Source: an uncultured Paracoccaceae bacterium (lineage in GTDB: Bacteria; Pseudomonadota; Alphaproteobacteria; Rhodobacterales; Rhodobacteraceae). From it: a stretch of 64,000 bases of DNA. Made by a program: the position numbers and the translations under genes. Where the stretch lies: contig CANLNT010000002.1 in the NCBI GenBank assembly GCA_947492825.1, positions 318,501 through 382,500 on the forward strand, written 5' to 3'. Positions 1 to 64,000 of this stretch are shown here, in pieces (position 1 is the stretch's first letter; every line of letters starts with the position of its first letter). Below the pieces are notes generated by a model. That model was not told the DNA's origin, made no database searches, and saw nothing but the letters and a program-made list of their open reading frames with translations.

Positions 1-8
1 AACCGCTT

Positions 9-185
9 TTAGGCCTCACCACCCTTTTCAATCCGCAGGAAATGCCGTGCCCGTTGCGCGGCATTTTCGCGTCTGGGCCGCTTTTGCAGCGCAAGCGTGG
101 CCTTGCTGGGGTATTTGGACTTTTCGATATCAACCAGCCGTTTGGTCCGTGGGGCGGGTTGGTCTTGGGTGCGTTGTGCAATCAT
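9..185 (-). CDS. small basic hypothetical protein (58 aa)
   Basis: I do not recognise this protein. It is 58 residues long, very basic towards the C-terminus (RPRRENAAQRARHFLRIEK), with no signal peptide, membrane segment or cysteine. The main support is the start: on the minus strand GGAGGATTGAG lies directly before the ATG, an excellent ribosome binding site, and the frame is open to a TAA at 9-11. The charge pattern would fit a nucleic-acid- or ribosome-associated protein, but that is only a guess. It follows another small minus-strand gene by 63 bp and may share its transcript. Confidence 0.55.
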   Translation of the reverse strand: MIAQRTQDQPAPRTKRLVDIEKSKYPSKATLALQKRPRRENAAQRARHFLRIEKGGEA

Positions 186-248
186 CTCAATCCTCCATCC
201 ATGACCGCAGTCTAACAGATGTCGGCGAAATCGCCAAAAAACCGGGGG

Positions 249-470
249 CTAGTGCTTTCGCACGGGCCCAATGCCCAGAAGATACCGCAGGTTGCTTTTT
301 GCGCGATCCAGTGGCGATTCTTCTTGAGTTTTCAACGGTTCCGGTTCTTCAGGCGGCAGCGCTTTAGACGCCTCAACCGCTTGTTTTTGCTTGCGAACCG
401 CGCGTTCCAGAAACGCGCCCTGCACACCACCCGTGGCATTCATATTCATTACTCTCATCACACGAAACAT
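249..470 (-). CDS. small hypothetical protein (73 aa)
   Basis: I do not recognise this protein. It is 73 residues, with a Lys/Arg-rich N-terminal half, a Pro/Glu stretch in the middle (PPEEPEPLKTQEE) and a C-terminus ending LRYLLGIGPVRKH. There is no signal peptide or membrane span. Start choice is uncertain: ATG codons at residues 1, 5, 8 and 10 are all possible, and the first has only a weak AAGG upstream. It lies between the DMT transporter gene and the 58-residue gene, all on the minus strand. Confidence 0.4.
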   Translation of the reverse strand: MFRVMRVMNMNATGGVQGAFLERAVRKQKQAVEASKALPPEEPEPLKTQEESPLDRAKSNLRYLLGIGPVRKH

Positions 471-528
471 CGAACAGGCCTTATTTCTACCACATTTCGC
501 GGGCGGAGTCTTGCCGGACGCGGCGGCA

Positions 529-1452
529 CTAATTTCCGCCCGGGTGTCCCATCGCCTTGCGTTGCTGCGCGCGGGCCAGTCCCAGTTTCCGTTCGCGCCA
601 GATAATCAGCACACCAGCAAGGATCACAATGCCCGCACCTAGCAGCATGGTGCCTGTCGGCACTTCGTCAAAGACCAGATAGCCAATGATCAGCGCCAGC
701 AGCATCGAGGTATAATCAAAGGGCGCCACAAGTGATGCATCGGCATAGCGATAGCTTGATGTCAGCAGAATTTGCCCGGTCCCGCCCAAAAGCCCAGCCG
801 TGACCAGCAGCACCACCACTGTGGGCGAGGGCATCGCCCATCCCCAAGGCAGCGTGAACAGCGCCAATGTGCTGGAGGTCACCGAAAACCAGAACACGAT
901 TGCAGCGGTGCCTTCGGTCTGAACCAGTTTGCGCACGAAAACCTGCGCCATTGCGGCCATCATGGCCCCCATCAACACGACCACCGCACCCAGCGTTTCT
1001 GCCGTGTTCAGGCCTGCGCCGACCGAAAGGCGCGGCGACAACACGATCAGCACACCGACCATTCCCAGCGCCACGGCTGACAGGCGAAAGCCGCGCACCT
1101 CTTCGCCCAGAAACATCGCCGCGAAGATCACCACCAACAGTGGCGCGGCATAGCCGATGGCCGTCACTTCTGGCAGCGGCAACAGGCCCAATCCGGTGAA
1201 CATCAGCCCCATGGCCGTCGTCCCCACCAGCCCGCGCCAAACATGGCCCATCGGGTTTTGGGTCTTCAAGCCACTGCGCAATTCACCCCGAAACGCCAGC
1301 CAGCCGAAAATGACCGGCAAGGCAAAGAACGACCGGAAAAATACCGCCTGACCGGGCGGGACATCGACGCTTGCTGCTTTCACCATCGAGGCCATGCCCA
1401 TAAAGGTCACGACCGACAGGATTTTGAACAGGATGCCGCGCAGGGGATGCAT
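529..1452 (-). CDS. DMT-superfamily (EamA) permease
   Basis: Inner-membrane drug/metabolite-type transporter of 307 residues, the usual length for a protein with two EamA repeats of five helices each. The first repeat begins at residue 1 (MHPLRGILFKILSVVTFMGM) and the second around residue 150. Glycine-rich hydrophobic segments such as LLGGTGQILLTSSYRYADAS and the Arg/Lys-rich cytoplasmic tail (WRERKLGLARAQQRKA) are typical. Members export or import small metabolites; the substrate cannot be read from sequence. It is transcribed alone, 55 bp after the App1 gene and on the same strand. Confidence 0.88.
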   Translation of the reverse strand: MHPLRGILFKILSVVTFMGMASMVKAASVDVPPGQAVFFRSFFALPVIFGWLAFRGELRSGLKTQNPMGHVWRGLVGTTAMGLMFTGLGLLPLPEVTAIGYAAPLLVVIFAAMFLGEEVRGFRLSAVALGMVGVLIVLSPRLSVGAGLNTAETLGAVVVLMGAMMAAMAQVFVRKLVQTEGTAAIVFWFSVTSSTLALFTLPWGWAMPSPTVVVLLVTAGLLGGTGQILLTSSYRYADASLVAPFDYTSMLLALIIGYLVFDEVPTGTMLLGAGIVILAGVLIIWRERKLGLARAQQRKAMGHPGGN

Positions 1453-1507
1453 AGGCGCAAACTACGCAGCGGCGTTCGTCCTTCAATCCGTGATCTGGTG
1501 TTAGCTG

Positions 1508-2503
1508 CTATGCGTCTGGCGCGTGGCTGTCTTTCAGGTCCGCAATGGCCGCGCGATAGTCGTCCGCCATATGCACCTTGACGCCAGCCGCTTTCAGTAC
1601 AGAAACCTCGGCTTCATCCTCTGGTCCGATGGCCCCAGCGGTCCGCAAGATGACCCGCGCGATGCGCCCGGGATGCCGCTGGACCGCTGCGGCATAGACA
1701 TGCGGATCATGCTGACCGGTGTCACCCACCAGCACAAAGGGCAGATCGGGGTGCGCGGCCATCAAGATATCAATCGCCGCCCCCTTGTGATCACCGTGTG
1801 TGCCGGTGATGAACTGGGTCTCGCTGATCCCATAGTCGCGCAGAAACATCGGCGCGCGCGGCAGCCCCGCGCGGGCAAAGACCGCGGCCAGAAAATCATG
1901 CAGGTTCCACGGGGAAGAGCTGACATAGTAGATTGGGTTGCGGTCCTGTCCGCGCAGCACATCCATCAGGTCCACCGCGTCGGCAAAGACCTCGCGCGTG
2001 GCCGAATTGCCGGTCAGCGTCGTCCACAAATTGCGCCTGAGTGACCACGCACCTGTTGCCATCATCGTGTCATCGACGTCCGAGATGACGGCAAAGTCCG
2101 CCCCCGGCCCTGTCACACGCACTGGGCAAATGGCTTCGATATCGCCGGCTGTCACCGTCACATCGACCCAACCGCATTCCGCTCCGCGCGGCAACAGCAG
2201 GGTGAAATACCCCTCTTCATCACTGCGCCCTTCGACCCCGCCTGCGCACACCGCGACATCCGCCACCTCATCGGTCAGGAACATCCGCAACATCGACCGC
2301 ATGTTGCGCATCCGGCTTTGTCTGGTTTGCACCTGTTCCACCCGTTGCGCGGCCAACACACGGCCCCGCACCACCAGATGATCGGGCGACGCATAGCCTG
2401 CGTAGGGCGCGATCACCTGCGCCGTGCGCGGCCTGACGATGACCTGCTCGATCCCGCGTTCGATCCGGGCTGCCCCACGCGCCAACCACAGCTTCAGGCT
2501 CAT
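1508..2503 (-). CDS. App1 family phosphatase (DUF2183)
   Basis: Homologue of the catalytic domain of yeast phosphatidate phosphatase App1, a HAD-type hydrolase. The 331-residue protein carries the diagnostic DVDDTMMATG (about residues 142-151, DxDxT motif), then YYVSSSPWNLHDFL and a later LVGDTGQHDPHVYA segment, all hallmarks of the family. The N-terminal half is a beta-rich domain. No signal peptide is seen, so it is probably cytoplasmic. Its start ATG overlaps the stop of the PQQ sugar dehydrogenase gene by four bases (ATGA), so the two are translationally coupled. The bacterial substrate is not known. Confidence 0.87.
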   Translation of the reverse strand: MSLKLWLARGAARIERGIEQVIVRPRTAQVIAPYAGYASPDHLVVRGRVLAAQRVEQVQTRQSRMRNMRSMLRMFLTDEVADVAVCAGGVEGRSDEEGYFTLLLPRGAECGWVDVTVTAGDIEAICPVRVTGPGADFAVISDVDDTMMATGAWSLRRNLWTTLTGNSATREVFADAVDLMDVLRGQDRNPIYYVSSSPWNLHDFLAAVFARAGLPRAPMFLRDYGISETQFITGTHGDHKGAAIDILMAAHPDLPFVLVGDTGQHDPHVYAAAVQRHPGRIARVILRTAGAIGPEDEAEVSVLKAAGVKVHMADDYRAAIADLKDSHAPDA

Positions 2504-3648
2504 CCCGGTTGCACCCGCAGGATCTCTCCGGCGTCGGTCAGCACAAGCACCGCGCCATCTGGCAACACTTCCACATCGCGGACGCGGCCCACGCCATCCA
2601 ACAGCCTTTCCTCACCCGTGACCCGGCCACCATCCAGCGTCAGCCGGACCAGCCCGCCGGGGTTGAGCGACCCCACCAGAATATCCCCGCGCCATGGCGC
2701 ATAGCTGCCCGCGTAGAACACCATATTGCTGGGCGCGATCACCGGGTCCCAATAATAAACCGGCTCTTCCATCCCTGCGGCGCGGGCCTGTCCCGCACCA
2801 ATGTCGCTGCCGCGATAGTTGATCCCGTAAGACACCAGCGGCCAGCCATAGTTGCGCCCGGCCCGTGGTTGGTTCAGCTCATCACCCCCACGCGGCCCGT
2901 GCTCCACGGTCCAAAGCCCGCCGGGGCCTAGGGCCGCGCCCTGCGCATTGCGGTGCCCCAGTGACCAGATCGCATCATCGCCCGCGCGTCCGACAAAAGG
3001 GTTATCCGTCGGGATCGTTCCATCGGCATTCACCCGGATCACCTTGCCATGTGTGCTGCCGGGGTCCTGCACCAGCGTCCCACGATCACCCGCGCCCCGA
3101 TCACCCGTGGTGATCCAGACGGTGCCATCCGGGTCCGGCACGATCCGGCTGCCAAAGTGTCGCCCGCCAGAGGTCGCAGGCCCCTGCACAAAGATATCGC
3201 GCACATCGCTCAGCTGCCCATCCGCACCCAAGGTACCACGCGCCGCAGCCGTCACCGCGCCACCGCTGACCGGCTTGGCATAGGTCCAGAACACTGTGCG
3301 GTCGCGGCTGAAATCGGGCGAGACTGCCACATCCAACAGCCCGCCCTGCCCGCCAGCGGCCACACGTGGCACACCGCCCAAAGGGGCAGAGACTGTGCCA
3401 TCACTGTTGACGATCCGCATCGACCCACCCTTTTCCGTCACCAGAAACTGGCCCGACGGTAGCCTTGCAATGCCCCAAGGCGCATCCAACCCGCGCGCAA
3501 ACCGCGTCACCGTCACCGGGGTGGCGGCCATCGCGGGCGCGCGCGTCTGATTGGCAAAAGCGGGTTGAAAATCGGCGTTCGGCGGGCCCTGACTGACCTG
3601 CGCAAGCGACATCATCGGGATCATGGCAAACAGAATGGCAAGGCGCAT
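2500..3648 (-). CDS. PQQ-dependent aldose sugar dehydrogenase
   Basis: Soluble periplasmic sugar dehydrogenase of the YliI/Asd type, which oxidises the anomeric carbon of aldoses with PQQ. A 382-residue protein with an N-terminal signal peptide (MRLAILFAMIPMMSLAQ), then a six-bladed propeller with LDAPWGIARLPSGQFLVTE, GGRHFGSRIV, DGTVWITTGDRG and WTVEHGPRGGDELN, the calcium/PQQ-binding signatures of the GSDH family. I chose the ATG at 3646-3648 because GGAG lies seven bases upstream; a GTG two codons earlier is possible. It follows queG by 66 bp and overlaps the App1 gene. Confidence 0.9.
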   Translation of the reverse strand: MRLAILFAMIPMMSLAQVSQGPPNADFQPAFANQTRAPAMAATPVTVTRFARGLDAPWGIARLPSGQFLVTEKGGSMRIVNSDGTVSAPLGGVPRVAAGGQGGLLDVAVSPDFSRDRTVFWTYAKPVSGGAVTAAARGTLGADGQLSDVRDIFVQGPATSGGRHFGSRIVPDPDGTVWITTGDRGAGDRGTLVQDPGSTHGKVIRVNADGTIPTDNPFVGRAGDDAIWSLGHRNAQGAALGPGGLWTVEHGPRGGDELNQPRAGRNYGWPLVSYGINYRGSDIGAGQARAAGMEEPVYYWDPVIAPSNMVFYAGSYAPWRGDILVGSLNPGGLVRLTLDGGRVTGEERLLDGVGRVRDVEVLPDGAVLVLTDAGEILRVQPG

Positions 3649-3714
3649 GGACACTCCTTCATCAGCGTTTCACCCCTTCAAGATAGGGCGAAATGTGAAC
3701 CTGTCGCGGGGCGA

Positions 3715-4746
3715 TCACGCGATTGCGCGTAACCTTGCCACCGCCCAACGCGCCGCATCCGCGACAACCGGGTCCGGGTCATTGACGAGGGCCTCAGCCA
3801 GGGTCAGCAATGCCGGGTCCGCCGCATTGCCCATCGCATAAAGCACATTGCGCAGGAACCGGTCGCGCCCGATCCGCTTGATCGGCGATCCGCTGAACCG
3901 CGCCCGAAACCCCGCATCATCCAACGTCGCAAGGTCGGCCAGCGGCGGGGCCACCAGATCATCCCGTGCGGCCAGCCGCTGATCCTTGGCGGTGGCCGCA
4001 AACTTGTTCCACGGGCACACCGCCAGACAATCGTCGCAGCCATAAATCCGGTTGCCCATGTGGGCGCGCAATTCGGGGTCAATCGGGCCTTTGTGTTCAA
4101 TCGTCAGATAGGAAATGCAGCGCCTTGCATCCAACTGGAAAGGCGCCGGGAAAGCATCGGTCGGACAGATGTCCAGACAGGCCCTGCAGGACCCGCAATG
4201 CTCGTTTTCCCCTGTATCAGGGTCTAATTCGAGCGTGGTAAAGATCGCCCCCAGAAAGAACCAATTGCCCAATTCGCGCGACAACAGGTTGGTATGTTTG
4301 CCCTGCCAGCCCAGCCCTGCCGCCTGCGCCAGCGGTTTCTCCATCACCGGGGCCGTGTCCACGAACACCTTGATCTCGGTGCCCGGCGCCTGTTCGATCA
4401 ACCAGCGCCCGACTTTCTTCAGCCGCTTCTTGACCACATCATGATAATCACGCCCCTGCGCATAAACGCTGATCGCCGCGCGGTCAGGCTGCTCCAGCAC
4501 CGCCAGCGGATCATGGGCAGGCGCATAATTCTCGGCCAGCATGATGACCGATTTCGCATCCGGCCAAAGGGCTGCCGGATCACCGCGCCAACCCATGCGC
4601 TCCGCCATCCAACCCATCTGCCCATGCCGCCTGGCATCCACAAACGCCTGCAAGCGCGCCGCCAGTTCCGGGGCCGCGTCGGGCCTGCACACACCCACAT
4701 CCGCAAACCCCGCTTCACGCGCAAATGCGATCAAACGGTCCTTCAT
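3715..4746 (-). CDS. queG: epoxyqueuosine reductase QueG
   Basis: Reduces epoxyqueuosine to queuosine at tRNA position 34, using cobalamin and two [4Fe-4S] clusters. The 343-residue protein has the family order: N-terminal cobalamin-binding region with [20 protein letters not shown], then two ferredoxin motifs ([17 protein letters not shown] and [14 protein letters not shown]), then a C-terminal HEAT-like part ending [18 protein letters not shown]. An in-frame upstream extension would read through the GC-rich hairpins, so I chose the ATG at 4744-4746 ([14 protein letters not shown]), which has AGAAGA just before it. Confidence 0.95.
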
Positions 4747-4791
4747 TCTTCTGGCCAAAAATATCCTGGGGGTCCGGGGGCAAAGCCCCCG
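4747..4791 (-). repeat. GC hairpin plus GGATATTTTTGGCCA spacer, dispersed Rhodobacteraceae element
   Basis: On the minus strand a hairpin with CGGGGG/CCCCCG arms and loop CTTTG (4775-4791) is followed by GACCCCCAGGATATTTTTGG and CCAGAAGA, then the queG start. From memory, this hairpin-spacer combination recurs between genes in many Rhodobacteraceae genomes, often supplying the upstream region of the next gene. I saw only this copy in the window. Whether it works as RNA processing site, terminator remnant or ribosome-binding region is unknown. Confidence 0.5.
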
Positions 4792-4819
4792 AAAAAGGGG
4801 TGGGGGGGCGGGCCCCCCC
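4792..4819 (-). terminator. intrinsic terminator of the glutathione transferase gene
   Basis: Minus strand: a seven-bp G/C stem (GGGGGGG, loop CCCG, CCCCCCC; 4802-4819) then ACCCC and a TTTTT run at 4792-4796, nine bases after the gst stop codon. The short gap between stem and T-run makes it a slightly unusual terminator. Confidence 0.55.
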
Positions 4820-4827
4820 GCCAAAGA

Positions 4828-5493
4828 TCAAAAATCAAGGTCCGCATAATGCCCCGGCTGCGGAAACCCGGGCACCTGATCCGCCAGCAATGACCGGAAC
4901 GCGGGCCGCGATTTGATCTTGGCATACCAATCCTTCACCACCTCTGACCGGTTCCAATCCACGTCCGAGATATAGTCCAAACAGCTCAACTGGGCGGCAG
5001 CCGCGAAATCCGCAAGGCTCATGTCGTTGCCCGCCAACCACCGGCGCTGATCCAGCAGATGCGCCATGTAATCCAGATGATACTTGATCGCCTTGGCACC
5101 TTCCTTGACGTTTGTGCTGTCGGGGTATCCGGTTCCCATCACCTTGCGAAACACCCGTTCGCCCACCAGCTTTTGCGTGCATTCGCGATAGAACTTGTCG
5201 TCAAACCACCCCACAAGCCGCCGCACCTCGTATCGACTTTCTGCGTCTTTGGGCAAAAGCGCGGGGCTGGGATGCACCTCTTCGATGTATTCACAGATCG
5301 CCGTGCTATCGGCCATCGTACGGTTGCCCATCTTCAGAACCGGTACCTTGCCTGCGGGATTGCGGCGCAGGAAATCAGTGTCCTTTTCCCAATACCGCTC
5401 TTCGACCAGCTCGACCTCGATCTTCTTTTCCGCAAGGCTCAGCCGCACTTTGCGCGAAAACGGTGACAGAGGATAATGATAAAGCCGGTTCAT
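4828..5493 (-). CDS. glutathione S-transferase family protein
   Basis: A 221-residue two-domain GST. The N-terminal thioredoxin-like domain shows LYHYPLSPFSRKVRLSLAEK with the catalytic-region Ser/Pro-Phe, the cis-Pro motif GKVPVLKM (about residues 48-55) and the glutathione gamma-glutamyl contact ADSTAICEYIEE. The C-terminal half is helical (LAGNDMSLADFAAAAQLSCLDY, the N-capping box region). Cytosolic; likely conjugates or reduces electrophiles, but the substrate is not predictable. Transcribed after mtgA's opposite end on the same strand; a terminator follows. Confidence 0.9.
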   Translation of the reverse strand: MNRLYHYPLSPFSRKVRLSLAEKKIEVELVEERYWEKDTDFLRRNPAGKVPVLKMGNRTMADSTAICEYIEEVHPSPALLPKDAESRYEVRRLVGWFDDKFYRECTQKLVGERVFRKVMGTGYPDSTNVKEGAKAIKYHLDYMAHLLDQRRWLAGNDMSLADFAAAAQLSCLDYISDVDWNRSEVVKDWYAKIKSRPAFRSLLADQVPGFPQPGHYADLDF

Positions 5494-5545
5494 CGCTTGC
5501 CCTTTGGTGGTGGTCCATCTTCAATGCCGCAAGGCGCGCGTGCGT

Positions 5546-6268
5546 TCAATCCTCAAAACAGGCTGCCCGCCCGTCAGCAGCGATTGTTGCCGCCCCATCT
5601 AGAATGCCCGCCGCCCTTCTGCGCACCGCGTCACTGGGCTGCGCGGCTGACCGCGTCTTGGGCGCGGGCAGGATTGCCGCCAGCCGTGCGGCCTGCACAT
5701 TGGTCAGATCGGCCGCATCCACGCCAAAGTAATGCTGCGCCGCCGCCTGCACACCAAACACACCCTCGTCGAACTCGGCCACGTTCAGATACAGCTCCAG
5801 AATTCGCCGCTTTGACCAGACTGCCTCTGTCAGGGGGGTCCAGACGGCCTCCATTGATTTGCGCAACCACGACCGACCCTGCCACAGATAGACATTCTTC
5901 ACGACTTGCTGCGAAATGGTCGAAGCGCCGCGATTGCCCCCTGCCTCAAGCGCAGTCTGGATCGCATCCACATCCAGCCCCCAATGCAGGCAGAAATTGG
6001 CGTCTTCTGCTGCAACAGCGGACCGCGCCATGACCGGCGCGATGTCTTCCATTGCAACCCAGTCCATCTCAACCCCGCCAAGGCGGCGGCTTTCGGACAA
6101 CGCATAGGGCGTGCTGGGTGGATTGATCAGCGCATAAAGAAACGTCAGCAAGACAACCATCAGCACCGCCCCCGCAATGAAACGCCAAAACCACCCGGTC
6201 ACGCGCCGCAAGGGTCCCTTGCGGGGTGTCTCGGCTTTCTTTTTCCGGGATGTCTTCGCCTTCGCCAT
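5546..6268 (-). CDS. mtgA: monofunctional biosynthetic peptidoglycan transglycosylase
   Basis: GT51 glycan polymerase that elongates peptidoglycan strands from lipid II. The 240-residue protein has a basic cytoplasmic tail, one membrane span (FIAGAVLMVVLLTFLYALI, about residues 31-49), then the transglycosylase domain with the catalytic motif AAEDANFCLHWG (Glu), the GASTISQQVVKNVYLW motif, and KRRILELYLNVAEFDEGVFG. Length fits MtgA; there is no transpeptidase domain. It stands 92 bp upstream, in transcription order, of nothing related; its neighbours are gst and gltB. Confidence 0.94.
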   Translation of the reverse strand: MAKAKTSRKKKAETPRKGPLRRVTGWFWRFIAGAVLMVVLLTFLYALINPPSTPYALSESRRLGGVEMDWVAMEDIAPVMARSAVAAEDANFCLHWGLDVDAIQTALEAGGNRGASTISQQVVKNVYLWQGRSWLRKSMEAVWTPLTEAVWSKRRILELYLNVAEFDEGVFGVQAAAQHYFGVDAADLTNVQAARLAAILPAPKTRSAAQPSDAVRRRAAGILDGAATIAADGRAACFED

Positions 6269-6305
6269 AGGCCTCTTAACTCATTTGCCCCGCACAGGGT
6301 CAAGC

Positions 6306-6337
6306 AAAACGCCCCGCAGCCGGTCAGCCACGGGGCG
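6306..6337 (-). terminator. intrinsic terminator of the gltD-gltB operon
   Basis: Minus strand: CGCCCCG, a 14-base loop that can itself pair (GGCTG/CGGCTG region), CGGGGCG, then TTTT. It lies 23 bp after the gltB stop. On the plus strand the same stem is followed by CAATTTTT, so it may act both ways, although no plus-strand gene ends here. Confidence 0.7.
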
Positions 6338-6360
6338 CAATTTTTCGCAAAAAACAGACC

Positions 6361-9300
6361 CTATTCCGCAGGAATAGCAGTTTCTTCGATGCTGAGCGGT
6401 GCCGGCAGATGCACCAACATTTCTTTCGGGCAAACCTGGATAAAGTGCATCCGGGCTTCTTCCCAGTTGGCCAGGATTTCAGCCGCTTTCACGCTGCCGG
6501 TCTCTTCTGCGTGCTGTGCGACCAGCCCGCGCAACTGTGCCTCCCAGTGGTCGACCGTGACGGGGCATGTCACCAGCGTTTCCATGTTCATCAACGCAGA
6601 CGCGGTCCCGTCGGGATCGTAAAGATAGGCCATCCCGCCGGTCATGCCTGCGCCAAAGTTGGCACCAATCTCGCCCAGAATCACGGCGACACCGCCGGTC
6701 ATGTATTCGCAGCCGTTGGTTCCGCAGCCCTCGATCACCACGCTTGCGCCAGAATTGCGCACTGCAAACCGTTCACCCGCGCGACCCGCGGCAAAAAGGT
6801 ACCCATCGGTCGCACCATAAAGCACCGTGTTGCCGATGATCGTATTCTCAGCCGCCACCAGCGGGCTTTGCATCTGCGGACGCACCACCACGGTACCCCC
6901 CGACAGACCCTTACCGACATAGTCGTTGGCGTCACCCGACACGACCAGCTTCAGCCCGTGCACCGCAAAGGCGCCAAGGCTTTGCCCGGCAGAACCGCGC
7001 AGCTTTACCGTCAGGTGATCGGGTTGCAAATTGTTACGCATCCCGTGTTCCTGCACGATGTGGCTCGACGTGCGCGTGCCGATGGTCCGCAGCGTGTTTT
7101 GCACCGCATATTCCAGCTGCATCTTCTCGCCATCCTTCAGGAAGCGGTCCGCATCCTTGACGATCTGCGCATCCAACGTGTCATCGACCGGGTTGCGGTC
7201 TTTGTCACGGTTGTAGGTGATCTTGCTGGCCCCATCGACGGTGATCAGCAGCGGGTTCAGGTCCAGATCATCCAGATGCGCGGACCCACGGCTGACCTGC
7301 GCCAACAGATCGGCGCGTCCAATCACCTCATCCAGCGACCGCGCACCAATGCTTGCCAGGATTTCGCGAACTTCTGTGGCGTAGAAGGTGATCAGGTTCA
7401 CCACCTTGTCGGCATTGCCGGTGAACTTGTCGCGCAACGCTTCGTCCTGCGTGCAGACCCCCACCGGGCAGGTGTTCGACTGGCACTGGCGCACCATGAT
7501 GCAGCCCATCGCGATCAACGCCGCTGTGCCGATGCCGTATTCCTCGGCCCCCAGCATCGCCGCCATCACGATGTCGCGCCCGGTGCGCAGGCCACCATCT
7601 GTGCGCAGTGTGATCCGCTCGCGCAGATTGTTCATCGCCAGCACCTGATGCGCTTCGGTCAGGCCCATTTCCCACGGCAACCCGGCGTATTTGATCGAGG
7701 TGCCGGGTGAGGCACCCGTGCCGCCATTATGCCCTGAAATCAGGATGATATCGGCCTTCGCCTTGGCGACACCGGCGGCAATCGTGCCAACGCCAGATGA
7801 CGCCACAAGCTTCACCGTCACCTTGCAGCGCGGGTTGATCTGCTTGAGATCATAGATCAGCTGCGCAAGATCCTCGATCGAATAGATATCGTGGTGCGGC
7901 GGCGGTGAAATCAGCGTCACCCCTTTGGTCGAGTGCCGCAGCTTGGCGATCAGGTCAGTGACCTTCATCCCCGGCAACTGGCCGCCCTCACCGGGCTTGG
8001 CTCCTTGGGCAACTTTGATCTCAAGCTCTTCGCACGCCAGCAGATATTCCGCCGTAACACCAAACCGGCCAGAGGCGACCTGCTTGATCTTCGCACTCGC
8101 ATTGTCGCCATTGGGTTCCGGCGTGAAATCATCGGGGCTTTCGCCACCTTCGCCACTGTCGGACTTTGCACCAATCCGGTTCATCGCAATCGACAGCGTC
8201 CGGTGCGCCTCGGGCGACAGCGCACCCAGCGACATGCCCGGTGTTACAAACCGCTTGCGGATCGCGGTGATGCTTTCGACCTCTTCAATCGGAACAGGTG
8301 TGCCCAGCGGCTTGATCGCCAACAAATCGCGCAGATGGATCGGCGGGTTGGACTGCATCGCCTTGGAATACTGTTGCCACATCTCATAGCTGGCGCGGTT
8401 ACACGCGGCCTGCATCATGTGCATGGTCTGCGCTTCCCAGGCGTGCTTTTCGCCCGACCGGCGCGCTTTGTAGAAGCCACCAATCGGCAGCACATCCTGC
8501 CCCTGCTTCCAGCCCTTGGCATGCACCTCTTCCAGCTTGGTCTGAATGCCGTTTGTCCCGATGCCCGAAATCCGGCTGTGCATCCCGGGGAAGTATTCCG
8601 CGACCATTGCGCGGGACAGGCCAACGGCTTCAAAGTTCAGGCCGCCGCGATAGGACGACAAGACACTAATGCCCATCTTTGACATGATTTTCAGCAACCC
8701 GGCGTCAATCGCCGCGCGGTAGCGGCGGCAGGCGTCGGTCAGATTTCCGTCAATCAAACCGCGGCGCAAACGGTCCGCGATGCTGTCCTGCGCCAGATAG
8801 GCGTTGACCGTGGTAGCACCGCAGCCAATCAGCACAGCAAAGTAATGCGGATCAATACATTCCGCCGACCGCACGTTGATCGAACAGAAGGTGCGCAGCC
8901 CCTTCTTGGTCAGCCCTGAATGCACAGCGCTCGTGGCAAGGATCATCGGCATCGGTACGCGCGTGGCTGACTGATGCTGATCGGTCAGCACGATGTGCCC
9001 AGCACCGGACCGCACGGCATCTTCCGCCTCGTTCCGGATACGCGCAAGCCCGCGCGACAGCGCACCTGACCCTTCGGTAAAGGTACAATCAATCATCACG
9101 ACGCCATCGCCGAAATGTTTGACCATCTCGTCGAATTCCGCATTCGCGACAAAGGGGCTTTCCAGCACCAGAATCTCTGTCTGGCTGCTGTCTTCGTCCA
9201 GCACGTTCTTAAGGTTGCCGAACCGCGTTTTCAGCGACATCACACGGCTTTCACGAAGTGAGTCAATCGGCGGGTTTGTGACCTGGCTAAAGTTCTGGCG

Positions 9301-10884
9301 GAAAAAGTGGCTGAGCGGGCGATAGGTCTTGGACAACACGGCGCTAGGCGTGTCGTCACCCATGCTGGCGATCATTTCCTTGCCGTCTTCGGCCATCGGG
9401 GCCAGCACCTGTTCCAGTTCCTCGATGCTGTAACCGGCTGCGACCTGACGCTGGCGCAGATCAGCGCCTTCGTAGATCGTCGTCTCGGGGATGTCGCGCA
9501 GCATGTCGTTGAGGTTCGTGACCTTCTCGACCCAATCGCCAAACGGCAGCGCGCGCGCCAGCTTGTCCTTGATTTCGGTGTCGTGAAACAGCAGCCCCTT
9601 TTGCATGTCTACGGCAATCATCTGCCCCGGACCCAACGCGCCTTTTTCGACCACGGTGGATTCGTCCACCGCGACCATGCCGACCTCGGACCCGGCCACC
9701 AACAGGCCATCGCCAGTCACGACATAGCGCAGCGGGCGCAAACCGTTCCGGTCCAGCCCGCCACAGACCCAGCGGCCATCGGTCATCGCCAGCGCCGCCG
9801 GCCCATCCCAAGGCTCCATCACCGCGTTGCAATAGGAATACATGTCCTGCCAGGCCTGCGGCATTTCAACTGCCTGCTTGGACCAGCTTTCCGGCACCAT
9901 CATAGTCTTGGCCATTGGCGCTGTCCGACCAGCCCGGACCAAAACCTCAAAAACAGAGTCTAATGCGGACGAATCCGATGCGCCCGCCGGGATGATCGGC
10001 TTGATGTCTTCGGCCATCTCACCAAAGGCGGCAGAGGCCATGCGAATCTCATGGCTGCGCATCCAGTTCACGTTACCCTTGAGCGTGTTGATCTCACCGT
10101 TGTGGGCCAACATGCGGAATGGCTGGGCCAACGACCACTGCGGGAATGTGTTGGTGGAATAGCGCTGGTGATAGATCGCAAAGGCGCTTTCAAAGCGTTC
10201 GTCCATCAGATCAGGGTAGAAAACCGCGACTTGCTCGGCCAGCATCATGCCCTTGTAGATGATCGACCGGCACGACAGCGAACAAACATAAAGGTCGATG
10301 CCTGCGGCCGCTTTCTCGATCCGGCGGCGAATGATGTAAAGCTCGCGCTCGAACTCTTCCTCGGTCATGTCCTTTTCACAGCGGATCAGGATTTGCTCGA
10401 TCTCGGGGCGGGTCGCATTGGCCTTTTCACCCAGAACCTCGTTGTTTACCGGCACATGACGCCAGCCATAGATATAATGGCCCAGCCGCAGCACTTCGCT
10501 TTCTACGATGGTCCGGCAGCGTTCCTGCGCGCCAAAATCCGTGCGCGGCAGGAAAATCTGGCCCACGGCAATCCGCTCGCCTTCAATCGGCTCATGGCCC
10601 GTACGACGGATCTGATCCTGAAAGAACGGCTCTGGGATTTGCACGTGAATGCCTGCGCCGTCGCCGGTTTTGCCGTCTGCATCGACTGCACCCCGGTGCC
10701 AGACCGCTTTCAACGCATTGATACCCTTTTCGACCACATCGCGGGACGCAGTGCCGTCGATCGACACGACAAGGCCAACGCCGCATGACGCATGTTCATC
10801 GTCGTCCCGATACAGGCCATTCTCGGCCATCCACTTGCGCTTTGCTTCTTCGGCAGCGACCCAGTTGTCATCGTAAGTGGTCAT
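6361..10884 (-). CDS. gltB: glutamate synthase (NADPH) large subunit
   Basis: Large subunit of GOGAT: takes the amide nitrogen of glutamine onto 2-oxoglutarate. The 1507-residue protein has a short propeptide followed by the catalytic cysteine of the class II amidotransferase domain (HASCGVGLVVSIDG, Cys about residue 34), the central and FMN-binding domains (GEGGQLPGMKVTDLIAKLRH, HNGGTGASPGTSIKYAG), the [3Fe-4S] loop MGCIMVRQCQSNTCPVGVC, and the C-terminal beta-helix (GATDGYLFAAGRAGERFAVR). The ATG at 10882-10884 overlaps the GFA gene stop as ATGA; upstream in-frame extension would run over the whole GFA gene and is rejected. Confidence 0.97.
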   Translation of the reverse strand: MTTYDDNWVAAEEAKRKWMAENGLYRDDDEHASCGVGLVVSIDGTASRDVVEKGINALKAVWHRGAVDADGKTGDGAGIHVQIPEPFFQDQIRRTGHEPIEGERIAVGQIFLPRTDFGAQERCRTIVESEVLRLGHYIYGWRHVPVNNEVLGEKANATRPEIEQILIRCEKDMTEEEFERELYIIRRRIEKAAAGIDLYVCSLSCRSIIYKGMMLAEQVAVFYPDLMDERFESAFAIYHQRYSTNTFPQWSLAQPFRMLAHNGEINTLKGNVNWMRSHEIRMASAAFGEMAEDIKPIIPAGASDSSALDSVFEVLVRAGRTAPMAKTMMVPESWSKQAVEMPQAWQDMYSYCNAVMEPWDGPAALAMTDGRWVCGGLDRNGLRPLRYVVTGDGLLVAGSEVGMVAVDESTVVEKGALGPGQMIAVDMQKGLLFHDTEIKDKLARALPFGDWVEKVTNLNDMLRDIPETTIYEGADLRQRQVAAGYSIEELEQVLAPMAEDGKEMIASMGDDTPSAVLSKTYRPLSHFFRQNFSQVTNPPIDSLRESRVMSLKTRFGNLKNVLDEDSSQTEILVLESPFVANAEFDEMVKHFGDGVVMIDCTFTEGSGALSRGLARIRNEAEDAVRSGAGHIVLTDQHQSATRVPMPMILATSAVHSGLTKKGLRTFCSINVRSAECIDPHYFAVLIGCGATTVNAYLAQDSIADRLRRGLIDGNLTDACRRYRAAIDAGLLKIMSKMGISVLSSYRGGLNFEAVGLSRAMVAEYFPGMHSRISGIGTNGIQTKLEEVHAKGWKQGQDVLPIGGFYKARRSGEKHAWEAQTMHMMQAACNRASYEMWQQYSKAMQSNPPIHLRDLLAIKPLGTPVPIEEVESITAIRKRFVTPGMSLGALSPEAHRTLSIAMNRIGAKSDSGEGGESPDDFTPEPNGDNASAKIKQVASGRFGVTAEYLLACEELEIKVAQGAKPGEGGQLPGMKVTDLIAKLRHSTKGVTLISPPPHHDIYSIEDLAQLIYDLKQINPRCKVTVKLVASSGVGTIAAGVAKAKADIILISGHNGGTGASPGTSIKYAGLPWEMGLTEAHQVLAMNNLRERITLRTDGGLRTGRDIVMAAMLGAEEYGIGTAALIAMGCIMVRQCQSNTCPVGVCTQDEALRDKFTGNADKVVNLITFYATEVREILASIGARSLDEVIGRADLLAQVSRGSAHLDDLDLNPLLITVDGASKITYNRDKDRNPVDDTLDAQIVKDADRFLKDGEKMQLEYAVQNTLRTIGTRTSSHIVQEHGMRNNLQPDHLTVKLRGSAGQSLGAFAVHGLKLVVSGDANDYVGKGLSGGTVVVRPQMQSPLVAAENTIIGNTVLYGATDGYLFAAGRAGERFAVRNSGASVVIEGCGTNGCEYMTGGVAVILGEIGANFGAGMTGGMAYLYDPDGTASALMNMETLVTCPVTVDHWEAQLRGLVAQHAEETGSVKAAEILANWEEARMHFIQVCPKEMLVHLPAPLSIEETAIPAE

Positions 10885-11312
10885 GTGTTTTGCCCTTTCA
10901 AATAGGCCTCTAACTTGGCCTTCTCGTCCGCTTCCGTGCTCTGGCTGGCACCCGGTGCCTCTGCCATCCACGCGGCGCGGTGATCTACAAAAATTTCTTC
11001 GCTCAACGTCAGTCCGCCCTGACCTGCAAACAGCCCCGGGGCGACAAAGCTCACCGGTTTGCCCTGCATCTTCCACCACAAGTTGGCGCCACAAGTGCCG
11101 CAAAACACCCGCTCGCCCCACTTGCTTGCGCAATAGCTTTGCGTGGCCTCAAGCCCGGTGATCTGCAGGTCACCCTTGACCCGGACCGCATAAAGCGGCC
11201 CGCCGCCGGTCCAGGTCTGGCACATGCCGCAATGGCAGGCCTGCAAGGTATCGTCGAAATCCCCCGCGATGCGCACCGCACCGCACAAACAGGCACCGTC
11301 GCGCTTGGTCAT
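10881..11312 (-). CDS. GFA / CENP-V domain protein (glutathione-dependent aldehyde-activating family)
   Basis: A 143-residue zinc protein of the Gfa-like fold. The cysteine pattern is complete: CLCGAVRI (residues 9-11), ACHCGMCQTW and FCGTCGANLWW, which in the family bind two zinc ions, one near the glutathione site. The prototype Gfa speeds formation of S-hydroxymethylglutathione, but most members have no proven substrate. It sits inside the glutamate synthase operon with ATGA overlaps on both sides, so it must be made together with GltB. No signal peptide. Confidence 0.85.
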   Translation of the reverse strand: MTKRDGACLCGAVRIAGDFDDTLQACHCGMCQTWTGGGPLYAVRVKGDLQITGLEATQSYCASKWGERVFCGTCGANLWWKMQGKPVSFVAPGLFAGQGGLTLSEEIFVDHRAAWMAEAPGASQSTEADEKAKLEAYLKGQNT

Positions 11313-12100
11313 TCCAGCACCTCAAAGCTGGACATCACAACGCCGCAGCCATGCTTGGGATTGGCGCTCAGGAATCCCGGCTCGCCGGGGTAGATGAATT
11401 CGACTGGGCGTCCGTCACGCTCGAATGAATCCGAGGCCGTCACAATTGTCCCAACACCCGACAGGAACATCCGCCAGTTGCGGCTGATGAACTCATTGCC
11501 TGACGACCGCCAGATCTCGGTGCCGTCCTCGGCATAGGCGGTGATGTTGTATTCCGTCTCGGCCAGGGTCACGTCATCAATCGTGATCTCGCGCCCGGTC
11601 AGCGCGTCCTGCCCGACATAGCGCGTGACGCCAAATTCATCCGACAGGGTTTTGAAGTCATAGGTGTCCTGACCGGTCTGGATCAGCTCATCCAGATTGG
11701 CGCGATCTACGGGGTTGTCTTCCAACCGTTCAGTGTGGCCGGTCAGCGGGTGAAAGGAATTGATCCACTGCGTCTGGTCATCCGTGGTGCCCAGATAGGT
11801 CATGCCTTGTTCATCCAGACTGACACGCTGCTTGTGGCCCTCGGGGTCGCCCGCACATATGAAATTATGGTCAACGCTGCAGTCGGCATTCTGGATTGTA
11901 ACGAAAGCGTCGCAACCCGCAGGCAGGCTGAAAAGGTCCTGCGCTTTCAGGCTGTTGGCCCAGAAAATCGCGGCGACAAAAACCAAAAGGGTCAGCATGC
12001 GTTCCGCAATCTTAACGCGTGTTAGGCTTTGGGGTTGCATGGCATGTGCATCGGATGTGCATGCTTTGTGCATCCGGGTTTGGGGCGTGCGGTGGGTCAT
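11309..12100 (-). CDS. hypothetical exported protein in the glutamate synthase operon
   Basis: Not recognised. A hydrophobic segment (MLTLLVFVAAIFWANSLKAQ) looks like a signal peptide, so the mature protein of about 210 residues should be periplasmic. It has four cysteines (GCDAF, DCSVDHNFIC, HGCGVV) that could form two disulfides and is otherwise acidic and beta-rich. Start is uncertain: the ATG at 12098-12100 overlaps the gltD stop as ATGA, matching the other junctions of this operon, but it puts a 34-residue leader before the signal peptide; ATGs at 12040 and 11998 are alternatives. The 11-bp repeats at 12034-12073 lie in this leader. Confidence 0.6.
   Translation of the reverse strand: MTHRTPQTRMHKACTSDAHAMQPQSLTRVKIAERMLTLLVFVAAIFWANSLKAQDLFSLPAGCDAFVTIQNADCSVDHNFICAGDPEGHKQRVSLDEQGMTYLGTTDDQTQWINSFHPLTGHTERLEDNPVDRANLDELIQTGQDTYDFKTLSDEFGVTRYVGQDALTGREITIDDVTLAETEYNITAYAEDGTEIWRSSGNEFISRNWRMFLSGVGTIVTASDSFERDGRPVEFIYPGEPGFLSANPKHGCGVVMSSFEVLE
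12034..12073 (+). repeat. four TGTGCAT-like heptamers at exact 11-bp spacing
   Basis: Plus strand: GTTGCAT at 12034, then perfect TGTGCAT at 12045, 12056 and 12067, each start exactly 11 bp after the last. The array lies just downstream of gltD and in the 5' part of the next gene. Seven-base direct repeats on one face of the helix are the usual layout of winged-helix (OmpR/PhoB type) response-regulator sites; the regulator is unknown. Related arrays lie at 41625 and 58476. Confidence 0.6.
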
Positions 12101-13524
12101 TCCGCTGCCACCGCATCCGTGTTGGCCAGATATCCCAGGATCGCCTCTGCCGCTTCCCGCCCGTCACGAATGGCCCAGACCACAAGACTTGCGCCGCGCA
12201 CGATGTCGCCTGCGGCATAGACCCCATCAAGGTTGGTCTTGCCGGTGCCAAAGTCCGCCTTGATCGTGCCCCAACGGGTCACTTCCAGCGCGTCCTCGCC
12301 CCAGAGCGTCGGCAGGTCCTCGGGCTCAAAACCCAGCGCCTTGATCACCAGATCAGACTCTTCAACATAGTCGGCCCCTTCGATCACCTCGGGGAACTGG
12401 CGGCCAGATGCATCGGGCTTGCCCAGACGCATCTTGCTGACGTTCACGCCGGTGACGGCATCGCCTTCGAAACCTGCGGGCGCGGACAGCCAGACAAATT
12501 CGACGCCTTCTTCCTCTGCGTTCTGTACCTCGCGCTGCGATCCCGGCATGTTCGCCTTGTCGCGACGATACAGGCACTTCACGCTTTCAGCGCCTTGACG
12601 GATCGCCGTGCGCACACAGTCCATCGCGGTGTCACCGCCGCCGATCACGACAACCTTTTTGCCTTGGGCGTTCAATTCGCCGCTGTCAAATTCCGCAACT
12701 TCATCACCAAAGCTTTTGCGGTTGCTGGCCGTCAGATAGTCAATCGCGCGCACGATGCCGGCGGCATCCGCATCAGGCAAATCCCTTGATTTATAGACAC
12801 CTGTGGCGATCAGCACCGCGTCATGTTCGCCGCGGATAGCGCCAAAGCTCAGGTCTTCGCCCACGTTGCAATTCATCACGAATTTCACGCCGCCGTCTTC
12901 CAACTGCGCCATACGCTGCATCACGATATCTTTCTCAAGCTTGAAGCCTGGGATGCCGTAGGTCAGCAAACCGCCACCCCGATCATAGCGGTCATAGACC
13001 GTGACCTGCACACCCTGACGGCGCAGCATATCCGCTGCGGCAAGGCCGCCGGGACCGGCACCAATGATGCCCACGCTTTCCGCGCGCTCTGTGTGCGGGC
13101 GGATCGGCTTGACCCAGCCTTCCTCAAACGCGGTATCGGTGATGTACTTTTCAACGGACCCGATGGTGACGGTGCCGTGGCCCGATTGTTCGATCACGCA
13201 GTTGCCTTCGCACAGGCGGTCTTGCGGGCAAATGCGGCCACAAATCTCTGGGAAGGTATTGGTGGCTTGACTGATCTCATACGCCTCTTCCAGACGCCCT
13301 TCGGCGGTCAGGCGCAGCCAATCGGGGATGTTGTTGTGCAGCGGGCAATGCGACTGACAATAGGGCACGCCGCACTGGCTGCAGCGGCTGGCCTGCTCTT
13401 CGGCCTTGGCAGTTGCGTACTCGGCGTAAATCTCTGCGAAATCGCTGCGGCGTAGATTGGGCGCACGCTTTTCCGGCATGTCGCGGTCTACGGTCGTGAA
13501 TTTCAGCATCTTTTGCCCGGCCAT
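12097..13524 (-). CDS. gltD: glutamate synthase (NADPH) small subunit
   Basis: Beta subunit of GOGAT: passes electrons from NADPH through FAD and two [4Fe-4S] clusters to GltB. The 475-residue protein shows the cysteine-rich N-terminus (SRCSQCGVPYCQSHCPLHN and ICGRICPQDRLCEGNC), the FAD-binding GAGPGGLAAADMLRRQG and the NADPH-binding VVVIGGGDTAMDC. The ATG at 13522-13524 (MAGQKMLKF) has GGAG six bases upstream and matches the family's N-terminus; an ATG four codons earlier has poorer spacing. First gene of the operon gltD-unknown-GFA-gltB. Confidence 0.96.
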   Translation of the reverse strand: MAGQKMLKFTTVDRDMPEKRAPNLRRSDFAEIYAEYATAKAEEQASRCSQCGVPYCQSHCPLHNNIPDWLRLTAEGRLEEAYEISQATNTFPEICGRICPQDRLCEGNCVIEQSGHGTVTIGSVEKYITDTAFEEGWVKPIRPHTERAESVGIIGAGPGGLAAADMLRRQGVQVTVYDRYDRGGGLLTYGIPGFKLEKDIVMQRMAQLEDGGVKFVMNCNVGEDLSFGAIRGEHDAVLIATGVYKSRDLPDADAAGIVRAIDYLTASNRKSFGDEVAEFDSGELNAQGKKVVVIGGGDTAMDCVRTAIRQGAESVKCLYRRDKANMPGSQREVQNAEEEGVEFVWLSAPAGFEGDAVTGVNVSKMRLGKPDASGRQFPEVIEGADYVEESDLVIKALGFEPEDLPTLWGEDALEVTRWGTIKADFGTGKTNLDGVYAAGDIVRGASLVVWAIRDGREAAEAILGYLANTDAVAAE

Positions 13525-13583
13525 CGCAGACTCCATTCTTCTCGAAGATCAGACCTGCGGTTTAATACCCTGTTCATCAGATG

Positions 13584-13606
13584 AAAAGTCAACAATACTG
13601 ACCTAA
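13584..13606 (-). promoter_or_regulatory. second, degenerate copy of the glt operator
   Basis: Minus strand TTAGGTCAGTATTGTTGAC plus TTTT: a 23-bp site with one perfect half TTAGGTCA and a decayed right half, the same length and spacing as the perfect palindrome at 13658-13680. The centres are 74 bp apart, close to seven helical turns, as expected for looping or cooperative binding upstream of gltD. Confidence 0.5.
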
Positions 13607-13657
13607 ATGCTGAATTTTTGTGATGTCAGCGATCACACGCCGAAAAAAGTGGGTATT

Positions 13658-13680
13658 TTAGGTCACTATTCGTGACCTAA
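13658..13680. promoter_or_regulatory. perfect 9-bp inverted repeat upstream of gltD
   Basis: TTAGGTCAC, spacer TATTC, GTGACCTAA: a perfect palindrome of 23 bp lying four bases after the uppP stop and about 135 bp upstream of the gltD start. It resembles an operator more than a terminator because the stem is AT-rich at its base and has no direct T-run; a TTTTTT run does occur 10 bases further on the minus strand, so a weak terminator role for uppP is not excluded. Confidence 0.55.
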
Positions 13681-13684
13681 TTTG

Positions 13685-14485
13685 CTAGAAACCCAAGAAA
13701 AGCGCGGTCAGCGCAACACTGCCAACACCGATTCGCCACCACCCGAACAATGCGTAACCATGGCTGCTAACGTAGTTCAGCAACCATCTGACGACGAAAA
13801 GGGCGGTGACAAAGGCCATGATCAGGCCAATCGCGATCTCTGTCAGGGCGCTGAAATCCAGCACATCGCGGTTCTTGTAAAGGTCATAGCCGAATACCCC
13901 GAACATCATCGGGATCGACAGGAAGAACGAAAACTCTGCCGCTGCCCGCTTGCTGACACCCAGCAACAAGGCCCCCACAATGGTCGACCCTGACCGAGAG
14001 GTGCCAGGGATCAGCGAAAGGCATTGAAACAGACCAATGCCTAGTGCCGTTTTGACCGGCAGGCGCATCGCATCCTGATGCTCTTCGCGCAGGTTCAGCC
14101 GGTCCACGAACAACAGGATCACACCGCCGATAATCAGCATCACCGCAATCAGCATCGGGGTTTCAAACAGCACCGTCTTGATCAGGTCATGCATCAGCAC
14201 ACCCAGCACCACAGCCGGGATCGCAGCGACCACAATGGATGCAAAAAACCGGCGCGATGCAGGGTCGGACGGGGCGGTGGCAACAGCACCCCAAAGCCTT
14301 TGAAAATAAAGCACAACCAGCGCCATAACTGCACCGATCTGGATCACAACCTCAAAGGTATTTCCCGCACTGTCAAAGCCCAGAAAATGCCCCACAAGCA
14401 GCAGGTGCCCGGTCGATGAAACAGGGATGAACTCTGTCAGGCCTTCAAGGATTCCCAGAAGGCCCGCAACAATCGTGCTGTCCAT
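13685..14485 (-). CDS. uppP: undecaprenyl-diphosphatase
   Basis: Integral membrane phosphatase that recycles the lipid carrier undecaprenyl diphosphate for peptidoglycan and O-antigen synthesis; the former BacA. The 266-residue protein has both family signatures: EGLTEFIPVSSTGHLLL (about residues 14-30) and the second motif PGTSRSGSTIVGALLLG with the catalytic Ser/Arg, and eight or so hydrophobic helices. Its start codon shares one base with the stop of the upstream NAD-binding protein gene (TGATG), so the pair is coupled. Confidence 0.95.
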   Translation of the reverse strand: MDSTIVAGLLGILEGLTEFIPVSSTGHLLLVGHFLGFDSAGNTFEVVIQIGAVMALVVLYFQRLWGAVATAPSDPASRRFFASIVVAAIPAVVLGVLMHDLIKTVLFETPMLIAVMLIIGGVILLFVDRLNLREEHQDAMRLPVKTALGIGLFQCLSLIPGTSRSGSTIVGALLLGVSKRAAAEFSFFLSIPMMFGVFGYDLYKNRDVLDFSALTEIAIGLIMAFVTALFVVRWLLNYVSSHGYALFGWWRIGVGSVALTALFLGF

Positions 14486-15465
14486 CAGGTCTTACGCAGG
14501 TTCTTGGCCGAATCCTTGATCGCCGCGTATTGGCCCGAGGGGCGGAAGCGCCACAGATAGTCGGGCAGGATCGCCTCCATCGCGGTGGGCTGAATGCCCA
14601 AATCGGCCAGCGTCTTGGCCCCCTCGCTTACCACGTTGTCGACGGCCAGGTTCTTGACCTGATCGCCGGTGATCGGGGCCTTCACGATGCCGAGTGATAG
14701 AAACTGCACCGCACCCGAAACCGAGGCGACAATCCGCGCCATCCAGAATGGCATATTGATCACAAGGCGGCGACGCTGCACCACATCCAGCATCCGCTGG
14801 ATCAACCCGCGGAAGGTATCAACTTCCGGCCCGCCTAGCTCATAGACGCCGCTTGCAGCACCCAAGGCCCCCGCCTCTGCCGCTGCGGCGACATCATCGA
14901 CGAACACAGGCTGAAACCGCGTCTCCGCCCCGGCCACCGGCAGAACCGGACCAAAGCGCGACATGCCGGCAAAACGGTTAAAGAACTGATCTTCCTGACC
15001 AAAAATGATCGACGGGCGTAAAATCACGGCATCGGGCATATGCGCCAAGACACCCGCCTCGCCCGCGGCTTTGGTCCGGGCATAGTCGCTCGCGGCGTCC
15101 GCATTGGCCCCGATGGCCGAGATATGGACCATCCGCGCCACGCCATGTTGCGCGGCCATGCGTGCAATGCGTTCAGCGCCTTCGGCCTGCACGGCGGCAA
15201 AAGTGTTCTTGCCCACTTCTTCCAGCACGCCAACACAGTTGATCACCACATCAGCACCGCCCATCACAGCGGCAACGCTGGCGTCATCACGGATGTTGCA
15301 AAAGACCGGTTCGACCTGCCCGACCACGCCGTATGGCTTCACAAAAAGCGCCTCGTCCGGATTGCGCACGGCCACCCGCACCCGCCATCCTGCCTTAGCC
15401 ATTCGCCGCGCGATATAGCGTCCGACAAAGCCGGAACCGCCGAAGATGGTGACAAGATTGGACAT
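14485..15465 (-). CDS. NDUFA9-like NAD(P)-binding protein (complex I assembly family)
   Basis: Atypical short-chain dehydrogenase of 326 residues. The N-terminal Rossmann motif is TIFGGSGFVGRYIARRM (residues 5-21) and further family traits are VINCVGVLEEVGKNTF, HISAIGANADAASDYARTKA and VILRPSIIFGQEDQFFNRFA, as in the mitochondrial complex I subunit NDUFA9 and its alphaproteobacterial relatives. It has probably lost true dehydrogenase activity. Start at 15463-15465 is chosen because GAGG lies seven bases upstream. It overlaps uppP by one base. Confidence 0.88.
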   Translation of the reverse strand: MSNLVTIFGGSGFVGRYIARRMAKAGWRVRVAVRNPDEALFVKPYGVVGQVEPVFCNIRDDASVAAVMGGADVVINCVGVLEEVGKNTFAAVQAEGAERIARMAAQHGVARMVHISAIGANADAASDYARTKAAGEAGVLAHMPDAVILRPSIIFGQEDQFFNRFAGMSRFGPVLPVAGAETRFQPVFVDDVAAAAEAGALGAASGVYELGGPEVDTFRGLIQRMLDVVQRRRLVINMPFWMARIVASVSGAVQFLSLGIVKAPITGDQVKNLAVDNVVSEGAKTLADLGIQPTAMEAILPDYLWRFRPSGQYAAIKDSAKNLRKT

Positions 15466-15569
15466 GGCATAGCCTCTTTGCGCAATTCGCTTTGGGTTTA
15501 CCCGCGCACCCGGTTTCAGACAAGGCGAAACAAGCGCGCAAGAATAAGCACCGCCACGTCGGAATCGCG

Positions 15570-15598
15570 TTGACACCCTGTTTCCGCCTCGCTACATC
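15570..15598 (+). promoter_or_regulatory. promoter of tRNA-Leu
   Basis: TTGACA at 15570-15575, a 17-base spacer, and TACATC at 15593-15598: a good sigma-70 type promoter. The expected start site is about 10 bases upstream of the mature tRNA 5' end. Confidence 0.7.
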
Positions 15599-15614
15599 GC
15601 GCTTCACGACACCT

Positions 15615-15700
15615 GCCCAGGTGGCGGAATGGTAGACGCGCCAGCTTCAGGTGCTGGTGTCCGTATGGACGTGGAGGTTCGAGTCCTCTCCTGGGCACCA
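15615..15700 (+). tRNA. tRNA-Leu (CAG)
   Basis: An 86-base tRNA with encoded CCA. The acceptor arms GCCCAGG and CCTGGGC pair perfectly, the anticodon stem CCAGC/GCTGG encloses loop TTCAGGT with anticodon CAG, there is a long variable arm (TGTCCGTATGGACGT) as expected for a leucine tRNA, and the T-arm is GGAGG-TTCGAGT-CCTCT. The catabolic island begins just after it, which makes it a plausible insertion point, although I found no repeated copy of its 3' end. Confidence 0.98.
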
Positions 15701-15841
15701 AATATCCCAAAAAAGCAATCAAACGTCGGAGTTTCGACAGGCTCTAAACTGTCAGCCGCCAGAGCAACGCCACCTACTCTTGCAGACATGAACCCGGAGT
15801 TGTCGCACCGAGCCAATCAGCAAAAGTGCTCGCGATCCTTC

Positions 15842-16015
15842 TCATATCTCAGGGACTCTGGTTCGCTCGCCGACTAGGAGAGTTGCACAGCCGATCATCG
15901 GTGGTTCAAAGTGCCCTTCCACGCAGCGGCCTTCAACGCCATGGACGCCCAGATCGGTCGTGACCTCGTTCTTGCCGGGTCCGCCCACAAAGACTTTTGC
16001 GTCAGTGACGTACAT
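15842..16015 (-). pseudogene. possible N-terminal remnant of an enolase-superfamily sugar-acid dehydratase
   Basis: Minus-strand frame of 57 codons that starts MYVTDAKVFVGGPGKN, continues VTTDLGVHG and VEGHFEPP, and stops at TGA. The opening matches the N-terminal strand of mandelate racemase/ManD-type dehydratases (typically K-I-T-D-x-K-V-F-V-x-x-P-G-K-N, then a T-D-x-G-V-x-G segment), but the rest of the 400-residue enzyme is absent and the later residues do not follow the family. I read it as debris of a lost sugar-acid gene at the island edge. The surrounding gap 15701-16096 shows nothing else I can support. Confidence 0.35.
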
Positions 16016-16096
16016 CTAAGTGGGCAGGATGTGGTCCGTTGCGCCTTGGTTATTCGGGCACGGAATCACAGCTGGCAACAAGGGCCCGGATCGCGT

Positions 16097-16852
16097 TCAT
16101 CGGCCGAGCCACCCTCCATCGACGGGAAGTGTGATGCCCGTCACATAGCGCGCTGCCGGTGAGGCAAGATAGGTCACCGCGCCCGCAATGTCTTCGGGCT
16201 CGGCCCAACGACCCAGCGGGATGCGGTCCAGGATGGCCTTGTTGCGATCCGGATCGTTGCGCAGGTCGGTCGTGTTGTTGCTGACCACGTATCCAGGTGC
16301 GACGCAATTGACCGTGATGCCTTGGGCAGACCACTCATTCGACAGCGTTTTGGTCACACCCGCAACGGCACTTTTTGACGCCGTATAGGACGGCACACGG
16401 ATGCCACCTTGATAGGACAGAAGCGACGCGATGTTGACGATGCTCCCCCCTTGCCCGGCACCAATACGGGCCTTGGCAAAGGCCTGGCTCAGGAAGAACA
16501 CGACCTTAAGGTTTATATCCATCACCGCGTCCCAATCGGCCTCGGAAAAGTCCAGACTGTCCGCGCGCCGGATGATACCCGCGTTGTTCACCAACGTGTC
16601 AATCGGCCCAAAATCAGCAACCGCCTGCGCGAACATCTCCTGCGCGGCCGCCACGGTGGACAGATCGGCCTTCAAGGCATCCGCCTTGCCCCCGACATCC
16701 GACACCTTGGCAAGCGTGTCCTCCATAGAGGACCGCCCGACCGCAATCACATGCGCGCCCGCCCGGGCCAGATCAACGGCAATGGCCTGACCGATGCCAG
16801 TGTTGGCACCGGTCACAAGCGCACGGGTTCCGTCCAGGGAAAAGCGGCTCAT
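16097..16852 (-). CDS. kduD: 2-dehydro-3-deoxy-D-gluconate 5-dehydrogenase (KduD-type SDR)
   Basis: Reduces 2,5-diketo-3-deoxygluconate to KDG, the last step of the KduI-KduD branch of unsaturated-uronate breakdown. Classical SDR of 251 residues: TGANTGIGQAIAVDLARAG (cofactor), NNAGII, catalytic Ser in VNIASLLSYQGG, and YTASKSAVAG (Tyr/Lys). The pattern of LNNEW-like SNEWSAQGITVNCVAPGYV and the C-terminal VTGITLPVDGGWLGR matches KduD closely. Its ATG overlaps the kduI stop as ATGA, which strengthens the assignment. Confidence 0.93.
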   Translation of the reverse strand: MSRFSLDGTRALVTGANTGIGQAIAVDLARAGAHVIAVGRSSMEDTLAKVSDVGGKADALKADLSTVAAAQEMFAQAVADFGPIDTLVNNAGIIRRADSLDFSEADWDAVMDINLKVVFFLSQAFAKARIGAGQGGSIVNIASLLSYQGGIRVPSYTASKSAVAGVTKTLSNEWSAQGITVNCVAPGYVVSNNTTDLRNDPDRNKAILDRIPLGRWAEPEDIAGAVTYLASPAARYVTGITLPVDGGWLGR

Positions 16853-17676
16853 CGCAGGTCTTCCATGGCAACCATGTCCATATCGGTGAAGGCCATGTTA
16901 TCGCCAGCCATGGCCCAAATGAACGAATACGCCGCAGTGCCCGCGCCGCTATGGATCGACCAGGGTGGCGAAAGCACGCATTGTTCATTCCGCACAATCA
17001 GGTGCCGCGTCTCGTCGGGTTCCCCCATCAGGTGCACGATGTTCTGGCCCTCCGGAAGATCGAGGTAGATATAGATCTCGGACCGGCGTTCGTGGATATG
17101 CGCAGGCATCGTGTTCCAGATCGACCCCGACTCGAATTTGGTCATGCCCATCACAATCTGGCAGCTCTCGATCCCGTCAGGGTGGATGAACTGATAGATC
17201 GTGCGTTCATTGCACGTCTCGCGGCTGCCCAATGGAACCTGGTTCGCCTCATCGATTGTCGCCAGCTGCGCCGGGATCGCGCGGTGTGCAGGCGCCGAGA
17301 TGATGTAGAACCGTGCGTCGGCACCGCTAACTGTGACGGCGCCAGACCCCATCCCAAGATAGACCATGTCAAACCGGCCCAATTCATAGGTTTCGCCCGC
17401 AGCCTCAACCGTGCCGGATGGGCCAAGGTTGACCAGAACCGCTTCGCGGCGGTCCAGCCATGACGGCGTCCCGGTTTGATCAACCCCGTCGATGGTCAAA
17501 GGGCCTGATTTCGGGATCGCGCCACCGACGATCATGCGGTCATATTGTGTGTAGGTCAGGCTGACTTCATCGTCCTGCCACAGATTGTCGATCAGGAATT
17601 CATCGCGCAGTTGCGTCGTGTCGAAGGTCTTGGCGTGGCGCGGGTCAATGGCGCGGCGCAGGTTTGTTTTGATCAT
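16849..17676 (-). CDS. kduI: 5-dehydro-4-deoxy-D-glucuronate isomerase
   Basis: Converts 5-keto-4-deoxyuronate, the ring-opened product of lyase action on uronans, to 2,5-diketo-3-deoxygluconate. A 275-residue cupin whose metal ligands appear in MPAHIHERRSEIYIYLDLPE (two His and Glu) and in the later WSIHSGAGT (His). RDEFLIDNLWQDDEVSLTYTQYDRM and the QFIHPDGIESCQIVMGMT segment are family-typical. I chose the ATG at 17674-17676, with AGGAG nearby; an upstream extension would overlap the MATE gene. Middle gene of the operon MATE-kduI-kduD. Confidence 0.95.
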   Translation of the reverse strand: MIKTNLRRAIDPRHAKTFDTTQLRDEFLIDNLWQDDEVSLTYTQYDRMIVGGAIPKSGPLTIDGVDQTGTPSWLDRREAVLVNLGPSGTVEAAGETYELGRFDMVYLGMGSGAVTVSGADARFYIISAPAHRAIPAQLATIDEANQVPLGSRETCNERTIYQFIHPDGIESCQIVMGMTKFESGSIWNTMPAHIHERRSEIYIYLDLPEGQNIVHLMGEPDETRHLIVRNEQCVLSPPWSIHSGAGTAAYSFIWAMAGDNMAFTDMDMVAMEDLR

Positions 17677-17704
17677 GGGAGTCTCCTTAGTTGTTGTGCG
17701 GCAA

Positions 17705-19078
17705 TCAGGCCGTGACGTGAACGTGTTTCCAGTCCCCGCGCCAAAGGCGGCGGTGAAAGGCGGGAAATTTGATGACTTCTTCCCAAAGGAACAGTGAGAG
17801 GATCCAAAAGGCAGAAAGGTCAAAGTACAGGATCAGAAGGGCAGTCGCTGGAACGCGGAATGCCCATTGTGACCAGATGAAAATGTGCATGACGTAGACA
17901 GTGTCGCCGGCAGCGCGCAGTGTGTTGCCGCAGATCGCGTTGGTGGCGCGGGGAAACTGGATGATCAGCAGGATCGGCATAAACCCGAACAGGATCGTCC
18001 GCGTCTGCGGCTCGAGGTTAGGATAGATCCAGTCCAGCGACAGACACATGACAAGAAAGATCAGCGCGACAATCGCCGCAGCCACAAATGCCCCACGCCA
18101 CGCGCGCGCCAGAAACATATCCAGCGTGGCCTCTGGTGTGCGTTGCCCCAACAATTGTGCGACCATGATCCCCGTTGCCTGGGTCCATTGCATCGCGACT
18201 TGTCCAGCCAAAAGGTTCCATGGCGCAATCAGGGTCAGCGCGGCAAAGTCGTTCAGCGACATATTCACGTAGATCAGTGAACAGACATGCGTTGCCAATG
18301 TTGCGCTGACGAAGGTTGCCGCGATTGGCAGCGAAAACCGGACATGCCGGATCAGCGTCGGCTTGAACGTCCCGTGGTGCCAGCCAACAACGCGCCTTAG
18401 CCGCCCATCGGTCGAAACCAGTAACGCAATCCAGAACGCCGTCTGTAGCGTAATCGCGATGGCACTGCCAAGTGCGGCACCAGCAACGCCCAGCGCGGGA
18501 AATCCCATATAGCCGTGGATCAGGATGATGCTTGCCGTGATGTTGATGGGCACCGAAATCAGATAGCCATAAAGCGGCAATTTGCTTTTACTGCATCCGT
18601 TGAAAAAGCTGGCGATGCATTGGCCGATGGCCTCCGCAAGGATCACGATCGTGAATATCCAAAGGTAGCTCTGAGCCTGCGCCGCGATCCCATCAGAAGG
18701 GGCGAGCATGCCGATCAGCAAAGGCCCCCACATGAATATGACACCAACCCCGACGGCACCAATAGCCACGCTGACCGTCAGACCCGACGCCAGCACTGAT
18801 TTCAGAAAGACAGAGTCGCCGCTACCAAACGCCTGTGCCGTACGGATTTGCATGGCGTGGGAAAACGCGAAAATGACGCCAAGGACGATTCCGCCCAAAG
18901 CAGCTGCCAACCCCATAGCGGCCAGCGCGCCTTCGCCCAGCGCGGACAAAAGAAACCCGTCGACCACGACAGTTCCGTGCAGAAAAATCGCTTTCAGGGT
19001 CATCGGCCAGGCCAATGAAAAGACCTGCGCTGCACCTGGTGTTTGCCGCTCCGTGGATTGCGGCACATTTTCGGTCAT
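17705..19078 (-). CDS. MATE family efflux transporter
   Basis: Membrane protein of 457 residues with about twelve hydrophobic helices in two homologous halves, typical of MATE (MatE) exporters: an N-terminal LAWPMTLKAIFLHGTVVVDG, then FLLSALGEGALAAMGLAAAL, and the second-half equivalent MSLNDFAALTLIAPWNLLAG. Such proteins exchange Na+ or H+ for cations, drugs or, in some cases, organic acids. It lies 28 bp before kduI and 60 bp after the GntR gene, all in one direction, so it is expected to be induced with uronate breakdown. A substrate related to uronic acids is inference only. Confidence 0.88.
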   Translation of the reverse strand: MTENVPQSTERQTPGAAQVFSLAWPMTLKAIFLHGTVVVDGFLLSALGEGALAAMGLAAALGGIVLGVIFAFSHAMQIRTAQAFGSGDSVFLKSVLASGLTVSVAIGAVGVGVIFMWGPLLIGMLAPSDGIAAQAQSYLWIFTIVILAEAIGQCIASFFNGCSKSKLPLYGYLISVPINITASIILIHGYMGFPALGVAGAALGSAIAITLQTAFWIALLVSTDGRLRRVVGWHHGTFKPTLIRHVRFSLPIAATFVSATLATHVCSLIYVNMSLNDFAALTLIAPWNLLAGQVAMQWTQATGIMVAQLLGQRTPEATLDMFLARAWRGAFVAAAIVALIFLVMCLSLDWIYPNLEPQTRTILFGFMPILLIIQFPRATNAICGNTLRAAGDTVYVMHIFIWSQWAFRVPATALLILYFDLSAFWILSLFLWEEVIKFPAFHRRLWRGDWKHVHVTA

Positions 19079-19138
19079 CGGGGTATCTCAAATCCAGCTA
19101 TGACGCCACTTGGAACAGGGCCTTCGGCCCGGCCCGTG

Positions 19139-19825
19139 TTACGCGTGATCAAAGTAATTCGCATTCGTGGCACTTATCCGTTCAATCGTCTCATCGAGAC
19201 GAGACAAGTGCTTTAGCCCCGCTGCGACGGCTGCATCGGGATCGTGCTTGATGACAGCTTTGGCAATTTTTGTGTGATCCGCTGCGAGCTCTGGCATGCG
19301 CTGTTCTTTCTCGCGCCCCAGCATACACAAGCGGTCCACCTTCGCCTTCTCTTCAAGAATGACGTCAAAGGCATAATCGACCTGTCCGATCTGACACAGG
19401 ATCTGATGGAATTGATAATCGAGCTTCCCGAAACGCGCGACGTCTTTGGCGTTCATCGCCTCCATTTGTAGCTCCAACGAGTCATGCAAAAGCGCTTCGC
19501 CCGCCGCATCGCACAAAGTGGCGGCGCGGCGCAAAACCTCCGTTTCGATTGCGGCCCGAATGAACCGCGCCTTTTCGATCTGCCGCATGGAAAAGCGTCG
19601 GACTTCCGTGCTGCGCTGCGGGCGGATCAAAAGCAGGTCAAGATTGGCAAGGCGGCTGAACGCATCCCGGACAGGTTGCCGTGACACCCCGAATTGCGCG
19701 GCGATATCAGCCTCAGAGATTCGGTCCCCGGGCTTCAACTGGAGCGTCGCAATCTGCTCATGAAGCGCGTCAAATACATCATCCACGCTTGTGCGGCGTT
19801 CGGTTTTCGCTGGATTCGGGATCAT
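19139..19825 (-). CDS. GntR family (FCD) transcriptional regulator, uronate operons, copy 1
   Basis: A 228-residue regulator with an N-terminal winged helix (DDVFDALHEQIATLQLKPGD, then ISEADIAAQFGVSRQPVRDA) and a helical FCD ligand domain whose metal ligands should include the Asp/His of FGKLDYQFHQILCQIG. It is about 55-60 percent identical by eye to the second GntR protein at 34347-35027, and the recognition helices are almost the same. First gene of GntR-MATE-kduI-kduD; the divergent ABC operon starts 160 bp away with a strong palindromic operator between. Likely a repressor released by a uronate intermediate. Confidence 0.93.
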   Translation of the reverse strand: MIPNPAKTERRTSVDDVFDALHEQIATLQLKPGDRISEADIAAQFGVSRQPVRDAFSRLANLDLLLIRPQRSTEVRRFSMRQIEKARFIRAAIETEVLRRAATLCDAAGEALLHDSLELQMEAMNAKDVARFGKLDYQFHQILCQIGQVDYAFDVILEEKAKVDRLCMLGREKEQRMPELAADHTKIAKAVIKHDPDAAVAAGLKHLSRLDETIERISATNANYFDHA

Positions 19826-19877
19826 CTTTCAGTCCTCACTTTCGTCCAAAGACGTCCGCGACGTTACCACTGACCAA

Positions 19878-19924
19878 ACTGGTATACTAGACTAGCAATG
19901 AACTTTTTAGACTAGTATACCAGT
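19878..19924. promoter_or_regulatory. twin operator of the divergent uronate promoters
   Basis: ACTGGTATACTAG (19878-19890) and its exact reverse complement CTAGTATACCAGT (19912-19924), centre to centre 34 bp. Each arm is itself a near-palindrome around GTATAC, like the TGGTATACCA core bound by the hexuronate GntR regulators ExuR/UxuR of enterobacteria. The site lies between the GntR gene and the ABC operon and can control both directions. A related site is at 34243-34255. Confidence 0.75.
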
Positions 19925-19984
19925 GGGAGTGAGTGATTCGTCACAGAACGAGCATTCCTTCGGCAACGCTTTAGGGAGGGCTAG

Positions 19985-21061
19985 ATGGCCGGCGTAGATC
20001 TGAACGAGATTGTAAAGTGCTACGGTGCCTTGCAGGTTGTGCACGGTATCGATCTTAATGTTGCTGAGAAAGAATTCGTCGTTCTCGTCGGCCCGTCAGG
20101 TTGCGGCAAGTCAACGACCTTGCGGATGATTGCAGGGCTAGAGGAAATCACCTCTGGCGATCTGATGATTGACGGGCGCCGTATGAACCGCGTGGCCCCC
20201 AAAGACCGCGATGTCGCGATGGTGTTTCAGAACTACGCGCTCTACCCGCACCTCAACGTGGCCGACAATATGGCCTTTGGCCTGCGCATTCGTAAGATGC
20301 CAAAGGCCGAGATCAAGACAACAATTGATGACGTTGCCGAAATCCTTGGCCTGACCCCCTATCTTGATCGTCGCCCTGCTGATTTGTCCGGTGGGCAACG
20401 GCAACGTGTGGCTATGGGCCGCGCGATTGTGCGCCACCCCAAGGTGTTCCTGTTTGACGAACCGCTGTCCAATCTGGACGCCAAACTGCGCACGCAAATG
20501 CGGGCTGAAATCAAACGCCTGCACAACCGCCTTGGCGTCACTTCCATTTACGTCACCCATGATCAGGTCGAAGCCATGACATTGGCAGACCGTATCGTCG
20601 TGATGAACGATGGCCGGATTGAACAGGTCGGCACTCCGATGGAGCTGTTCAACAATCCCGTAAATACATTCGTCGCCGGTTTCCTCGGGTCCCCCCCAAT
20701 GAACCAGATGAAAGGGACGCTGACAGACATCGGCGCTAAGGTTGGCGATACTGAGATCAAGATCGACGGTCTTACAGCCAAAGATCAGGGTCGTGATGTC
20801 ATTCTCGGCATCCGGCCCGAACACGTGATGCTGGGCGAAGGTCAGGCCACAACCGCCCTCCCCATCGACCTTGATCTGGTCGAGCCACTGGGCTCTGAGG
20901 CTTTGCTTCACGCTCGCCACGGCCAGGACAATCTGGTCTTCAAGGCCGACACCAACGGCGACATTGCGCATCTGTCGGGTGTCAAAACCGTGCACGTGCC
21001 ATCCCACTTGGTAAAGGTCTTCGACGCCGGAACCGGCCGCGCGTTGACCGTAGGGGGCTAA
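19985..21061 (+). CDS. sugar ABC transporter ATPase (UgpC/MsmK/AlgS type)
   Basis: Cytoplasmic ATPase of 358 residues that drives the importer encoded by the next three genes. Walker A GPSGCGKSTTLRMIAG, Q-loop VFQNYALYPH, signature LSGGQRQRVAMGRAI, Walker B VFLFDEPLSNLD and the switch His in VTHDQVEA are all intact, followed by the C-terminal OB-like regulatory domain (ILGIRPEHVM) of the carbohydrate CUT1 class. In Sphingomonas and Agrobacterium the matching gene is algS. Start ATG has GGGAGGGC just upstream. First gene after the divergent operator. Confidence 0.94.
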   Translation: MAGVDLNEIVKCYGALQVVHGIDLNVAEKEFVVLVGPSGCGKSTTLRMIAGLEEITSGDLMIDGRRMNRVAPKDRDVAMVFQNYALYPHLNVADNMAFGLRIRKMPKAEIKTTIDDVAEILGLTPYLDRRPADLSGGQRQRVAMGRAIVRHPKVFLFDEPLSNLDAKLRTQMRAEIKRLHNRLGVTSIYVTHDQVEAMTLADRIVVMNDGRIEQVGTPMELFNNPVNTFVAGFLGSPPMNQMKGTLTDIGAKVGDTEIKIDGLTAKDQGRDVILGIRPEHVMLGEGQATTALPIDLDLVEPLGSEALLHARHGQDNLVFKADTNGDIAHLSGVKTVHVPSHLVKVFDAGTGRALTVGG

Positions 21062-21064
21062 GAC

Positions 21065-22078
21065 ATGTCGGACCGAAACTCTGACGTCGGTGGCGCCCCT
21101 ATTGAAGAGATCGTCGTCGAAGCGGGCGAAGCCCTGCGAGATCGAAAGCAAACGCGGACGCCCGACAGCACTTGGGTCCGCACTTTGGATCACTTCAAAC
21201 GGGAATGGCAAATCTATGCCATGCTGCTTCCGACCATCATTTGGTTCATCGTCTTTCTGTACAAGCCAATGTACGGGCTTCAGATCGCGTTCAAAGACTA
21301 TTCGATTTTCAGAGGTGCAGCAGGTAGCCCTTGGGTTGGTTTCGAACACTTTGAAACGCTGTTCTCGAATGATCAGTTCATCCGCGCGGTCAAAAACACG
21401 ATCACCATCAGTTTCTACAATCTGCTGTTCGGATTTCCAGCGCCCATCATTCTGGCATTGATGTTCAACGAAATCCTGCACGCCACCTACAAGCGCACCG
21501 CCCAGACGATCGTGTATCTGCCGCACTTCATTTCCTCTGTGATTATTGCAGGTATCGTGATCACGGCCTTCTCGCCGACGGTTGGTGTCATCAACACGGT
21601 CATTAGCTGGCTGGGGTTTGATCCGGTTTACTTCCTGACGCAGCCCCAGTGGTTCCGCCCGATCTTTGTGGGGACAGGCATCTGGCAAGAAGCGGGCTTT
21701 GGCTCCATCGTCTTTTTGGCCGCCATCGCAGGCGTGAACCCGTCACTTTATGAAAGCGCCGTGGTGGACGGGGCGAACCGCTGGCAGATGATGTGGAAAA
21801 TCACCATTCCGTCGATCCTGCCGACCATCCTGATCATGCTGATCATCCGCATCGGCAACGTGATGGAGGTGTCGTTCGAACTGGTGATCCTGCTCTATCA
21901 GCCCGCCACCTACGAGACCGCCGATGTTGTGAACACATGGGTGTATCGTCAGGGCCTTCAGTCGGGTCAGTACGACCTTGCCGCCGCTGCCGGGCTCTTT
22001 AACGCAGTTGTTGCCTTTGTCCTGGTGATGACCGCCAACACGTTGTCGCGCAAATTCTCGCGCACATCGCTCTGGTAG
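21065..22078 (+). CDS. oligosaccharide ABC permease (LplB / AlgM1-like)
   Basis: Inner-membrane subunit of 337 residues. After a 45-residue cytoplasmic tail comes WQIYAMLLPTIIWFIVFLYKPMYGLQIAFKDYSIF, the start typical of the LplB/AlgM1 group, and the EAA coupling loop is seen at YESAVVDGANRWQMMWKITIP. It starts three bases after the ATPase stop. Together with the next permease it forms the membrane channel for oligosaccharides delivered by the binding protein. Confidence 0.92.
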   Translation: MSDRNSDVGGAPIEEIVVEAGEALRDRKQTRTPDSTWVRTLDHFKREWQIYAMLLPTIIWFIVFLYKPMYGLQIAFKDYSIFRGAAGSPWVGFEHFETLFSNDQFIRAVKNTITISFYNLLFGFPAPIILALMFNEILHATYKRTAQTIVYLPHFISSVIIAGIVITAFSPTVGVINTVISWLGFDPVYFLTQPQWFRPIFVGTGIWQEAGFGSIVFLAAIAGVNPSLYESAVVDGANRWQMMWKITIPSILPTILIMLIIRIGNVMEVSFELVILLYQPATYETADVVNTWVYRQGLQSGQYDLAAAAGLFNAVVAFVLVMTANTLSRKFSRTSLW

Positions 22079-22089
22079 GGGGATAGCAC

Positions 22090-22971
22090 ATGCAAAAATG
22101 GAACCTCTATTCCGGCGGAGACAAGGTCTTTGCGATCACTGTGTCGGTTCTGATCGGGATGTTCACGGCAGCGACCCTATATCCCTTCATCTATATCGCA
22201 GCGGTGTCCTTTAGCTCGGGTTTTGCAGCCCAGGCCGGCAAGGTCGTGTTGACGCCGATTGACGCCACACTCGAAGCATATGGCTACATCATCTCGGACC
22301 CGAAATTCTGGATCAGCTACCGGAACACATTCATCTACACCATCGGCGGCACGATCATGAGCATGCTGTTCATCATCCCGGGCGCCTATGCGCTGTCGCG
22401 TCCGCAGCTTAAGGGACGGCGGTTCTTCAACCTCTTTATCGCCTTTACGATGTGGTTCAACGCAGGCCTGATCCCGTTCTTCCTGAACATGCGTGATTTG
22501 AACCTGCTCGACTCCATGTTCGGCATCATCCTTGCGTTCGCTGTCAACGCCTTCAACATCATCCTGCTGCGCAACTTCTTTGAGGCCATCCCGCAAAGTT
22601 TCGAAGAAGCCGCGCGCATGGATGGGGCCAATGATTTTCAGGTGCTGTGGAAGGTTTTCGTTCCGCTCTCCAAACCGGCCATCGCAACGATCACACTCTT
22701 TTGCATCGTATCCCGCTGGAACGGCTTTTTCTGGGCCATGGTCCTGCTTCAGTCCGAAGACAAAATCCCGCTTCAGGTCTTTTTGCGCCATACCATCGCG
22801 CAACTGTCTGATGATGATGAATTTGCCATCGTTCAGACCGAAGCGGCCTTTAGCGCTGAAACGGTCACTGCGGCCATTATCGTCTGTTCGATCATCCCTG
22901 TGCTGATCGTCTACCCGTTCATTCAGAAATACTTCGAGAAGGGCATCCTGCTCGGAGGTGTAAAGGAATAA
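22090..22971 (+). CDS. oligosaccharide ABC permease (LplC / AlgM2-like)
   Basis: Second membrane subunit, 293 residues, of the CarbP/LplC group. Six helices are expected; KVFAITVSVLIGMFTAATLYPFIYIAAVSF is the first, and the EAA loop reads FEEAARMDGANDFQVLWKVFVPLSKPA. The C-terminus YPFIQKYFEKGILLGGVKE is the near-invariant ending of this subgroup. It starts 11 bp after the first permease and ends 24 bp before the binding-protein gene. Confidence 0.93.
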   Translation: MQKWNLYSGGDKVFAITVSVLIGMFTAATLYPFIYIAAVSFSSGFAAQAGKVVLTPIDATLEAYGYIISDPKFWISYRNTFIYTIGGTIMSMLFIIPGAYALSRPQLKGRRFFNLFIAFTMWFNAGLIPFFLNMRDLNLLDSMFGIILAFAVNAFNIILLRNFFEAIPQSFEEAARMDGANDFQVLWKVFVPLSKPAIATITLFCIVSRWNGFFWAMVLLQSEDKIPLQVFLRHTIAQLSDDDEFAIVQTEAAFSAETVTAAIIVCSIIPVLIVYPFIQKYFEKGILLGGVKE

Positions 22972-22995
22972 CCTAACGCATAAGGGAGGAACAAA

Positions 22996-24555
22996 ATGCG
23001 TAAAATTACCCTGGCGGCAGCCCTGCTAGCAGGCAGCGCCATCACAACACCCGCTTTCGCGGATGGACACTTGCGGATCACGGAGGAACCGATCGAGCTG
23101 ACCATCCAGATGAACCATCGCGCCTACCCCATCTATGATGAGCAATGGCCCGTTGAACAGGTCGCCCGCGAACTGACAGGTATCCACCTGATCAACGACA
23201 CGGTCGGTGCAAACATGCGGACGGACGAGAATACCGGACGGACGGAAGCGCTGAATCTCATGCTGGCGGGTGGCAACATCCCTGACATCGTAGGCTCCAG
23301 CCGGATCCGCGACTTTGTGAATCAGTTCGGGCCTGAAGGTGCGTTTGTGCCTCTCAACGATCTGATCGAAGAACACGCGCCAAACATCTCTGCCTACTAT
23401 GCCACCCGCCCCGACATCGAGGCCGCGGTGAAAGCATCCGACGGCCAGATGTATTACATCCCCTATCTGCCCGACGGCAAATACGGTCGCGGCTACTGGA
23501 TTCGTACAGACTGGCTTGAGGCGTTGGACCTTGAAGTCCCTGAAACTGTGGATGAGTACGAAGCGGTCCTGCGCGCCTTCAAGACGCAAGACCCCAACGG
23601 CAACGGTCTGGCCGACGAAGTGCCATTCTTTGCCCGCCAGTGGCCAGAGCTGATCCGTCTTGTGACACTCTGGGACGGCCGCGCGCACGGCTCTGACACC
23701 TACCACGACTTCCTGATCGAGGACGGTGTCATCGGACACGGCTATATCGGCGAAGGCTACCGGGACGGTATCTCGAACCTTGCGCGTTGGTACGAAGAAG
23801 GCCTGATCGACGCAGAAATCTTCACCCGTGGTTCGTCCGCGCGTGACTTCCTGCTGTCCGAAAACCTTGGCGGTTCGACCCACGACTGGTTTGCATCCAC
23901 CTCTGGCTACAATCGCCTGTCGTCCGAAATTGACGGGTTCGCCTTCGAGGCATTCCTGCCACCCGCGTCCCCATCCGGTCGCCGCATCGAAGAGCATCGC
24001 CGCATTCTGGTAAAGCCAGACGGTTGGGCCATCGGCTTTGAGAACGAAAATGTGGTCGAAACGATCAAGTACTTTGACTTCTGGTTCACCGAAGAGGGCC
24101 GCCGCCTGGCCAACTTTGGCGTCGAAGGCATGCACTATGACATGATCGACGGTCAGCCGATCTTCAAGCAAGAGTTCCTTGATGCAGGTCCCGTGAACCG
24201 GTCCCTCTATCAGGTCGGCGCACAACTTCAGGGCCGTGGTTACTTCCAGGATTACGCCTATGAAATCCAGTGGAGCAACGAATTCGCCCTTGAAGGCATC
24301 GCGCTCTATGACACTCAGGACTTGTTGATCGAGGACTTCCTTGGCGTGTCCTTCACGGCTGACGAACAGGCGATCTATGACCGCACCTGGGGGTCCATTC
24401 GCGACTATATGCTCGAACGTCAGCAAGGCTGGATCTTGGGCAACGGTGACGTGATGGCAGACTGGGATGCATACCTCGCCACTCTGGACGAGATGGGCAT
24501 GCAAGAGCTGCTTACAGTGATGCAGGCCGCCTACGACCGTCAGTACGGCGGTTAA
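22996..24555 (+). CDS. alginate-oligosaccharide-type ABC solute-binding protein (AlgQ-like)
   Basis: Periplasmic binding protein of 519 residues with a clear signal peptide (MRKITLAAALLAGSAITTPAFA). Length and pattern fit AlgQ1/AlgQ2 of Sphingomonas. The decisive trait is DPNGNGLADE at residues 199-208, an EF-hand-like calcium loop with ligands Asp, Asn, Asn, backbone, Asp and Glu in the same order as in AlgQ. Other matches are LMLAGGNIPDIVG near residue 90 and YWIRTDWLEALDLEVPET near 167. Ligand specificity for alginate rather than another uronan oligosaccharide is supported by the neighbouring PL15 lyase, not proven. Confidence 0.9.
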   Translation: MRKITLAAALLAGSAITTPAFADGHLRITEEPIELTIQMNHRAYPIYDEQWPVEQVARELTGIHLINDTVGANMRTDENTGRTEALNLMLAGGNIPDIVGSSRIRDFVNQFGPEGAFVPLNDLIEEHAPNISAYYATRPDIEAAVKASDGQMYYIPYLPDGKYGRGYWIRTDWLEALDLEVPETVDEYEAVLRAFKTQDPNGNGLADEVPFFARQWPELIRLVTLWDGRAHGSDTYHDFLIEDGVIGHGYIGEGYRDGISNLARWYEEGLIDAEIFTRGSSARDFLLSENLGGSTHDWFASTSGYNRLSSEIDGFAFEAFLPPASPSGRRIEEHRRILVKPDGWAIGFENENVVETIKYFDFWFTEEGRRLANFGVEGMHYDMIDGQPIFKQEFLDAGPVNRSLYQVGAQLQGRGYFQDYAYEIQWSNEFALEGIALYDTQDLLIEDFLGVSFTADEQAIYDRTWGSIRDYMLERQQGWILGNGDVMADWDAYLATLDEMGMQELLTVMQAAYDRQYGG

Positions 24556-24566
24556 TTCTCCCTTTT

Positions 24567-24593
24567 TGGGGGCGGTCCACAGGATCGCCCCCA
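24567..24593 (+). other. intercistronic hairpin between binding-protein and lyase genes
   Basis: TGGGGGCGGTCC, loop ACA, GGATCGCCCCCA: a 12-bp stem with one G-U pair, twelve bases after the binding-protein stop and 38 bases before the lyase start. No T-run follows, so it is more likely an mRNA 3'-end stabiliser or partial attenuator that raises binding-protein yield over downstream genes. Confidence 0.6.
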
Positions 24594-24630
24594 GATGCTT
24601 AAACCTCTGAAACGCGGACCCGATTGACAC

Positions 24631-26952
24631 ATGCCAGCTGCTGAACTGCCAAAACTTGACGAACCCAAAGCGGGCCTATTGACCATTCAATATGGTCCGG
24701 TGGCTGACACCGAACTGGTGGAAAACCCGCCGCGTTTTACCTGGCTCCCGGTCCTCGATGATGACGCGACCTATGTGCTGCGCATGTCCAGCGACCCCGC
24801 GTTTCCAAAAGGCAAAACGCAAGTCTACGAAAATCTGCCTTTGAATTTCTTTACCCCCGACGATGTCTTGGCGCCGGGGAACTATCACTGGTCCTACGCC
24901 ACATGGGACAACGCCAAGGGCGAAGCGTCCAGCGATTGGAGCAGCACCCGCAGCTTCACGGTGGCCAAAGACCTCCCCAAAACCCCGCTTCCCGCGCGTG
25001 AGAGCCGTTTGGCAAATGTTGCGGAGGATCACCCACGCCTGTGGATGACAAGCGACCGCCTGGCTGACTTCAAAAAGGCCGTCAAAAAAGACCCTGATCA
25101 CTGCACCTGGGCGACATTTTACCAGAAATCCGTTCTCCCTTGGATGGACCGGGACGTGATGGGTGAACCGGCAGGCTACCCAAATCACACCCGCACCGCG
25201 GCTGTCTGGCGCAAGACCTATATCGATTTGCAGGAAGTCTGGTACGCGATCCGCCACCTTGCCATCGGCGGCAAGGTGACAGACGACCCGGCCATGACCG
25301 CCCGCGCCAAAGAATGGCTGCTAGAGGTCGCAAGCTGGGAACCGCTGGGCGTGACATCCCGTGCCTATACCGATGAATGGGCCTACCGCGTCTGCAATGC
25401 GCTCGCTTGGGGATATGACTGGCTGCATGATGACCTGACCGAAGAGGAACGTGCCACAGTGCGCGCAGCCCTGTTGGAACGCACACGCGATATCGCTGAG
25501 CACGCGATTCTGAACGCCAAAATTCATCTGTTCCCTTATGACAGCCACGCTGTGCGGTCTGTGTCGTCCTGCATCATTCCCGCCTGTATCGCCTTGCTGC
25601 ACGATGATGAAACGGGTCAGGCCCGCGACTGGCTCAACTACTCAATCGAATTTCTCTACACAGTCTATTCGCCTTGGGGCGACGCCGAAGGCGGCTGGGC
25701 CGAAGGGCCGCACTATTGGATGACTGGAATTTCCTATCTGCTGGACGCGGCGAACTGGCTGAAATCCTATACCGGCTTGGATATATATGGCCGCCCGTTC
25801 TTCCAGAACACCGCTGATTTCCCGCTTTTTACCAAAGCGCCGAATACACGTCGCGCCACCTTTGGCGATGACAGTACGATGGGCGACCTGTCTTGTATCA
25901 AGATCGGCATGAACCTGCGCCAGTTTGGTGGCGTCACCGGCAATGGTGCCTATCAGTGGTACTGTGACGAAAACCACCGCCTGAACCCCGGTACTGAGGG
26001 CGATTTCTACAATTGGGGCTGGTGGGATACCCGGTTTGACGAACTGGCCTTCCGCACAGATTGGCCCACGGTCGAAGCGACACCCCCCGAAAGCGGCTTT
26101 AGACACTTCAAGGGTGTCGGCTGGGTCGGCGTCCAACATGCCATGGCAGAGCCCGACGAACACATCCAATTTGTGTTCAAATCCTCCCCCTATGGGTCGA
26201 TCAGCCACAGCCACGGCGATCAGAACGCCTTTTGCCTGTCCGCCTACGGCGAGGACTTGGCGATCCAATCGGGCCACTACGTCGCTTTTAACTCATCTAT
26301 GCACCAGAAATGGCGGCGCCAGACCCGGTCCAAGAACGCGATCCTGATCAACGGCAAGGGCCAATACGCCGAGAAAGACAAAGCAAAAGCACTGCGTGCG
26401 AAGGGCAAAATCATTGCGGCCGAAGAACGGGACGACCACCTCTTCATTCACGGCGATGCCACCGCCGCCTACCAGATCCTGTCACCCGAAGTGACCAGCG
26501 CCGAGCGCGAAATCTATTTCGTGCGCAATTCGTATTTTGTGATCGTAGACAAGGTGGACGCGGAAACGCCGGTTACGGTGGACTGGCTGCTGCACGCCAA
26601 TGAACCTTTTGAACTTGGCAAGACATCGTTCCGCAACACCCAAAAGCGTGCAGGGTTTTATGGGCAGGTCGTCTGGTCCGAGGGCGGCAAGCCTGTCATC
26701 ACACAGAAAACCGAATTCACCGATGTGGACCCAGCCGACTACGAAGGCTTGCCAGTCAGTACCGTTCTGACAGCGCAATACCCGGCAGCCACACGGCATC
26801 GGATCGCCACGCTCTTGGTCCCGTACAAGCTGGATGCACCAAAGCGGATATTCAATTTCATGGACGATCAGGGGTATGACGCTGATCTCTATTTCACGGA
26901 CCCTGACGAACACACGTTCAAGGTTGTCATGAAGAAACTGGCGAACACCTAA
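24631..26952 (+). CDS. PL15-type exo-oligoalginate lyase (heparinase II/III fold)
   Basis: Cytoplasmic polysaccharide lyase of 773 residues, no signal peptide; the Agrobacterium exolyase Atu3025 is 776 residues. Domain order: N-terminal beta domain with fibronectin-like features (1-115), alpha/alpha toroid (about 130-400), C-terminal beta-sandwich domains. Expected catalytic residues are present: His306 in FPYDSHAVRS and Tyr362 in WAEGPHYWMTG (Atu3025 His311 and Tyr365), and HSHGDQNAF at 526-534. It should release unsaturated monouronate from imported oligomers. PL15 also contains heparin-active members, so the exact substrate stays open. Directly follows the importer. Confidence 0.88.
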   Translation: MPAAELPKLDEPKAGLLTIQYGPVADTELVENPPRFTWLPVLDDDATYVLRMSSDPAFPKGKTQVYENLPLNFFTPDDVLAPGNYHWSYATWDNAKGEASSDWSSTRSFTVAKDLPKTPLPARESRLANVAEDHPRLWMTSDRLADFKKAVKKDPDHCTWATFYQKSVLPWMDRDVMGEPAGYPNHTRTAAVWRKTYIDLQEVWYAIRHLAIGGKVTDDPAMTARAKEWLLEVASWEPLGVTSRAYTDEWAYRVCNALAWGYDWLHDDLTEEERATVRAALLERTRDIAEHAILNAKIHLFPYDSHAVRSVSSCIIPACIALLHDDETGQARDWLNYSIEFLYTVYSPWGDAEGGWAEGPHYWMTGISYLLDAANWLKSYTGLDIYGRPFFQNTADFPLFTKAPNTRRATFGDDSTMGDLSCIKIGMNLRQFGGVTGNGAYQWYCDENHRLNPGTEGDFYNWGWWDTRFDELAFRTDWPTVEATPPESGFRHFKGVGWVGVQHAMAEPDEHIQFVFKSSPYGSISHSHGDQNAFCLSAYGEDLAIQSGHYVAFNSSMHQKWRRQTRSKNAILINGKGQYAEKDKAKALRAKGKIIAAEERDDHLFIHGDATAAYQILSPEVTSAEREIYFVRNSYFVIVDKVDAETPVTVDWLLHANEPFELGKTSFRNTQKRAGFYGQVVWSEGGKPVITQKTEFTDVDPADYEGLPVSTVLTAQYPAATRHRIATLLVPYKLDAPKRIFNFMDDQGYDADLYFTDPDEHTFKVVMKKLANT

Positions 26953-26966
26953 AGGAATCATAGCAC

Positions 26967-27299
26967 ATGGACGTCAAAAACTATTTCCCTCAAGCCGAAG
27001 GCACGCTCGAAACTGTGGACGCCGGCCTTAGCCGCAAGGTTGGTGCGCACAACGACAACCTGATGGTTGTTGAAGTCCACTTCGAGGCTGGCGTGACAGC
27101 ACCGCTGCACCATCACCGCCACGAACAAATCACCTACGTGATGTCGGGCAAATTCGAATTCACGGTGGGGGATAACACCTACATCGTGGGTGCAGGCGAC
27201 AGTCTTTATAAAGAGCCAAACATCGAACACGGCGCGACCTGCCTTGAGGCGGGCACGCTCTTGGATGTCTTCACGCCGCATCGCGAAGACTTCTTGTGA
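26967..27299 (+). CDS. kdgF: KdgF, cupin that opens unsaturated monouronates
   Basis: Small cupin of 110 residues, the exact size of characterised KdgF proteins, which convert 4,5-unsaturated monouronate from pectin or alginate to the linear ketouronate. Metal ligands are seen in APLHHHRHEQITYVMSG (His48/His50/Gln54) and IEHGATC (His88), and the acidic residue proposed as catalytic fits LLDVFTPHREDFL near the C-terminus. Starts 14 bp after the lyase stop. Its presence makes the lyase product useful at enzymatic speed. Confidence 0.92.
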   Translation: MDVKNYFPQAEGTLETVDAGLSRKVGAHNDNLMVVEVHFEAGVTAPLHHHRHEQITYVMSGKFEFTVGDNTYIVGAGDSLYKEPNIEHGATCLEAGTLLDVFTPHREDFL

Positions 27300-27330
27300 T
27301 GCCAACCCCCCTAATTACGGAGACGACGAC

Positions 27331-28212
27331 ATGACCAAACCTGTGATTGGTTTCATTGGCCTTGGCCTGATGGGCGGCAATATGGTCGAGAACCTTCAGA
27401 CAAGGGGCTATGAGCTTGTCGTCATGGGCCGCAAGCCGGATGTCGTCTCTGCCGTGCTGGACCGCGGCAACGCGCGGCAGGCCAGCACGCCCAAGGAACT
27501 GGCCGAGGCCAGTGACATCATCATGTTGTGCGTGACCACGTCCGAGGTTGTGGAAAGTCTTGTTTATGGCGATGACGGCCTGTTGGCAGGTGTAAAGGAC
27601 GGCGCGGTCCTGATCGACTTTGGCACGTCCATTCCCGACAGCACCCGCAAGATCGGTGCGGATTTGGCGGCCAAAGGTGCAGGCATGATCGACGCCCCCC
27701 TTGGGCGGACCCCCGCGCACGCAAAGGATGGTCTGCTCAACATCATGGCGGCGGGCGACAAAGCGACTTTTGACAAGGTGAAGCCGGTTCTCGACGATCA
27801 GGGCGAAAATGTCTTCTACCTTGGCGCACTTGGGGCCGGTCACGTCACCAAACTGATCAACAACTTTATTGGCATGACCACCGTCACCGCGATGAGTCAG
27901 GCCTTCGCCATCGCCGACCGTGCAGGCGTTGATCGCGGCCAGCTATATGACATCATGTCAGCTGGTCCGTCGAACTCGCCCTTCATGGGGTTCTGTAAGA
28001 AGTACGCCGTTGACGGGATCAGCGACCTTGGTTTTTCGATTGCCAATGCCAACAAGGATTTGGCGTATTTCCTGCAGATGGCCAACGATATGGGCACCCG
28101 CGCCCAAATCGCGGAAGGCACCTCTGCAAACCTGTCTGCTGCATTGGAAGCGGGTATGGGCGACGGCAACGTGCCTGAGATTTTTGACTACTTCCTGAAG
28201 CTCAATCGCTGA
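27331..28212 (+). CDS. 3-hydroxyisobutyrate-dehydrogenase-family reductase, candidate DEH reductase
   Basis: Beta-hydroxyacid dehydrogenase of 293 residues. N-terminal Rossmann motif IGFIGLGLMGGNMVENL, substrate-binding DAPLGRTPAHAKDGLLNIMAAG, catalytic-Lys region GAGHVTKLINNFIGM, then the helical C-domain. Relatives are tartronate-semialdehyde reductases (GarR) and 3-hydroxyisobutyrate dehydrogenases. Its position between kdgF and an SDR in an alginate operon suggests it reduces the aldehyde of 4-deoxy-5-hexoseulose uronate (DEH) to KDG, but the family alone does not show this. ATG at 27331 has GGAG eight bases upstream. Confidence 0.85.
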   Translation: MTKPVIGFIGLGLMGGNMVENLQTRGYELVVMGRKPDVVSAVLDRGNARQASTPKELAEASDIIMLCVTTSEVVESLVYGDDGLLAGVKDGAVLIDFGTSIPDSTRKIGADLAAKGAGMIDAPLGRTPAHAKDGLLNIMAAGDKATFDKVKPVLDDQGENVFYLGALGAGHVTKLINNFIGMTTVTAMSQAFAIADRAGVDRGQLYDIMSAGPSNSPFMGFCKKYAVDGISDLGFSIANANKDLAYFLQMANDMGTRAQIAEGTSANLSAALEAGMGDGNVPEIFDYFLKLNR

Positions 28213-28237
28213 CAGGCCGAACGACAAAGGACAGACC

Positions 28238-28981
28238 ATGAAACTTGCCGGGAAAACGGCCATCGTCACAGGTGGCGGACGCGACATCGGGGCCGCTGCG
28301 GCCCGTAAACTGGCCTCAGAAGGGGCCAATGTCGCGATCAGCTATTTTGAAAGCTCCACCGGTGCCGACAGCGTCGTCGCAGATATCGAAAAGGCTGGCG
28401 GTAAAGCTGTGGCCGTGCAGGCCGACCTGAACACGCAAGACGGTGTCGATGCACTTGTTGGTGCCGCAGTTGAAAATTTCGGCGGCGTCGATGTGTTGGT
28501 CAACAACGCGGGCGGCCTTGTTGCGCGCAAAACCATGGCCGAGATGGACGTCGCGTTCTGGAACACGGTGATGGCACTGAACCTGACCAGCATCTTTATG
28601 ATGACCAAGGCCTGCCTTGCACATATGGACACCGGCGCGATCGTCAACATCGCCAGTCAGGCCGGGCGTGATGGCGGGGGTCCGGGTGCGGTGGCCTATG
28701 CCACGTCCAAAGGGGCTGTGATGACAATGACCCGTGGCCTCGCCAAAGAGGTCGGGCCAAAGGTGCGGGTCAATGCGCTGTGTCCCGGCATGATCGACAC
28801 GGATTTCCATAACATCCACACGCCCGATGCTGGGCGGCGCGGGTTCGAGGCGAACGCCCCGGTGAAACGTCAAGGCCATGTCGAAGACACGGCAAATCTG
28901 ATCCTGTTCCTTGCATGTGATGACAGCGCCTTTATGACGGGCACAAATATCGACATCAACGGCGGTATGGTCTTTTCATAA
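28238..28981 (+). CDS. SDR family oxidoreductase, candidate DEH reductase
   Basis: Classical short-chain dehydrogenase of 247 residues: TGGGRDIGAAAARKLASEG for NAD(P), NNAGG, catalytic Ser in VNIASQAGRDGG, and AYATSKGAVM (Tyr/Lys). The ending TGTNIDINGGMVFS is normal. Known alginate-pathway DEH reductases of Sphingomonas (A1-R) are SDRs, so this is a second candidate for the same step as the preceding gene. It could instead act on another uronate or aldonate. Lies 25 bp after the preceding gene and 13 bp before kdgK. Confidence 0.83.
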   Translation: MKLAGKTAIVTGGGRDIGAAAARKLASEGANVAISYFESSTGADSVVADIEKAGGKAVAVQADLNTQDGVDALVGAAVENFGGVDVLVNNAGGLVARKTMAEMDVAFWNTVMALNLTSIFMMTKACLAHMDTGAIVNIASQAGRDGGGPGAVAYATSKGAVMTMTRGLAKEVGPKVRVNALCPGMIDTDFHNIHTPDAGRRGFEANAPVKRQGHVEDTANLILFLACDDSAFMTGTNIDINGGMVFS

Positions 28982-28994
28982 AGGGTGCAAAAAC

Positions 28995-29918
28995 ATGCGC
29001 GTTCTTGCCATTGGGGAATGCATGGCCGAATTGGCCCCCTCCGAAACTGACGGACAGTTCTGTTTGGGATTTGCGGGCGATACGCTGAACACAGCGTGGT
29101 ATCTTGCGCGTTTGGCACCTAGCGCGCAGGTGGCCTATTTTACCGCTGTCGGAGATGACGAAATCTCTCGCGATATGCGCGCCTTCATGCGCGACGGCAA
29201 TATCAATGACCGGTATATCCAAACCTCCCCGGACAAGACCGTCGGCCTTTACATGATCTCATTGAAAAACGGCGAACGCAGTTTTTCCTATTGGCGCGGG
29301 CAATCGGCCGCGCGGACGCTGGCGGATGATCCCGCAGCATTGGCCTCTGCGATGGCGGATGCGGATTTGATCTACTTTTCGGGCATCACACTTGGCGTGC
29401 TGCCCCCAGAAGGCCGCACAGCCTTGCTTGCGGCATTGGGTGATGCGCGGGCCGCCGGAAAGACCATCGCCTTCGATCCAAACCTGCGACCCAAACTTTG
29501 GTCCTCAGGCAATGACATGACAGCGGGGATCATGCGCGGTGCAGCCGTCAGCGATCTGGTGTTGCCCTCGTTCGAGGATGAAGCAGATTGGTTCAATGAC
29601 GCATCCCCTCAGGCCACGGCGCAACGCTACGTCGATGCAGGCGCTACAACGGTGGTGGTCAAGAACGGGGCTGATGCGGTTCTTTATGCGGACAACGGAC
29701 AGTTCGGCGAAATACCTGTTGCTGCACTTGATACGGTTGTGGATACCACAGCCGCCGGGGACAGCTTTAACGCGGGCATCTTTGCCGCGCGTACGGCTGG
29801 GGCATCGCTGAAAAGCGGGATCGAAGCAGCCTGCGCGCTGTCGCGGGTTGTGATCGCCCATCGCGGGGCCCTCGTCCCGGTGGATCCAAAGGCACTGCCC
29901 CTGCCGTCTCCCACGTGA
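28995..29918 (+). CDS. kdgK: 2-keto-3-deoxygluconate kinase
   Basis: PfkB-family sugar kinase of 307 residues that makes KDPG from KDG, where both branches of the island meet. It opens MRVLAIGECMAELAP, with FAGDTLNTAWYLARL (Gly-rich substrate contact), GERSFSYWRGQSAAR, and the catalytic anion hole DTTAAGDSFNAGIFAAR (Asp base). E. coli KdgK has the same length (309) and the same RSFSYWR-type motif. The aldolase that would follow (Eda) is not in the window. Confidence 0.94.
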   Translation: MRVLAIGECMAELAPSETDGQFCLGFAGDTLNTAWYLARLAPSAQVAYFTAVGDDEISRDMRAFMRDGNINDRYIQTSPDKTVGLYMISLKNGERSFSYWRGQSAARTLADDPAALASAMADADLIYFSGITLGVLPPEGRTALLAALGDARAAGKTIAFDPNLRPKLWSSGNDMTAGIMRGAAVSDLVLPSFEDEADWFNDASPQATAQRYVDAGATTVVVKNGADAVLYADNGQFGEIPVAALDTVVDTTAAGDSFNAGIFAARTAGASLKSGIEAACALSRVVIAHRGALVPVDPKALPLPSPT

Positions 29919-29986
29919 AACGGTAATCCTGTGTCCAACCCAACCATCTTGGCCACGACAAAACTTGGAAGAAAGCGAGATTGCTG

Positions 29987-31135
29987 ATGCGGGAAACATG
30001 GCGTTGGTTTGGAGAATTTGATCCGATTGAGCTGGCCGAGGTCCGCCAAACAGGTGCGCAAGGCATCGTCAGCGCCCTGCACGCGATCCCGTATGGAGAG
30101 GTTTGGCCCCGCGACGCCATTGCCGCCCGCAAGGCCGAGATTGAGCGCGCGGGCCTGACCTGGGACGTGGTCGAAAGCCTGCCGGTTCACGAAGACATCA
30201 AACGCGGTGCGGGCGACCTCAGCGGTCTGTTCGACCGGTATCGCCAAAGCCTTGCCAACCTTGCGGCCGAAGGCATCAAGACGGTTTGCTATAACTTCAT
30301 GCCGATCCTCGACTGGACCCGCACAGATTTGACAGCGCCTGTTCCGGGGGGCGGAACGGGCCTGCTGTTTTCCGCCGCCAAGATGGCCGCGTTCGAGGTT
30401 CACATGCTGGGCCGGGATGGGGCGCAGGAAGACTATGACCCAGCCGCCCTGACGGCCGGTCAGAACTGGTTCGAACACAGCACGCAGGAAGAGCGTGACG
30501 CGCTTCTTGCGGCAGTCATGGCTGGCCTACCGGGTGCCGTGGACACCTATGACATCGGCGGCCTGCGGGCGGTTCTGACGTCATACGATGGCCTGACCCA
30601 CGATGATCTCCGTGCAAACCTCAAACGGTTCCTGTCCGAAGTGATCCCAACCGCGACCGAGCTTGGCGTCCATCTGTGCATTCACCCCGATGATCCGCCT
30701 CGCGATATATTGGGCCTGCCCCGCATCGTTTCGACTGCGGATGACATCGACTGGATCATGAAGGCCTTCGACGCGCCCGCCAATGGGCTGACGCTCTGCA
30801 CGGGGTCGCTCGGGTCGCATCCCGACAACAACGTGCCCGCCATCGCACAGACCTTTGGGGCGCGCATCCATTTTGTGCACCTGCGCAATGTCGCCAAACA
30901 ACCAGACGGATCGTTCCTTGAAAGCGCCCATCTGGCTGGGGATGTGAACTTGGTGGCCGTCGTGGACGAGCTTTTGCAGGCCCAAACCGAACGCGGCACC
31001 ACCCTGCCGTTCCGCGCCGATCACGGCCATGCCCTGTTGCATGACACCGGCCGTGAATTTCAGCCTGGGTACACCCTGATCGGGCGCTTACGCGGTCTGG
31101 CCGAATTGCGCGGGATTATCGCCGCGCTCAGTTAG
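29987..31135 (+). CDS. uxuA: mannonate dehydratase
   Basis: Dehydrates D-mannonate to KDG. A 382-residue TIM-barrel enzyme of the UxuA type: MRETWRWFGEFDPIELAEVRQTGAQGIVSALH at the start, CYNFMPILDWTRTDL, HLCIHPDDPPRDILGLPRIVST (metal His/Asp) and VHLRNVAK near the end. I prefer the ATG at 29987 over a TTG two codons upstream. It is 68 bp after kdgK, probably the last gene of the long plus-strand operon, and its stop overlaps the stop of the convergent dctM gene by four bases. Confidence 0.95.
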   Translation: MRETWRWFGEFDPIELAEVRQTGAQGIVSALHAIPYGEVWPRDAIAARKAEIERAGLTWDVVESLPVHEDIKRGAGDLSGLFDRYRQSLANLAAEGIKTVCYNFMPILDWTRTDLTAPVPGGGTGLLFSAAKMAAFEVHMLGRDGAQEDYDPAALTAGQNWFEHSTQEERDALLAAVMAGLPGAVDTYDIGGLRAVLTSYDGLTHDDLRANLKRFLSEVIPTATELGVHLCIHPDDPPRDILGLPRIVSTADDIDWIMKAFDAPANGLTLCTGSLGSHPDNNVPAIAQTFGARIHFVHLRNVAKQPDGSFLESAHLAGDVNLVAVVDELLQAQTERGTTLPFRADHGHALLHDTGREFQPGYTLIGRLRGLAELRGIIAALS

Positions 31136-32436
31136 CCATCCGCGAGCAGCCGGTTCACCGTTTCCGGCAGCCACATGGAAATCGCCGGAATAAATGTGAT
31201 CAGCATCAGTGCCACGAAAATCGCCAGATAGAACGGCCAGATTGTCTTGACGGCCTTCTCCATCGGCAATTTGCCGACGGCGCAGCCCACGAACAAACAC
31301 GACCCGACAGGCGGCGTACACAGGCCAAGCCCAAGATTGACCAGCAGGACCATGCCGAACTGGACCGGATCCATGCCAAGCGCCATAGCAACGGGCAAGA
31401 AGATCGGCGTGCAGATCAGGATCAGCGCGGCCATATCCATGATCATCCCCAGCAACAGCAGCACTGCGTTGATCATCAAAAGGATCAGGATCGGGTTTTC
31501 CGTCAGCCCCATCATGAAACCAACCATCATGGACGGCACGCGGTAGTAGGTCAGCATATAGGCAAAGGCCGCCGCACACGCGATGAGGATCATCACCATC
31601 GCTGTGGTTTTGACAGACTGGTTGACCGCAATCTTGAAGTTTTCCCAAGTAAGAGAACGGTAGACGATCAGCGTCACAAGAAACGCATAAATCACCCCGA
31701 ACGCACCGGATTCCGTCACCGTGAACACGCCGGACAGAACACCGCCGACGATGATAACGGCAGTCATCAACCCGGGAATGGCCCCGAAAAACGCATACAT
31801 CAGCGCTTCCCATCCGGGGAACTGCTCTGCGCTATAGCCCCGCTTGACGGCGACCAGATAAGCCGCAAGCGCCAGGCAAACGCACATCAGGACACCGGGA
31901 ACAACGCCAGCCAGAAACAGGCTCGAAATCGACATGCCGCTGCCGGCACCGACAGCGATTGAATAGATGATCATGTTGTGGCTGGGCGGAATGATGATGC
32001 CGGCAATTGACGATGTCACGGTGACGTTCACCGCATAGTCGGCATCATACCCTTTGTCCTTCATCACCGGGATCAGGATCGAACCAAGGGCCGAGATATC
32101 GGCAATCGCCGACCCGGAAATTCCCCCGAACAACATAGAGGAAAACACGTTGACGATACCAAGACCACCACGCACCGCGCCTACGGCGGCTTGGGCAAAC
32201 TTGACCAGACGCATGGCGATCCCGCCATGGAACATCAGCTCACCTGCGAAAATGAAAAACGGGATCGCCAGCAACGAAAACACATTGATGCCCGAGATGA
32301 TCCGCTGAAATCCGACAACCAAAGGCAAGCCTTCGAACCAGAACGCGGCAATCGCAGAGATGCCCAAAGCAAAAGCCACCGGTGTTCCGAAGGCAACACA
32401 AAGGGTGAAAACCCCCAAAAGTAGCGCAAGTCCCAT
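31132..32436 (-). CDS. dctM: TRAP transporter large permease (DctM)
   Basis: Large membrane subunit of 434 residues of a Na+-coupled TRAP importer, about twelve helices. Family marks: FIFAGELMFHGGIAMRLVKFA, GISGSAIADISALGSILIPVM and the scaffold-like GMIMDMAALILICTPIFLPVA. Third gene of dctP-dctQ-dctM on the minus strand, with only 10 bp between dctQ and this gene. With its context the substrate is most likely a hexuronate such as glucuronate or galacturonate. Confidence 0.94.
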   Translation of the reverse strand: MGLALLLGVFTLCVAFGTPVAFALGISAIAAFWFEGLPLVVGFQRIISGINVFSLLAIPFFIFAGELMFHGGIAMRLVKFAQAAVGAVRGGLGIVNVFSSMLFGGISGSAIADISALGSILIPVMKDKGYDADYAVNVTVTSSIAGIIIPPSHNMIIYSIAVGAGSGMSISSLFLAGVVPGVLMCVCLALAAYLVAVKRGYSAEQFPGWEALMYAFFGAIPGLMTAVIIVGGVLSGVFTVTESGAFGVIYAFLVTLIVYRSLTWENFKIAVNQSVKTTAMVMILIACAAAFAYMLTYYRVPSMMVGFMMGLTENPILILLMINAVLLLLGMIMDMAALILICTPIFLPVAMALGMDPVQFGMVLLVNLGLGLCTPPVGSCLFVGCAVGKLPMEKAVKTIWPFYLAIFVALMLITFIPAISMWLPETVNRLLADG

Positions 32437-32446
32437 CTAAAGGTCC

Positions 32447-32974
32447 CTATTCGACACTATCGGCGCGCGTATCGCGCCCCAAAAGCAGCCGTGCCAGATG
32501 GCCCAGCGAAAAGATCAAAACCATGCCACCGCAAATCGTCAGCGGAAGCGACCGGAGCCCCTCGGGCAAACCAATCAACGGGATCGCGGTTTTCCATTTG
32601 AACATGGTCAACGACGCACCATACCAGATCATCAGGCCGCCAAAGACCGCCATGACCAGATCGGTGAAAAACACCATAACCATGCGAACCCGTGCGGTGA
32701 CCATTTGGCGCAACATCACGACGGCAAGATGGGTGTGCTCGTAGACGCCAATGCCCGCACCCAGAAACGCAATCAGCATGATCAGAAGTAGGGAAAGCGG
32801 ATCAACCCATGTTGGCGTATCGTTCAGGACGTATCGTCCGAACACCTGATAGCCAAGCAAGACAGTCAGCAGCACAAGGGCGCATCCCGCAATGACCCGA
32901 CACACCGTAACGATGCCGCGAAAAACCGCATCGATCGGCCCCAGCCCGGTTAGTTTGTTGTCAGAGCTGCTCAT
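32447..32974 (-). CDS. dctQ: TRAP transporter small permease (DctQ)
   Basis: Small membrane subunit, 175 residues, four helices: VCRVIAGCALVLLTVLLGYQVFGRYVLND (first), DPLSLLLIMLIAFLGAGIGVYEH (second, with the conserved Trp-Val before it), MVMVFFTDLVMAVFGGLMIW and TICGGMVLIFSLGHLARLLL. Start ATG at 32972-32974 is favoured by the AAGGGTGGGG upstream; an ATG five codons earlier has no such site. A long hairpin separates it from dctP. Confidence 0.92.
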   Translation of the reverse strand: MSSSDNKLTGLGPIDAVFRGIVTVCRVIAGCALVLLTVLLGYQVFGRYVLNDTPTWVDPLSLLLIMLIAFLGAGIGVYEHTHLAVVMLRQMVTARVRMVMVFFTDLVMAVFGGLMIWYGASLTMFKWKTAIPLIGLPEGLRSLPLTICGGMVLIFSLGHLARLLLGRDTRADSVE

Positions 32975-32992
32975 GCCCCACCCTTCCATGTG

Positions 32993-33024
32993 AATGACGC
33001 CCAGCCTACAGGCCGGACGTCATT
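32993..33024 (-). other. 14-bp intercistronic hairpin between dctP and dctQ
   Basis: Minus strand: AATGACGTCCGGCC, loop TGTA, GGCTGGGCGTCATT, a 14-bp stem with two G-U pairs, starting 19 bases after the dctP stop. It has no T-run. Such structures protect the upstream binding-protein message from 3' decay, fitting the high binding-protein to permease ratio needed by TRAP systems. Confidence 0.65.
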
Positions 33025-33043
33025 ATTTCTTATATTATTTTGA

Positions 33044-34027
33044 TCACTCGGTGGATTGTGCCAGTTCGACCAATTCGGTCATATCTGGGTTCGCAGCAAG
33101 GTAGTCTGCGTACACAGGTGCCATCGCAGCCTGGAACGGGCCCTTGTCGGCAATCTCGTTGATCTTGACACCAGCGGCTTCAACCGCTTCGCGGCTGGCT
33201 TGGGTCTGCTCTGCCCACAGCTCACGCTGGAAAACCGACGCTTCTTCTGCGGCTGCGACCAAAGCGGCCTGCATGTCTGCGGACAGCGCGTTGAACTTGG
33301 CCGTGTTCACGCAGATGCATTCTGGAATGATCAGGTGCTCTGACATTGAATAGTAACCTGCAACCTCAAAGTGGCCAACGGATTGGAACGATGGCAGGTT
33401 GTTTTCTGCACCATCCACAACACCCGTGCTCAGCGACTGGTAAACCTCTGCAAAGGCCATTGGTGTACCGTTACCGCCCATCGCGTTCACCATGCCGGTG
33501 AACAGGTCGTTGTTCATCACACGAATCTTCATGCCCGCAACATCATCAGGCGAATTGATCGGGCCGGTGTTGTTGTAGAAGGACCGCGCGCCTGCGTCGA
33601 ACCAACCGATTGGCAGAATGCCCGCTTCACCCATGGCCATTGCAACTTTGTCACCTGCAGGGCCATCCAAAACGCGGAACATGTGGTCAACGTCGCGGAA
33701 GATGAACGGCAAGGAAACAAGGTTCGCTTCTTTCACGATTGGACCAACAGGACCAAGGTTGAAGTTCCCGATATCAATCGCGCCAAGCTGCACTTGTTCC
33801 AGTGCATCCGGCTGGCTGCCCAGCACACCGCCGTGGAAAACTTCGATGGTGACTTCGCCGCCGGTCTTTTCAGAAACCAGTTCGGCAAAACGGTCCATTG
33901 CGGCCGTATTTGGATGGCCGTCAACGTGGATGTTCCATGCGCGCCAATCTTCGGCAACGGCAGCCGTCGCGCAAAGTGCCAAGGCGGTTGCGACCGCTGG
34001 AAGTGTTTTAGACATTATCTTGTTCAT
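33044..34027 (-). CDS. dctP: TRAP transporter solute-binding protein (DctP), uronate type
   Basis: Periplasmic receptor of 327 residues with signal peptide MNKIMSKTLPAVATALALCATAAVA. DctP landmarks: MDRFAELVSEKTGGEVTIEVFHGGVLGSQPDALEQVQLG, KIRVMNNDLFTGMVNAMGGNGTPMAFAEVYQSLSTGVVDGAENN, where the invariant Arg of the IRV motif binds the carboxylate. D-glucuronate and D-galacturonate receptors of marine bacteria belong to this group. GGGAG lies seven bases before the start. It heads the operon dctP-dctQ-dctM, divergent from the second GntR gene. Confidence 0.93.
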   Translation of the reverse strand: MNKIMSKTLPAVATALALCATAAVAEDWRAWNIHVDGHPNTAAMDRFAELVSEKTGGEVTIEVFHGGVLGSQPDALEQVQLGAIDIGNFNLGPVGPIVKEANLVSLPFIFRDVDHMFRVLDGPAGDKVAMAMGEAGILPIGWFDAGARSFYNNTGPINSPDDVAGMKIRVMNNDLFTGMVNAMGGNGTPMAFAEVYQSLSTGVVDGAENNLPSFQSVGHFEVAGYYSMSEHLIIPECICVNTAKFNALSADMQAALVAAAEEASVFQRELWAEQTQASREAVEAAGVKINEIADKGPFQAAMAPVYADYLAANPDMTELVELAQSTE

Positions 34028-34100
34028 TGGTTTCTCCCTGAATGATTAATTTGGCGCGGGTTAGAACGGGCTCGGTTGCAGGCAATGCTTGCCGCCCCTG

Positions 34101-34113
34101 ACGTTCTGAACGT
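34101..34113. promoter_or_regulatory. 13-bp palindrome upstream of dctP
   Basis: ACGTTCTGAACGT, perfect arms of six around a single T, 74 bp upstream of the dctP start. Could be an operator; short enough to occur by chance. Confidence 0.3.
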
Positions 34114-34242
34114 GAAATTTAATCCTCGTCTCTCCCCATGCCTCAACAATCCAAAACAGACTGATCCTCCTAAGTGTCAGACTGCACCAGATTGGGCCAT
34201 AACGTCGGCGGTGCGCTTGTATAGCCATGTCGCTAATGGAGG

Positions 34243-34255
34243 ACTAGTATCCTAG
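34243..34255. promoter_or_regulatory. GntR operator, single copy, upstream of GntR copy 2
   Basis: ACTAGTATCCTAG, differing by one central base from a perfect ACTAGTATACTAG-type palindrome and closely matching the twin sites at 19878-19924. It lies 91 bp upstream of the GntR start and 216 bp from dctP. Confidence 0.6.
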
Positions 34256-34346
34256 AATTGTCAAGCGTGTTATGGTTTGTTAGTAGAACCACTCTCGACT
34301 ACACGTTCTGCGCACGTCCCAGCGGTGGTTTGGAAAAGGACACAAG

Positions 34347-35027
34347 ATGAACGATTACACGGTACTTGACGGGACTCGCTCGACAGCCGACGTGGTCTTT
34401 GACCATCTCTTTGAAGAGATTGTCTCGCTGACCCTTTTGCCCGGCACCAAGATTTCCGAAGCCGAGGTCGCCAAACGGTTCGGTGTTTCCCGCCAGCCAA
34501 TCCGCGACGCTTTTCGGCGTCTGGGCAATTTGAATTTGCTCAGCATCCGCCCCCAGCGCGCCACCGTCGTGCGCAGGTTTTCATTGGCTGAAATTCAGAA
34601 CGCCCGTTTCCTGCGTCTCTCCGTAGAGCTCGAAGTGGCAGAGCGCGCCTGCGCAATTTGGACCGAAGCCAAGGCAGCAGCCTTGGAGGAAAACATCGAG
34701 GCGCAAAGGGCCGCGCTGGAAAATTCCAATACGGCAAAGTTTCATGAATTGGACTACGGTTTTCACAAACTCATCTGTGAAGAAGCCGGCCTCCCCCTTG
34801 CCTTTGAAACGATCCAGTCATGCAAGCGTCACGTTGACCGGCTGTGCGTGCTCAGCCTGTCCCATGACGAAGAACGAGAAGACGTCTTGGCCGAACATAT
34901 CAAAATCTCAGACGCACTGATGCAAAGGGATGCACCACGCACCCGCGCACTATTGCGCAAGCACATTGGCCGTCTTGATCCGGTCATCACGGAAATTCAC
35001 AATACCCATGCCGACTATTTCCAATAA
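34347..35027 (+). CDS. GntR family (FCD) transcriptional regulator, uronate operons, copy 2
   Basis: A 226-residue GntR-FCD protein. Winged helix: DVVFDHLFEEIVSLTLLPGT and ISEAEVAKRFGVSRQPIRDA; FCD ligand pocket around FHELDYGFHKLICEEAG, with HVDRLCVLSLSHDEER near residue 165. It parallels the regulator at 19139-19825 along its whole length, including IRPQR and VRRFS, so the two are paralogues, probably recognising the same DNA but perhaps different ligands. Divergent from the TRAP operon and followed by a redoxin gene. Confidence 0.93.
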   Translation: MNDYTVLDGTRSTADVVFDHLFEEIVSLTLLPGTKISEAEVAKRFGVSRQPIRDAFRRLGNLNLLSIRPQRATVVRRFSLAEIQNARFLRLSVELEVAERACAIWTEAKAAALEENIEAQRAALENSNTAKFHELDYGFHKLICEEAGLPLAFETIQSCKRHVDRLCVLSLSHDEEREDVLAEHIKISDALMQRDAPRTRALLRKHIGRLDPVITEIHNTHADYFQ

Positions 35028-35065
35028 ATCTGATGTCGTCGGCGGACAAAAGAGGACACACCACC

Positions 35066-35584
35066 ATGTCACATGAAAAACCAAACGTTGGCGCTCCTGT
35101 CGCGCCGATTGAACTTCCCATGGTCGGCTCAGACCAGACGCGAACAATCGGCGGAACAAAAGACCGTTGGAGCATGGTTTTCATTTATCGCGGTCGGCAT
35201 TGTCCTCGATGCAAACGCTTCTTGAACAAATTGAACGCAGCATTGTCCCACTGGACAGAGCACATGGATATCGTTGTCGCCTCTGCGGATACGGCAGACA
35301 AAGCCGCAGCAGATCTTGCAGAATTCGGCTGGGATTTCGATCTGTGCTACGGGCTGTCAGAGCCGCAGATGCGTGACCTTGGGCTTTACGTCTCTTCACC
35401 TCTGTCAGAGGCGGAGACAACGCAAAATTTCGCTGAGCCCGGTGCGTTTGGGTTGCGTCCAGACGGAACCTTGATGCTTGTCGACATTTCCAACGGTCCC
35501 GCCGCGCGCCCCGACCTCGAAGAGTTGCTGGATGGAATGATCTTCAACATCAAAAATGATCGGCCGGTGCGCGGCACGGCTTAG
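35066..35584 (+). CDS. peroxiredoxin-like (AhpC/TSA) redoxin
   Basis: Thioredoxin-fold protein of 172 residues with a CxxC site in YRGRHCPRCKRFLNKL (about residues 47-62) and the usual AhpC/TSA frame (VGAPVAPIELPMVG at the start, GLYVSSPLSEAETTQNFAEPGAFGLRPDGTL later). Probably cytoplasmic; a thiol oxidoreductase or peroxidase acting on unknown substrates. Start at 35066 is chosen because AGAGGA lies nine bases before it, whereas an upstream ATG has none. It sits 38 bp after the GntR gene, an odd companion in a sugar-acid cluster. Confidence 0.82.
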   Translation: MSHEKPNVGAPVAPIELPMVGSDQTRTIGGTKDRWSMVFIYRGRHCPRCKRFLNKLNAALSHWTEHMDIVVASADTADKAAADLAEFGWDFDLCYGLSEPQMRDLGLYVSSPLSEAETTQNFAEPGAFGLRPDGTLMLVDISNGPAARPDLEELLDGMIFNIKNDRPVRGTA

Positions 35585-35607
35585 TTTTCGGTAATGGCTT
35601 CAACGAC

Positions 35608-37050
35608 CTATGGATTGCGGGCGGCCTGCTGAACGGCGGCCTTTGCGCCAAGGTTGACCAGATCGTCATAGGCATCTGAAAGAAGCTGTTGAACCTGTTC
35701 ATCCTGCGCAAAACCCGGGGCAAAAACATCTTCGACGTCCAGAAGGGCCTGAACCTTCCCCGTGGCAGACTGCGCACTTTCGCTCGTTTTGCGCAGGGTC
35801 TGGGCCAACGGGTCACGGACGTCGATGTCGCCCCCATTCTCGTCGACACCGCCCACGTATCGCATCCACCCCGCTACCGCGAGGGCGAGGCCCTTGGGGG
35901 ACCGGCCTTGTGCCAGATTGTCCGCGAACGTGCCAAGAATCCGCTGCGGCAGTTTCTGACTTCCGTCGGTCGCGATCTGCCATGTCCGATGCCGGATCGC
36001 CGGGTCCTTGAAACGTTCCATCAACGTCGCGCAATAGGCTGTCAGGTCCTCGCCGTCAGGCTGTGGGACAGTCGGGATGACCTCATCACGCCAGACGTTT
36101 TGGCACATGGCCGCAAAATGCGGATCTGCGACCGTCTCTGCAATGGTGTCGTAACCAGCCAGATATCCAAGGTAGGCAAGCATGGAATGCGCCCCGTTCA
36201 GGCACCGTAGCTTCATGACTTCATGCGCGTGGACAGAACTCACCAATTGGGCCCCTACCTTGCCCCACGCTGGTTTGCCTTGGGGAAACCTGTCCTCAAT
36301 CACCCATTGCCGGAATGGTTCGTGAAAGACGCAGGCCTCATCTTGATATCCTGTCAGCTCTGACAAAGCCTTGCGGTCATCCTGCGTGGTAGCCGGTGTG
36401 ATCCGGTCCACCATCGTCGATGGGAACACAACATCTTCTTCGATCCATCTTGCCAGATCAGCGTCAAACAGGCGGGCAAATGCCAGCACGATGTCCTGCA
36501 CCAACGCACCGTTGGACGGCAGGTTATCACATGACAGCACAGTGAATGGTGCAACACCGGCCTCCCGCCTCGCAGCAAGGGCCGCAACAATGAATCCGAT
36601 TGCCGAGACCGGCGCCTCCAGCCCGGCCAGATCGTGCGCGATATCAGGATGGGTCTCATCAAGCCGCCCGGTTGACGGCGACCGGCAATATCCCTTCTCA
36701 GTGATCGTGAGTGATACGATCTTGACCGCGGGGTCAGCCATGGCGTCTACGACGGCTTTGGGGTCCTCTGGCGCGACCAGAACCCCGGCAATGGACTCAA
36801 TCTGCTTCGGCACCATTCCTTTCCCGCCCAAGGTGACAGCCGTATAGGTGCCACCTTGCGGGTTAAGTTGATCGCGCGCTGTCGGGCTGCGCAGGCTGAC
36901 AGCAAGAATACCCCAATCACCCCCGCCCGACGCCATCGCTTCATGGGTGTAAACGGCATTGAACGCGCGAAAGAACGCGCCAGGACCAAGGTGGACAATC
37001 CTGACTTTTGGCGGCGGGCCACTGCGCGTAAGGCGTGGGTAGTCTGCCAT
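35608..37050 (-). CDS. uxuB: fructuronate reductase (mannitol dehydrogenase family)
   Basis: Reduces D-fructuronate to D-mannonate with NADH, the step between UxaC and UxuA. Long-chain polyol dehydrogenase of 480 residues: Rossmann VRIVHLGPGAFFRAFNAVYT, SLTITEKGYCRSP, FTVLSCDNLPSNGALVQD and the catalytic-Lys region LRCLNGAHSMLAYLGYL all present. Tagaturonate or mannitol specificity cannot be excluded by sequence; the uxaC and uxuA neighbours decide for UxuB. Start ATG at 37048-37050 has AAGGG upstream. Confidence 0.9.
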   Translation of the reverse strand: MADYPRLTRSGPPPKVRIVHLGPGAFFRAFNAVYTHEAMASGGGDWGILAVSLRSPTARDQLNPQGGTYTAVTLGGKGMVPKQIESIAGVLVAPEDPKAVVDAMADPAVKIVSLTITEKGYCRSPSTGRLDETHPDIAHDLAGLEAPVSAIGFIVAALAARREAGVAPFTVLSCDNLPSNGALVQDIVLAFARLFDADLARWIEEDVVFPSTMVDRITPATTQDDRKALSELTGYQDEACVFHEPFRQWVIEDRFPQGKPAWGKVGAQLVSSVHAHEVMKLRCLNGAHSMLAYLGYLAGYDTIAETVADPHFAAMCQNVWRDEVIPTVPQPDGEDLTAYCATLMERFKDPAIRHRTWQIATDGSQKLPQRILGTFADNLAQGRSPKGLALAVAGWMRYVGGVDENGGDIDVRDPLAQTLRKTSESAQSATGKVQALLDVEDVFAPGFAQDEQVQQLLSDAYDDLVNLGAKAAVQQAARNP

Positions 37051-37064
37051 CTGACCCTTTCCCT

Positions 37065-38471
37065 TCACAATCCGTAGGCTGATTTGGCCAGCCCATAGGC
37101 GAGGTCTTGTGCGACCTCAAACGCATCAGCTTCACGCAGGCGGCCCGTTGTCACAAGCGTTGACAGATAGGCGCTGTCGGACCTGCGCGACACATCATGC
37201 CGGGCCGGAATGGAACAGAAAGCCCGCGTATCATCGTTGAAGCCAGCGGTGTTGTAGAACCCGCAGGTTTCCGTTGTCGCCTCGCGGAACCGCTTGATGC
37301 CTTCGTAGCTGTCAAAAAACCACCATGGCGGGCCAAGTTTCAGCGCAGGATATGCGCCAGCAAGCGGGGCCAACTCTCTGGAATATGCTGTTTCGTCCAA
37401 AGTAAAGACGATCACAGTCAAATCGGGTTCCATGCCGACCGCATCCAAAAGCGGCTGCAGCGCACTGACATAGTCGGTCGGGCCCGGAATATCGAAACCC
37501 TTGTCCCGTCCATATTCCGCAAAGACCGACGCGCTGTGGTTGCGGCGCGATCCTGCGTGGATTTGCAAGGTCAGCCCGTCCTCAAGGCTCATCTTCGCCA
37601 TCTCGGTCAGCATCTGGCCGCGGAAGGTGTCAGCCTCTTGCGCGGTGAATGTTCCGGAAACGATTTTCTCAAACAGCGCCTCCGCCTCATGCGCGGGCAG
37701 GTTTGCCGTTGTAGCACTTGGGTGCCCATGATCCGACGCAGTGGCACCATGTGCCTGAAAGAACGCCCGCCGTTGGCGGTGCGCGGCAAGGTAGCCCGAC
37801 CAGGTTGTGGTGTCTTCGCCAGTCAATTCAGCAAAGGTGACAAGGTTCTCACGAAACCCTTCGAAGTCAGGATCAACGACAGCATCGGGCCGATAGGTCG
37901 TGATCACCCGGCCAGTCCAGCCGCTCTCAGCAATCTGTTTGTGCCATCGCAGATCGTCCAACGCCCCTTCGGTTGTCGCCAAAGCCGCGATATTGAACGC
38001 ATCAAACAGCGCACGGGGGCGGAAGGCATCTGTGGCCAGTTGCGCCTCGATCTGTTCATAAATGGCGTCCGCCGTGTCAGACCCAAGCACCGCATCAATG
38101 CCAAAGACATGTTCGAACGAATGGTCCAGCCACATGGCGGACGGTGTGCCGCGGAACAGGTGGTAATTTGCTGCAAAACGGTGCCAGATTTTGCGCGGGT
38201 CTGCCTCGACCGGACGGCCATCCGCGCGGGCAACACCCAGATCCGCCATCGGTATGCCCTGACTAACCAACATGCGAAACACATAGTGGTCTGGCATGAC
38301 GAACAAGGCGCTAGGGTTCGGGAACCGCTCATTCTCGGCGAACCATTGCGGATCGCAGTGGCCATGCGGGCTGATGATCGGAAGGTCTGCAACAGATTGA
38401 TACAGGCTGCGCGCAAGATCGCGTTGCCGAGGGTCAACAGGAAATAGCCGATCCGGGTGCGTAAGTGCCAT
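37065..38471 (-). CDS. uxaC: glucuronate isomerase
   Basis: Interconverts D-glucuronate and D-fructuronate (also galacturonate and tagaturonate). The 468-residue protein matches E. coli UxaC (470). Metal-site motif PIISPHGHCDPQWFAEN, then MPDHYVFRMLVSQGIPMADLGV, TTYRPDAVVDPDFEGFRENL, LQIHAGSRRNHS and GAYPALKLGPPWWFFDS. A longer in-frame start exists, but the ATG at 38469-38471 (MALTHPDRLFP) fits the family and has GGGAAG before it. First gene of uxaC-uxuB, 14 bp apart. Confidence 0.95.
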   Translation of the reverse strand: MALTHPDRLFPVDPRQRDLARSLYQSVADLPIISPHGHCDPQWFAENERFPNPSALFVMPDHYVFRMLVSQGIPMADLGVARADGRPVEADPRKIWHRFAANYHLFRGTPSAMWLDHSFEHVFGIDAVLGSDTADAIYEQIEAQLATDAFRPRALFDAFNIAALATTEGALDDLRWHKQIAESGWTGRVITTYRPDAVVDPDFEGFRENLVTFAELTGEDTTTWSGYLAAHRQRRAFFQAHGATASDHGHPSATTANLPAHEAEALFEKIVSGTFTAQEADTFRGQMLTEMAKMSLEDGLTLQIHAGSRRNHSASVFAEYGRDKGFDIPGPTDYVSALQPLLDAVGMEPDLTVIVFTLDETAYSRELAPLAGAYPALKLGPPWWFFDSYEGIKRFREATTETCGFYNTAGFNDDTRAFCSIPARHDVSRRSDSAYLSTLVTTGRLREADAFEVAQDLAYGLAKSAYGL

Positions 38472-38530
38472 AGTCTTCCCATTCAATGAGGTGAAGCCCT
38501 GATAGGTGACGCGCGGGAAGAGGTCAAAGC

Positions 38531-38582
38531 GGTCGCTGTATAAAGCGACCATGCGGAGCAAACGAATAGGTCAAAAAGACCT
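38531..38582. promoter_or_regulatory. two adjacent inverted repeats upstream of uxaC
   Basis: GGTCGCT-GTATAA-AGCGACC (38531-38550) and AGGTC-AAAAA-GACCT (38568-38582). The first lies 60 bp upstream of the uxaC start, the second 97 bp. They do not resemble the GTATAC operator of the other island promoters, so uxaC-uxuB may be under a different regulator; one could also belong to the end of the MarR transcript. Confidence 0.4.
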
Positions 38583-38657
38583 CAACGGCTCTTACATCCT
38601 GATCTGAAATCTAAAACCGCGTGCTGCTAAATGAAAACCGGCGCAGCATCTGCGCCC

Positions 38658-39095
38658 TTATTCGGACAGTTTTGACCGCAGCGCCCGCAATACGGGCAAA
38701 GTCGTCTTCACGCGGTCCTCGCCCACGGTGTGGACGACATCAGAAATGATCGGCGCAATCGCCGCCAAAGCTGCATCGCGGGCGGAAAGCCCGGCAGGGC
38801 TGATTGACACCATCTTGCGCCGCGCATCATCCCAGTCGGGCCGCACATGTACCCAACCCGCCCACTCCAGCTTGGCCAATGTATTGGTCATCGCCCCACG
38901 GGTCAGGTGAAACGACCGCGCAAGCTGCGCGGGCGATTTCTCGTTCGTGCTGTGCGCCAAATGGTTCAGCACCATGAAATGCGACAATTCCATCCCTTTG
39001 GGCAAAACCCGTGCCACGCTTATCCGCGCTAGCTGATCCACAGCCAACAGTTCTGAAAACAGCGAAACTGCAAGGTTTTGGTTCGAATCCGGCAT
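38658..39095 (-). CDS. MarR family transcriptional regulator
   Basis: A 145-residue MarR regulator with LSHFMVLNHLAHSTNEKSPAQLARSFHLTRGAMTNTLAKLEWAGWV as winged helix and VRPDWDDARRKMVSISPAG as the Asp/Arg wing motif. Start codon shares one base with the stop of the upstream nitrilase-family gene, so it is co-transcribed with it. Target and ligand unknown. It marks the return to core genome on the right side of the island. Confidence 0.9.
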   Translation of the reverse strand: MPDSNQNLAVSLFSELLAVDQLARISVARVLPKGMELSHFMVLNHLAHSTNEKSPAQLARSFHLTRGAMTNTLAKLEWAGWVHVRPDWDDARRKMVSISPAGLSARDAALAAIAPIISDVVHTVGEDRVKTTLPVLRALRSKLSE

Positions 39096-39937
39096 CAGGG
39101 TCCTGTGAACGGGCGGTCATGCGACAGCGACGGAAGGCGGCTGCGTGCTTGTGCCACTTCCGCAAGGTCCAAATCAACCACCGTCACACCAACCGCCGCG
39201 CCCGCGTCAGCCAAAACCTTGCCCCAGGGTGAAATCACCATACTGTGCCCGTAGGTCTGGCGAGGCTGGCCCGCATTGCCCTGATCCGTCATCGCATGTG
39301 TGCCCGTCTGCGCCGCTGCGACGACAAAACATCCGGTTTCTATCGCCCGCGCCCGCAGCAACGGTTCCCAATGCGCGGCCCCGGTGGTTGGCAGAAATGC
39401 CGACGGCACCAGCAGCACCTCTGCCCCAGCCTGCGCCAACGCGCGGTAAAGCTGCGCGAACCGCAGATCGTAACACACCGTCAGGCCCAGCGCGGCAAGC
39501 GGGGTCTTTGCAACAACAGCGCGCGATCCGGGCCTATAGCCTGCCGATTCCCGAAATTGCTCGGTCTCGGACACCTGCACGTCAAACATGTGGATCTTGT
39601 CATAGCGATCCACAATCTCACCTTGGTCAGATATCACAATGGACCGGTTCGCAAACCGCCCATCGGCATCTCCGGTCTTCAATGCCAGCGATCCGACGGC
39701 AATCCAAACGCCCAGAGTTCGGGCCGTATCACGCAACCCCGCCAAGGTTATGTCGTCCACCTCGCGGGCTAATACCGCCTCTTGCAAAGCGCGGCTGGAG
39801 GATACGCAATTGGTGACCTCGGGCGTGCAAATCAGCGTCGCACCGCGGTCCGCTGCCTGCTTCACCAGCGACAGCGTCGTGGTCAGGTTGTCGGCCGGGT
39901 TATCACCGACCGACAATTGGATCAGTCCGACCCTCAC
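39095..39937 (-). CDS. carbon-nitrogen hydrolase (nitrilase superfamily, Nit/NIT2-like)
   Basis: A 280-residue C-N hydrolase. Catalytic triad: Glu in LICTPEVTN, Lys in DRYDKIHMFDV, Cys in LTVCYDLRFAQLY. The Nit1/Nit2 group repairs deaminated glutathione or hydrolyses omega-amides such as 2-oxoglutaramate, so this is the best guess. It starts with GTG, overlapping the grxC stop by four bases (GTGA); a link with glutathione is consistent with the glutaredoxin neighbour. Confidence 0.9.
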   Translation of the reverse strand: MRVGLIQLSVGDNPADNLTTTLSLVKQAADRGATLICTPEVTNCVSSSRALQEAVLAREVDDITLAGLRDTARTLGVWIAVGSLALKTGDADGRFANRSIVISDQGEIVDRYDKIHMFDVQVSETEQFRESAGYRPGSRAVVAKTPLAALGLTVCYDLRFAQLYRALAQAGAEVLLVPSAFLPTTGAAHWEPLLRARAIETGCFVVAAAQTGTHAMTDQGNAGQPRQTYGHSMVISPWGKVLADAGAAVGVTVVDLDLAEVAQARSRLPSLSHDRPFTGP

Positions 39938-40191
39938 GCCGCCAAAAGCGGGTCCAGCTTGCCAGCACGATCCAGCGCCGCCATGTCGTCGTAGCCGCCC
40001 ACATGGGTGGCACCGACAAAGATTTGCGGCACAGTGCGGCCGCCGTTGGCGCGCTGCATCATTTCGGCCCGCTTGGCAGGATCACGGACAACATCAATTT
40101 CCTGAAACGACACGCCCTTTGCAGTCAAAAGGCGTTTGGCCATGTGGCAATAGCCACAGGTGGGCGAGGTATAAATCTCAACGGTCTGCAT
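39934..40191 (-). CDS. grxC: glutaredoxin 3
   Basis: An 85-residue glutaredoxin with the dithiol site TSPTCGYCHMAKRLL, the TVPQIFVGATHVGGYDDMAAL glutathione-binding region (cis-Pro, Gly-Gly) and normal length. It reduces protein-glutathione disulfides in the cytoplasm. I chose the ATG at 40189-40191 because GAGG lies eight bases upstream; six residues of upstream frame are rejected. Coupled to the hydrolase gene. Confidence 0.94.
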   Translation of the reverse strand: MQTVEIYTSPTCGYCHMAKRLLTAKGVSFQEIDVVRDPAKRAEMMQRANGGRTVPQIFVGATHVGGYDDMAALDRAGKLDPLLAA

Positions 40192-40226
40192 ATCTGCATC
40201 CTCGGGCAACTTCGGTTGATCCCTAA

Positions 40227-40949
40227 TTAGGCATCCTTGGCCACCCGCGCCAGTGTGAGAACGCAGACCTGCCCTGCGCCAGCGCGCAATGCCGCCTCTG
40301 CCGCGGCGGCCAAGGTCGCGCCCGAGGTCATCACATCATCAACCACAACGACCTTTCGCCCTTTCATCAAAACGGCGCGTCGCGGGTTGTCCGTGATGGC
40401 ATTCTCTAGCGCGGCAAACCGCGCATCCCTGCTGTGCCCGTCCAACGACTTGGTTTTCACCGGGCGCATCAACGCATCGGCGCAATGTGTAACTCCAGCG
40501 ATCTTGCCGATCTGCTGCGACAGCAACGCCGCCTGATTATAGCGCCGACGAAGCAACCGCGACCAATGCAGCGGCACAGGCACTAAAACCGGATCACCTT
40601 CCAGAATGTCGCCCGCACAGCGAACCATCCAGCGGGCCGCCGGAATCGCAAGATCGGTCCGGTCACCATGTTTCAACGCCAGGACCAACCGCCGCCCCTT
40701 GTCGCGATACAGCAGTGCCGACCGGCCTTTGACCCAAGGTCGCGCTATGGTCATGCAATCATCGCACTGCACACCTTCGCTCGTGTCGTCCCCAAGCAGC
40801 GGTATCCCACAACTGTCGCAAACGGTCCCTTGAATGAACCGCGTCTCTTTCCAGCAATCCGCGCACAACCCATGTTCGGACTCGACTGCGGCCTCGCACC
40901 CGACGCATTGCGGCGGGTAGATTGCGCGGATCAGACTTTGCATTGCCAT
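40227..40949 (-). CDS. comF: ComF family protein (phosphoribosyltransferase-like)
   Basis: A 240-residue ComF protein: N-terminal zinc ribbon CVGCEAAVESEHGLCADCW and CDSCGIPLLGDD...CDDC, then a PRTase domain with the PRPP loop KVVVVDDVMTSGATLAAAA. In naturally competent bacteria ComF takes part in DNA uptake; in Rhodobacteraceae its role is untested. Start ATG has GGAGGG five to six bases upstream. Divergent from the methyltransferase gene. Confidence 0.9.
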   Translation of the reverse strand: MAMQSLIRAIYPPQCVGCEAAVESEHGLCADCWKETRFIQGTVCDSCGIPLLGDDTSEGVQCDDCMTIARPWVKGRSALLYRDKGRRLVLALKHGDRTDLAIPAARWMVRCAGDILEGDPVLVPVPLHWSRLLRRRYNQAALLSQQIGKIAGVTHCADALMRPVKTKSLDGHSRDARFAALENAITDNPRRAVLMKGRKVVVVDDVMTSGATLAAAAEAALRAGAGQVCVLTLARVAKDA

Positions 40950-40971
40950 CGAACCCTCCTAAATGGGGTGC

Positions 40972-41802
40972 ATGTCCGCCCCGCCTCCCTTGACCGACCG
41001 CGCCGCCCTTTTGGCACACCGCAAACGCGCCGCCAAAAACCCGGCGTTGTTCCTGCACGAATGGGTGGCAGACGAGGTTAATGAAAGACTACAAGAGGTT
41101 AACAGAACCTTTACCGACATCGCGATTGTCACGCCTTGGCCGCAGGTTTGGATATCGCGGTTTCCAGATGCGCGGATTATTACGGACGATGACGTGCTGA
41201 ACCTTGAACCGGCGCGGTTTGACCTCGTGATCCATGCGCTAACGCTGCATTGGGCCAATGATCTGGTCGGCCAACTGGTCCAGTGCCGCCGCGCGCTACG
41301 CCCCGATGGTTTGTTCATTGGCACCCTCTTTGGCGGTGAAACCCTGACAGAGCTTCGGACCGCTTTGGCCCAGGCAGAGGTGGCCGTAACCGGCGGATTG
41401 TCCCCGCGCATCGCGCCAATGGCAGAGATCCGCGATCTAGGCGGTTTGCTGCAAAGGGCGGGCTTTGCGCTGCCGGTTGCAGATTCTGTGACCGTACCGG
41501 TGGAATACGAATCTCCGCTGCATCTGATGCGTGATCTGCGCGCCATGGGTGAAACGAATGCCCTGTCAGATCGGTTAAGATCCTTCACCCGCCGTGAACT
41601 GGTTAACAAAGTGCAAGACTTCTATGTGCATACAATGTGCATGGATTGTGCACGCTATTTGGCCACCTTCGATGTCGTAAACCTGACCGGCTGGGCCCCT
41701 GCCGAAAGCCAGCCCAAACCGCTGCGCCCCGGAAGTGCGAAGGCGCGGCTCGCCGATGCCTTGGGTGTGCCGGAACACGACCCAAACACATCCAAATCAT
41801 GA
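40972..41802 (+). CDS. SAM-dependent methyltransferase, NDUFAF5/BioC-like
   Basis: Class I methyltransferase of 276 residues similar to the alphaproteobacterial relatives of the complex I assembly factor NDUFAF5: FHEWVADEV-type start (ALFLHEWVADEVNERLQ), FDLVIHALTLHWANDLVGQLV, SPRIAPMAEIRDLGGLLQRAGF, LMRDLRAMGETNAL, and NLTGWAPAESQPKPLRPGSA at the end. Odd: at about residues 219-231 the usual polar segment is replaced by VHTMCMDCARY, encoded by an 11-bp TGTGCAT repeat. No signal peptide. Divergent from comF, 40 to 58 bp before hemH. Confidence 0.85.
   Translation: MSAPPPLTDRAALLAHRKRAAKNPALFLHEWVADEVNERLQEVNRTFTDIAIVTPWPQVWISRFPDARIITDDDVLNLEPARFDLVIHALTLHWANDLVGQLVQCRRALRPDGLFIGTLFGGETLTELRTALAQAEVAVTGGLSPRIAPMAEIRDLGGLLQRAGFALPVADSVTVPVEYESPLHLMRDLRAMGETNALSDRLRSFTRRELVNKVQDFYVHTMCMDCARYLATFDVVNLTGWAPAESQPKPLRPGSAKARLADALGVPEHDPNTSKS
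41625..41653 (+). repeat. three TGTGCAT-like heptamers at exact 11-bp spacing inside a coding region
   Basis: TGTGCAT at 41625 and 41636 and TGTGCAC at 41647, each start 11 bp from the last, within the methyltransferase gene and about 200 bp upstream of hemH. Same heptamer and same period as the arrays at 12034 and 58476. Confidence 0.6.
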
Positions 41803-41860
41803 TGCGTATCGTAAACACTAGGAACCGCGACTTGGGCGGGATATGGAACGGAGCATGACG

Positions 41861-42937
41861 ATGTTCGACGACACCACACAAGAGCGTCCTGCGACGTGTC
41901 CGATGCATGCCCCGGCGGATCATCCGGCGATCAAACCCGCGCGGATCGGCATCCTTTTGGCGAACCTTGGGACGCCTGATGGAACCGACTATTGGTCGAT
42001 GCGTCGCTACCTGAATGAATTTCTGTCAGACAAGCGCGTCGTTGATTATTCCGCCTGGCTTTGGCAGCCGCTGTTGCAGCTTATCATCCTGACAAAACGG
42101 CCTTTTTCCTCGGGCGCTGCTTATAAATCCATCTGGAACGAAGAGGCTGATGAAAGCCCGCTTTTGACCATCACCAAGGCCCAGACCGCCGCTATCAAGG
42201 AACAGATGATCGCGCGATATGGTGATGATGTGCGGGTCGATTTTTGCATGCGCTACGGTAACCCATCGACGAAATCGAAGGTCCGCGAAATGGTCGAAGC
42301 GGGCTGCCAGAAGATCCTGTTCTTCCCGCTCTATCCGCACTACGCTGGGGCGACGTCAGCCACCGCAAACGACCAGTTCTTTCGCGCCTTGATGGAAGAA
42401 AAGTGGCAACCGATTACCCGCACGGTCGAACCTTACTATGCTGATCCGGCTTATATCGACGCGCTCGCCCAATCCATCGAACGGGCCTATCAAGCTGCTG
42501 AAACCAAACCGGAAAAGCTGATCTGCTCTTATCACGGGGTGCCGGAACGCTACCTGCGCGAAGGTGATCCCTATCATTGCCAATGTCAGAAAACGACGCG
42601 GCTCTTGAAGGAACGGTTGGGCTGGGACGACACCCAGATCGTGACCACGTTCCAAAGCCGTTTCGGGCCAGAGGAATGGCTGAAACCCTATACTGTTCAA
42701 GAGGTTGCGCGTCTGGCGGAGGAGGAGGGCGTCAAAAACATCGCCGTCTGCGCCCCGGCCTTTTCTGCCGATTGCATCGAAACGCTGGAAGAGATCAACG
42801 AAGAGATCAAGGAAAGCTTCGAAGAGGCAGGCGGTGAGCAGTTTACCTACATTCCCTGCCTCAACGACGACGCCGCGCATATCGACGCGCTTTGCGGTGT
42901 AATTGACCGCAATTTGGCAGGCTGGATGCCCAGCTAA
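41861..42937 (+). CDS. hemH: ferrochelatase
   Basis: Inserts Fe2+ into protoporphyrin IX, the last haem step. The 358-residue protein shows ILLANLGTPDGTDYWSMRRYLNEFLSD, FPLYPHYAGATSATANDQF, LICSYHGVPERYLREGDPY with the active-site His, TTFQSRFGPEEWLKPYT and VCAPAFSADCIETLEEINEE with the conserved Glu. Three ATGs compete (41843, 41855, 41861); the last has GGAG seven bases upstream. An N-terminal CPMHAPADHP stretch is unusual. Its stop overlaps that of the convergent DeoR gene by four bases. Confidence 0.96.
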   Translation: MFDDTTQERPATCPMHAPADHPAIKPARIGILLANLGTPDGTDYWSMRRYLNEFLSDKRVVDYSAWLWQPLLQLIILTKRPFSSGAAYKSIWNEEADESPLLTITKAQTAAIKEQMIARYGDDVRVDFCMRYGNPSTKSKVREMVEAGCQKILFFPLYPHYAGATSATANDQFFRALMEEKWQPITRTVEPYYADPAYIDALAQSIERAYQAAETKPEKLICSYHGVPERYLREGDPYHCQCQKTTRLLKERLGWDDTQIVTTFQSRFGPEEWLKPYTVQEVARLAEEEGVKNIAVCAPAFSADCIETLEEINEEIKESFEEAGGEQFTYIPCLNDDAAHIDALCGVIDRNLAGWMPS

Positions 42938-43677
42938 CCGGGTGTCACCACTGACAAACCCTTTTTACGATAAGGGGTTAGGGCCGATCGGTCCTCTGCA
43001 ATCAGGCTGTGGACCTTTTCGGTCGGTAAAACCGGAAAGTGCGCGGCAGTTCCCAGCTTTTCCCCAGTGACGGCAATCGCGACCTGGTCGCTGAAGGCTG
43101 CCATGGTGGCTTTGACTTCCGCCTCGCCTGCGTCAAACGCCGTGACGCCAGCATCGGCATCCAGCCCGCAAGTACCCAGAAACAGCCAATGGGCCTGCAG
43201 ATTTGTGATCGCGGCGCGGGTTTCTCGGCCAAGGCAAGCGCCTAGGCCGGGGTGATAGTTCCCACCCAACATGATAAGCCGCAAATCGCTGCGCCCGATC
43301 AGCAAATGTGCAATATCTGGCGCGTTGGTAGCAATGGTCAGATTCATGTCTGTTGGTAGAGCGCGCGCAATCGCGGTGTTGGTGCTGCCAGCGTCGATCA
43401 TCACCGTTTGCCCCGGCTGCAATAGGGTCACTGCCGTCTGCGCCAACCGGGTCTTTTCTGCCGAAAGATGATCGTGCCGTACCGCCAGTTTACCGGCCGA
43501 GGGCGCAACAGCCCCGCCATAAACCCGCTGACACAGGCCCGCCGATGCCATCTGTCGCAAGTCACGTCGGATCGTATCCTCTGACAGGTCAAATCGCTGC
43601 GCAAGGTCTCGCGCGATGACGCGGCCTGCGCGGTCAAGTTCGCTTTGGATGATCTGTTTGCGCTGGGCAGTCAGCAT
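42934..43677 (-). CDS. DeoR/GlpR family transcriptional regulator
   Basis: A 247-residue DeoR repressor: helix-turn-helix MLTAQRKQIIQSELDRAGRVIARDLAQRFDLSEDTIRRDLRQM, then the sugar-phosphate sensor domain with MIDAGSTNTAIARALP, ATNAPDIAH and MLGGNYHPGLGACLG. Typical effectors are phosphorylated sugars. AAGGG precedes the ATG at 43675-43677. Divergent from an MFS transporter with direct repeats in the short shared promoter. Confidence 0.92.
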   Translation of the reverse strand: MLTAQRKQIIQSELDRAGRVIARDLAQRFDLSEDTIRRDLRQMASAGLCQRVYGGAVAPSAGKLAVRHDHLSAEKTRLAQTAVTLLQPGQTVMIDAGSTNTAIARALPTDMNLTIATNAPDIAHLLIGRSDLRLIMLGGNYHPGLGACLGRETRAAITNLQAHWLFLGTCGLDADAGVTAFDAGEAEVKATMAAFSDQVAIAVTGEKLGTAAHFPVLPTEKVHSLIAEDRSALTPYRKKGLSVVTPG

Positions 43678-43693
43678 TGTGGCCCTTTCGAAG

Positions 43694-43733
43694 TGCAATG
43701 ATGTCTTGCACGTTCTGCACGTTTATGCAAGTT
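43694..43733. promoter_or_regulatory. direct repeats between DeoR and MFS genes
   Basis: TGCACGTT at 43707 and 43716 and TGCAAGTT at 43726, with a weaker TGCAATGA at 43694, all in one orientation and 9-13 bp apart. DeoR-family proteins usually bind such direct repeats; this is the probable operator for both genes. It differs in core and spacing from the 11-bp TGTGCAT arrays. Confidence 0.55.
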
Positions 43734-43759
43734 ACTACCGAAATTTGAAGGGTCTTCCC

Positions 43760-44923
43760 ATGACGCTCTCGTCCCACCTTGCCCCGCATCAACGTGTTTT
43801 TGCGTCGTTTGCGATATATGCCTTCGGACTTGGTCAAATCTACCCACGCCTACCCGCCGTAAAGGATCAGATGGGCATTGAAGAGGGTGCATTGGGTCTT
43901 GCCCTGATGGGCTTGGCGCTTGGCACGCTGGTCGCCTTGACGTTTGGTGCCTCTGTTGTCGAACGATTGGGTCATCGACGCACAGTGTTGTGGCTGACGC
44001 CTGCACAATCGGTGCTTTTTGCGATTGCAATTTTCGCACCGGGGCCCGTTGCGCTGTTCCTCTTGTTGATCCCAGCTGGGTTAACCATCGGCGCGCTTGA
44101 GATTGTCATCAACGTGGAGGCTGACCGGACAGAGGCCGAGCTTGGCCGCCGGATCATGAACCGCGCCCATGCGTTTTGGAGCATCGGGTTCTTTGGCGCA
44201 GGTATCTTTGGTGCGCTGATGGCCCAGATAGGTATTTCGCCGCAGCTTCACATGATACTTGTTGTGCCTTTGGTCACAGGGGCGATTTGGCTTCTGTTGT
44301 CCGACTTTCAGCCGGCTTCGAAACGCGGAACAGATACCAATGGCGATGCGCCAACCTTTGCGCGGCCAAGCCGTGCGATTTTGGTGCTGGTTGGGATCTC
44401 AATCTCAGCGATGCTGCTTGAAGGTGCTTCGATTGATTGGTCGGCAATCTACATGGTGTCTGTCTTTGCGACCGCACCTTTCATGGGTGGCCTTGCCATT
44501 GCTGCAGCGGCGCTGTCCCAGGCGGTGGTACGCTATTTCGCTGACCGTTTTGTCGATCGGTTCAACCCTGTGCGGGTTGCGCGCACTATGCAGGCGATGA
44601 TGGCGCTGGGTGTAATCGCGGTCTTTTTTGCCTGGCACCCGGTGGTCGGATTGATCGGGTTCGGCCTGATTGGGGCGGGCACAAGCGTGATGTTCCCGCT
44701 GACCATGTCAGCTGCCGCGCAGCGCAGCGACCGGCCCGCCGCTGTCAATGTGGCAGCTTTGGCACAGTTTTCGTTTGTCGCATTTCTTCTCGGCCCGCCA
44801 TTGCTGGGCTTTGTCGCAGAGCACTTCGGCCTGCGCTGGACCTTCGGTGTTGGCCTCCCGCTGGTCTTGATCAGCATGGCACTGTCAGGCGCGCTGGAAC
44901 CCAAAAAGGTGGAGTCGCCTTAA
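43760..44923 (+). CDS. MFS transporter
   Basis: Major facilitator protein of 387 residues, about twelve helices. YAFGLGQIYPRLPAVKDQMGIEEGALGLALMGLALGTLVAL opens the first half and VERLGHRRTVLWLTPAQ is the loop 2-3 motif. The FADRFVDRFNPVRVARTMQA segment is the equivalent loop in the second half. The group resembles YbjJ-type permeases of unknown substrate; linkage to a DeoR regulator suggests a sugar or sugar derivative. ATG at 43760 has GAAGGG upstream; longer frames overlap the DeoR gene. Confidence 0.88.
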   Translation: MTLSSHLAPHQRVFASFAIYAFGLGQIYPRLPAVKDQMGIEEGALGLALMGLALGTLVALTFGASVVERLGHRRTVLWLTPAQSVLFAIAIFAPGPVALFLLLIPAGLTIGALEIVINVEADRTEAELGRRIMNRAHAFWSIGFFGAGIFGALMAQIGISPQLHMILVVPLVTGAIWLLLSDFQPASKRGTDTNGDAPTFARPSRAILVLVGISISAMLLEGASIDWSAIYMVSVFATAPFMGGLAIAAAALSQAVVRYFADRFVDRFNPVRVARTMQAMMALGVIAVFFAWHPVVGLIGFGLIGAGTSVMFPLTMSAAAQRSDRPAAVNVAALAQFSFVAFLLGPPLLGFVAEHFGLRWTFGVGLPLVLISMALSGALEPKKVESP

Positions 44924-44927
44924 CGGC

Positions 44928-45524
44928 TCAGATCAGCAGGACCTGCGTGCCCACACCGGTCATCGCAAAGAGTTCGGCGATATGCTCATTGTAAAGCCCG
45001 ATGCAGCCATTTGATGACCGCCGCCCAATCTTGCGCGTATCGTGCGTGCCGTGGATGCGGTAATACTGCCACGACAAATAAAGCGCGTGCGTGCCCAGCG
45101 GATTGTCTGGTCCGGGGCCAATGTATTCGGGCCACTCTGGATTGCGTTCGCGCATCGACGGGGTTGGGCGCCAATCGGGTCCTTCCACCTTGCGGATCAC
45201 TTCAGTCCGGCCTTTGCGAGTGAGATCCTCGGTCAGCGGAACTGATGTGGGATACAGCTTGTAGATTGATTGATCCTCGGACCAGAAATGCAGCGCGCGA
45301 CTTTGCAAGTCACATAGGATCGCACCACCTTTCAGGCTGCTGAAATAGGGCTGCCAATCCAGCGAGCGAAAGCTTGAGATGTTGCGCTGCACAGCGCCGC
45401 TGATGTCGCCTTCGACCTCGGTGCTGCCTGCTGTCTGGGCCACGGCGCCGGTGCCCACAGCGGCAGCAGAGGCGGCCAGAAACCCACGGCGCGACAAGTT
45501 GCTCTTTTTGTCCTCGTTCATCAC
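44928..45524 (-). CDS. L,D-transpeptidase (YkuD), Tat-exported
   Basis: Cell-wall enzyme of 198 residues that forms 3-3 cross-links or attaches proteins to peptidoglycan. The leader LSRRGFLAASAAAVGTGAVAQ is a twin-arginine signal. The YkuD catalytic motif is complete: HGTHDTRKIGRRSSNGCIGLYN with His and Cys. NPEWPEYIGPGPDNPLGTHALYLSW matches the ErfK/YbiS group. Convergent with the MFS gene, four bases apart, and divergent from the CAP-domain gene. Confidence 0.92.
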   Translation of the reverse strand: MMNEDKKSNLSRRGFLAASAAAVGTGAVAQTAGSTEVEGDISGAVQRNISSFRSLDWQPYFSSLKGGAILCDLQSRALHFWSEDQSIYKLYPTSVPLTEDLTRKGRTEVIRKVEGPDWRPTPSMRERNPEWPEYIGPGPDNPLGTHALYLSWQYYRIHGTHDTRKIGRRSSNGCIGLYNEHIAELFAMTGVGTQVLLI

Positions 45525-45682
45525 ACAATCCTTTCGGCGGATATCGGTTTGCGGTCATCTAAGCACTTGCCCTGCGCCCCGCAAATCAAAGATATGTCAG
45601 AACGGCAGGCCATTGCCGATGTGTGTTTGATGTGCCGCGCCCAAAACGCTAAGACAGGCGAAAGTTAAAGGTGGATCAGGCA

Positions 45683-46258
45683 ATGTTGCGACGTGAAGTG
45701 TTGATGGGGCTGGGTGCCTTTGGTCTTGCAGGATGCGCGGGAAATACATCCGACCGGATCGGGCCTGACGGGCTGCCGTTGCCGCAAGTCTACAACATTG
45801 GACCGGAAGACACCGACGACATCCAGTTTCGGATGCTCGATAGCATTAATACGCTGCGCGGAGCAGCGGGTGTGCCGCCGGTAGCGCTTGATTCACAGTT
45901 GAACGCAGCCGCTGCAACTCATGCACGCGATATGTCGATCCAGAACCGTCCTTGGCTGTTTGGGTCTGACGGATCATCGCCGCTTGACCGTGCGCGGCGC
46001 GTCGGATTCCGGGGTCGCGTAACCGGTGAGAACATTTCCGAAAGCTACGAGACAGAGCTTGAGACCTTGGCTGCATGGATGCGCCAACCGGATACCCGTG
46101 CCGTTGTGCTTGATGCGCAAGCGCGGCGCATGGGGTTTGCCTGGTTTCAAGAGCCTGCGGGCAAGCTGTGGTGGACGCTGACAATGGGCAGCGACCCCGC
46201 ACTGACCCAGCCTATCCCGTCATCCAGCCCTTTCACAACGCCCGCGGTGACGAACTAA
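45683..46258 (+). CDS. CAP (SCP-like) domain lipoprotein
   Basis: Exported protein of 191 residues. The leader MLRREVLMGLGAFGLAGCAGN ends in a lipobox (LAGC), so it should be anchored in a membrane. The CAP domain begins MLDSINTLRGAAGVPPVALDSQLNAAAATHARDMS, continues RVGFRGRVTGENISESYETEL and ends with AWFQEPAGKLWWTLTMG. Function of bacterial CAP proteins is largely unknown. A GTG four codons upstream is possible. Convergent and overlapping by four bases with a second L,D-transpeptidase. Confidence 0.86.
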   Translation: MLRREVLMGLGAFGLAGCAGNTSDRIGPDGLPLPQVYNIGPEDTDDIQFRMLDSINTLRGAAGVPPVALDSQLNAAAATHARDMSIQNRPWLFGSDGSSPLDRARRVGFRGRVTGENISESYETELETLAAWMRQPDTRAVVLDAQARRMGFAWFQEPAGKLWWTLTMGSDPALTQPIPSSSPFTTPAVTN

Positions 46259-46755
46259 GGGTAAATGTAGACGAGGGTGCCGTTCTTCACCATCGCGTAC
46301 ATCTCTTCCATCTCTTCATTGGTCACCGCGATACACCCCCAGGTCCAATCGCTTTCGCCGACATATTCGTCTGGCGTTCCATGAAAGAAAATGTCGCCAC
46401 CGGGGCTGTGACCCATTGCCTTGGCCTTCGCGATATCATCGGCATTGGGGTAAGAAATTCCAAGTGACAGATGAAAGCGGCTCGCAGGATTGCGTCTGTC
46501 GATCCGATAGGCACCTTCTGGTGTTCTCCCGTCGCCCTCGATCTCTTTGTGACCTTCGGGCGAGAAGCCAAGCTCAAAGCGGTAGGCGGCAAGCTGCGTA
46601 TCGTTGTGCAAAAGCTGCATCACGCGCGCGCCCTTGAACACCTGAATGCGGGTGACTTCCGGTCCGTTGTAACGCCTGAACTTCGATGGTGTACACGCCG
46701 TCACGAGCGCGGAAACCGCGCCCAAAAGCATGAAACGTCTTGAAAAAAACTGCAC
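46255..46755 (-). CDS. L,D-transpeptidase family protein (murein peptide type), lipoprotein
   Basis: YkuD-domain protein of 166 residues with leader FSRRFMLLGAVSALVTACTPS (lipobox TAC). The catalytic region is GHSPGGDIFFHGTPDE followed by WTWGCIAVTNEEMEEMY with His and Cys; RTPEGAYRIDRRNP is also typical. I chose the GTG at 46753-46755 because AGGA lies seven bases upstream and it gives a complete signal peptide; the long upstream frame would enter the RNA methyltransferase gene. An ATG eight codons downstream is the alternative. Confidence 0.85.
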   Translation of the reverse strand: MQFFSRRFMLLGAVSALVTACTPSKFRRYNGPEVTRIQVFKGARVMQLLHNDTQLAAYRFELGFSPEGHKEIEGDGRTPEGAYRIDRRNPASRFHLSLGISYPNADDIAKAKAMGHSPGGDIFFHGTPDEYVGESDWTWGCIAVTNEEMEEMYAMVKNGTLVYIYP

Positions 46756-46796
46756 TGTCCTGCCCCGGTCTTTGCCGATTTGAAATATCCATACAG

Positions 46797-46821
46797 CAAA
46801 ACCGCCACTCAAGGTAGCGGT
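46797..46821 (-). terminator. terminator of the RNA methyltransferase gene
   Basis: Minus strand ACCGCTAC, loop CTTGA, GTGGCGGT then TTT: eight-bp stem with one G-U pair, 16 bases after the stop. Confidence 0.65.
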
Positions 46822-46837
46822 CAGTGGCTTTGCATCA

Positions 46838-48037
46838 TCACGGACGTGTGAATTGCGCCGCAACCTCGACATGGGTGGACCAGCGGAACTGATCAACCAC
46901 CTGAACCCAGTCCAAAGCAAAACCCGCATGCACCAAGGTTGCGGCGTCGCGGGCAAAAGTGACCGGATTGCATGACACCATCGCGATACGTGGAACGTCA
47001 GACTGTCCAAGTGGCTTGATCTGCGCCTCGGCACCGGCGCGTGGCGGGTCGATGACGACGGCCTCAACATGGCGGAACTCATCAGGTTCCAGTGGGCGGC
47101 GGAACAGATCACGTGTCTCGGTGGTGACCTGTTTCAGACCTTGCGCATTGCGCCAACCGCGATCAAGCGCTGCGAGCATCGCATCCTCACCTTCAACGGC
47201 GTGGACCTCTGCGCGTTCGGCAAGTGGCATGGTGAAGGTGCCGCAACCGGCAAAAAGGTCAGTGATGCGGCTTGCGCTGCCGACTGCGTTTTGCACGGCC
47301 TTCAAAAGGGCCGCCTCACCATCAGCGGTGGCCTGCAGAAACGCGCCTGGCGGCGGCGTGACATCTGCTGCGCCAAAAGTCTGATGTGGTGGATGCATTG
47401 TGACAACGGGTTCATCCATCCACGTCAGTCGCGCGATGGGTTTGCCTTGGACAAAACTCGCCAGCTTGATGCGTAGATCCGGCGTCAGGGGCAGCTCTGT
47501 TCCGATGTGGATATCTGCGCCTGCCACGCTATCGGTGACGGTCAACGCGATCTCGGCTTTGCGAGACGCCGCGTTGACCGTCAGTTGTTCTAGCTGAGGG
47601 AAAAGCGCCACCAGCGCTGGCGTCAACAATTGACAATCGGGCACCGGGATCAGGGTATCCGACCCGCGCCCGTGAAAACCCACCATTGCCCCCTTTTTGG
47701 TGCGTTTGCCCGCAAGCTTTGCACGGCGGCGCGACCTTGGCGGAGAGGTATGAACTGGCAGAAAATCGGGTGCCAGCCCATGCGCGCCCAGCGCCTTTTG
47801 CACGATCGAAAGCTTCCAATCGCTTACAAAATCATCCGCTGCGTGTTGCATCGCGCATCCGCCGCAGCTTTTGAAATGGCGACATGGCGGCGCGACACGT
47901 ACAACCGACGGCGTCAGCACCCTGACCGCATCATCGGCCACCTCAATCTGCTCGCCCGGTAGAACACGCGGGACAAAGTCACCCTGATCGGTGCGGCCCA
48001 TGCCAAGATGGGTCAGGCTTTCGACGGTCACAGACAT
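46838..48037 (-). CDS. 23S rRNA/tRNA (uracil-5-) methyltransferase family (RumA-like)
   Basis: Iron-sulfur SAM methyltransferase of 399 residues. N-terminal TRAM-like part (SLTHLGMGRTDQGDFVPRVLPGEQIEV), then the [4Fe-4S] cysteines in PPCRHFKSCGGCAMQHA, the SAM site DLFAGCGTFTMPLAE and the catalytic VIDPPRAGAEAQIK ... MVSCNPVTFARD with the nucleophile Cys. RlmD, RlmC and TrmA cannot be told apart safely. The start follows the stop of the upstream ABC gene with no gap. Confidence 0.9.
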   Translation of the reverse strand: MSVTVESLTHLGMGRTDQGDFVPRVLPGEQIEVADDAVRVLTPSVVRVAPPCRHFKSCGGCAMQHAADDFVSDWKLSIVQKALGAHGLAPDFLPVHTSPPRSRRRAKLAGKRTKKGAMVGFHGRGSDTLIPVPDCQLLTPALVALFPQLEQLTVNAASRKAEIALTVTDSVAGADIHIGTELPLTPDLRIKLASFVQGKPIARLTWMDEPVVTMHPPHQTFGAADVTPPPGAFLQATADGEAALLKAVQNAVGSASRITDLFAGCGTFTMPLAERAEVHAVEGEDAMLAALDRGWRNAQGLKQVTTETRDLFRRPLEPDEFRHVEAVVIDPPRAGAEAQIKPLGQSDVPRIAMVSCNPVTFARDAATLVHAGFALDWVQVVDQFRWSTHVEVAAQFTRP

Positions 48038-49873
48038 CTATTCGGCAGCGTCCTTGATATTGATGAATCCACCCGACTGCCTATTCCAGTAGCGGGCATA
48101 GAGCCCGCCCTGTGCCAGCAGATCGGCATGTGTGCCCTGTTCTGCAATGCGGCCTTCGTCGAGCACCACGATCCGGTCCATCTGATTAAGTGTGGACAGG
48201 CGGTGCGCAATCGCGATCACGGTCTTCCCTTCCATGACGCTATCAAGAGCTGATTGAATGCTCGCCTCCACTTCGGAATCAAGCGCCGACGTAGCTTCGT
48301 CCAGCACCAGAATAGGCGCATCTTTCAGGATGGCCCGCGCGATAGCGATCCGTTGTCGCTGGCCGCCAGACAGCTTCACGCCACGTTCACCCAGATGGGC
48401 CTCGTACCCTTCGCGGCCAGCAAAATCGCGCAGGTCACGGATGAAATCATCGGCCTCGGCCCGTCGCGCGGCATCATAGACCGCTGCGTCTTCTGCATCG
48501 GGTTGGCCATAAAGAATGTTGTCTCGGGCAGAGCGGTTGAACATCGCTGTTTCCTGCGTGACCATCCCGATCTGCCGCCGCAGGCTTTCCTGTGTCACTT
48601 GCGAAACATCTTGCCCGTCAATCAAGATGCGCCCGGCCTCGGTATCATAAAGCCGCAAGAGCAAGGCGACCAAGGTCGATTTACCGGCACCAGAGGCACC
48701 AACGATCCCCAGCTTTTCACCCGGTCTGACATCGAGCGACACACCATTCAAACCGCCATTCCCTCCGCCGTAGGTGAACAAAACATCGTCCATTCTAATT
48801 GCGCCATCGGTAACAGTCAGCGTGCCAGCATTCTGCGCATCAACCAAACCATGCGCCGGCGAAAGGGTGCGAATGGCGTCCTCAAGTTCGCCCACGTTGG
48901 CGTACATTCCCATCAGTGTGAAACTGACCCAACCGGTCATTTGCGCAAGCCGCAATCCAATCGTGCCCGCCACGGCGATATCACCGGCGCTGGCCGCGCC
49001 CGTGGTCCAGAAGTAGAGCGTTGCTCCAGTCAAGATCAGCGGCAGCGCCCCCGCCAAGGTCATCAGGCAGAACCGGAACGACGCGGCCATCCAGCCAAAC
49101 TGGACCGAGACTTGCCGCAGATCATCCAGTGCACGCAGCGCGGCCTGATCCTCGTATTGTGCATGGGCGAACAGTTTGACCGTCTTGATATTCGTGATCG
49201 TGTCCACGATTTGCCCTGTCACCATTGCGCGTTTTGCCGCCCTGGCCTTGGACCGAACGCGGATGCGCGGCATGAAAAAGCGGATCATCGCGACATAGGC
49301 GACGACCCAAATCGCCAACAATCCCGCAGAGCGGACATCGAGCGTCAGCATCAAGAGAACCGACCCAATGAGCGATGCCAGCGCAAAGAAAACAGTGTGG
49401 ATCATTTCCACAACCAGATCTGTACCAGCGCGGGCCGCTTGCCCCTGTTTTGTCGCGATGCGACCAGCAAAATCGTCGTCAAAGAAACTGACCGACTGAC
49501 CCAACGTGTGACGATGCAGCCGTGTCATAATCTGGTTCATCAAAGCCGGGGCCACAACGACCGATTGCAGCACGCCTGACGCACCGAGGATGACCGGACG
49601 CAAGAGCATGAAAAAGGCCGCAACACCCAGCATTAGACCCACATTCTGGGAAAAGAACGCAGAAGGATCACCGGCAAGGGCAGCGTCAATGACAAGGCCA
49701 AGGATAAGGGCCGACGCGACCTCTATCGCGCCACCAAATGTGGAAAAGATCGCACCGACACCGATGTATTTGAACGACCCGGAAAACGCCCAGTGCATGA
49801 AAGGCACTAACCGGTTGGGCGGAGGACCATCAGCCGGTGCAAAGGAGTCGATCAGTTCTGACAGCTGCTTCAT
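48038..49873 (-). CDS. ABC transporter, fused permease-ATPase, second of a tandem pair
   Basis: Half-transporter of 611 residues of the exporter (ABCB) type: about six helices in 1-340, then ATPase with Walker A GIVGASGAGKSTLVALL, signature KLSGGQRQRIAIARAIL and Walker B PILVLDEATSALDSEVE. A long N-terminal stretch (FAPADGPPPNRLVPFMHWAF) precedes the first helix. Its start overlaps the stop of the preceding ABC gene by four bases, so the two probably form a heterodimer. Substrate unknown, perhaps a lipid or drug. Confidence 0.92.
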   Translation of the reverse strand: MKQLSELIDSFAPADGPPPNRLVPFMHWAFSGSFKYIGVGAIFSTFGGAIEVASALILGLVIDAALAGDPSAFFSQNVGLMLGVAAFFMLLRPVILGASGVLQSVVVAPALMNQIMTRLHRHTLGQSVSFFDDDFAGRIATKQGQAARAGTDLVVEMIHTVFFALASLIGSVLLMLTLDVRSAGLLAIWVVAYVAMIRFFMPRIRVRSKARAAKRAMVTGQIVDTITNIKTVKLFAHAQYEDQAALRALDDLRQVSVQFGWMAASFRFCLMTLAGALPLILTGATLYFWTTGAASAGDIAVAGTIGLRLAQMTGWVSFTLMGMYANVGELEDAIRTLSPAHGLVDAQNAGTLTVTDGAIRMDDVLFTYGGGNGGLNGVSLDVRPGEKLGIVGASGAGKSTLVALLLRLYDTEAGRILIDGQDVSQVTQESLRRQIGMVTQETAMFNRSARDNILYGQPDAEDAAVYDAARRAEADDFIRDLRDFAGREGYEAHLGERGVKLSGGQRQRIAIARAILKDAPILVLDEATSALDSEVEASIQSALDSVMEGKTVIAIAHRLSTLNQMDRIVVLDEGRIAEQGTHADLLAQGGLYARYWNRQSGGFINIKDAAE

Positions 49874-51717
49874 TCCGCCGCCGCCCGGTCGTGTCCCAGA
49901 AACCCGCCCGATTGCCGGGCCCAGAACCGCGCATATTGACCATCGGCTGCCAGCAGGCTGTCATGAGTGCCGTCTTCGATGATCCGACCCTGTTCCATCA
50001 CGATGATCCGATCCATTTGCGCGATGGTCGACAAGCGGTGGGCAATTGCGATCACTGTCTTGCCCTCCATCATACCGCGAAGCGTCGATTGGATCGCCGC
50101 TTCCACCTCTGAGTCGAGGGCCGAGGTCGCTTCGTCCAGGATCAGGATCGGTGCATCTTTCAGGATCACACGCGCCAGCGAAATGCGCTGCCGCTGGCCG
50201 CCCGACAGCTTTACGCCGCGTTCGCCCACTTTCGCGTCATATCCTTTGCGACCCTCATTATCCTCCAGTTCCAGAATGAAATCATGGGCCTCCGCCTGTT
50301 TGGCGGCGGCAATCATCTGGTCCTCTGACGCATCCGGGCTCCCATAAAGAATGTTGTCGCGCACGGACCTGTGCAGCAGCGCGCTGTCTTGTTGCACCAT
50401 CCCGATGGCGCTGCGCAGGCTATCCTGAGTCACGCCCGCAACGTCCTGATCGTCGATCATGATGCGCCCACGCTCGGAATCGTAGAACCGCAAGATTAGG
50501 TTGATTAGAGTCGATTTTCCGGCACCAGAAGTGCCAACCAGCCCCACCTTTTGACCGGGTTCAATGGTCAGATCAATCTGATCCAAACCTCCGGTTTGCT
50601 TGCCATAGTGATGCGACAGATCTGCGATCTTGATCTGGCCTTTAGACACGTTCAATGCGGTCGCTGCCTGCTTATCAACCAGCGTGATCGGCTGCGCGAT
50701 GGTCTCCATCCCCTCGGACACGATCCCGAGGTTTTGGTAGAAATTGGAAACCGCCCACATGATCCAACCACTCATCCCGTTCAGGCGCAGTGTCATCGCT
50801 GCAGCGGCGGCAACTATGCCAACGGTGGCCGCATTGGTGGACCACAGCCAGATCGCCCAGCCGACAACGCCAAGCACAAGGATGCCGTTCAGCAGGATCA
50901 GCGCAATATCCATGATGGAATAAAGGCGCATCTCGCGCATGAACGTCTGGCGAACGGTTTCAATAGCGTCTTTTGCATAGGCCAATTCGCGGTCGTGGTG
51001 GGCAAACATCTTGACCGCGTGGATGTTGGTGTAGCTGTCCACAACCCGGCCAGTCACCGCGCTGCGCGCATCTGAAGCGGCCTTGGACGCGGGCGCAATC
51101 CTGAGGATCACCCAGCGCAACAGCACCAGATAAGGCACCAGCCAGAACAACATTGGAATCAACAACCGGGCGTCAGCGTTCGACAAAAGGATCGCCGCAC
51201 CGATGAGATAGGCGATGGCAAAAGTAATGGCATCAAAGACCTGAAAGACGGCTTCGCCTGCCGCCCCCGGGGTCTGCATGACCCGGTTTGCGATGCGCCC
51301 GGCAAAGTCATTTTCAAACCAACCCACAGACTGGCGCAGCACTTGCCGGTGGGACCGCCAGCGGACAACGGCGCCAAAATTCGGCAAGATGGTATTGTTC
51401 AACAACGCCACCTGAACCGCCTGCACTGCAGGCCGCAGCGTCAACATGAACAGGGCAACCAGCGCCAGTTCCCACCCGTTCTCGGCCCAGAATTTGCCTG
51501 GTTCGACATCACCCAGTGTATCGACAAGCTGCCCCATGTAATACAGCAGCCAAATCTCGATCGCTGCGATGATGATCGACGTCAGTGCCGTCCAGACAAA
51601 GATCTTTTGAAATGGCCGCGCGTATTGGCGCAGAAACGGGGCGAGTTTCTGCGGCGGGTGGTCGGTCTCCTCATACGGCGTATAGGGATCGACGAGGCTT
51701 TCGAAATATCGAAACAC
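49870..51717 (-). CDS. ABC transporter, fused permease-ATPase, first of a tandem pair
   Basis: Exporter-type half-transporter of about 615 residues. The membrane part spans roughly 30-330; the ATPase has GLVGTSGAGKSTLINLI, KLSGGQRQRISLARVIL and PILILDEATSALDSEVE, both halves of the catalytic sites being intact. I favour the GTG at 51715-51717 (V/M-FRYFESLVDPYTPYEETD), which fits relatives that begin MFRFFENLVDP; an ATG at 51750 adds 11 residues. Coupled by ATGA to the following ABC gene, with which it shares strong similarity. Confidence 0.91.
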   Translation of the reverse strand: MFRYFESLVDPYTPYEETDHPPQKLAPFLRQYARPFQKIFVWTALTSIIIAAIEIWLLYYMGQLVDTLGDVEPGKFWAENGWELALVALFMLTLRPAVQAVQVALLNNTILPNFGAVVRWRSHRQVLRQSVGWFENDFAGRIANRVMQTPGAAGEAVFQVFDAITFAIAYLIGAAILLSNADARLLIPMLFWLVPYLVLLRWVILRIAPASKAASDARSAVTGRVVDSYTNIHAVKMFAHHDRELAYAKDAIETVRQTFMREMRLYSIMDIALILLNGILVLGVVGWAIWLWSTNAATVGIVAAAAAMTLRLNGMSGWIMWAVSNFYQNLGIVSEGMETIAQPITLVDKQAATALNVSKGQIKIADLSHHYGKQTGGLDQIDLTIEPGQKVGLVGTSGAGKSTLINLILRFYDSERGRIMIDDQDVAGVTQDSLRSAIGMVQQDSALLHRSVRDNILYGSPDASEDQMIAAAKQAEAHDFILELEDNEGRKGYDAKVGERGVKLSGGQRQRISLARVILKDAPILILDEATSALDSEVEAAIQSTLRGMMEGKTVIAIAHRLSTIAQMDRIIVMEQGRIIEDGTHDSLLAADGQYARFWARQSGGFLGHDRAAAE

Positions 51718-51765
51718 GGGGGAGAGGCCTCTGCCATTCAGACACCTCATATAGCGTGGATCAGA

Positions 51766-52344
51766 TCAGAGGAAAACCAGCACTGAGAAAACGATCAATG
51801 CAACGGCCATGATCCGCATGAATCCTTGCCATAACGCAGGTGTTTGCAACAGGCGTGACAGCAGATGCCCGGCAAATGTCCAGAATGTGCAGACTGCCAG
51901 ATTGAGGCTGGCGAATGTGACCGAGAGAATCTGCGCCTGCACCAAAGGTGGCTCATCTGCGATATAGGCGGTTGACGAAAGCGCCACTGCCCAGACCTTT
52001 GGGTTGACCCATTGGAACAGGATCGCCTCGACCAGCGTGAAAGGTCGGTCTGAATCGTCAACATCGGCAGGCCGGGCGTGCCATAGCCGTTTGGCCATCA
52101 GCAAAATCCAAGCGCAAGCCGCGATTTTCAGAGCAATTGTCAGAACCGGTGCCGCTTGCAACACAACACCGACGCCAAAGCCGGTGACGGCGGCTGTGAT
52201 CCCAACGCCCAGCGCCACGCCTAAGATGTGCGGTACAGTTGCCCGGACCCCAAAACGTGCACCAGACGCCGTAAGCAGGATGACATTTGGACCCGGCGAA
52301 AACAGGCCAAAGAAGACAAAGCCGATCAGTGAAAGATCAGGCAA
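51766..52344 (-). CDS. LysE family translocator
   Basis: Amino-acid exporter family protein of 192 residues, six hydrophobic segments. The start is typical: LIGFVFFGLFSPGPNVILLTASGARFG, with the conserved Pro-Gly-Pro-Asn. WILLMAKRLWHARPAD and LVEAILFQWVNPKVWAVALS are the other landmarks. It begins with TTG at 52342-52344, inside the end of the CCA gene; AAGGA eight bases upstream supports this start. Substrate is unknown. Confidence 0.88.
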   Translation of the reverse strand: MPDLSLIGFVFFGLFSPGPNVILLTASGARFGVRATVPHILGVALGVGITAAVTGFGVGVVLQAAPVLTIALKIAACAWILLMAKRLWHARPADVDDSDRPFTLVEAILFQWVNPKVWAVALSSTAYIADEPPLVQAQILSVTFASLNLAVCTFWTFAGHLLSRLLQTPALWQGFMRIMAVALIVFSVLVFL

Positions 52345-53470
52345 GCAATTCGTCCTTGGTCAAGGTAAAGTCCGACGCGATCCATCGCGCCTCTGCTGCT
52401 TTCAAAGCTTGACCCAATGCCGAACCGCTTAGACCCGGCATCAGATCGGAAGCCGATATGGGGAACGTCTGGGTCGCAGCAAATGCGATTGATTTTGCCT
52501 CGGCCCGCGTCACGGTTTGACCGGTGCTTGCCGCGCATACCATCAGGCGATCAAGACCGACGTCTGCACCGTGACGGTATGCCAGTTCTTTCGGGGCGGT
52601 GTCGCTTTGGATCAAGCCCAACCGATTGGCTTGGTTCTTTGAAAGGCGCAACCGTTCGGTGTCGCCACCCATCGCCGCAAGTCGACGGATCGGGTCGGGC
52701 GGGGCATCAATGCCTTGTTCGACATGTACCAGAACTGGCAGCACCTCGGTCGAGGCGCCCGGCGAGACGCGCAACAAGACTCCGCTAGACGCCATCGCAG
52801 CCACCGCTGGTGACGGGTCAGGCGCGGATAACAGTTTGAGCATCTCCTGCCCGATCCGTTCAGCAGAAAGGCTGTCTAACCCATCAACGCCTGCTGCACA
52901 GGCGGCCAAGCCATCCGCATCAATCCCCTGCGTTGGGTCCGCGTAAAATGCCGTGAACCGAAAGAACCGCAGGATGCGCAGGTAGTCTTCGGCAATGCGG
53001 CGATCAGCATCTTCAATGAATCGGACCCGACCAGCCCGCAGGTCAGGCAGGCCACCAAGTGGGTCCTGCACTTGACCATCAGCCCCAGCATAGAGCGCGT
53101 TCATCGTAAAATCGCGCCGCCGGGCATCGTCGGCGATATTCTTGGAAAAGGCGACCACAGCCCGCCTGCCATCGGTTTCAACATCTTTTCGAAAGGTCGT
53201 GATCTCAAACGGAACGCCGTCGCAAATGATTGTTACGGTCCCGTGTTCGATACCCGTTGGTACAGCGCGCAGTCCAACAGTATCGGCGCGGTCCATCACC
53301 TGTTCCGGCAAGGCATCGGTTGCAATATCCAGATCACTGACTGGCACATCAAGCAGAGCGTTACGCACGCAGCCGCCTACAAACAACGCCTGAAATCCGG
53401 CCTCTGTCAGCATTTCGCAAACCAGCTGTGAAGCTGCATCGGTCAGCCAAGGCGCAGTGATCCGGGTCAT
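52337..53470 (-). CDS. cca: CCA tRNA nucleotidyltransferase
   Basis: Class II poly(A)-polymerase-family enzyme of 377 residues that adds or repairs tRNA 3' CCA. Head-domain motif ALFVGGCVRNALLDVPVSDLDIATDALPEQV (GGxVR and DxD), then ARRRDFTMNALYAGADGQVQDPLGGLPDLRAGRVRFI and EDYLRILRFFRF. A possible split into CC- and A-adding enzymes cannot be judged. ATG at 53468-53470 overlaps the Nudix stop as ATGA; an upstream frame is rejected. Overlaps the LysE gene by eight bases. Confidence 0.93.
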   Translation of the reverse strand: MTRITAPWLTDAASQLVCEMLTEAGFQALFVGGCVRNALLDVPVSDLDIATDALPEQVMDRADTVGLRAVPTGIEHGTVTIICDGVPFEITTFRKDVETDGRRAVVAFSKNIADDARRRDFTMNALYAGADGQVQDPLGGLPDLRAGRVRFIEDADRRIAEDYLRILRFFRFTAFYADPTQGIDADGLAACAAGVDGLDSLSAERIGQEMLKLLSAPDPSPAVAAMASSGVLLRVSPGASTEVLPVLVHVEQGIDAPPDPIRRLAAMGGDTERLRLSKNQANRLGLIQSDTAPKELAYRHGADVGLDRLMVCAASTGQTVTRAEAKSIAFAATQTFPISASDLMPGLSGSALGQALKAAEARWIASDFTLTKDELLA

Positions 53471-54060
53471 GACATCCGATCCGCCAGACTGCGCAGGATA
53501 CGCGCCGTCGCGCCCCAAATGTAATAGGGCCCAAAGGGTACAGTGTAGTAGTAGCGCGCCCGACCCTGCCAATGACGGGATTGGATCAGATAATTTGAAG
53601 GGTCGGTGACATGAGCGATTGGAACCTCGAACACTTCGCTGACTTCTCCCTCTTCAGGGATCGGATCAAAATCACCGTCGATCAACGCAAGCACTGGCGT
53701 CACCTGATAGCGGGTCACGGTTTCATGCGGCGGCAAGGCACCCAGCACACGCACTTGATCAGGGTTCAAGCCAATCTCTTCCCGTGCTTCCCTCAGGGCG
53801 GCGGCAGTCGCATCAGTGTCATCGGGGTCTTGCCTACCACCGGCAAACGCGATCTGACCTGGATGATGCTTCAGCTGGGCAGAGCGTTTGGTCAACACAA
53901 CCTGCCCACTGACCGCTCGCACCCCGATCAACACCGACGCAGGTGTCAGCTTGCGGGCCGCTGGCAAGGCGATATCGCTATTGAGGTCATAGTCAGAAGA
54001 GGCGCGGCCCGGTGCGGACAGCGCCCCTTTCAGGCGACCTTCAAGATCAGGCCCCGTCAC
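53467..54060 (-). CDS. Nudix hydrolase, CoA pyrophosphatase type
   Basis: A 197-residue Nudix protein with both motifs of the NudL/PCD1 group: LKHHPGQIAFAGGRQDPDD before the box and the Nudix box AALREAREEIGLN directly after. It should cleave CoA or oxidised CoA to phosphopantetheine and ADP. The GTG at 54058-54060 has GAGG six bases upstream and lies inside the end of hslO; an ATG 11 codons earlier is the alternative. Coupled to cca. Confidence 0.87.
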   Translation of the reverse strand: MTGPDLEGRLKGALSAPGRASSDYDLNSDIALPAARKLTPASVLIGVRAVSGQVVLTKRSAQLKHHPGQIAFAGGRQDPDDTDATAAALREAREEIGLNPDQVRVLGALPPHETVTRYQVTPVLALIDGDFDPIPEEGEVSEVFEVPIAHVTDPSNYLIQSRHWQGRARYYYTVPFGPYYIWGATARILRSLADRMS

Positions 54061-55039
54061 CTGTCGCCTCAAACCCCAGCGTGTGCGGCGCAAATTCGTA
54101 ATGCGCGCCGCAGAACTGACAATCGGCAGTGACGATGCCTTCTTCGGTTGTCATGTGGGCAATGTCCTTGGCCGAATAGATCGACAGGCTTTGCCGCACT
54201 TGATCATCCGAACAGCTGCATCCAAACGTCACAGGCTGCGGGTCAAAGACGCGCGGCTGCTCTTCGTGGAACAGGCGCACCAATAACTCGGTCGGTTGAA
54301 CGGACGGGCCGATCAACTCTATCTCTTCGACGGTGTCGAGCAGCGTGTTGGCGCGGGTCCAGTTTTCACCTTCATCCGCATCCAGAATGTCGGACGCTTC
54401 AAGCAAACCACCTTCACCCGTTCCGCCGTCGGCAGCCACATGAGGCGAGGCCTTGGGCATATGCTGCAGCATCACGCCACCGGCCCGCCAATGCTCGCCT
54501 TCGCCGGGCAAAGTACTGCGCCGATAGGTCAACGAAAACCGCGTCGGAATCTGCTCCGACTGGGCAAAGTAAGTCTCTGCACAGGCCGCAAGTGATCCAC
54601 CGGCAATGGGCGTGATGCCCTGATAGGGTGCAGTGCCTTCGCCTTGGTCGATGAGAATGGCAAAGTAGCCGTCACCAATCTGGCTGAACGGATCCGCATC
54701 ATGATCCAGACGTTCCGCATCAAAGCTGGCATAGGCCCGCATCCGTGCTGGTTTACCGTCTTCGGTTGGACCATAGTAGTCGGTCGCGATGATCCGGGCC
54801 GCGCCATTGCCGCGCACCTGCAACGACAGCTTCCAACGCAGCTTGATCGTTTGCCCGATCAAGGCCGTCAGCAGGGCCATCTCGGCCACGAGTCCTTCGA
54901 TCAGGGGTGGATAGTCGTGTTGCTTCAGTACGTTTTCCAACACCCCGTCAAGGCGCGCGACGCGCCCCCGGATGTCAGAGGCATCCAGTTGGAAAGGCAG
55001 GACCGTATCGTCCCATGCTATTTGAGAGCCGATGCTCAT
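54047..55039 (-). CDS. hslO: Hsp33 family redox-regulated chaperone
   Basis: Cytosolic holdase of 330 residues activated by oxidation. The C-terminal zinc switch is intact: FGCSCSDDQVRQ (CxC) and DCQFCGAHYEF (CxxC). The N-terminal core has GLVAEMALLTALIGQTIKLRWKLSLQVRG and the GSLAACAETYFAQSEQIPTRF segment. The ATG at 55037-55039 (MSIGSQIAWDD) is used; 22 residues of upstream frame lack family likeness. Head of the operon hslO-Nudix-cca-lysE; divergent from another Nudix gene. Confidence 0.93.
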   Translation of the reverse strand: MSIGSQIAWDDTVLPFQLDASDIRGRVARLDGVLENVLKQHDYPPLIEGLVAEMALLTALIGQTIKLRWKLSLQVRGNGAARIIATDYYGPTEDGKPARMRAYASFDAERLDHDADPFSQIGDGYFAILIDQGEGTAPYQGITPIAGGSLAACAETYFAQSEQIPTRFSLTYRRSTLPGEGEHWRAGGVMLQHMPKASPHVAADGGTGEGGLLEASDILDADEGENWTRANTLLDTVEEIELIGPSVQPTELLVRLFHEEQPRVFDPQPVTFGCSCSDDQVRQSLSIYSAKDIAHMTTEEGIVTADCQFCGAHYEFAPHTLGFEATGDGA

Positions 55040-55116
55040 GGGGTTTCCTAACGTGTCGGGAATTGGCATATCGCGCCTATATAGGCAGAGCAAGGCAAGG
55101 TCCAAGGGGGCAAGCT

Positions 55117-55557
55117 ATGATCAGGCGGTATGGCAGCGCCCCGATTGCAGGGCAGCGGTATCAAGTGCGGGCCGGGGCCTATGCGGTTTTGCCACGCGAT
55201 GGGCAGGTTTTGCTGACGTGGCAGGACGATCCGCACTATGAATTGCAGCTGCCCGGCGGCGGCATTGACCCCGGGGAAGGGGCCATTCAGGCGCTCCACC
55301 GCGAAGTGTTTGAGGAGACCGGTTGGCGCATCGCCCGGCCCCGAAGGCTGGGCATGTTCCGCCGTTTCGCGTTTATGCCGGAATACGACATGTGGGCCGA
55401 AAAGGTCTGCCACATCTTTACCGCCCTGCCTGTCCTGCGACTTGGCCCGCCGTCAGAGCCGAGCCATACGGCAGTCTGGGTGCCCCCGGAGTTTGCGGTT
55501 GAGAATGTGTATAACGAAGGCGACGCGGACTTCGTGGCGCGGCATTTACTGGGGTAG
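55117..55557 (+). CDS. Nudix hydrolase (MutT-like)
   Basis: A 146-residue Nudix protein: box GGGIDPGEGAIQALHREVFEETGW is the perfect GX5EX7REUXEEXGU pattern. GQRYQVRAGAYAVLPRDGQVLLTW is the first strand and an acidic tail EGDADFVARHLLG follows. Substrate unknown (nucleoside diphosphate derivative). The ATG at 55117 is used; upstream frame overlaps hslO. It ends 12 bases inside the convergent membrane-protein gene. Confidence 0.87.
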   Translation: MIRRYGSAPIAGQRYQVRAGAYAVLPRDGQVLLTWQDDPHYELQLPGGGIDPGEGAIQALHREVFEETGWRIARPRRLGMFRRFAFMPEYDMWAEKVCHIFTALPVLRLGPPSEPSHTAVWVPPEFAVENVYNEGDADFVARHLLG

Positions 55558-56313
55558 ATCGCGCTCTTCGACAAGGTGGCCGTATAGAGTTGTCAGCATG
55601 CTGATCCCCAGCAACAGGGTGAACCATTGCAGGACCAGCGAAAGAATGTCTGCCACGCTAATGCTCATAAAACTGATGGACTGAATCGCGTAGCTCAGGC
55701 CGATTTGCAGCACCGACAGGATGATGATCACCCCGATTAATGTGCGGCCGATATCTGACGTCGCATCGACGGATTCAGATATCGTTATCGGTTTGCCGAC
55801 CGACGCCGCGGGCAGAACCAAGGCAAGCCGAAACCAGATGATCCCGATTATGATATTGATCAGGATCGACCAAAGCGTCGTGATGATGAAAAACGACCCC
55901 GTCAGCTGTACAAGTGGCAGGACGATCAGTGAGCTGATGAAGCTCATAATAAAGAAGAACACCACATAGATCAGACCGACCTGAAGCAACCGCCAGACAT
56001 AGCGCCAGACCGGTCGGTTTTTGAGCGCAGGGAAGAATCCCGGCTCTTCCTCTAGCAAGACAAAGCGGTGCCAGGTCACGGCGACCCATGACAAGACAAA
56101 GACCACAAGCGGGAGTAAGATCAGGATGAGCAAGAGGGCCGTTTGCATGCTCTCGGGCCCCATCGGGAAATTCGCGAGCGCGTCGCGTCGCAGCCAGATC
56201 AAGAGGCCTGCCGCGCCCGCCAGAACCGCAAACGGGACAAAGGTCGCTTTGAACGCGGGCCACAGATTGCGGAGAATAAGCATGATTGCATGCTTGACCA
56301 ATTGAAATGCCAT
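55546..56313 (-). CDS. hypothetical membrane protein
   Basis: Unrecognised integral membrane protein of 255 residues with about six hydrophobic segments: LWPAFKATFVPFAVLAGAAGLLIW, ALLLILILLPLVVFVLSWVAV, VGLIYVVFFFIMSFISSLIVLP, FIITTLWSILINIIIGIIWFRLAL, IGVIIILSVLQIGLSYAIQSI and LSLVLQWFTLLLGISMLTTLY. The VEERDLPQ tail is cytoplasmic. The ATG at 56311-56313 is used. Divergent from argG by 127 bp; convergent overlap of 12 bases with a Nudix gene. Confidence 0.75.
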   Translation of the reverse strand: MAFQLVKHAIMLILRNLWPAFKATFVPFAVLAGAAGLLIWLRRDALANFPMGPESMQTALLLILILLPLVVFVLSWVAVTWHRFVLLEEEPGFFPALKNRPVWRYVWRLLQVGLIYVVFFFIMSFISSLIVLPLVQLTGSFFIITTLWSILINIIIGIIWFRLALVLPAASVGKPITISESVDATSDIGRTLIGVIIILSVLQIGLSYAIQSISFMSISVADILSLVLQWFTLLLGISMLTTLYGHLVEERDLPQ

Positions 56314-56440
56314 CGCCCTGCCCTTTCGCGTTTTGGTTGTGGTGCCGCATTTGCATTGGGGCGTCAACGCTAGAAACCTTGCCCCTGTCAGCCAAACCCG
56401 TTATCGCGCCACGCGATAGATCTGCGAAAGGCCCTGCCCC

Positions 56441-57658
56441 ATGTCCGCTCCGAAAAAAGTCGTGCTTGCCTATTCTGGTGGCCTCGATACCTCGATCATC
56501 CTCAAGTGGTTGCAGACGGAATATAACTGCGAAGTCGTGACCTTTACCGCCGACCTTGGTCAGGGCGAAGAGTTGGAGCCGGCCCGCAAAAAGGCAGAGA
56601 TGATGGGCGCCAGCAGCATACATATCGAAGACCTGCGCGAAGAGTTTGTCCGCGATTTCGTCTTTCCAATGTTTCGCGCCAATGCGCTTTACGAAGGGCT
56701 GTATTTGCTAGGCACCTCCATTGCGCGGCCATTGATCTCTAAACGACTGGTTGAGATTGCAGCGGCTGAAGGGGCCGATGCGGTGTCCCACGGGGCGACC
56801 GGCAAAGGCAATGATCAGGTCCGGTTTGAGATTGCGGCCTATGCGTTGAACCCCGAAATCAAGGTGATAGCACCTTGGCGTGAATGGAATTTGTCGAGCC
56901 GCACCAAGCTTTTGGAATTTGCAGAGGCACACCAAATTCCTGTTGCCAAGGACAAACGCGGTGAGGCGCCGTTTAGCGTGGATGCCAACCTGCTGCACAC
57001 CTCGTCCGAAGGAAAAGTGCTGGAAGATCCCGCCGATGAAGCGCCCGAATACGTTTATCAACGCACCGTCAATCCAGAGGATGCGCCGGACACCCCACAG
57101 ATGGTCGAGATCGGGTTTGAGCGTGGTGATGCCGTATCCATTGACGGCGAGCGGATGTCGCCTGCGACGATCCTGACCAAGCTGAATGAGCTGGGTGGTG
57201 CCCATGGCGTGGGGCGTCTTGATCTGGTGGAAAACCGCTTTGTCGGCATGAAATCTCGCGGCATCTACGAAACACCCGGCGGGACGGTTCTGTTAGAAGC
57301 GCACCGCGGAATCGAACAGATCACGCTGGATTCCGGCGCTGGCCATCTGAAAGATTCGATCATGCCGCGCTATGCAGAGCTGATCTACAATGGCTTCTGG
57401 TTCTCGCCAGAGCGGGAAATGTTGCAGGCGTTGATCGACAAGAGCCAGGAACATGTCACGGGTACGGTTCGCGTGATGCTGTACAAGGGGTCTGCGCGGA
57501 CGGTGGCGCGCTGGTCGGATCATAGCCTGTATTCAGAGGCACATGTGACCTTCGAAGATGATGCCGGCGCATATGATCAAACCGATGCACAGGGTTTCAT
57601 CCAGTTGAATGCGCTGCGCTTGAAACTTTTGGCAGCCCGTGATCGCCGTTTGAAGTAA
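56441..57658 (+). CDS. argG: argininosuccinate synthase
   Basis: Joins citrulline and aspartate with ATP in arginine synthesis. The 405-residue enzyme opens [19 protein letters not shown], the PP-loop (SGGxDTS), and carries [20 protein letters not shown] and [28 protein letters not shown] at the C-terminus. A monocistronic gene, followed by a strong hairpin. No ARG-type operator was recognised upstream. Confidence 0.97.
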
Positions 57659-57659
57659 C

Positions 57660-57686
57660 GATCCCTGGGGCGCAGGCCCCGGGATC
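57660..57686 (+). terminator. hairpin after argG
   Basis: GATCCCTGGGGC, loop GCAG, GCCCCGGGATC: an 11-bp stem with one bulged T right after the argG stop. No T-run follows, so either a Rho-assisted terminator or a 3'-end stabiliser. Confidence 0.55.
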
Positions 57687-57769
57687 AAACATCACACTTG
57701 TCACAAAACAAAGCCTTCCTGCGTGCTTTGGACAATCACGTGTGTAACGGGAAATAGTTTCGGAAATTC

Positions 57770-58474
57770 CTAAGGTCGCAGACGAAGTGCGTGCAATTTG
57801 TCGAAATATGACATCGCTTCGTTAAAGATCTCTTCGTGCTGCGGTTGGACCACTGGCAGCGGACCTTCCGGCCCGGCAAAACCGGTGCTGTTGTGGATCG
57901 CACCGTACCAATGACTGGCCCAGACACCGTCATCAGCGCACCCCCCTTTAGGCCAGGACAGCATTGCGGGATCAAATGGCAGACCAATGGTGTCACATAG
58001 CGCGGAAAGGGCATGTTCGGGATCACTTCGGATGTCAAAGCTGTCAATCACTTGACCACCAAGCTGTTGATAAACCTCCCATTGTTGGCGAAACCCCAGA
58101 TCGTCTGAGGTGATCGAATCTCGCTTTGCGTCATAGCTTGCAATGACCCGCGCGGGGTGGCGGATGAGGTGGAGATTGGTGCAGGTGGTGGCCCAATCGA
58201 GAGGAAAATCATCGACCATATGGTGGGGCATGTGTTTCATGTAAATGTGTGGTTCATCACGCGGCGCGGGCTCAGCACAAAGCGCGGCAACGCGTGCTGG
58301 GTCGGTTTCATGTGCCTCCAATATCTGGTGCCGCATCGGGTGATCGATGCCGGTTGCCGCAAGATATGGGGCGTAGAATGGCTCGTCCCACACCGCAAAA
58401 TCCGGGCGGGCCCCAAAGGCATACATCATGGCCGTCGACAGGTTGCGAGGCCCCGACCACATTGCGATTTTCAT
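57770..58474 (-). CDS. sulfotransferase-like P-loop protein
   Basis: Cytoplasmic protein of 234 residues resembling the branched-chain-aminotransferase-linked sulfotransferase family. The PAPS-type P-loop is MKIAMWSGPRNLSTAMMYAFGA, the second motif LHLIRHPARVIASYDAKRDS (Arg/Ser contacts). No acceptor is known for this family. I chose the ATG at 58472-58474; six residues of extra frame overlap the 11-bp repeat array, which would then lie directly over the ribosome binding region. Confidence 0.8.
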   Translation of the reverse strand: MKIAMWSGPRNLSTAMMYAFGARPDFAVWDEPFYAPYLAATGIDHPMRHQILEAHETDPARVAALCAEPAPRDEPHIYMKHMPHHMVDDFPLDWATTCTNLHLIRHPARVIASYDAKRDSITSDDLGFRQQWEVYQQLGGQVIDSFDIRSDPEHALSALCDTIGLPFDPAMLSWPKGGCADDGVWASHWYGAIHNSTGFAGPEGPLPVVQPQHEEIFNEAMSYFDKLHALRLRP

Positions 58475-58475
58475 G

Positions 58476-58504
58476 ATGCACATTCCATACACAAACCATG
58501 CACA
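58476..58504 (+). repeat. three ATGCACA-like heptamers at exact 11-bp spacing
   Basis: ATGCACA at 58476, ATACACA at 58487, ATGCACA at 58498, each 11 bp apart; an inverted GTGCAT follows at 58509. It covers the region immediately upstream of the sulfotransferase start and lies about 160 bp from msrA. Same heptamer and period as at 12034 and 41625. Confidence 0.6.
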
Positions 58505-58661
58505 TTGCGTGCATCCTCGAACCCTAAGATGCGTTAACCACCCCCCGCAAGGGTAACCAAGAATGAATTATTCCATTCAGTAAACTGCCCGTGACATCAC
58601 GCGCCGGTGAATTGATTGACACCCGCCCTGTCGCCAAGACTGCCGACAAAGGAGAGGTGAT

Positions 58662-59324
58662 ATGTGCATCAAAACCCAAACGCTGAAATCTGTTCTGCTG
58701 GCGCTTGCCATTGGTATCGGGTTCATTCTGCAATCTGCCCCGGCGCAAGCCCGCGACATGCAGGTCGCGACCTTTGCGGGCGGATGCTTTTGGTGCATCG
58801 AATCCGATTTTGAGCGTGTGCAAGGCGTGTCCGAGGTGGTGTCGGGTTACACCGGTGGGACGACATCCAACCCGACATATGAAACCTTGAAGGGGTCAGG
58901 GCATTACGAGGCCGTGCAAATCACCTACGACGCCGATCAGGTTAGCTATGCCCAATTGCTGCACATGTTCTTTCGGTCGGTTGACCCGACAGATGCCGGT
59001 GGTCAGTTCTGTGATCGCGGCCCAAGCTATCGCACAGCCGTCTTCGCAGCCAACGCGTCAGAACGTCAGGCAGCAGAGGCCGCCAAAGCACAAGCCCAGC
59101 GCGATTTGGGGCAGAGCATTGTGACACCGATCCTGAGCGCCAGCACGTTCACCAACGCCGAAGCGATCCATCAGGATTACTACAAGGGTAGCCAGATTAT
59201 TCTGACCCGGCGCGGTCCCAAAACCCAAGCCAATGCATACAAATTCTATCGCAATGCCTGTGGCCGTGATCAGCGTGTGCTGCAGCTTTGGGGATCAGCG
59301 GCACCCTTTGCCAATCATTCCTGA
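58662..59324 (+). CDS. msrA: periplasmic peptide methionine sulfoxide reductase A
   Basis: Reduces methionine-S-sulfoxide. The 220-residue protein has an N-terminal hydrophobic leader ([21 protein letters not shown]), so unlike the E. coli enzyme it should be exported. Catalytic motif [19 protein letters not shown] (Cys about residue 45), [16 protein letters not shown], and [17 protein letters not shown] are family-typical. AGGAGAGG precedes the start. A thiol donor in the periplasm must exist elsewhere; no msrB is nearby. Confidence 0.93.
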
Positions 59325-59351
59325 CCCTAAAAGATGGGCAGATTGTCCGCC

Positions 59352-60218
59352 CTAAGGGCGAAAGGCTTGAACTTCTGACAGATCAGGGATCACATCCGCT
59401 GTCCCGTGGCGGGTGACCATCAACGCACCCGCGCGCATCGCCTGACCTATGGCCTGCGCCATCGGCATTCCACGATCTAGACCAGCAAGAACGTAACCGG
59501 TGAAAGTGTCCCCTGCCCCGGTCGTATCTACAGGATCAACCTTGATCGCATCAAAGTGTTGGTGTCCGCTGTCGCCATACCAATCGGCACCGTCAGCGCC
59601 CAATGTGACAATCACATCTTCGATCCCCAGCTCTTCCGGAGATTTTCCTGTCGCCTCTTTCAATTGCGCAGCCTCAACCGCGTTGAGGATCAGGAAATCA
59701 AGGAACGGCAGCACCGCCTGCACGCGATCGACATCAAAGGGCGCAGCAGCATAGCCGACACGAAGCCCCATATCGTGGCCCAGTTTAGCTGCCGTGCGCT
59801 GTAGGTTGGTTTCGTTCTGGATAATCAGCCAATCCTCTGTCTCGGCGACTGACAGCGCGGATTGCAGAGTCGCTTGCGGAATCTCACCATTTGCGCCGGG
59901 GGCCAGGACGATCATGTTCTCACCAGCGGCATCCACAAAGATCAGCGCCTGGGTCGTCGGGGCATCCACCGTCGTTATGAACCGGGTATCAACACCATAT
60001 TCCATCAGCCGCGATGTGGCCCAATCGCCATCTGCCCCAACCGCGCCAATGTGATGCACGGTGGCTGCGGCGCGCGCGGCAGCGACGGACATGTTGGCAC
60101 CTTTTCCGCCCAAAAACGTCTCAAACCCCGTGGCAGACAGGGTTTCGCCTGGTTGCGGGATGTGTGGTACGGCATAGACCAGATCAGCGTTGATCGATCC
60201 CAGATTCCAGATCGCCAT
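59352..60218 (-). CDS. ribokinase-type PfkB carbohydrate kinase
   Basis: Sugar kinase of 288 residues. Gly-rich lid region FLGGKGANMSVAAARAAA, and catalytic DTTGAGDTFTGYVLAGLDRG with the Asp base. NLGSINADLVYAVPHIPQPGETL is the typical RbsK N-terminus. Ribokinase is likely; adenosine or other pentose specificity is not excluded. Starts three bases after the maeB stop, on the same strand. Confidence 0.88.
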   Translation of the reverse strand: MAIWNLGSINADLVYAVPHIPQPGETLSATGFETFLGGKGANMSVAAARAAATVHHIGAVGADGDWATSRLMEYGVDTRFITTVDAPTTQALIFVDAAGENMIVLAPGANGEIPQATLQSALSVAETEDWLIIQNETNLQRTAAKLGHDMGLRVGYAAAPFDVDRVQAVLPFLDFLILNAVEAAQLKEATGKSPEELGIEDVIVTLGADGADWYGDSGHQHFDAIKVDPVDTTGAGDTFTGYVLAGLDRGMPMAQAIGQAMRAGALMVTRHGTADVIPDLSEVQAFRP

Positions 60219-60221
60219 TGG

Positions 60222-62480
60222 CTACCCCACTTTACAAGCCGCAATCACAGCCATGTTCAGGATGTCATTCACGGTGGAAACGGTCGAGCAAATCTGGATC
60301 GGCTTGTCGATGCCAGACAATATTGGCCCGATCACCGTGGCACCTGCCATTTCCTGCATGAGCTTGACACTGATCGAGGCGGAATGGCGCGCGGGCACGA
60401 CAAGCACGTTTGCGGGGCCAGTGAGCCGCTGGAACGGGTAATTCGCCTGTGCTGCAGGGTTCAAGGCGACATCGACTGTCATCTCACCCTCGTATTCAAA
60501 GTCGACTTTGCGCGCATCGAGCACGCCTGCGGCCTTGTGCATCTTTTCTGCGCGTTCCGAGACCGGGTAACCAAAGGTCGAGAACGACAGAAACGCCACG
60601 CGTGGGTCAAGGCCCAAATCGCGGGCGACAGATGCCCCCGCAGTGGCGATATCGGCCAGATCTTCGTCGCTGGGCCATTCGTGCACAAGCGTGTCGCTGA
60701 TCAGGACGATCTTGCCGTTGTGAAGTACGGCGGAAACGCCAACGGCCCCGTGTGCTGCATCGGCGTCAAAGACGTGGTTGATCAATTCCAATACATGGGC
60801 GGATTTGCGGGTCGCACCCGTGACCATCCCGTCAACATGACCGTGCGCAAGCATGAGTGCCGCAAAGACATGCCGGTCCCGCGCAGCCATACGGTGCACG
60901 TCTTGCATATCATAACCGCGGCGGTTCAGGCGGTCGTACAGAAAGTCCTTATAGGTGTCTAAATCGGGGGTATTTGCCGCATTTACGACGGTCAGCTCTT
61001 TCACGGCGTCGCCCAGACCTTCGGATTTCAACCGTTCGGCCACGTCCGCTTCACGGCCAACAACCAGTGCTTTGCCAAGGCCGGACCGCTGGTACATGAC
61101 TGCAGCGCGCAGCACGCGATTATCGTCGCCTTCGGCAAAGATTACGGTGGATTGCGCCTGCCGCGCGCGGGCATTCAGACTGCGCAAGATTGATTGCGTC
61201 GGATCCATCCGGGATTTCAGGGACTCTTCGTAACCATCCATGTCCACTATGGGCCGGCGCGCGACGCCGGTTTTCATGCCAGCCTGCGCGACTGCCGTTG
61301 GTATCCGGTGGATCAGGCGCGGGTCAAAAGGTGTCGGGATGATGTAGTCGCGACCAAAAGTCAGTTTCTTGCCGTAGGCCATTGCGACCTCGTCCGGTAC
61401 TTCTTCGCGGGCAAGATTGGCCAGCGCATGTGCGCAGGCGATTTTCATCTCGTCATTAATGGCGCGGGCATGGATGTCGAGCGCGCCACGAAAGAGATAT
61501 GGAAAACCCAAGACGTTGTTGACCTGATTGGGGTAGTCAGAGCGCCCGGTAGCGACGATTGCATCTTCGCGGACGGCATGCGCATCTTCTGGCGTAATCT
61601 CTGGATCAGGGTTGGCCATGGCGAAGATAACAGGGTTTTCCGCCATGTTAGACACCATTTCCTGCGTCACGGCCCCTTTTGCTGAGACGCCAAGAAAGAC
61701 GTCGCAATCCTTCATCGCGTCATCAAGCGTGCGGGCAGAGGTGTTGGCAGCATGTGCTGATTTCCACTGGTTCATGCCCTCTGTCCGGCCCTGATAGATC
61801 ACGCCTTTGGTGTCGCACATAATGCAGTTGTCATGCTTTGCACCCATCGCCTTGACCAGTTCCAGACAGGCAATGCCTGCAGCCCCTGCCCCGTTCAGCA
61901 CGATTTTGACGTCTTCGATTTTCTTACCCGAAAGGTGCAGCGCATTGATCAGACCGGCGGCACAGATCACGGCAGTGCCATGCTGGTCGTCGTGAAAGAC
62001 CGGGATGTCCATTTCTTCCTTCAGGCGCTGTTCGATGATGAAGCACTCGGGCGCTTTGATATCTTCCAAATTGATGCCGCCGAAGGTTGGACCCATCAGG
62101 CGCACAGCGTTGCAAAAGGCGTCAGTGTCCTCTGTATCCAGCTCTACATCGATAGAATTCACGTCGGCAAAGCGTTTGAAAAGGACGGATTTCCCCTCCA
62201 TCACCGGTTTTGAAGCGAGCGCGCCAAGGTTGCCAAGCCCCAGCACGGCCGTCCCGTTCGAGATCACGGCGACCAGATTACCCTTGTTGGTGTAATCGTA
62301 GGCTGTGGCAGGGTCGGCGTGAATTTCCTCGCACGGGATCGCGACGCCGGGGGAATAGGCCAGCGACAGATCGCGCTGCGTTGTCATCGGGACGGTTGCC
62401 GCGACTTCCCACTTGCCAGGCGTCGGATTGAGGTGAAACGCGAGGGCATCTTCGCGGGTGTGTTTGGTCGTGCCGGCCAT
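60222..62480 (-). CDS. maeB: NADP-dependent malic enzyme with phosphotransacetylase-like domain
   Basis: Decarboxylates malate to pyruvate, making NADPH. The 752-residue protein has the malic-enzyme half (YSPGVAIPCEEIHADP, FHDDQHGTAVICAAGLINAL, IVLNGAGAAGIACLELVKAMGA) and a C-terminal phosphotransacetylase-like half (about residues 430-752, with VIFAEGDDNRVLRAAVMYQRSG and MVTGATRKSAHVLELINHVF) that acts in acetyl-CoA regulation. The ATG at 62478-62480 is used. Divergent from mutS, as in many alphaproteobacteria. Confidence 0.95.
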   Translation of the reverse strand: MAGTTKHTREDALAFHLNPTPGKWEVAATVPMTTQRDLSLAYSPGVAIPCEEIHADPATAYDYTNKGNLVAVISNGTAVLGLGNLGALASKPVMEGKSVLFKRFADVNSIDVELDTEDTDAFCNAVRLMGPTFGGINLEDIKAPECFIIEQRLKEEMDIPVFHDDQHGTAVICAAGLINALHLSGKKIEDVKIVLNGAGAAGIACLELVKAMGAKHDNCIMCDTKGVIYQGRTEGMNQWKSAHAANTSARTLDDAMKDCDVFLGVSAKGAVTQEMVSNMAENPVIFAMANPDPEITPEDAHAVREDAIVATGRSDYPNQVNNVLGFPYLFRGALDIHARAINDEMKIACAHALANLAREEVPDEVAMAYGKKLTFGRDYIIPTPFDPRLIHRIPTAVAQAGMKTGVARRPIVDMDGYEESLKSRMDPTQSILRSLNARARQAQSTVIFAEGDDNRVLRAAVMYQRSGLGKALVVGREADVAERLKSEGLGDAVKELTVVNAANTPDLDTYKDFLYDRLNRRGYDMQDVHRMAARDRHVFAALMLAHGHVDGMVTGATRKSAHVLELINHVFDADAAHGAVGVSAVLHNGKIVLISDTLVHEWPSDEDLADIATAGASVARDLGLDPRVAFLSFSTFGYPVSERAEKMHKAAGVLDARKVDFEYEGEMTVDVALNPAAQANYPFQRLTGPANVLVVPARHSASISVKLMQEMAGATVIGPILSGIDKPIQICSTVSTVNDILNMAVIAACKVG

Positions 62481-62605
62481 TGTCGTCCTCCCTGACGTGA
62501 CGACCAGTTTGCGACATGGTGCGACAGGCCGCAACGGGTTCGTTTTCGACTTTCGTCGCTAACATCGGCCCGTTAGGTTTGGCCGCGACAATCCGGGGGG
62601 ATTTG

Positions 62606-64000
62606 ATGAACGCTGTGACGCCGATGATGGCGCAATATCTTGAGTTGAAATCCGGCTATCCGGATGCGTTGCTGTTCTACCGGATGGGCGATTTCTACGA
62701 GATGTTTTTTGATGATGCGGTGGCCGCTTCTGCCGCGCTGGACATCGCATTGACCAAACGCGGCAAGCATGACGGCAACGACATTCCGATGTGTGGGGTG
62801 CCGGTGCATGCAGCGGAAGGGTATCTTCTTACGCTCATCCGCAAAGGGTTTCGCGTCGCTGTTTGCGAGCAGATGGAGAACCCAGCAGAGGCAAAGAAGC
62901 GCGGTTCCAAATCTGTCGTCAAACGCGACGTGGTGCGGCTGGTGACACCCGGAACGCTGACCGAGGATTCGCTCCTGGACGCGCGGCGTCACAACTATCT
63001 GGCGGCCTTTGCACAGGTTCGCGACGATGGCGCTTTGGCGTGGGTCGATATTTCGACCGGGGCGTTTCATGTGATGACCTGCCCACGGGTTGCCCTTGGT
63101 CCAGAATTGGCGCGGCTTTCACCAAAGGAAGTGATCGTTGCAGATGGAGATGACGGCGATTTCGCTGCGTTAGTGTCTGATTCTGGCGCTTCGCTGTCCA
63201 CTTTGGGCAGGGCAGCATTTGACAGCACCAGTGGCGAAAAACGACTGTGCGCACTGTACAAAGTTGGTTCGCTGGATGCTTTTGGATCGTTCAGCCGCGC
63301 CGAAATCGCCGCACTTTCGGCGGTGGCCGAATATCTGGATATTACCCAGAAAGGGAATTTGCCACTACTTCGCCCACCGGTGCAGGAGGGGCAGCGGGCA
63401 GCGATGCAGATCGACGCAGCGACCCGCAGATCACTGGAACTGACCCATGCAATGGCGGGGGGCCGTACCGGATCATTGCTGGGCGCGGTCGATCAGACAG
63501 TCACAGCGGGGGGCGCACGACTGTTGGAACGTCGGTTGGCATCACCGTCTTGCGACAGGGCAACGGTACAGGCGCGGCAAGATGCCGTCAGTTTCGCCGT
63601 CGAACAGGTCCGTTGGACCGAGGATTTGCGCGACTATCTGCGCGGCGTACATGATCTGGACCGCGCCTTGTCGCGCTTGGCGTTGGACCGCGGTGGGCCG
63701 CGAGATATGGCTGCAATCCGAAACTCGATTAAAGAGGCCGGGCGAATTGCCACGGCATTGCCAGGCGATTTACCAGAGATTTTGGCCGAGGCAGGGCAGG
63801 CGCTGGTGGGTCATGACGACCTTTTGGCCCTTTTGGATGCGGCGCTGATTGCCGAGCCACCGCTTTTGGCGCGCGATGGTGGGTTTATCGCGACGGGCTA
63901 TGACATCGAATTGGACGAGGCCCGGCTGTTGCGCGACGAAGGGCGCGGCGTGATCGCCAAGATGCAGGCCGAGTTTGTTGAGCTGTCTGGCATACAAAGC
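62606..64000 (+). CDS. mutS: DNA mismatch repair protein MutS, 5' part (cut by window end)
   Basis: The first 465 codons of mutS; the rest lies beyond the window. The start is MNAVTPMMAQYLELKSGYPD with GGGGGG eight bases upstream. The mismatch-binding Phe-x-Glu motif is at RMGDFYEMFFDDA, followed by the connector (DIPMCGVPVHAAEGYLLTLIRKG) and the lever domain with TRRSLELTHAMAGGRTGSLLGAVDQT. The ATPase is missing only because of the edge. No frameshift seen. Confidence 0.96.
   Translation, partial: MNAVTPMMAQYLELKSGYPDALLFYRMGDFYEMFFDDAVAASAALDIALTKRGKHDGNDIPMCGVPVHAAEGYLLTLIRKGFRVAVCEQMENPAEAKKRGSKSVVKRDVVRLVTPGTLTEDSLLDARRHNYLAAFAQVRDDGALAWVDISTGAFHVMTCPRVALGPELARLSPKEVIVADGDDGDFAALVSDSGASLSTLGRAAFDSTSGEKRLCALYKVGSLDAFGSFSRAEIAALSAVAEYLDITQKGNLPLLRPPVQEGQRAAMQIDAATRRSLELTHAMAGGRTGSLLGAVDQTVTAGGARLLERRLASPSCDRATVQARQDAVSFAVEQVRWTEDLRDYLRGVHDLDRALSRLALDRGGPRDMAAIRNSIKEAGRIATALPGDLPEILAEAGQALVGHDDLLALLDAALIAEPPLLARDGGFIATGYDIELDEARLLRDEGRGVIAKMQAEFVELSGIQS

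Follow-up and report, generated by a model that had tools for sequence, protein, structure and literature searches.

An 11-bp direct repeat within a methyltransferase gene

What is a run of TGTGCAY heptamers, spaced at 11 bp and lying shortly upstream of hemH, doing inside a gene for a methyltransferase? In the window (the whole stretch of DNA analysed, 64,000 nucleotides) the units TGTGCAT, TGTGCAT and TGTGCAC stand on the + strand at 41625, 41636 and 41647 (41625..41653, 11-bp period), as the initial annotation had recorded, and they lie within the ORF of a 279-aa protein (40963..41802, + strand), BioC/Methyltransf_11-like and below the BioC cut-off, which indeed reads VHTMCMDCARY across the array. 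While the three units were correctly described, the limits assigned to the array, 41625..41653, proved too small, as the full element comprises 68 bp (41601..41668, + strand): a 24-bp leading block (ggttaac...caagacttcta, 41601..41624, + strand), which matches the genome consensus gGTTAACgc...TTaaGaCtT from a 56-element alignment, and four 11-bp units, the fourth of which (TTTGGCCACCT) is degenerate and resembles the variant unit TGTTGSCRSGA. Part of the leading-block match (CAAGACTTCTAT) is also explained by the codons Q-D-F-Y, which are shared with a genus mate (L090) that is without an array at this position. The next gene downstream is hemH (ferrochelatase; 41843..42937, + strand, start possibly 41858), and the distance of about 200 bp given initially was accurate, with 189 bp between the end of the last unit and the ORF start at 41843, or 204 bp to the alternative start at 41858.

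The lone TGTGCAY heptamer is not enriched in the window (20 observed, 27.4 expected); heptamer pairs spaced at 11 bp are, with 12 matches at up to 2 mismatches versus 2.9 expected and none of 100 shuffles reaching 12. Three 11-bp arrays are present, at 12034-12073 (+), 41625-41653 (+) and 58476-58515 (-). The first forms part of a four-unit element (12010..12077, + strand) between a gltD-like gene (ORF end 12097) and a gene for a small predicted exported protein, both named by eye, and the last of a four-unit element (58472..58539, - strand) directly before the start of a sulfotransferase gene (Pfam PF19798), with a divergent msrA-like gene (msrA by eye) beyond. Using a matrix trained on elements of the same genome, including those it scores and the hemH-side copy among them, the elements at 12010..12077 and 58472..58539 score 72.6 and 73.9, with elements scoring 51.7 and 53.0 at the orthologous places in the genus mate G216, whilst the hemH-side element scores 50.8 and the best score at its orthologous place in G216 is -25.4.

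The loop carrying the array fits its protein family poorly

The initial annotation had proposed that the array overwrites a polar loop of the same length in related proteins, so that constraint on the DNA has beaten constraint on the protein, and had called for a protein alignment to check this. We therefore aligned the window protein with 80 relatives (best 80 of 167) and scored it against a leave-out profile of the 81 aligned sequences. At residues 222-233 the window protein scores lowest (-0.73) of the 79 rows scorable there, the next being 0.49 and the median 1.82, while the protein as a whole ranks an ordinary 17 of 81 in the same profile and its worst-scoring 12-residue stretches are those over the array. 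Most relatives have a loop resembling Y-x3-F-x3-D-G-R-I-x-A-T-F, where the window protein has YVHTMCMDCARYLATFD, and Met-Cys-Met is absent from this position in all 80 relatives (best 80 of 167). The oddity of the loop is thus borne out, and the location of the array in the loop that fits its family worst of 79 supports the idea of a DNA constraint overriding a protein constraint.

The equality of loop length holds only outside the genus, as the three genus mates read at this locus (L088, L089 and L090; the fourth genus mate is G217) have a shorter methyltransferase loop and no array at hemH, and the gap between the flanking matches is 74 bp in the window versus 53 bp in G216. Conservation of the array at the DNA level beside hemH, another of the proposed checks, was therefore absent in all three, and of the species read the window species alone has the hemH-side copy. 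The hemH regions of other genera, 510 kb in all, held no 11-bp arrays with a score of at least 11 and two with a score of 10; in 460 kb of the window genome, holding nine elements, the same score gave seven matches at 10.

A dispersed family of about 60 elements

The genome containing the window (G000, 4.0 Mb) has 104 pair matches with at most one mismatch, 50 forward and 54 reverse, and none in the reversed-pattern control. These represent about 60 elements, of which 56 distinct arrays were collected and mutually registered (a few places seen later were left out). The 68-bp layout consists of GTTAAC, ten bases on TTAAG, and then four 11-bp units, each made up of a TGTGCAT core and a loose 4-bp linker; unit steps in the 56-element alignment are 10-12 bp, so that the element is phased on the DNA helix. 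In some copies one unit is substituted by the TGTTGSCRSGA-like variant, which is found in 18 of 20 sampled copies (counted by eye) of the genus mate G218. A palindrome-like CACCGTGCGGTGG and A/T tracts recur just 3' of several arrays (for example L009, L018 and window positions 12078-12100), and possibly form part of the element.

A matrix scan of 460 kb of G000 recovered nine elements, all scoring at least 37, with nothing between 10 and 37 and no elements in the Markov-shuffled control (the matrix having been trained on these nine among others). Spacing of the elements on contig C1 is more even than random (CV 0.69, p 0.009), and is borderline on C1 of G175 (CV 0.78, p 0.06, for 100 of 106 pairs listed). 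There was no convincing signal for exclusion from the terminus or for orientation with replication, judged by GC skew from samples and, for G175, with 100 of the 106 pairs. One element (L041, G000:C2:644480-647500) is located between bchM-like and bchL-like genes (named by eye), and the host is on this account probably a bacteriochlorophyll-making member of the Rhodobacteraceae.

Conservation of place and location relative to genes

More than half of the G000 arrays (30/56) share flanking genes, defined as proteins within about 1.6 kb of the array, with an array among 61 sampled from the genus mates G216, G219 and G218. At 30 paired places the position agreement is 0.87 for the cores, 0.43 for the linkers and 0.46 for the flanks. 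As random unit pairs agree almost as well in their cores, the telling point is that the place was kept while the surroundings of the core drifted. When the nine G000 elements from the 460 kb were compared with G216, five had a strong array at the same place, two a weaker one (score 13-14, both still matching the RTRCAS triple) and two had none. Of seven places sampled in G032, which belongs to another genus, two are common to G000, namely a malF-malG-like spacer (L002, L183, L248) and a moaA-like spacer (L021, L246; names by eye). An in-gene array at G216:C2:642384, also present in G219, is absent from G000 at equal length (153/153). Another in-gene array, G000:C2:402933, is strong in its own genome, whereas its counterpart in G216 is weak, the length again being equal (73/73). 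Both cases indicate that sites can arise or vanish by substitution. The loci L198 (G216) and L207 (G219) are 75% identical over 2.9 kb.

Gene calls were made with our own codon-usage caller, and gene names without a family call were given by eye. The 117 arrays of the genus, a count which includes the same places several times as these are repeated in genus mates, are distributed over tandem spacers (62), convergent spacers (27), divergent spacers (10) and the inside of genes (15), with three unplaced. The background spacers of at least 60 bp (860 kb from two genomes) were 224 tandem, 33 convergent and 102 divergent, and the convergent to divergent ratio of 27:10 hence differs from the 33:102 of spacers with p 1e-7 by count; the enrichment is weaker by spacer length (27/37, p 0.0025), and for G000 alone it is 14/19 (p 0.07). 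No common functional theme was seen by eye among the neighbours of the arrays. In tandem spacers 39 arrays are sense and 23 antisense (p 0.056), and the in-gene copies divide into eight and seven; there is consequently no clear strand rule, and an RNA-level element was rejected on this basis.

Arrays upstream of the gene for a lone BrnA-like RHH protein

One array of G000 (L003) is located upstream of a gene for a 118-aa ribbon-helix-helix (RHH) protein (G000:C1:313939-314292, loci L003/L303). Five of these lone RHH proteins (L003, L255, L305, L320 and L324) match Pfam PF14384 (BrnA) with E-values from 7e-16 to 1.5e-10, all above the curated cut-off; the G071 protein (L320) also matches PrgO, a DNA segregation protein, weakly in NCBIfam (E 1e-4, well short of the cut-off). 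With the BrnT of L338 as the single tblastn query, no BrnT was found beside the lone RHH genes in loci L303-L341, and convincing matches were confined to L338 and L340, which are the second RHH genes of G216 and G091. In the genus mate G216 (L338, G216:C8) this is a BrnT-BrnA pair that stands apart from the lone RHH gene. No RHH chain in the PDB set was matched in sequence by the RHH protein of G000 or by a profile built from 34 homologues. A ParA-type P-loop ORF is located near the RHH gene in one of 41 loci (L324, G175:C1:3894083-3897373), and inspection by eye of the longest neighbouring ORFs did not reveal a ParM-type partner as a rule. In eight loci (L303, L309, L318, L326, L327, L333, L334 and L336) a carB-like gene (by eye) lies convergently downstream of the lone RHH gene, which suggests vertical inheritance.

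At least one exact TGTGCAY pair is present in 28 of 198 genomes of the family, with 21 of these having one or two. Among the seven genomes with at least five pairs, six contain the RHH gene (G000, G032, G063, G084, G091 and G130), while G139, a fragmented assembly, has nine TGTGCAC-rich pairs (L067 and others) and no RHH match. Six TGTGCAC pairs were observed in G210 (L171, L175). All four genus mates have the RHH gene, and some RHH match (E 1e-5) is found in 70 of the 198 genomes, mostly without TGTGCAT arrays.

The regions upstream of 34 RHH loci, 29 from other genera and five from genomes of the window genus, were surveyed for arrays of any word. A four-unit 11-bp array with a score of at least 10 is present in 20 of the 34 (20 of the 29 in other genera), and in 25 of the 34 at a score of at least 9, compared to 2 and 12 of 1120 background windows, respectively. 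In the same upstream regions, a period of 10 gave none and a period of 12 gave two. The score of 10 was missed in nine of the 29 loci from other genera, and the genus mates G216 and G218 scored 8 and 7. The array word upstream of the RHH gene often differs between genera, which accounts for a good part of the RHH-bearing genomes without TGTGCAT arrays. For the ten BrnA-like matches outside the family, which came from a search of the whole class, there was no 11-bp array at a score of at least 9, and seven of these ten adjoin a BrnT gene.

The word upstream of the RHH gene often predicts the repeats of the genome

The word upstream of the RHH gene of a genome was read and then searched for in whole genomes; the words of G144, G140, G021 and G095 were left out of these pattern searches. 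Fresh predictions came true in 16 of 22 genomes, and failed or were weak in six (G016 0, G121 2, G047 0, G104 0, G023 1, G106 2). Pairs of GTATGA (GTATGAC) number 55 in the predicted genome G071 versus 0-1 in 33 others. Pairs of GTMTGG number 18-194 in eight of nine predicted genomes (reversed control 1-10), with none in G016, and 0-8 in 22 non-predicted genomes except for the 19 of G063, of which the TGTGTATGG units contain the GTMTGG word. For CGTCTT there are 23 pairs in G077 (control 4), two in the other predicted genome G121, one of which is its own RHH array, and 0-2 in the remaining genomes. Triples of RTRCAS reach at least three in 13 of 18 predicted genomes (10 of the 18 were already known for TGTGCAT arrays, leaving eight fresh), versus 0-1 in 16 others and 0 throughout in the reversed control; the fresh genomes with at least three are G186 (86), G197 (8), G065 (8) and G011 (4), those with 0-2 are G047, G104, G023 and G106, and G218 has a single triple despite 23 exact pairs. 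Finally, GTCGGCA pairs were found four times in G244 and eight times in G470, both predicted, versus 0-1 in 31 others; these two genera came to light later, when 289 genomes of the class were searched with a profile. The initial view that the array is functional is supported by these cross-genus tests and by the sister elements.

The contact positions of the RHH proteins were assumed from the RHH fold via an alignment with Arc, and the motif classes were read by eye from the upstream sequences. Of ten rows with Lys at the presumed first contact position, nine have a TG core, compared to three of 24 rows without Lys (L315, L320 and L330; Fisher p 4e-5), these rows being related to each other. 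On a tree with the beta-strand columns removed, in which most branches are weak, there are three independent pairs on supported branches, with a mean of 2.6 concordant (sign test p 0.25).

In G071, 12 of 20 loci (L417-L436) have a fixed leading block (TAAGYCYCTGAAAAGYGG-like), after which come GTATGAC units in direct and then GTCATAC units in inverted orientation. Although the two genera differ in their unit word, the leading block of G071 is similar to TTAAGACTTTGA of the window genus, a hint of a second contact that is conserved. Despite the different word, convergent spacers again predominate over divergent ones (9:3), with nine of 18 classified G071 arrays being convergent versus one of 16 other spacers of the same loci.

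Proposed role and alternative explanations

The element itself, its repeated conservation of place, its placement away from promoters and the correspondence between the word ahead of a genome's RHH gene and that genome's arrays were computed directly. The simplest account of the arrays would be that they are bound by the lone RHH protein, and we infer this physical binding together with autoregulation, DNA bending and a role in the nucleoid. On the sequence evidence we judge it reasonably likely that the array in the methyltransferase gene is one of about 60 putative sites for a lone, autoregulated RHH protein, which would organise the nucleoid from dispersed, mostly non-promoter sites in the manner of CdbA or SegB, with a specificity that would shift rapidly; the organising or insulating role is proposed because the closest described systems are CdbA and SegB, with ParR-parC as an analogue at the local scale. 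At every 11-bp unit an RHH dimer would place its two-stranded beta-ribbon in the major groove, and several dimers could stack along the same side of the 44-bp array and might bend or wrap the DNA. The array upstream of the RHH gene would allow the protein to regulate its own expression, while the others, mostly intergenic and preferring the 3' ends of genes, may serve to anchor the nucleoid, to bend it or to shield adjacent transcription units from each other, and would not be promoter switches. In the window strain one such site would have come to lie within the gene for the methyltransferase, with a protein loop sacrificed to it. The GTTAAC...TTAAG leading block, which is conserved, counts against this reading, as it is unexplained by the RHH protein alone, and so do the six genomes in which fresh predictions failed or were weak, the nine RHH loci of other genera below a score of 10 and the TGTGCAC-rich pairs of G139.

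Several other explanations share part of this evidence. The RHH protein might be an ordinary global transcription regulator, with the hemH-side copy as an upstream operator setting haem synthesis, and the array upstream of the RHH gene itself, the few elements ending 1-24 bp before a start codon and the orientation of the hemH-side element, which is that of hemH, would all suit such a regulator. We nevertheless regard it as unlikely, since the genus arrays favour convergent over divergent spacers (27 and 10, versus 33 and 102 for spacers in general), 15 of 117 lie inside genes, their neighbours have no common theme by eye, and the hemH copy is missing from all three genus mates read. For the same reasons haem synthesis, initially suggested as the target, is not supported: the sister elements keep away from divergent promoter regions and none of the three genus mates read has the hemH copy, so that a hemH operator as the sole role was rejected; a side effect of the array on hemH is conceivable, though nothing points to one. 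The copy beside hemH is best regarded as a member of the dispersed set that happens to fall in coding sequence. Bound arrays might instead act as protein roadblocks, ending or insulating transcription between neighbouring genes, a view favoured by the preponderance of convergent spacers in two systems with unrelated words and by the short distances to gene ends, but many copies are in tandem spacers or within genes, and we consider this highly improbable.

OmpR/PhoB-type regulators classically use 7-bp direct repeats with 4-bp spacers, as in the case of PhoB, and the same 7+4 geometry raises the question whether a winged-helix response regulator of this type reads the arrays, the RHH gene being merely one of its targets. 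This is improbable given that the RHH-gene array is found in most genera read, and that its sequence changes with the genome-wide set and partly with the RHH contact residues. A CenR/OmpR-type regulon was likewise rejected, as motif and placement differ from the TGA-N8-TGA in promoters that would mark it, the motif being the one given for R. sphaeroides CenR (PMC9275681). A dispersing repeat family of the REP/MITE type, spreading by insertion, would also produce dozens of similar, mostly intergenic copies near 3' ends and sporadic among genera, and at hemH the flank-to-flank length does differ (74 versus 53 bp). This is contradicted by the places of equal length with and without an array (153/153) or with a strong and a weak one (73/73), albeit two places only, by the absence of low-scoring copies in 460 kb of G000, and by places being common within the genus while the linkers are near random; insertion is thus largely refuted as an explanation, and we give it hardly any credence.

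Returning to dispersed sites for the lone RHH protein, these would, if correctly interpreted, form a class of chromosomal sites unreported in the literature searched, with a candidate protein, across a major marine family. We found no report of such a dispersed-site system in the open-access literature among the matches listed, which leaves its absence unproven. A joint change in specificity of a DNA-binding protein and dozens of its sites is a general open question, for which some thirty genera would offer natural variants, with Lys or Arg at one contact position as the candidate specificity switch, and in the methyltransferase loop a DNA site would clearly have taken precedence over protein sequence. 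More tentatively, and as a proposal that we would not quite back at present, this may be a 'self-rewiring' chromosomal system found throughout the family, in which a toxin-less antitoxin was turned into a nucleoid organiser, the recognition residues and dozens of arrays were re-set together time and again, related Rhodobacteraceae genera keeping the gene use private words that differ, and selection for sites is sufficiently strong to overwrite coding sequence.

Comparison with known systems

CdbA of Myxococcus xanthus is an RHH nucleoid-associated protein with hundreds of dispersed sites, its motif being a direct repeat with a 4-bp gap and binding regions one helical turn apart, and no functional category is described as enriched among its sites, with little effect noted on transcription of the genes tested (PMC7156744). 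The system proposed here is like that description in its RHH domain, the direct repeats one helical turn apart, the dispersed sites and the lack of a functional theme by eye, but differs from it in having fewer sites, of about four units, with a word that changes between genera; there was no RHH chain match in the PDB set, and the likeness to CdbA itself is one of description. SegB of the Sulfolobales, an RHH protein linked to chromosome organisation, has 49 sites in total, some ahead of its own operon and others scattered over the chromosome, as well as a ParA-type partner, SegA; its site is a palindrome of 13 bp that is conserved from genus to genus and mostly falls within genes (PMC12284271). 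The combination of an RHH protein, an array upstream of its own gene and scattered chromosomal sites resembles what is reported for SegB, whereas the arrays are direct repeats and mostly intergenic, and a ParA-type P-loop accompanies the RHH gene in one of 41 loci.

In ParR-parC and other plasmid centromeres, a small protein binds DNA repeats arranged in tandem ahead of its own operon, with one dimer per repeat, and a plasmid has one such locus and a motor protein (PMC5016525). Tandem repeats upstream of the gene of a small putative DNA-binding protein are thus shared with these centromeres as described, but the arrays here are chromosomal and number in the dozens, and a motor gene beside the RHH gene was as a rule not seen. 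The BrnA antitoxin of BrnTA, finally, has in common with the five lone RHH proteins scanned the PF14384 domain, while the lone genes, unlike BrnTA, have no adjoining BrnT, and the ten BrnA-like matches outside the family, seven of them next to BrnT, are without an 11-bp array at a score of at least 9.
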